Origin: Treponema sp.
Lineage (GTDB): Bacteria; Spirochaetota; Spirochaetia; Treponematales; Breznakiellaceae
Length of the DNA: 10,736 bases
Assembly (NCBI GenBank): GCA_031283505.1
Contig: JAITBO010000158.1
Location: 1-10,736 of the forward strand
Direction of reading: 5' to 3'
Positions 1-10,736 of the stretch are shown here, in pieces. The notes beneath the pieces were generated by a model. That model saw nothing but the letters and a program-made list of their open reading frames with translations. It did not search any database and was not told where the DNA came from. The position numbers and the translations under genes were made by a program. Every line of letters begins with the position of its first letter. Positions within the stretch are counted from its first letter, which is position 1.

Positions 1-378
1 CGCAAGACCGTCGGATACTTCCGCTTCGACACCGCCGAAGAATGCGCCGCCTTGGCCGAAGTGTACCGCTGGCTGTGCCCCCTGTATAATTACTGGATGC
101 CCTCGTTTCGTCTGGTTGCCAAAGAGAAACAGGCGGACGGTCGCTACCGGAAGGTCTACGAAAAGGAGCCGAGGACACCCTATGAACGGCTGATGGAATC
201 GCCTGATGTATCCGAGGAGTGCAAGGCCGAGCTTCTGCGGCGGAAGGCGGGGAATAACCCGGTAGAACTGAACCGGAGGCTGAACGAGGCGGTTGAGCAG
301 ATCTTGAAACTAAACCGGGAAAAAAAGTATGGTGAAAAAGGCTCCTGTCAGGAGGATGGTCAGGACCCGGCGGCCTGA
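1..378 (+). CDS. Integrase-type transposase, C-terminal fragment (5' end outside window)
   Basis: The reading frame is open from base 1 to the TGA ending at 378, so the gene starts left of the window; the TTG at 52 is only an internal codon. The 125 visible residues begin with a GYFRFDT motif followed by an aromatic stretch (EVYRWLCPLYNYWMPSFRLV) and a basic KEKQADGRYRKVYEKEPRTPYERL segment. This resembles the region after the catalytic DDE core in integrase-like (rve) transposases, where GYxRYDT, a residue string ending in PSxKL and TPYQRLL are typical. A charged, probably helical tail follows, with NPVELNRRLNEAVEQILKL near its start. The catalytic acidic residues lie off-window, so activity and exact IS family cannot be judged. 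The family call rests on resemblance and is moderately sure. Confidence 0.6.
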   Translation, partial: RKTVGYFRFDTAEECAALAEVYRWLCPLYNYWMPSFRLVAKEKQADGRYRKVYEKEPRTPYERLMESPDVSEECKAELLRRKAGNNPVELNRRLNEAVEQILKLNREKKYGEKGSCQEDGQDPAA

Positions 379-449
379 TATTGGCTAGGTTTTTGTTTCC
401 GGGCAACCGCCCCTTTTCGACGAGATTAATTATTAGGCAATGCGATCCC
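379..449. mobile_element. Possible right end of the insertion sequence
   Basis: The 70 bases after the transposase stop are non-coding and AT-richer than the surrounding genes. They contain two related short motifs, GGGCAACCGC at 401-410 and AGGCAATGCG at 435-444, both preceded by T-rich sequence. Repeated GGCAA-type motifs near the tips would suit transposase binding sites at an element end. The left end is outside the window and no target duplication can be checked, so this is an inference from position and motif repetition. Confidence 0.3.
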
Positions 450-489
450 TTGATCTTCCGGCCCTTCTGTATTAGAGTAAGGTTATATT
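450..489 (+). promoter_or_regulatory. Putative promoter of the gcv operon
   Basis: TATATT at 484-489 matches the bacterial -10 consensus at five of six positions. It would place transcription start near 496, just before the first paired base of the riboswitch at about 498-500. No good -35 sits 16-18 bases upstream of it. An alternative pair is TTGATC (450-455) and TAGAGT (473-478), with a 17-base spacer. The location fits the riboswitch start; the exact boxes are uncertain. Confidence 0.4.
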
Positions 490-497
490 CGAATGAC

Positions 498-735
498 GGG
501 TCCGGGAGAGAACAGGGAAGCCGCACGAAATACCATGACCGGTTGGACAGGGTATTCCGGGGGGCGGTCCTCTGTCGCCGAAGGGGCAAGGGCGGAAAAC
601 TCTCAGGCAAAAGTACCGGACTCTGACGAAACTCCGAAAAGCCGCAGATTTGGCATACAAAGACTGCGGCACCGAAGAGGCAATTCTCCGGCGGCCAGTT
701 CCGGTTTTCTGGGGAAGAATCTTTCAGGTAAGGAC
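498..735 (+). promoter_or_regulatory. Tandem glycine riboswitch (two aptamers)
   Basis: This RNA leader binds glycine and controls the gcv genes downstream. Aptamer 1 is closed by GTCCGG (500-505) pairing with CCGGAC (616-621). GAGAG (506-510) pairs with CTCTC (600-604), and the conserved core strings GCCGAAGGGGCAA (577-589) and CTCTCAGGCAAAAG (600-613) are present. Aptamer 2 follows after a short linker. Its P3-type stem is GCCGCAG (641-647) with CTGCGGC (664-670), then CACCGAAGAGGCAA (670-683) and CTTTCAGGTAAGGAC (721-735). Its closing P1 stem looks weak: GAAA (636-639) with TTTC (722-725), plus TCC (633-635) with GGA (732-734). The paired-aptamer design and the location before gcvT are classic for this class. 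Most gcv-linked members turn expression on when glycine is high; direction here is inferred from that precedent. Confidence 0.93.
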
Positions 736-769
736 CTGTATAAAATGCTGTGCATTTTATACAGGTCCT
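731..769 (+). terminator. Perfect 18-bp hairpin at the end of aptamer 2 (expression platform, terminator or inserted palindrome)
   Basis: Bases 731-748 are the exact reverse complement of 752-769, with a three-base TGT loop at 749-751. The stem starts AGGACCTGTA and ends in AT-rich sequence near the loop. Its 5' arm includes GGA (732-734), the bases that would close P1 of aptamer 2, so folding of the hairpin and of P1 should exclude each other. That is expected of an expression platform, but no run of T follows the stem (the next bases are CAGGAACGGGG), so a standard intrinsic terminator is not supported. Near-identical hexamers CAGGTA (725-730) and CAGGAA (770-775) flank it, which leaves open insertion of a small palindromic element. 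The inverted repeat is certain; its role is not. Confidence 0.6.
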
Positions 770-893
770 CAGGAACGGGGCGCATTTCGGGATCATCAGG
801 CTCTCAAGCCAGGCTGTCTGGGGGGTCTAAAGCGGTTCCGGCGATATACCTGTCTTTGGAGGACAGGCGTCTGTTTTCCTGAAAGAGGCTGAT
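770..893 (+). promoter_or_regulatory. Distal leader between riboswitch and gcvT, with terminator-like hairpin
   Basis: No gene is visible in these 124 bases. Three pairings can be read: GGCT (799-802) with AGCC (807-810); GGAAC (772-776) with GTTCC (835-839); and CCTGTC (849-854) with GACAGG (862-867), followed by CGTCTGTTTTCC. The last has a T-rich tail at 872-877 and could be a weak terminator or could hinder translation initiation. A competing fold joins GG (861-862) and CAG (864-866) with CTG (871-873) and CC (878-879). The ribosome binding site is GAGG at 885-888, before the TTG start at 894. Whether this part takes part in glycine control is an inference. Confidence 0.35.
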
Positions 894-2006
894 TTGGAAA
901 AGAAAACTCCCCTTTATCAATGGCATTTATCCCATGGCGGAAGGATAGTTCCCTTTGCGGGTTATTTCCTGCCCGTGCAGTATGAGCAGGGCCTCATCGC
1001 CGAACATCTGGCGGTCCGGAAAAAGGCCGGCCTTTTCGACGTATCCCACATGGGGGAATTTGTGCTTCAGGGTCCGGGCGCCCTGGCTGCCCTTCAACGC
1101 ATACTCACCAACGATTTTTCCAATATGAGCATAGGCCGGGTCCGGTACACCCTGATGTGCGGTAATGGGGGTGGCGTCATCGACGACCTTGTGGTGTGCA
1201 GGATGGCGGAAAACCGGTATATGCTGGTGGTAAACGCCGCCAACCGGGACAAGGACGCCGCCTGGATACGGGCCTGCCTTGCCGGCCACCGGGAAGGCGG
1301 AAAAGCCGCCGATGTTTCCTTTGAGGATGTCTCCGATTCCCTTGCCCAGATAGCTCTCCAAGGACCGGAGTCGGAGGCCATACTCGCATCCCTTTCGGCA
1401 GCCATCCCGGAAAAGTATTACACCCTCATCGAAAACGGCAGCGTCGCGGGCATCGGATGCATCGTTTCGCGTACCGGGTATACCGGAGAAATGGGGTTTG
1501 AACTTTACTGTTCCCCGGAAAAGGTGCAGGACCTATGGGAAGCGCTTCTTGAAGCAGGCAAGGACAAAGGGCTCATCCCCTGCGGCCTTGGCGCCAGGGA
1601 CACTCTGCGGCTGGAAGCGGCCATGCCCCTTTATGGTCACGAGATGGACGAGACCGCAACGCCCTTTGAAGCCGGCCTGGGCTTTGCCGTCAAAATGGAC
1701 AAGGACGGTTTTATAGGAAGGAAAGCCCTTCTGGGAAAGGAGAAGCCCTCCCGCGTCAGGGTCGGCCTGCGCGTTACCGGCAGGGGCATAGTTCGGGAAG
1801 GGTCGAGCCTTTTCCGCCGGGGGGAACTTGTAGGAAAAACCACGTCGGGGACCTTCTGCCCTTATTTGAAAGAGGCCCTGGCCATGGCCCTGGTGGACGC
1901 CGCCTGCGCCGAGCCGGGGACGCGGATAGAAGCGGACGTGCGGGGAAAGATGATCGGAGCGGAAATATGCGCCCTTCCCTTCTACAGCAAAAAAACTATT
2001 TTATGA
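894..2006 (+). CDS. gcvT: Aminomethyltransferase, glycine cleavage system T protein
   Basis: GcvT transfers the one-carbon unit from the aminomethyl-lipoyl arm of H protein to tetrahydrofolate, giving 5,10-methylene-tetrahydrofolate and ammonia in the cytosol. At 370 residues it has the family's usual length. Visible landmarks are LFDVSHMGEF (47-56), GGGVIDDLVV (92-101) whose acidic residues match the folate-binding/catalytic Asp region, NAANRDKD (114-121), SRTGYTGEMGFELY (192-205), GLGARDTLRLEAAMPLYGHE (231-250), and the C-terminal barrel with TTSGTFCPYL (316-325). The start is TTG at 894 with an AGAGG ribosome site five bases upstream; no ATG upstream fits. It is the first gene of the operon under the glycine riboswitch. 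A 136-base spacer holding a structured repeat precedes gcvH. Confidence 0.96.
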   Translation: MEKKTPLYQWHLSHGGRIVPFAGYFLPVQYEQGLIAEHLAVRKKAGLFDVSHMGEFVLQGPGALAALQRILTNDFSNMSIGRVRYTLMCGNGGGVIDDLVVCRMAENRYMLVVNAANRDKDAAWIRACLAGHREGGKAADVSFEDVSDSLAQIALQGPESEAILASLSAAIPEKYYTLIENGSVAGIGCIVSRTGYTGEMGFELYCSPEKVQDLWEALLEAGKDKGLIPCGLGARDTLRLEAAMPLYGHEMDETATPFEAGLGFAVKMDKDGFIGRKALLGKEKPSRVRVGLRVTGRGIVREGSSLFRRGELVGKTTSGTFCPYLKEALAMALVDAACAEPGTRIEADVRGKMIGAEICALPFYSKKTIL

Positions 2007-2012
2007 GGAGCC

Positions 2013-2115
2013 GGTTTAAAAGTCTGGTACAAATACGTGCAAGTGAATCGGATAAAGCAAGAGGTTTTCCCAAAACCGTGTGCGTTAGCGCACAGTCAAT
2101 TAGTTTTGGGACAGG
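2013..2115 (+). repeat. Structured dispersed repeat, copy 1 (upstream of gcvH)
   Basis: The core at 2063-2115 matches the reverse complement of 7104-7156 at 48 of 53 positions. It folds as a hairpin within a hairpin: outer TCCCAAAAC (2068-2076) with GTTTTGGGA (2103-2111), inner TGTGCG (2079-2084) with CGCACA (2089-2094) and a TTAG loop. The left part carries GGTTTAAA at 2013-2020, also present in the other copy, and CAAATACGTG at 2030-2039, which appears inverted there. The repeat ends 27 bases before the gcvH start and fills most of the gcvT-gcvH spacer. It might affect mRNA processing or partial termination inside the operon, or be a small mobile palindromic repeat. No T-run follows the stem. 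Confidence 0.8.
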
Positions 2116-2142
2116 CTTACGGAATAAATTGGAGGAATCAAA

Positions 2143-2520
2143 ATGCATTTACCGGAAGAATTGAAGTACACCAAATCTCACGAATGGGTGCGGATACTGG
2201 AAGGGGGGATCATCGAAATCGGCCTCAGCGACTTTGCCCAGCAGGAATTAGGAGACATAGTGTTTGTCAGCCTGCCTGAACCGGGAGACAGCCTAAGCGC
2301 GGGAGCTTCCTTCGCGGATGTCGAATCGGTAAAGGCGGTTTCGGAAGTTTACAGCCCGGTCACCGGGACGGTAAAAGAAGCCAACCAGACGGTTGCCGCT
2401 TCCCCGGAACTCATCAACGAATCGCCCTACGAAGCCTGGCTCATCCGCGCCGAAGGGGACATAGCCCCGGAGGAACTCCTCAGCGCGGCGGAATACAAAG
2501 CCAAACTCCCACAGGAATAA
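2143..2520 (+). CDS. gcvH: Glycine cleavage system H protein (lipoyl carrier)
   Basis: GcvH is the small shuttle of the glycine cleavage complex. Its lipoyl-lysine receives the aminomethyl group from the P protein, presents it to T protein, and is then reoxidised by L protein. The 125-residue product is of normal size. It opens with LKYTKSHEWVR (7-17), then IGLSDFAQQELGDIVFVSLP (26-45), and has the lipoylation motif DVESVKAVSEVYSP (59-72) with Lys64 as the modified residue, then SPVTGTVKEAN and the NESPYEAWLI segment near residue 90. The start is set by a strong GGAGG site at 2131-2135, seven bases before ATG. The gene is 18 bases from gcvPA. No lipoate ligase or lipoyl synthase gene is in the window, so lipoylation enzymes must be encoded elsewhere. 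Confidence 0.96.
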   Translation: MHLPEELKYTKSHEWVRILEGGIIEIGLSDFAQQELGDIVFVSLPEPGDSLSAGASFADVESVKAVSEVYSPVTGTVKEANQTVAASPELINESPYEAWLIRAEGDIAPEELLSAAEYKAKLPQE

Positions 2521-2538
2521 GGGCGGGGGACGGCGATC

Positions 2539-3852
2539 ATGGGTTCCTACATTCCTAATACCGAAGCTGGCCGCCGGGCCATGCTTGAGGTCATAGGCAG
2601 AAAATCTGTTGACGAACTTTTCGCGGTCATCCCCGGGGAAGCGCTGGTCAAGGAACTGCGCCTTCCTTCCGGTATGTCGGAAATGGAGACGGCGCGGAAA
2701 ATCACCGCCCTGGCAGGGGAAAACAAAGTTTTCCCGGTGTGTTTCCGGGGCGCCGGCGCGTACCGCCACTATATCCCCGCAGCGGTCAAGCGGATAACCG
2801 CCAACGAAAGTTTTATTACCGCTTACACGCCCTATCAGGCGGAAATCAGCCAGGGTATACTTCAATCCATATTTGAATACCAGAGCATGATCTGCGAACT
2901 CACGGGCCTTGATGTCTCCAACGCCTCAGTCTACGACGGGGCGAGCGCTGCGGCTGAAGCGGTGAATATGTGCCGGGAACGCGGCAGAAACGGTGTGTAT
3001 ATTTCCGCCGCCGCCCATCCCCAGGTCATCGAAACCATCAAAACCTACTGCCATGGCTATGGCGTCCCCGTCACCCTTGTTCCCTTTGGCGAAGACGGCA
3101 AAACCGATCCCGCCGCCCTGAAGCAAGCTCTGACCGGCGGCGCCGCCTGTTTCTACCTCCAAAATCCGAACTTCTTCGGCCTCATCGAGGACGTTCCAAA
3201 AACGGCGGAAATCGTACACACCGCAGGGGCCTTGTTCGTGGAAGGGGTAAACCCCATGTCACTGGGGATACTGGAAAGCCCCGGAGTATGCGGCGCGGAC
3301 ATCGCTGTAGGCGAAGGCCAGCCCTTGGGCCTGCCTCTGGCCTTCGGCGGCCCCTACCTGGGCTTTATGGCCTGCAAAAGCGCCCTTATGCGCAGGATAC
3401 CCGGCAGAATCGCCGGTGAAACCACCGATGCCGAAGGAAAACGGGCCTTTGTGCTGACTCTCCAGGCCAGGGAACAGCACATACGCCGGGAAAAAGCATC
3501 CAGCAACCTGTGTTCCAACGAGGCCCACTGCGCCCTTACCGCGGCAGTATACCTCTCGGTGATGGGACAAGCGGGGTTCGCTGAAGCATCCAGGCAATGC
3601 CATGCCAAAGCGGTCTACGCGGCGCAACAGTTTTCCTCCCTCCCCGGTTTTTCGCTGGTCTACGGCGGCGAGTTCTTCAACGAATTCGTCACCCGCTGTC
3701 CCGGCCCGGAAAAAACGCTCCGCCTTCTTGAGGAACACGGCATCCTCGGCGGTTATCCCCTGCCGGAAAACCGCATCCTCTGGTGTGTCACCGAAGCGAA
3801 CGCCAAAGAAGAAATCGACGAACTCATTGCTATCCTCAGGGGGGCCCTATGA
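2539..3852 (+). CDS. gcvPA: Glycine dehydrogenase (decarboxylating) subunit 1
   Basis: This is the N-terminal half of the split P protein. With GcvPB it forms the pyridoxal-phosphate enzyme that decarboxylates glycine and loads the aminomethyl group on GcvH. The 437-residue length is typical of subunit 1. Landmarks are SYIPNTEAGRRAMLEVIG (3-20), FRGAGAYRHYIPAAV (69-83), AYTPYQAEISQGILQ (95-109), YDGASAAAEAV (132-142), QNPNFFG (208-214) and REQHIRREKASSNLCSN (311-327), the last a hallmark of the family. The PLP-binding lysine is in the partner subunit, as expected. Initiation is at ATG 2539 behind a G-rich, not very canonical ribosome site (GGGGGA near 2525-2530). The stop codon overlaps the ATG of a small ORF (ATGA at 3849-3852). 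Confidence 0.96.
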   Translation: MGSYIPNTEAGRRAMLEVIGRKSVDELFAVIPGEALVKELRLPSGMSEMETARKITALAGENKVFPVCFRGAGAYRHYIPAAVKRITANESFITAYTPYQAEISQGILQSIFEYQSMICELTGLDVSNASVYDGASAAAEAVNMCRERGRNGVYISAAAHPQVIETIKTYCHGYGVPVTLVPFGEDGKTDPAALKQALTGGAACFYLQNPNFFGLIEDVPKTAEIVHTAGALFVEGVNPMSLGILESPGVCGADIAVGEGQPLGLPLAFGGPYLGFMACKSALMRRIPGRIAGETTDAEGKRAFVLTLQAREQHIRREKASSNLCSNEAHCALTAAVYLSVMGQAGFAEASRQCHAKAVYAAQQFSSLPGFSLVYGGEFFNEFVTRCPGPEKTLRLLEEHGILGGYPLPENRILWCVTEANAKEEIDELIAILRGAL

Positions 3853-4019
3853 TGACCGGGGATTTGCCCTGTAGGAATTTGGGCGCACCCCCGCCTGCGG
3901 CGTACTTGCGGGATTTCCGCTTCTATCCCTTGTGCGGACGGCTGAACGTTTGCTTGACGGCCCGGGGAAGCTTGCGTCCCTATTCATCGGAGGAAGGTTT
4001 TCATGAAACTGATATTTGA
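3849..4019 (+). CDS. Possible 56-aa bridging ORF between gcvPA and gcvPB (unrecognised)
   Basis: A 56-residue frame begins at an ATG that overlaps the gcvPA stop (ATGA). It is preceded by AGGGGGG at 3838-3844, ends 17 bases inside gcvPB, and spans the whole 150-base gap. The peptide starts MMTGDLPCRNLGAPPPAAY, contains RDFRFYPLCGRLNVCLTARG and has no recognised domain, signal peptide or membrane segment. It could be a translated small protein, a device coupling translation of the two P subunits, or a chance frame in inserted or repetitive DNA. gcvPB has its own good ribosome site, so coupling is not required. Split P genes are usually closely spaced, which makes the gap unusual. Confidence 0.25.
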   Translation: MMTGDLPCRNLGAPPPAAYLRDFRFYPLCGRLNVCLTARGSLRPYSSEEGFHETDI

Positions 4020-5427
4020 AAAAAGCAGGGAAGGTTTGGGCTGCGCCATTCTTCCCCCCTGTGACGTAATCGATGCTCCCCTGCCTGCGCGGATGACGCG
4101 GAAAAAACCCGCCCGCCTTCCCAGCCTGGACGAGAACCAAATATCCCGGCACTACAGCGCCCTGGCAAAACGGGTCTTTGGGGTAAACGACGGGTTTTAT
4201 CCCCTGGGTTCCTGTACCATGAAGTACAACCCCAAGCTGAACGAAGAACTGGCGGGGCTTCCGGGTTTTACGGACATACACCCCTTGCAGCCGGAACATA
4301 CCGTGCAGGGATGCCTCAAGGTTCTGGATCTGGCCGCCGGGTATCTCCGGGAGATCACCGGCATGGACGCCGTGAACTTCCAGCCCGCAGCGGGCGCCCA
4401 CGGGGAACTCACGGGGCTCCTCCTCATCAAGGCCAGCCACGAAAGCCGGGGAGATTCGGCGCGAAAGCGGATCATCGTTCCCGACAGCGCCCACGGTACC
4501 AACCCCGCCAGCGCGGTCATGGCGGGCTTCTCCGTAGTGAACATCCCATCGGGTCCCGGCGGATGCATAGATCTTGCGGCCCTGAAAGCCGCAACGGGTC
4601 CCGACACCGCGGGGCTCATGCTCACCAACCCGAACACCCTGGGCCTCTTCGATCCGAACATCCTGGAAATAACTCGCATCATTCACGAGGCAGGGGGCCT
4701 AAACTACTACGATGGGGCAAACCTCAACGCCATTGCGGGCATAGCGCGTCCCGGCGACATGGGCTTCGATGTGGTTCACCTCAACCTCCACAAAACCTTC
4801 GCCACCCCTCACGGCGGCGGTGGTCCGGGATCGGGAGCGGTGGGCTGTAAGAAGGCTCTGGCCCCCTTCCTGCCCCTTGTGGGCAGCGTCATGGAACGCG
4901 GCGCGGAGGAACACCCGCAAAGCATAGGCCGGGTGCGAGCCTTTGGGGGCAACTTCTTGGTGGCGGTACGGGCCGCCGCCTACCTCCTTACTCTGGGGAA
5001 GGAAAATATCCCCGAAGTCGCCAGAAACGCGGTACTCAACGCCAATTACATGATGGAGCGGCTGAGGGCAAAGTTGCCCCCCGCATATCCCGGCCCCTGT
5101 ATGCACGAGTTCGTCATATCCCTGGAAAAAATCAAGGCCGCCCACGGCGTTTCCGTCCTGGACTTTGCCAAAGCCCTGCAAGACAAGGGTGTGCATCCGC
5201 CGACCATCTACTTCCCCCTCATTGTCCACGAAGCGCTCATGATAGAGCCGACGGAAACCGAGTCCAGGGAAACCATTGACGAAGCGGTGGACGCTTTTCT
5301 GGCGGTGTACGAACAGGCCCTGACGGACAGCGAAAGCCTGCACGCCGCGCCGCGTACCACCGTCATAGGCAGGCCGGACGAGGTTAAGGCTGCCCGTCAG
5401 CCGGTGGTACGTTTCGGCGGGGATTAG
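4003..5427 (+). CDS. gcvPB: Glycine dehydrogenase (decarboxylating) subunit 2
   Basis: GcvPB is the C-terminal half of the split P protein and carries the PLP cofactor. Together with GcvPA it releases CO2 from glycine and passes the remaining aminomethyl group to lipoyl-GcvH. The 474 residues include the N-terminal LPSLDENQISRHYSALAKRV (39-58), FYPLGSCTMKYNPKLNE (65-81), FQPAAGAHGELTGLLLIKA (126-144), DSAHGTNPASA (161-171), LTNPNTLGLF (207-216), YYDGANLNAI (235-244) and HLNLHKTFATPHGGGGPG (259-276), where Lys264 should form the Schiff base. GGAGGA at 3989-3994 lies eight bases before the ATG and fixes the start. It is the last gene of the operon; the next gene region is on the opposite strand and begins directly after the stop codon. 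Confidence 0.96.
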   Translation: MKLIFEKSREGLGCAILPPCDVIDAPLPARMTRKKPARLPSLDENQISRHYSALAKRVFGVNDGFYPLGSCTMKYNPKLNEELAGLPGFTDIHPLQPEHTVQGCLKVLDLAAGYLREITGMDAVNFQPAAGAHGELTGLLLIKASHESRGDSARKRIIVPDSAHGTNPASAVMAGFSVVNIPSGPGGCIDLAALKAATGPDTAGLMLTNPNTLGLFDPNILEITRIIHEAGGLNYYDGANLNAIAGIARPGDMGFDVVHLNLHKTFATPHGGGGPGSGAVGCKKALAPFLPLVGSVMERGAEEHPQSIGRVRAFGGNFLVAVRAAAYLLTLGKENIPEVARNAVLNANYMMERLRAKLPPAYPGPCMHEFVISLEKIKAAHGVSVLDFAKALQDKGVHPPTIYFPLIVHEALMIEPTETESRETIDEAVDAFLAVYEQALTDSESLHAAPRTTVIGRPDEVKAARQPVVRFGGD

Positions 5428-5553
5428 TTACCTGACAGGCATCTTCATCTCTTTGATAAGCCGGATGCGGTCCATGCGAGGAGACGTTTCATTCGTCCCT
5501 TCTACGTATTCCACAGTTACCCCGGTACCACTCAAGTAACGGGCCGTCGGCAT
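5428..5553 (-). CDS. Hypothetical 41-aa ORF convergent with gcvPB
   Basis: A short minus-strand frame starts at ATG (5553) behind GAGGAG (plus positions 5559-5564) with five bases between, a well-placed ribosome site. It stops at a TAA whose last base abuts the gcvPB stop. The peptide begins MPTARYLSGTGVTVEYVEG and ends MDRIRLIKEMKMPVR; I do not recognise it. It overlaps the 79-codon frame upstream in another phase, as in compact mobile or phage-derived gene pairs. It could be the 3' remnant of a larger decayed gene. Its length alone cannot exclude chance, so the ribosome site is the main support. Confidence 0.3.
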   Translation of the reverse strand: MPTARYLSGTGVTVEYVEGTNETSPRMDRIRLIKEMKMPVR

Positions 5554-5728
5554 AGTTTCTCCTCACTCCCGCTTGAAACAATTCCCAAAAGGTTTCCCGC
5601 TTTACATTTTGCCGTAGCGGACAGAATACCTGCTGAGTTATGTGTATTGTCTCTTTGATTTTTTGGAAGAATCGTTCAAGGGCCTTCTGAAAATTTTCCT
5701 TGACTATCGGTATACCCCCTATTAACAC
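5489..5728 (-). CDS. Hypothetical 79-aa ORF, unknown or remnant
   Basis: A minus-strand frame of 79 codons begins at a GTG (5728) without a clear ribosome site. The frame stays open for nine more codons upstream with no ATG, GTG or TTG. The product is amphipathic and charged, with NFQKALERFFQKIKETIH (12-29) likely helical and a WELFQAGVRRNYADGPLLEW stretch later. No domain is recognised. Base composition is AT-richer than the flanking metabolic genes, consistent with acquired or decaying DNA. It overlaps the start of the 41-residue frame in a different phase. It could be a phage- or element-derived small gene, or not a gene at all. Confidence 0.25.
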   Translation of the reverse strand: MLIGGIPIVKENFQKALERFFQKIKETIHITQQVFCPLRQNVKRETFWELFQAGVRRNYADGPLLEWYRGNCGIRRRDE

Positions 5729-5798
5729 TAAATTTGCCCCACAATTCAGGTATCCTTATCTGTTTTAAGAACTCACCTTACGCACCGGAGCCAAAATT

Positions 5799-5879
5799 GA
5801 AAAAATTCAACCACGAACCTCACAAGCAAACTATGAATTTAACCTCAAAAGTTTGTGTTGTTCGTATGGTTAAGTGGTT
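5799..5879 (-). terminator. Imperfect hairpin with T-run after glycerate kinase
   Basis: Starting four bases after the kinase stop codon, an imperfect inverted repeat joins AACCAC (5809-5814) with GTGGTT (5874-5879). A second block at the inner end joins CAAACT (5827-5832) with AGTTTG (5850-5855), and irregular pairing lies between. Read on the minus strand, the stem is followed by GAATTTTTTC, so it can act as an intrinsic terminator for the kinase. It sits between convergent transcription units. The arms resemble the GTTCGTG-rich intergenic palindromes seen in many bacterial genomes; that comparison is from memory. Confidence 0.5.
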
Positions 5880-5883
5880 CATA

Positions 5884-7053
5884 TTATTCTTCCTGCGTAA
5901 CATGAGATTTAAGCTGAATGAATCGCATTAAATTGTCCATAGTAAGTTTGAGATCTTCCGGAGCGCGGAGTTTGGCTTTCTCGAAGGGAACCGCCACTCG
6001 GTTAATGCTGAAGACAGCCGCCACGCCTTCATCGTAGACCCCTTCAATATTGTCGCCTATATCGCCCACTACAGCGATGACCGGGACTGCTGTTTTTCCC
6101 GGCGGCGCGATTTTTTTGACCCGCCGGGCAACGCCGATTACCACTTTGCCCCGAAGACTCTGAGTATCTATCTTTCCTTCTCCGGTGAACACCATATCCG
6201 TCCCTTCCAGGAGTTGGTCGAAGTGTACCGTGTCAAGGACGGTCTCTATACCCATTTGCAGGCGGGAACCAAAGAAGACAGACATACCGCCTCCCATGCC
6301 ACCGGCTGCGCCCGCACCGGGGGTGGCGGACACATCGACGCCCAACTCCCGGATCACCGTGTCCGAAACTGAACGAAGTTGGCCGTCCAGAAACTCCACC
6401 ATGGCGGAATCGGCTCCCTTTTGAGGACCAAACACACAAGCGGCGCCCTGGGGACCGTAAAGAGGATTATCTATATCGCACATGGTGATGATTTCCGTAG
6501 CTTTGAGTTCCGGCAGAAAGCCGGAAGCGTCTATATGGGCTATACGGGAAAGGCCGCCTCCGGTTGGGACAAATTCCTTGCCGCTGGAATTAAAGAAGCG
6601 TATTCCCGCCGCTGCCGCCGCCCCGGCGCCGAAATCGTTAGTAGCGCTTCCCCCCAGACCTACAATGATTTTTCGGCAGCCCCGTTTTGCGGCATCAGCC
6701 ATAAGCTGACCCACCCCGTAGGTAGTAGTCCGGTCAGGATGCAGGTTGCCGCCCGCCAGAGGCAGACCCGCACAGGCAGCCATCTCAATGACCGCCGTAG
6801 CGCCTCCGTCAATAAGGCCGTAAAACCCCGTGATGTCCTCCATGTAGGGGCCTTTGACCGGGAGGGTAACCTTTTCGCCGCCTACAGCCGTAAGGAAAGC
6901 GTCAACGCTGCCTTCGCCGCCATCGGCCACAGGAATGGAAATTACCTCCGCCAGGGGGTAGTAGGCGCGGATACGCTCTTCCATAAGGCCGCAAATTTCG
7001 GCGGAACTCATCGTTCCTTTAAATGAATCCGGAATAAGAATAAACTTCTTCAT
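5884..7053 (-). CDS. glxK: Glycerate 2-kinase, GlxK/GarK family
   Basis: The enzyme phosphorylates D-glycerate with ATP, giving 2-phosphoglycerate for glycolysis, and acts in the cytosol. The 389-residue product, slightly longer than the usual 370-380, has the family blocks in order: N-terminal KKFILIPDSFKGTMSS (2-17), PVADGGEGSVDAF (41-53), VIEMAACAGLPL (88-99), RTTTYGVGQLM (108-118), GLGGSATNDFGAG (132-144), MCDIDNPLYGPQGAACVFGP (191-210) and FTGEGKIDTQSLRGKV (289-304). In the glycine loop, Phe stands after SATND where Gly or Ala is usual. An upstream in-frame ATG at 7113 would add 20 residues, but ATG at 7053 has AAGAAGG (plus 7062-7068) at good spacing and matches the family N terminus. 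The gene converges on the gcv operon and is preceded by copy 2 of the structured repeat. Whether the family member is garK- or glxK-like cannot be settled from motifs. Confidence 0.93.
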   Translation of the reverse strand: MKKFILIPDSFKGTMSSAEICGLMEERIRAYYPLAEVISIPVADGGEGSVDAFLTAVGGEKVTLPVKGPYMEDITGFYGLIDGGATAVIEMAACAGLPLAGGNLHPDRTTTYGVGQLMADAAKRGCRKIIVGLGGSATNDFGAGAAAAAGIRFFNSSGKEFVPTGGGLSRIAHIDASGFLPELKATEIITMCDIDNPLYGPQGAACVFGPQKGADSAMVEFLDGQLRSVSDTVIRELGVDVSATPGAGAAGGMGGGMSVFFGSRLQMGIETVLDTVHFDQLLEGTDMVFTGEGKIDTQSLRGKVVIGVARRVKKIAPPGKTAVPVIAVVGDIGDNIEGVYDEGVAAVFSINRVAVPFEKAKLRAPEDLKLTMDNLMRFIQLKSHVTQEE

Positions 7054-7103
7054 AATAACAACCTTCTTAATATGTATTGAAAGGGTTAAATTAGTATACC
7101 ATA

Positions 7104-7248
7104 CCTGTCCCAAAACTAATTGACTGTACGCTAACGCGTACGGTTTTGAGAAAGCCTCCCATATTTTTCAAATACGTGAGCTTGATTCGCAGGCAGGTCC
7201 ATACCCAGGAGCCCGCCTTTCGGCGGGGATATTCAGGGCGTTTAAACC
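7104..7248 (-). repeat. Structured dispersed repeat, copy 2 (upstream of glycerate kinase)
   Basis: Read on the minus strand, this region repeats the gcvH-upstream element. The 53-nt core (7104-7156) has five differences from copy 1. Its inner hairpin is GTACGC, loop GTTA, GCGTAC, and its outer stem pairs CTCAAAAC with GTTTTGGG using one G-T. TTTAAACC at 7241-7248 corresponds to GGTTTAAA of copy 1. The interval between is longer than in copy 1 and contains CAAATACGTG at 7169-7178 on the plus strand, inverted relative to the core. It also has a CCCGCC/GGCGGG hairpin (7212-7217 with 7222-7227). The core ends 50 bases upstream of the kinase ATG, with AGTATA (minus-strand TATACT, 7093-7098) in between as a possible -10 box. 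Confidence 0.8.
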
Positions 7249-7476
7249 AATTCAAGATTTGTTGTCCGGAGTATGGATCTGCATAAAATCCATACCTTGC
7301 AGAACAACATACCTCACCCCTCAGGGCGAGATTGTTGATTCAAAACTAACCGAATTTTGAAATAGCCTCAAGTATCAGATTTTATCGCGGTTGCCGCACA
7401 ACCGGGCTTCATAAAGCCTGAACTATGTTCAACCCAGGGTTCCGCAGTATACCCGGCTTATGTTAGACTAAGCCCC
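7249..7476. other. Non-coding region rich in short inverted repeats
   Basis: No gene is supported here. GTATGGAT (7271-7278) pairs with ATCCATAC (7288-7295), and TGTTGT (7260-7265) with ACAACA (7304-7309), giving a long interrupted stem. Near 7339-7369 lies a likely degenerate, shortened third copy of the repeat: TTCAAAA at 7339-7345 pairs with TTTTGAA at 7355-7361, followed by TAGCCTC. Four small dyads follow in tandem: CGGTTG/CAACCG (7388-7404), GGCTT/AAGCC (7405-7418), TGAAC/GTTCA (7419-7431) and AACCCAGGGTT (7431-7441). The promoter of the exonuclease gene must lie here, but no convincing box pair is seen; TATGTT near 7460 is the best -10 candidate. Confidence 0.55.
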
Positions 7477-9381
7477 ATGATTCCGGAGAAAAGCCTGGTA
7501 GCTTACAAGAACCGTCCCGCTGTGGTGATTGCCTGGGGAGAAAAACTGGAAATTTCCCTTGCGGGAGGCGAAACCATCAAGGTCCGGGAAAAGGATGTGG
7601 AGCTTATACACCCCGGACCGGTCCGGTCAGCGGAAGAGGCGGCCCGGCCTCCGGCCAGGGCCAATGTCCGGGAAGCCTGGGAACTCCTGGAGGGCAGCGC
7701 GGTCCCCCTCAAAGAGCTTGCGGAACTGGCCTATGGCGATTTCAGTCCTCAAAGCGCCTGGGCCGCCTACAGCCTCCTCAAGGAGGTTTTTTACTTTTCC
7801 GGAACCGTGAACGCCCTAAGCCCCCGGGACGCCCTTGCGGTGGCCGCTACGGAACAGAAGCGGGAAGAAAAACAGCGGGAAACCCTGGAGCGGGAAGCCT
7901 TTTTGGAAAGGCTCAGGAAACGGCTTGCCCCGCCGGATTCGGTACCTGCCGACCCCTTTGACCAGGCCGAAAGGCGTTTTCTCCAGGATGCGGAGGCCCT
8001 GGCCCTGGGCAAGGCCGAAAGAAGCCGCGCCCTCAAGGACTTGGGCCGTCCCGAAACCCCGGAAGAAGCTCACCGTATCCTCCTCCGTTGTGGCGCCTGG
8101 ACCATGGCGGTAAACCCCTATCCGGCGCGGTTCGGCGTTTCCCCGGTTTCCGCCTCGGTTTTTCCGGGCCTCCCGCCCCCGGAGGAGGACCGGCTGGACT
8201 TGACCCATCTCCCGGCCTTTGCCATCGACAACTCCTGGAGCGCCGACCCGGATGACGCGGTCAGCTTGGAAGGAAACTGCCTGTGGGTCCATGTGGCGGA
8301 CCCGGCAGCGTCTGTCCTGCCCGGAAACCCTGCGGATATTGAGGCCCGGAACCGGGGCGCCACCCTGTACTTCCCCGAAGGGAGTTCCCGTATGCTGGCG
8401 GAAGAAGCCCTCCCGGTCTATGCCCTGGGCCTTGCCGGGGTTTCCCCGGCCCTCTCCTTCAAAATTACCCTGGGGGAAGACGGTTCCGTCGCGGAAACCG
8501 AAATTGTCCCTTCCCGTGTCGCGGTGATCCGGCTGACCTATGAAGAAGCGGATGCCGCAGTCCGGGGTAATGCCGAAGCCGCCGGCCCGGCCAGTCCCCA
8601 CGCGGGGCGGCTTGCGGATCTTTTTCTCATGGCGGAACGGAACCTGGCCCGGAGAACCGCCGCCGGAGCGGTGACCATAGACTTTCCGGAGGTTCATATC
8701 ACGGCGCAGGAAGGGAATGTGGATATTCAACCCATAACCGGATACCGGTCCGCGGACATGGTTCGGGAATGTATGCTTCTTGCCGGGGAAGGGGCGGCCC
8801 AATGGGCGTCCCGCAGGACGACGCGGCTGCCTTTTCCTTTTGTAACTCAGGAAGCCGGAGACCTCCCCAGGGCTCCTTTGCCGGGCCTGGCCGGTTCTTA
8901 CCAGATACGGCGGTGTATGCGCCCGCGGACCCTGTCGGTAAAGCCAGGCCGCCATGCCGGCCTGGGTCTGGAACAGTACACCCAGGTGACGAGCCCTCTC
9001 CGGCGGTATACGGACCTTTTGGCCCACCAGCAGATCCACGCTGTCCTGGGAACCGGCGCGTACCGGGACATCCCTCCTCTTGACGAGGACGCGGTACTCC
9101 AGGCTCTGGCCGCCGGGGAAGCTGCCGCCGCCGCCGTTGTCCGTGCGGAACGAGCCTCCCGTACCCATTGGACGGCGGTCTATCTGGCGGGTAAAAAAGA
9201 TTCCCAATGGGACGGAATCGTCATGGAAACAAAAGGAGCCCGGTCAACGGTCCTGATCCCCGCCCTGGGGCTCGAAACCCAGGCGGCCCTGAGAAAGGAC
9301 GCGGAACCCAATGAGCCGGTCAAATTAACCGTAACTGCGGCCAATATCCCCAAAGGAGAATGTATCTTTAATAATGTATAG
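7477..9381 (+). CDS. RNB-domain exoribonuclease (RNase II/R family)
   Basis: This is a 3'-5' hydrolytic exoribonuclease that degrades single-stranded RNA using two metal ions. Of 634 residues, the first 230 form an N-terminal part (MIPEKSLVAYKNRP at its start, then a charged helical stretch near 125-200). The RNB catalytic domain runs from about 240 to 525. Its metal-binding signature AIDNSWSADPDDAV (249-262) keeps all four acidic residues in the Dx5DxDD spacing (Asp251, 257, 259, 260). GLGLEQYTQVTSPLRRYTDL (495-514) is the conserved arginine-containing block that contacts the RNA backbone. The last 60 residues could be a small OB/S1-like fold but are not typical, and no standard tail like that of RNase R is seen. 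The ATG at 7477 has no Shine-Dalgarno site (GACTAAGCCCC precedes it). Sequence departs from classic RNase II and R, so no symbol is given. Confidence 0.88.
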   Translation: MIPEKSLVAYKNRPAVVIAWGEKLEISLAGGETIKVREKDVELIHPGPVRSAEEAARPPARANVREAWELLEGSAVPLKELAELAYGDFSPQSAWAAYSLLKEVFYFSGTVNALSPRDALAVAATEQKREEKQRETLEREAFLERLRKRLAPPDSVPADPFDQAERRFLQDAEALALGKAERSRALKDLGRPETPEEAHRILLRCGAWTMAVNPYPARFGVSPVSASVFPGLPPPEEDRLDLTHLPAFAIDNSWSADPDDAVSLEGNCLWVHVADPAASVLPGNPADIEARNRGATLYFPEGSSRMLAEEALPVYALGLAGVSPALSFKITLGEDGSVAETEIVPSRVAVIRLTYEEADAAVRGNAEAAGPASPHAGRLADLFLMAERNLARRTAAGAVTIDFPEVHITAQEGNVDIQPITGYRSADMVRECMLLAGEGAAQWASRRTTRLPFPFVTQEAGDLPRAPLPGLAGSYQIRRCMRPRTLSVKPGRHAGLGLEQYTQVTSPLRRYTDLLAHQQIHAVLGTGAYRDIPPLDEDAVLQALAAGEAAAAAVVRAERASRTHWTAVYLAGKKDSQWDGIVMETKGARSTVLIPALGLETQAALRKDAEPNEPVKLTVTAANIPKGECIFNNV

Positions 9382-9422
9382 CCTTCTTTATGGAATAAAT
9401 GCGATAATTCATCGTCTCTATC

Positions 9423-9450
9423 TTGACGTGAAATGAAATGTGTATAAGAT
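9423..9450 (+). promoter_or_regulatory. Putative cheA promoter
   Basis: TTGACG (9423-9428) and TAAGAT (9445-9450) are separated by 16 bases and resemble sigma-70 boxes. An overlapping TATAAG (9443-9448) would leave only 14. Transcription would begin within a few bases of the cheA ATG at 9460, giving a very short leader, in line with the lack of a ribosome binding site there. No flagellar sigma-28 box was recognised. Confidence 0.4.
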
Positions 9451-9459
9451 TTAACTAAT

Positions 9460-10736
9460 ATGAGTGATTATTTGGATCCCAACAACGAGGAACTTCTCAA
9501 GGATTTTTTCAGCGAAGCTCAGATGCAGGTGGACACGCTGGAACAGAATATTTTGGTGCTTGAGAACGAAGGCGGCAATAAAGACGCGGTAGACGAAATC
9601 TTCCGGGCTGCACATACCTTAAAAGGCGGGTCCGCCACGGTGGAGATGATGGAGCTTTCCCATTTTACCCACCTGGTTGAAGATGTCCTTGACGCCATCC
9701 GGTCGGATCAGTTGACGATTAATGAAGATGTGGTGGATACGCTCCTCTCGGCAATTGACGTCATTAAGGCCATGCTGGAACAGCGCATGAATGGTTCCGT
9801 CTATCAGGAGGATACCTCTCAGATAGAGGGCCGTCTCTCGGCGCTGCTTCCGGAGGGTTCTTCCCGGAAGAAGGGGGCCGCCAAATCTGCCGCCCCCAAA
9901 CCGGCGGCTCCGGCTCCTGTGCAGCCGGTCCCTTCCGCGCCCTCTGCTTCGGGAACGGCGGGGGCCGCCGCGCTTTCCGAATATGAACTCCTAGAACTGA
10001 AGCAGGCGGTAACCGATGGTACGCCGGTTTACCGTATCGCCGTTCAGTTTGACGAAAACAGTCTGATGAATACCGTGGGCGGTATTCAGGTATACGCGGC
10101 CCTCAAAGGAATTGGCACGGTCTTGAAGACCTCGCCGGACTTTGAAAAACTCTACGAAGATGTGTTCTATCCTACGGTGGATTATTACCTGGCAACCAAA
10201 AAAGCCGCCGGTGAACTTATGGGGTATGTAGTTATCCCTGATGTTAGCCTTTCGGCGGACATCAGGAACATAGACGCCCTTGCCGATGCTGACAAGAAAG
10301 CCGCCCTCCAGGTAGCGGCTCCGGCAGTCTCTGTCCCGGTGACTCCTGTCCCAGCGGCGATTCCGGCAGCCTCCGGGCCGACGGAAGAACACAAAACGTC
10401 CGCAGCCGGCGCCAGGGAATCGGCGGACGCCAAGAAAGCTGGAAAAGAAGCGGGGTCCATACTCAGGGTCGATTCCAAGCGTATAGACGACCTCCTCAAC
10501 CTGGTTTCCGAGACGGTCATCACCAAGGCGACTTTCAACCAGATCAACAATCAATTCAACGAGCTTCTGGCAGACCTTCATAATATCGAAGCGGTTTACC
10601 GGGAAAAAATTAAGAGTCTTTTCGACAGTCTGCCCGGTTATCTGGAAGGTATGCAGGAAGGTAAGACCGTCAAAGATATACGGAAGGAGATCGGGGATCA
10701 ATACGGGGATATTTTCTCCCTTTTTGACGGCTTTGA
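9460..10736 (+). CDS. cheA: Chemotaxis histidine kinase CheA, N-terminal part (continues past right edge)
   Basis: CheA couples chemoreceptor arrays to the flagellar motor by autophosphorylating a P1 histidine and passing the phosphate to CheY and CheB. The visible 425 codons have no stop. P1 (about 5-130) contains FRAAHTLKGGSATVEM (48-63), with His52 as the phosphorylation site. A Pro/Ala linker spans about 132-172. A P2-like region (about 188-265) holds YRIAVQFDENSLM. A second Pro/Ala-rich linker follows (285-330). The dimerisation domain starts at ILRVDSKRIDDLLNLVSETV (334-353). After it come at least 65 more helical residues where ordinary CheA would soon turn into the second P3 helix and the kinase domain, suggesting an enlarged P3. 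ATG at 9460 lacks a ribosome site. The ATP-binding and CheW-like domains are beyond the window. Confidence 0.92.
   Translation, partial: MSDYLDPNNEELLKDFFSEAQMQVDTLEQNILVLENEGGNKDAVDEIFRAAHTLKGGSATVEMMELSHFTHLVEDVLDAIRSDQLTINEDVVDTLLSAIDVIKAMLEQRMNGSVYQEDTSQIEGRLSALLPEGSSRKKGAAKSAAPKPAAPAPVQPVPSAPSASGTAGAAALSEYELLELKQAVTDGTPVYRIAVQFDENSLMNTVGGIQVYAALKGIGTVLKTSPDFEKLYEDVFYPTVDYYLATKKAAGELMGYVVIPDVSLSADIRNIDALADADKKAALQVAAPAVSVPVTPVPAAIPAASGPTEEHKTSAAGARESADAKKAGKEAGSILRVDSKRIDDLLNLVSETVITKATFNQINNQFNELLADLHNIEAVYREKIKSLFDSLPGYLEGMQEGKTVKDIRKEIGDQYGDIFSLFDGF

Follow-up and report, generated by a model that had tools for sequence, protein, structure and literature searches.

A hairpin repeat upstream of gcvH and a glycerate kinase gene in Treponema is very probably a 58-nt MITE

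Among the described systems close to the repeat studied here are bacterial MITEs derived from insertion sequences, for example the MITE of Cardinium derived from IS982 (PMC9769881). As far as the available part of that report goes, the likeness is that of an IS-related, non-autonomous and genome-wide element, presumed to be moved by a transposase made elsewhere. Unlike the Cardinium MITE, our repeat is built of three serial hairpins or of one nested 58-nt hairpin, and its parental IS was not found among the matches listed. REPs and REPINs, according to the available sections of two papers (PMC3733652, PMC12306157), are also extragenic palindromes in many copies; in contrast to them, the repeat has target duplications and a longer unit. 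Three IS1182-type elements (L247, L274 and L250) have ends resembling GAGnCTGT, and two of them (L247 and L274) stand between identical 4-bp flanks, as in the repeat. Unlike it, these elements encode a transposase, and after base 8 they read GTCAAAA, CGGACTT or CGGAAAA where the repeat has CCCAAAA. The glycine riboswitch (RF00504) is likewise a structured RNA upstream of a gcv gene. The repeat itself had no match in Rfam (up to E = 1) when the window (the whole 10,736-nt stretch of DNA that was analysed) was scanned, and the literature on MITEs, REPs and transposases in spirochaetes gave no description of this repeat family among the matches listed. We conclude that the hairpin before gcvH and the glycerate kinase gene is very probably a very short MITE of Treponema-like bacteria and not a switch common to both genes. 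It would be an element of an ordinary kind, unusual in its shortness and its nested hairpins, with clear target duplications and a distribution scattered across many uncultured spirochaete genomes.

The window contains two copies of the short, 58-nt form. Copy 1 (2061..2118, + strand) lies in the gcvT-gcvH spacer and consists of a 5' terminal arm of the GAGG type (2061..2076, +), like the 5' end of the long form described below, a predicted inner hairpin of 6 bp with a GTTA loop (2078..2093, +), and a 3' terminal arm (2103..2118, +) that pairs with the 5' arm, with mismatches. It is followed downstream by gcvH (2143..2520, +; NCBIfam TIGR00527, 138.2 bits for a cut-off of 115.85). Copy 2 (7101..7158, − strand; predicted inner hairpin at 7126..7141, −) is located upstream of the glycerate kinase gene (5884..7053, −; NCBIfam TIGR00045, 390.6 bits for a cut-off of 168.45). 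The borders of the full 58-nt unit were set by aligning 97 copies (alignment A1: copy 1, copy 2 and 95 others). A repeat search of the window extended the pair to 55 nt (2061-2115 and 7104-7158, 91%), and the model R1, which itself includes both copies, scores them at 76.9 and 70.9 bits, respectively. In the initial annotation, 48 of the 53 positions of 2063-2115 agreed with the reverse complement of 7104-7156. This identity was reproduced, the best match in 200 simulated windows of equal length (first-order Markov) being 31. The spacing to the ATG codons, 27 bases for gcvH (2143, +) and 50 bases for the glycerate kinase gene (7053, −), was confirmed on the sequence. The base changes read between the two copies are also as claimed: in the inner hairpin GTGTGC/GCGCAC becomes GTACGC/GCGTAC, with A-T in place of G-C at the third pair and C-G in place of T-G at the fourth, and a C-G to T-G change in the outer stem keeps pairing. 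Elsewhere in the window, a glycine riboswitch (RF00504, 56.2 bits) was detected upstream of gcvT at 493-628. Since a second, sub-threshold aptamer follows it (636-734, 27.8 bits; gathering threshold 32), the region 493-734 is probably a tandem glycine riboswitch. Positions 1-378 encode the C-terminal part of an open reading frame for which neither Pfam nor NCBIfam gave a match at E <= 0.001.

We searched genome contigs for the repeat with a pattern in which CAAAAC and AATTAGTTTTGGGACA are fixed and the middle is free; these fixed bases are invariant in A1 and in the long-form alignment A2 because the pattern demanded them. This search identified 107 stretches in 27 assemblies, all titled Treponema sp. 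or Spirochaetaceae bacterium and presumably, going by their isolate codes, of termite and cockroach gut origin. Counted from the listing, 21 of the 107 stretches belong to Iy174_bin49 and 14 to Kf353_bin19. With model R1, 119 of the 195 family genomes present a match at E <= 0.001, and in 49 of these 119 the best E is below 1e-14, as it is for clear hairpin-3 copies. An order-level draw of 390 genomes gave 98 genomes matching R1, every one belonging to the family set (G001-G195). Because the filters were strict and few candidates were kept per genome, these genome counts are lower bounds. The copy numbers given by R1 (10 to 118 per assembly at E <= 0.001, with 150 candidates scored in each) were rejected as family counts; matches with low scores (about 25-50 bits) correspond to other CCCAAAAC/GTTTTGGG palindromes, which frequently match on both strands. 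Pattern matches in viral sequences (L108-L111, 4 of the 111 loci) contain the fixed words only, with no hairpin by eye, and were dropped.

Two forms of the family were found, one of 58 nt and one of about 140 nt with three hairpins in series (mostly 139-142 nt, range 96-182, 62 copies). In the long form, hairpin 1 (GAGGCTTTCCCAAAAC, loop, GTTTTGGGAAAGC) is followed by a linker, then by hairpin 2, then by hairpin 3, which comprises GAGCCTGTCCCAAAAC, the inner hairpin, a TCAATTA spacer and GTTTTGGGACAGGCTC. Some long copies bear extra small hairpins between the main three, and in those of Kf353_bin19 hairpin 2 has a different sequence at the same position and still folds. The short form is the body of hairpin 3, which in the window copies carries the 5' arm of hairpin 1. 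This 5' arm starts with GAGGCTT in the long copies (base 4 is G in 61 of 62, and base 7 is T in 60 of 62), unlike the left arm of hairpin 3, which is GAGCCTG. G is present at base 4 in 22 of the 41 short rows, and 18 of the 41, including both window copies, combine it with T at base 7. As a GAGG-type arm on a hairpin-3 body is simply explained by a deletion between two CCCAAAAC repeats, the short form would most simply have arisen by internal deletion of the long form; the remaining short rows, with GAGC-type arms, may have another origin. The element has terminal inverted repeats (GAGGCTTTCCCAAAAC / GAGCCTGTCCCAAAAC ends) and no coding capacity, the frames entering it being short in most copies and none being common as a long gene. 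A frame ending inside the element with KNRKSLSQNRAR counts only 22 or 27 codons in many copies and, being so short, was not taken as a gene.

Of 59 long copies, 40 carry the same 4 bases directly before GAGGC and directly after GGCTC, whereas shuffling of the right flanks (n = 1000) gave on average 1.55 such copies and never more than 7; identical 5-mers at the same offset were found in 2 of 59. The short rows, once re-anchored, show identical 4-bp flanks in 10 of 41 cases (shuffles: mean 0.41, maximum 4, n = 2000), these 41 rows representing 40 places, with one palindromic place read on both strands. The other 31 short rows, window copy 1 included, have no exact 4-bp duplication. For copy 2, a possible target duplication is ATGG on the 5' side (7159-7162), which would be repeated on the 3' side if the terminal CTC had become T. 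Based on gene calls from a simple custom script, 118 rows were distributed as 35 at locus edges, 81 in intergenic regions and 2 inside a called gene. Thus, 2 of the 83 placed rows lie inside called genes, against 64 expected from a coding fraction of 0.78. The intergenic rows are found between tandem genes on the same strand (28) or on the opposite strand (16), and in divergent (22) or convergent (15) gaps, one convergent place in L030 being counted twice, once per strand. These tandem, divergent and convergent shares do not differ from the gap-length expectation (P = 0.68).

We also compared the two window sites with those of related genomes. A scan of the 195 family genomes with a gcv query gave a match somewhere in 101 of them, many through the repeat alone. 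The element is absent from the gcvT-gcvH spacer of G001, the closest of the relatives found, whose DNA is 90% identical over gcvH plus the first glycine dehydrogenase gene. Among the 27 relatives with a readable gcvH start, a family copy was found at this place in G012 only (82%), diverged (46.3 bits) and in the same orientation. Copy 1 could therefore be either a separate insertion or, given the diverged copy of G012, an old insertion lost in G001 instead of a recent one. The spacer of G006 (L147) holds another CCCAAAAC/GTTTTGGG palindrome (22.8 bits). In L123 and L130, the same spacer carries a different repeat with GAGCC(A/G)GTTCCAAAA...TTTTGGAACTGACTC ends, and L127, whose gcvH-proximal sequence is like theirs, is without that GAGCC(A/G)GTTCCAAAA repeat. 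Just upstream of glycerate kinase, no copy was found in G001 and G027 (83% and 82%, respectively), the sole R1 match in these two loci being a palindrome of G001 (L150:742-777) more than 700 nt before the gene. Copy 2 thus looks lineage-specific. At the window sites, this filled/empty comparison is one of presence and absence, with no clean pair displaying the duplication. The initial annotation had mentioned a palindromic mobile repeat as the simpler alternative, and this reading is supported by the 4-bp target duplications and by relatives in which these sites are free of the element. The family is dispersed, occurs in both forms, carries 4-bp duplications, is nearly absent from called genes and is missing at both sites in G001; the window's own two copies presumably arrived by transposition.

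The likely mobiliser of the repeat, in which we have moderate confidence, is an IS1182-type transposase, because GAGnCTGT-like ends and 4-bp duplications also occur in some IS1182 elements of related genomes. L247 (in G001) has (C/G)AGACTGTGTCAAAA ends with GCGG on both sides and scores 343.7 bits with NCBIfam IS1182 (cut-off 270). L274 (in G146) has GAG(C/T)CTGTCGGACTTT ends with CTAG on both sides; it was found with the protein of L248 (61% identity over residues 98-442) and is assigned to the IS1182 type by its likeness to L248. L247 and L248 are above the NCBIfam cut-off and L250 is below it, the latter having GAGGCTGTCGGAAAA and GAGACTGTCGGATTA ends and flanks that do not match. Identical 4-bp flanks were found for 2 of the 8 end pairs examined, the IS1182-type L250 and L288 being without them for the ends as placed. 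The IS1182 ends are not identical to those of the repeat, the agreement covering about the first 8 bases and the later A's. Searches with PF01609, PF13340 and PF05598 (18, 25 and 25 genomes, respectively) and with the transposase queries L180 and L248 (195 genomes) gave no autonomous element bearing exactly these ends among the loci examined, which were at most 30 of the matches per search. Several candidate partners were rejected: L180, whose relatives have CCACTGTCAACAAGTTAAG ends; L156, where a sequence resembling an end adjoins part of hairpin 2, so that it looks like a rearranged copy; and L250, whose ends agree at the start only. A right-end pattern without hairpin had a single match in the 195 genomes (L216), with no transposase beside it, its neighbours reading by eye as phenylalanyl-tRNA synthetase and a hydrolase. 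According to the mechanism that we propose, an internal deletion between two CCCAAAAC direct repeats of the long form would give the short form, which would then move by itself at its length of 58 nt. The GAG...CTC ends would be joined to the target by a trans-acting DDE transposase, probably a member of the IS1182 family, and the insertion would leave a 4-bp duplication, nearly always between genes.

The initial annotation had described the repeat as structured and covarying. Pairing is indeed kept beyond the two window copies, while the double change in the third inner pair, on which this description partly relied, is present in 1 of the 97 rows of A1, window copy 2 being the sole row with A-U at columns 20-32; the covariation of the family lies elsewhere. 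Over A1, 91.9% of the cells are paired (shuffles: 91.1), and 94.5% in the helix of the inner hairpin. Two-sided changes affect seven pairs, a number equalled in 17 of 500 shuffles (mean 4.2), and 21 cells, a number that none of the 500 shuffles attained (mean 6.4). The strongest pair, columns 18-34, has 77 G-C and 9 A-U; all 9 A-U rows come from Roe453_bin134, Gx481_bin92 and Gx481_bin104, which implies few independent events. In A2, two-sided changes affect 12 of the 36 predicted pairs, especially in hairpin 2, where columns 70-115 have 30 A-U and 19 G-C. In the outer stem, 30 of 97 rows lack pairing at columns 4-56 and 29 of 97 at columns 7-53, so that this part of the stem is not strictly kept. 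The arms of a palindrome can stay matched through palindrome correction during replication, so covariation is no proof of an RNA role, and the maintained pairing is also compatible with a palindromic mobile element. Covarying arms make it easy to mistake such repeats for regulatory RNAs, and this family is a concrete case in which covariation alone does not prove RNA function. One point nevertheless goes against a plain MITE, which does not need covariation in hairpins other than its ends, as seen here in hairpin 2 and the inner hairpin. These hairpins might be maintained as structures, the element moving or being tolerated as a folded single strand or RNA, with one 58-nt nested hairpin sufficing as a complete transposing unit; we consider this unlikely.

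A MITE copy might also have been co-opted by the host at gcvH or glycerate kinase, for example as a hairpin that stabilises the mRNA or modulates translation. The end of copy 1 is separated by 24 nt from the gcvH ATG, so that a Shine-Dalgarno-like stretch stays free, and hairpin repeats recur in the gcvT-gcvH spacer elsewhere (L120 and L147; those of L123 and L130 belong to a different family). However, the closest relative has no copy at gcvH and two relatives have none at glycerate kinase; moreover, with many copies per genome, some are expected near start codons. Such a co-option seems quite unlikely to us.

Far less credible still is the shared cis-regulatory RNA for glycine/glycerate genes put forward in the initial annotation. 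Both window copies do closely precede a start codon, with the same orientation relative to it, pairing is conserved across copies, and at gcvH the diverged copy of G012 has the same spacer and orientation, with another CCCAAAAC/GTTTTGGG hairpin in G006. The tandem copies also lean to the gene strand (28 to 16), but this orientation bias is not significant (P = 0.10) and is set against 107 dispersed stretches in 27 assemblies. In addition, rows occur in convergent gaps (15 of 118, one place twice) and opposite tandem genes (16 of 118), 26 of the 27 relatives are without a family copy at gcvH, G001 and G027 have none at glycerate kinase, and a glycine riboswitch is already present in the operon, at 493-628. 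The repeat shows no consistent position or orientation upstream of a related gene set. The initial annotation had expected a plain repetitive element to show scattered copies without orientation bias, or no covariation beyond the two copies: the former was found, as far as significance goes, but covariation does extend beyond the two copies. Finally, Y1 transposition is not known to make target duplications. Mobilisation of the repeat as a REP/REPIN by a RAYT (Y1) transposase is thus extremely improbable, its exact 4-bp target duplications and its unit, which exceeds the REP length of 20-40 bp stated in the available part of PMC3733652, outweighing its short, palindromic, extragenic and multicopy nature and the REP-like palindromes reported in Spirochaetes in the sections available of PMC3733652 and PMC12306157.

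Apart from the very probable MITE nature of the repeat, two minor observations were made. In assemblies such as G105, G084 and G003, several copies are located about 55-120 bases from a contig start, as though short-read assembly were interrupted by repeats of this kind, which may well happen. A sister subfamily, whose GTTCCAAAAC arms have GTTTTGGAAC as matching partners, was seen at L069:3728-3867, L177:2165-2222 and L236:333-390, the L069 copy also bearing the other type of hairpin 2.
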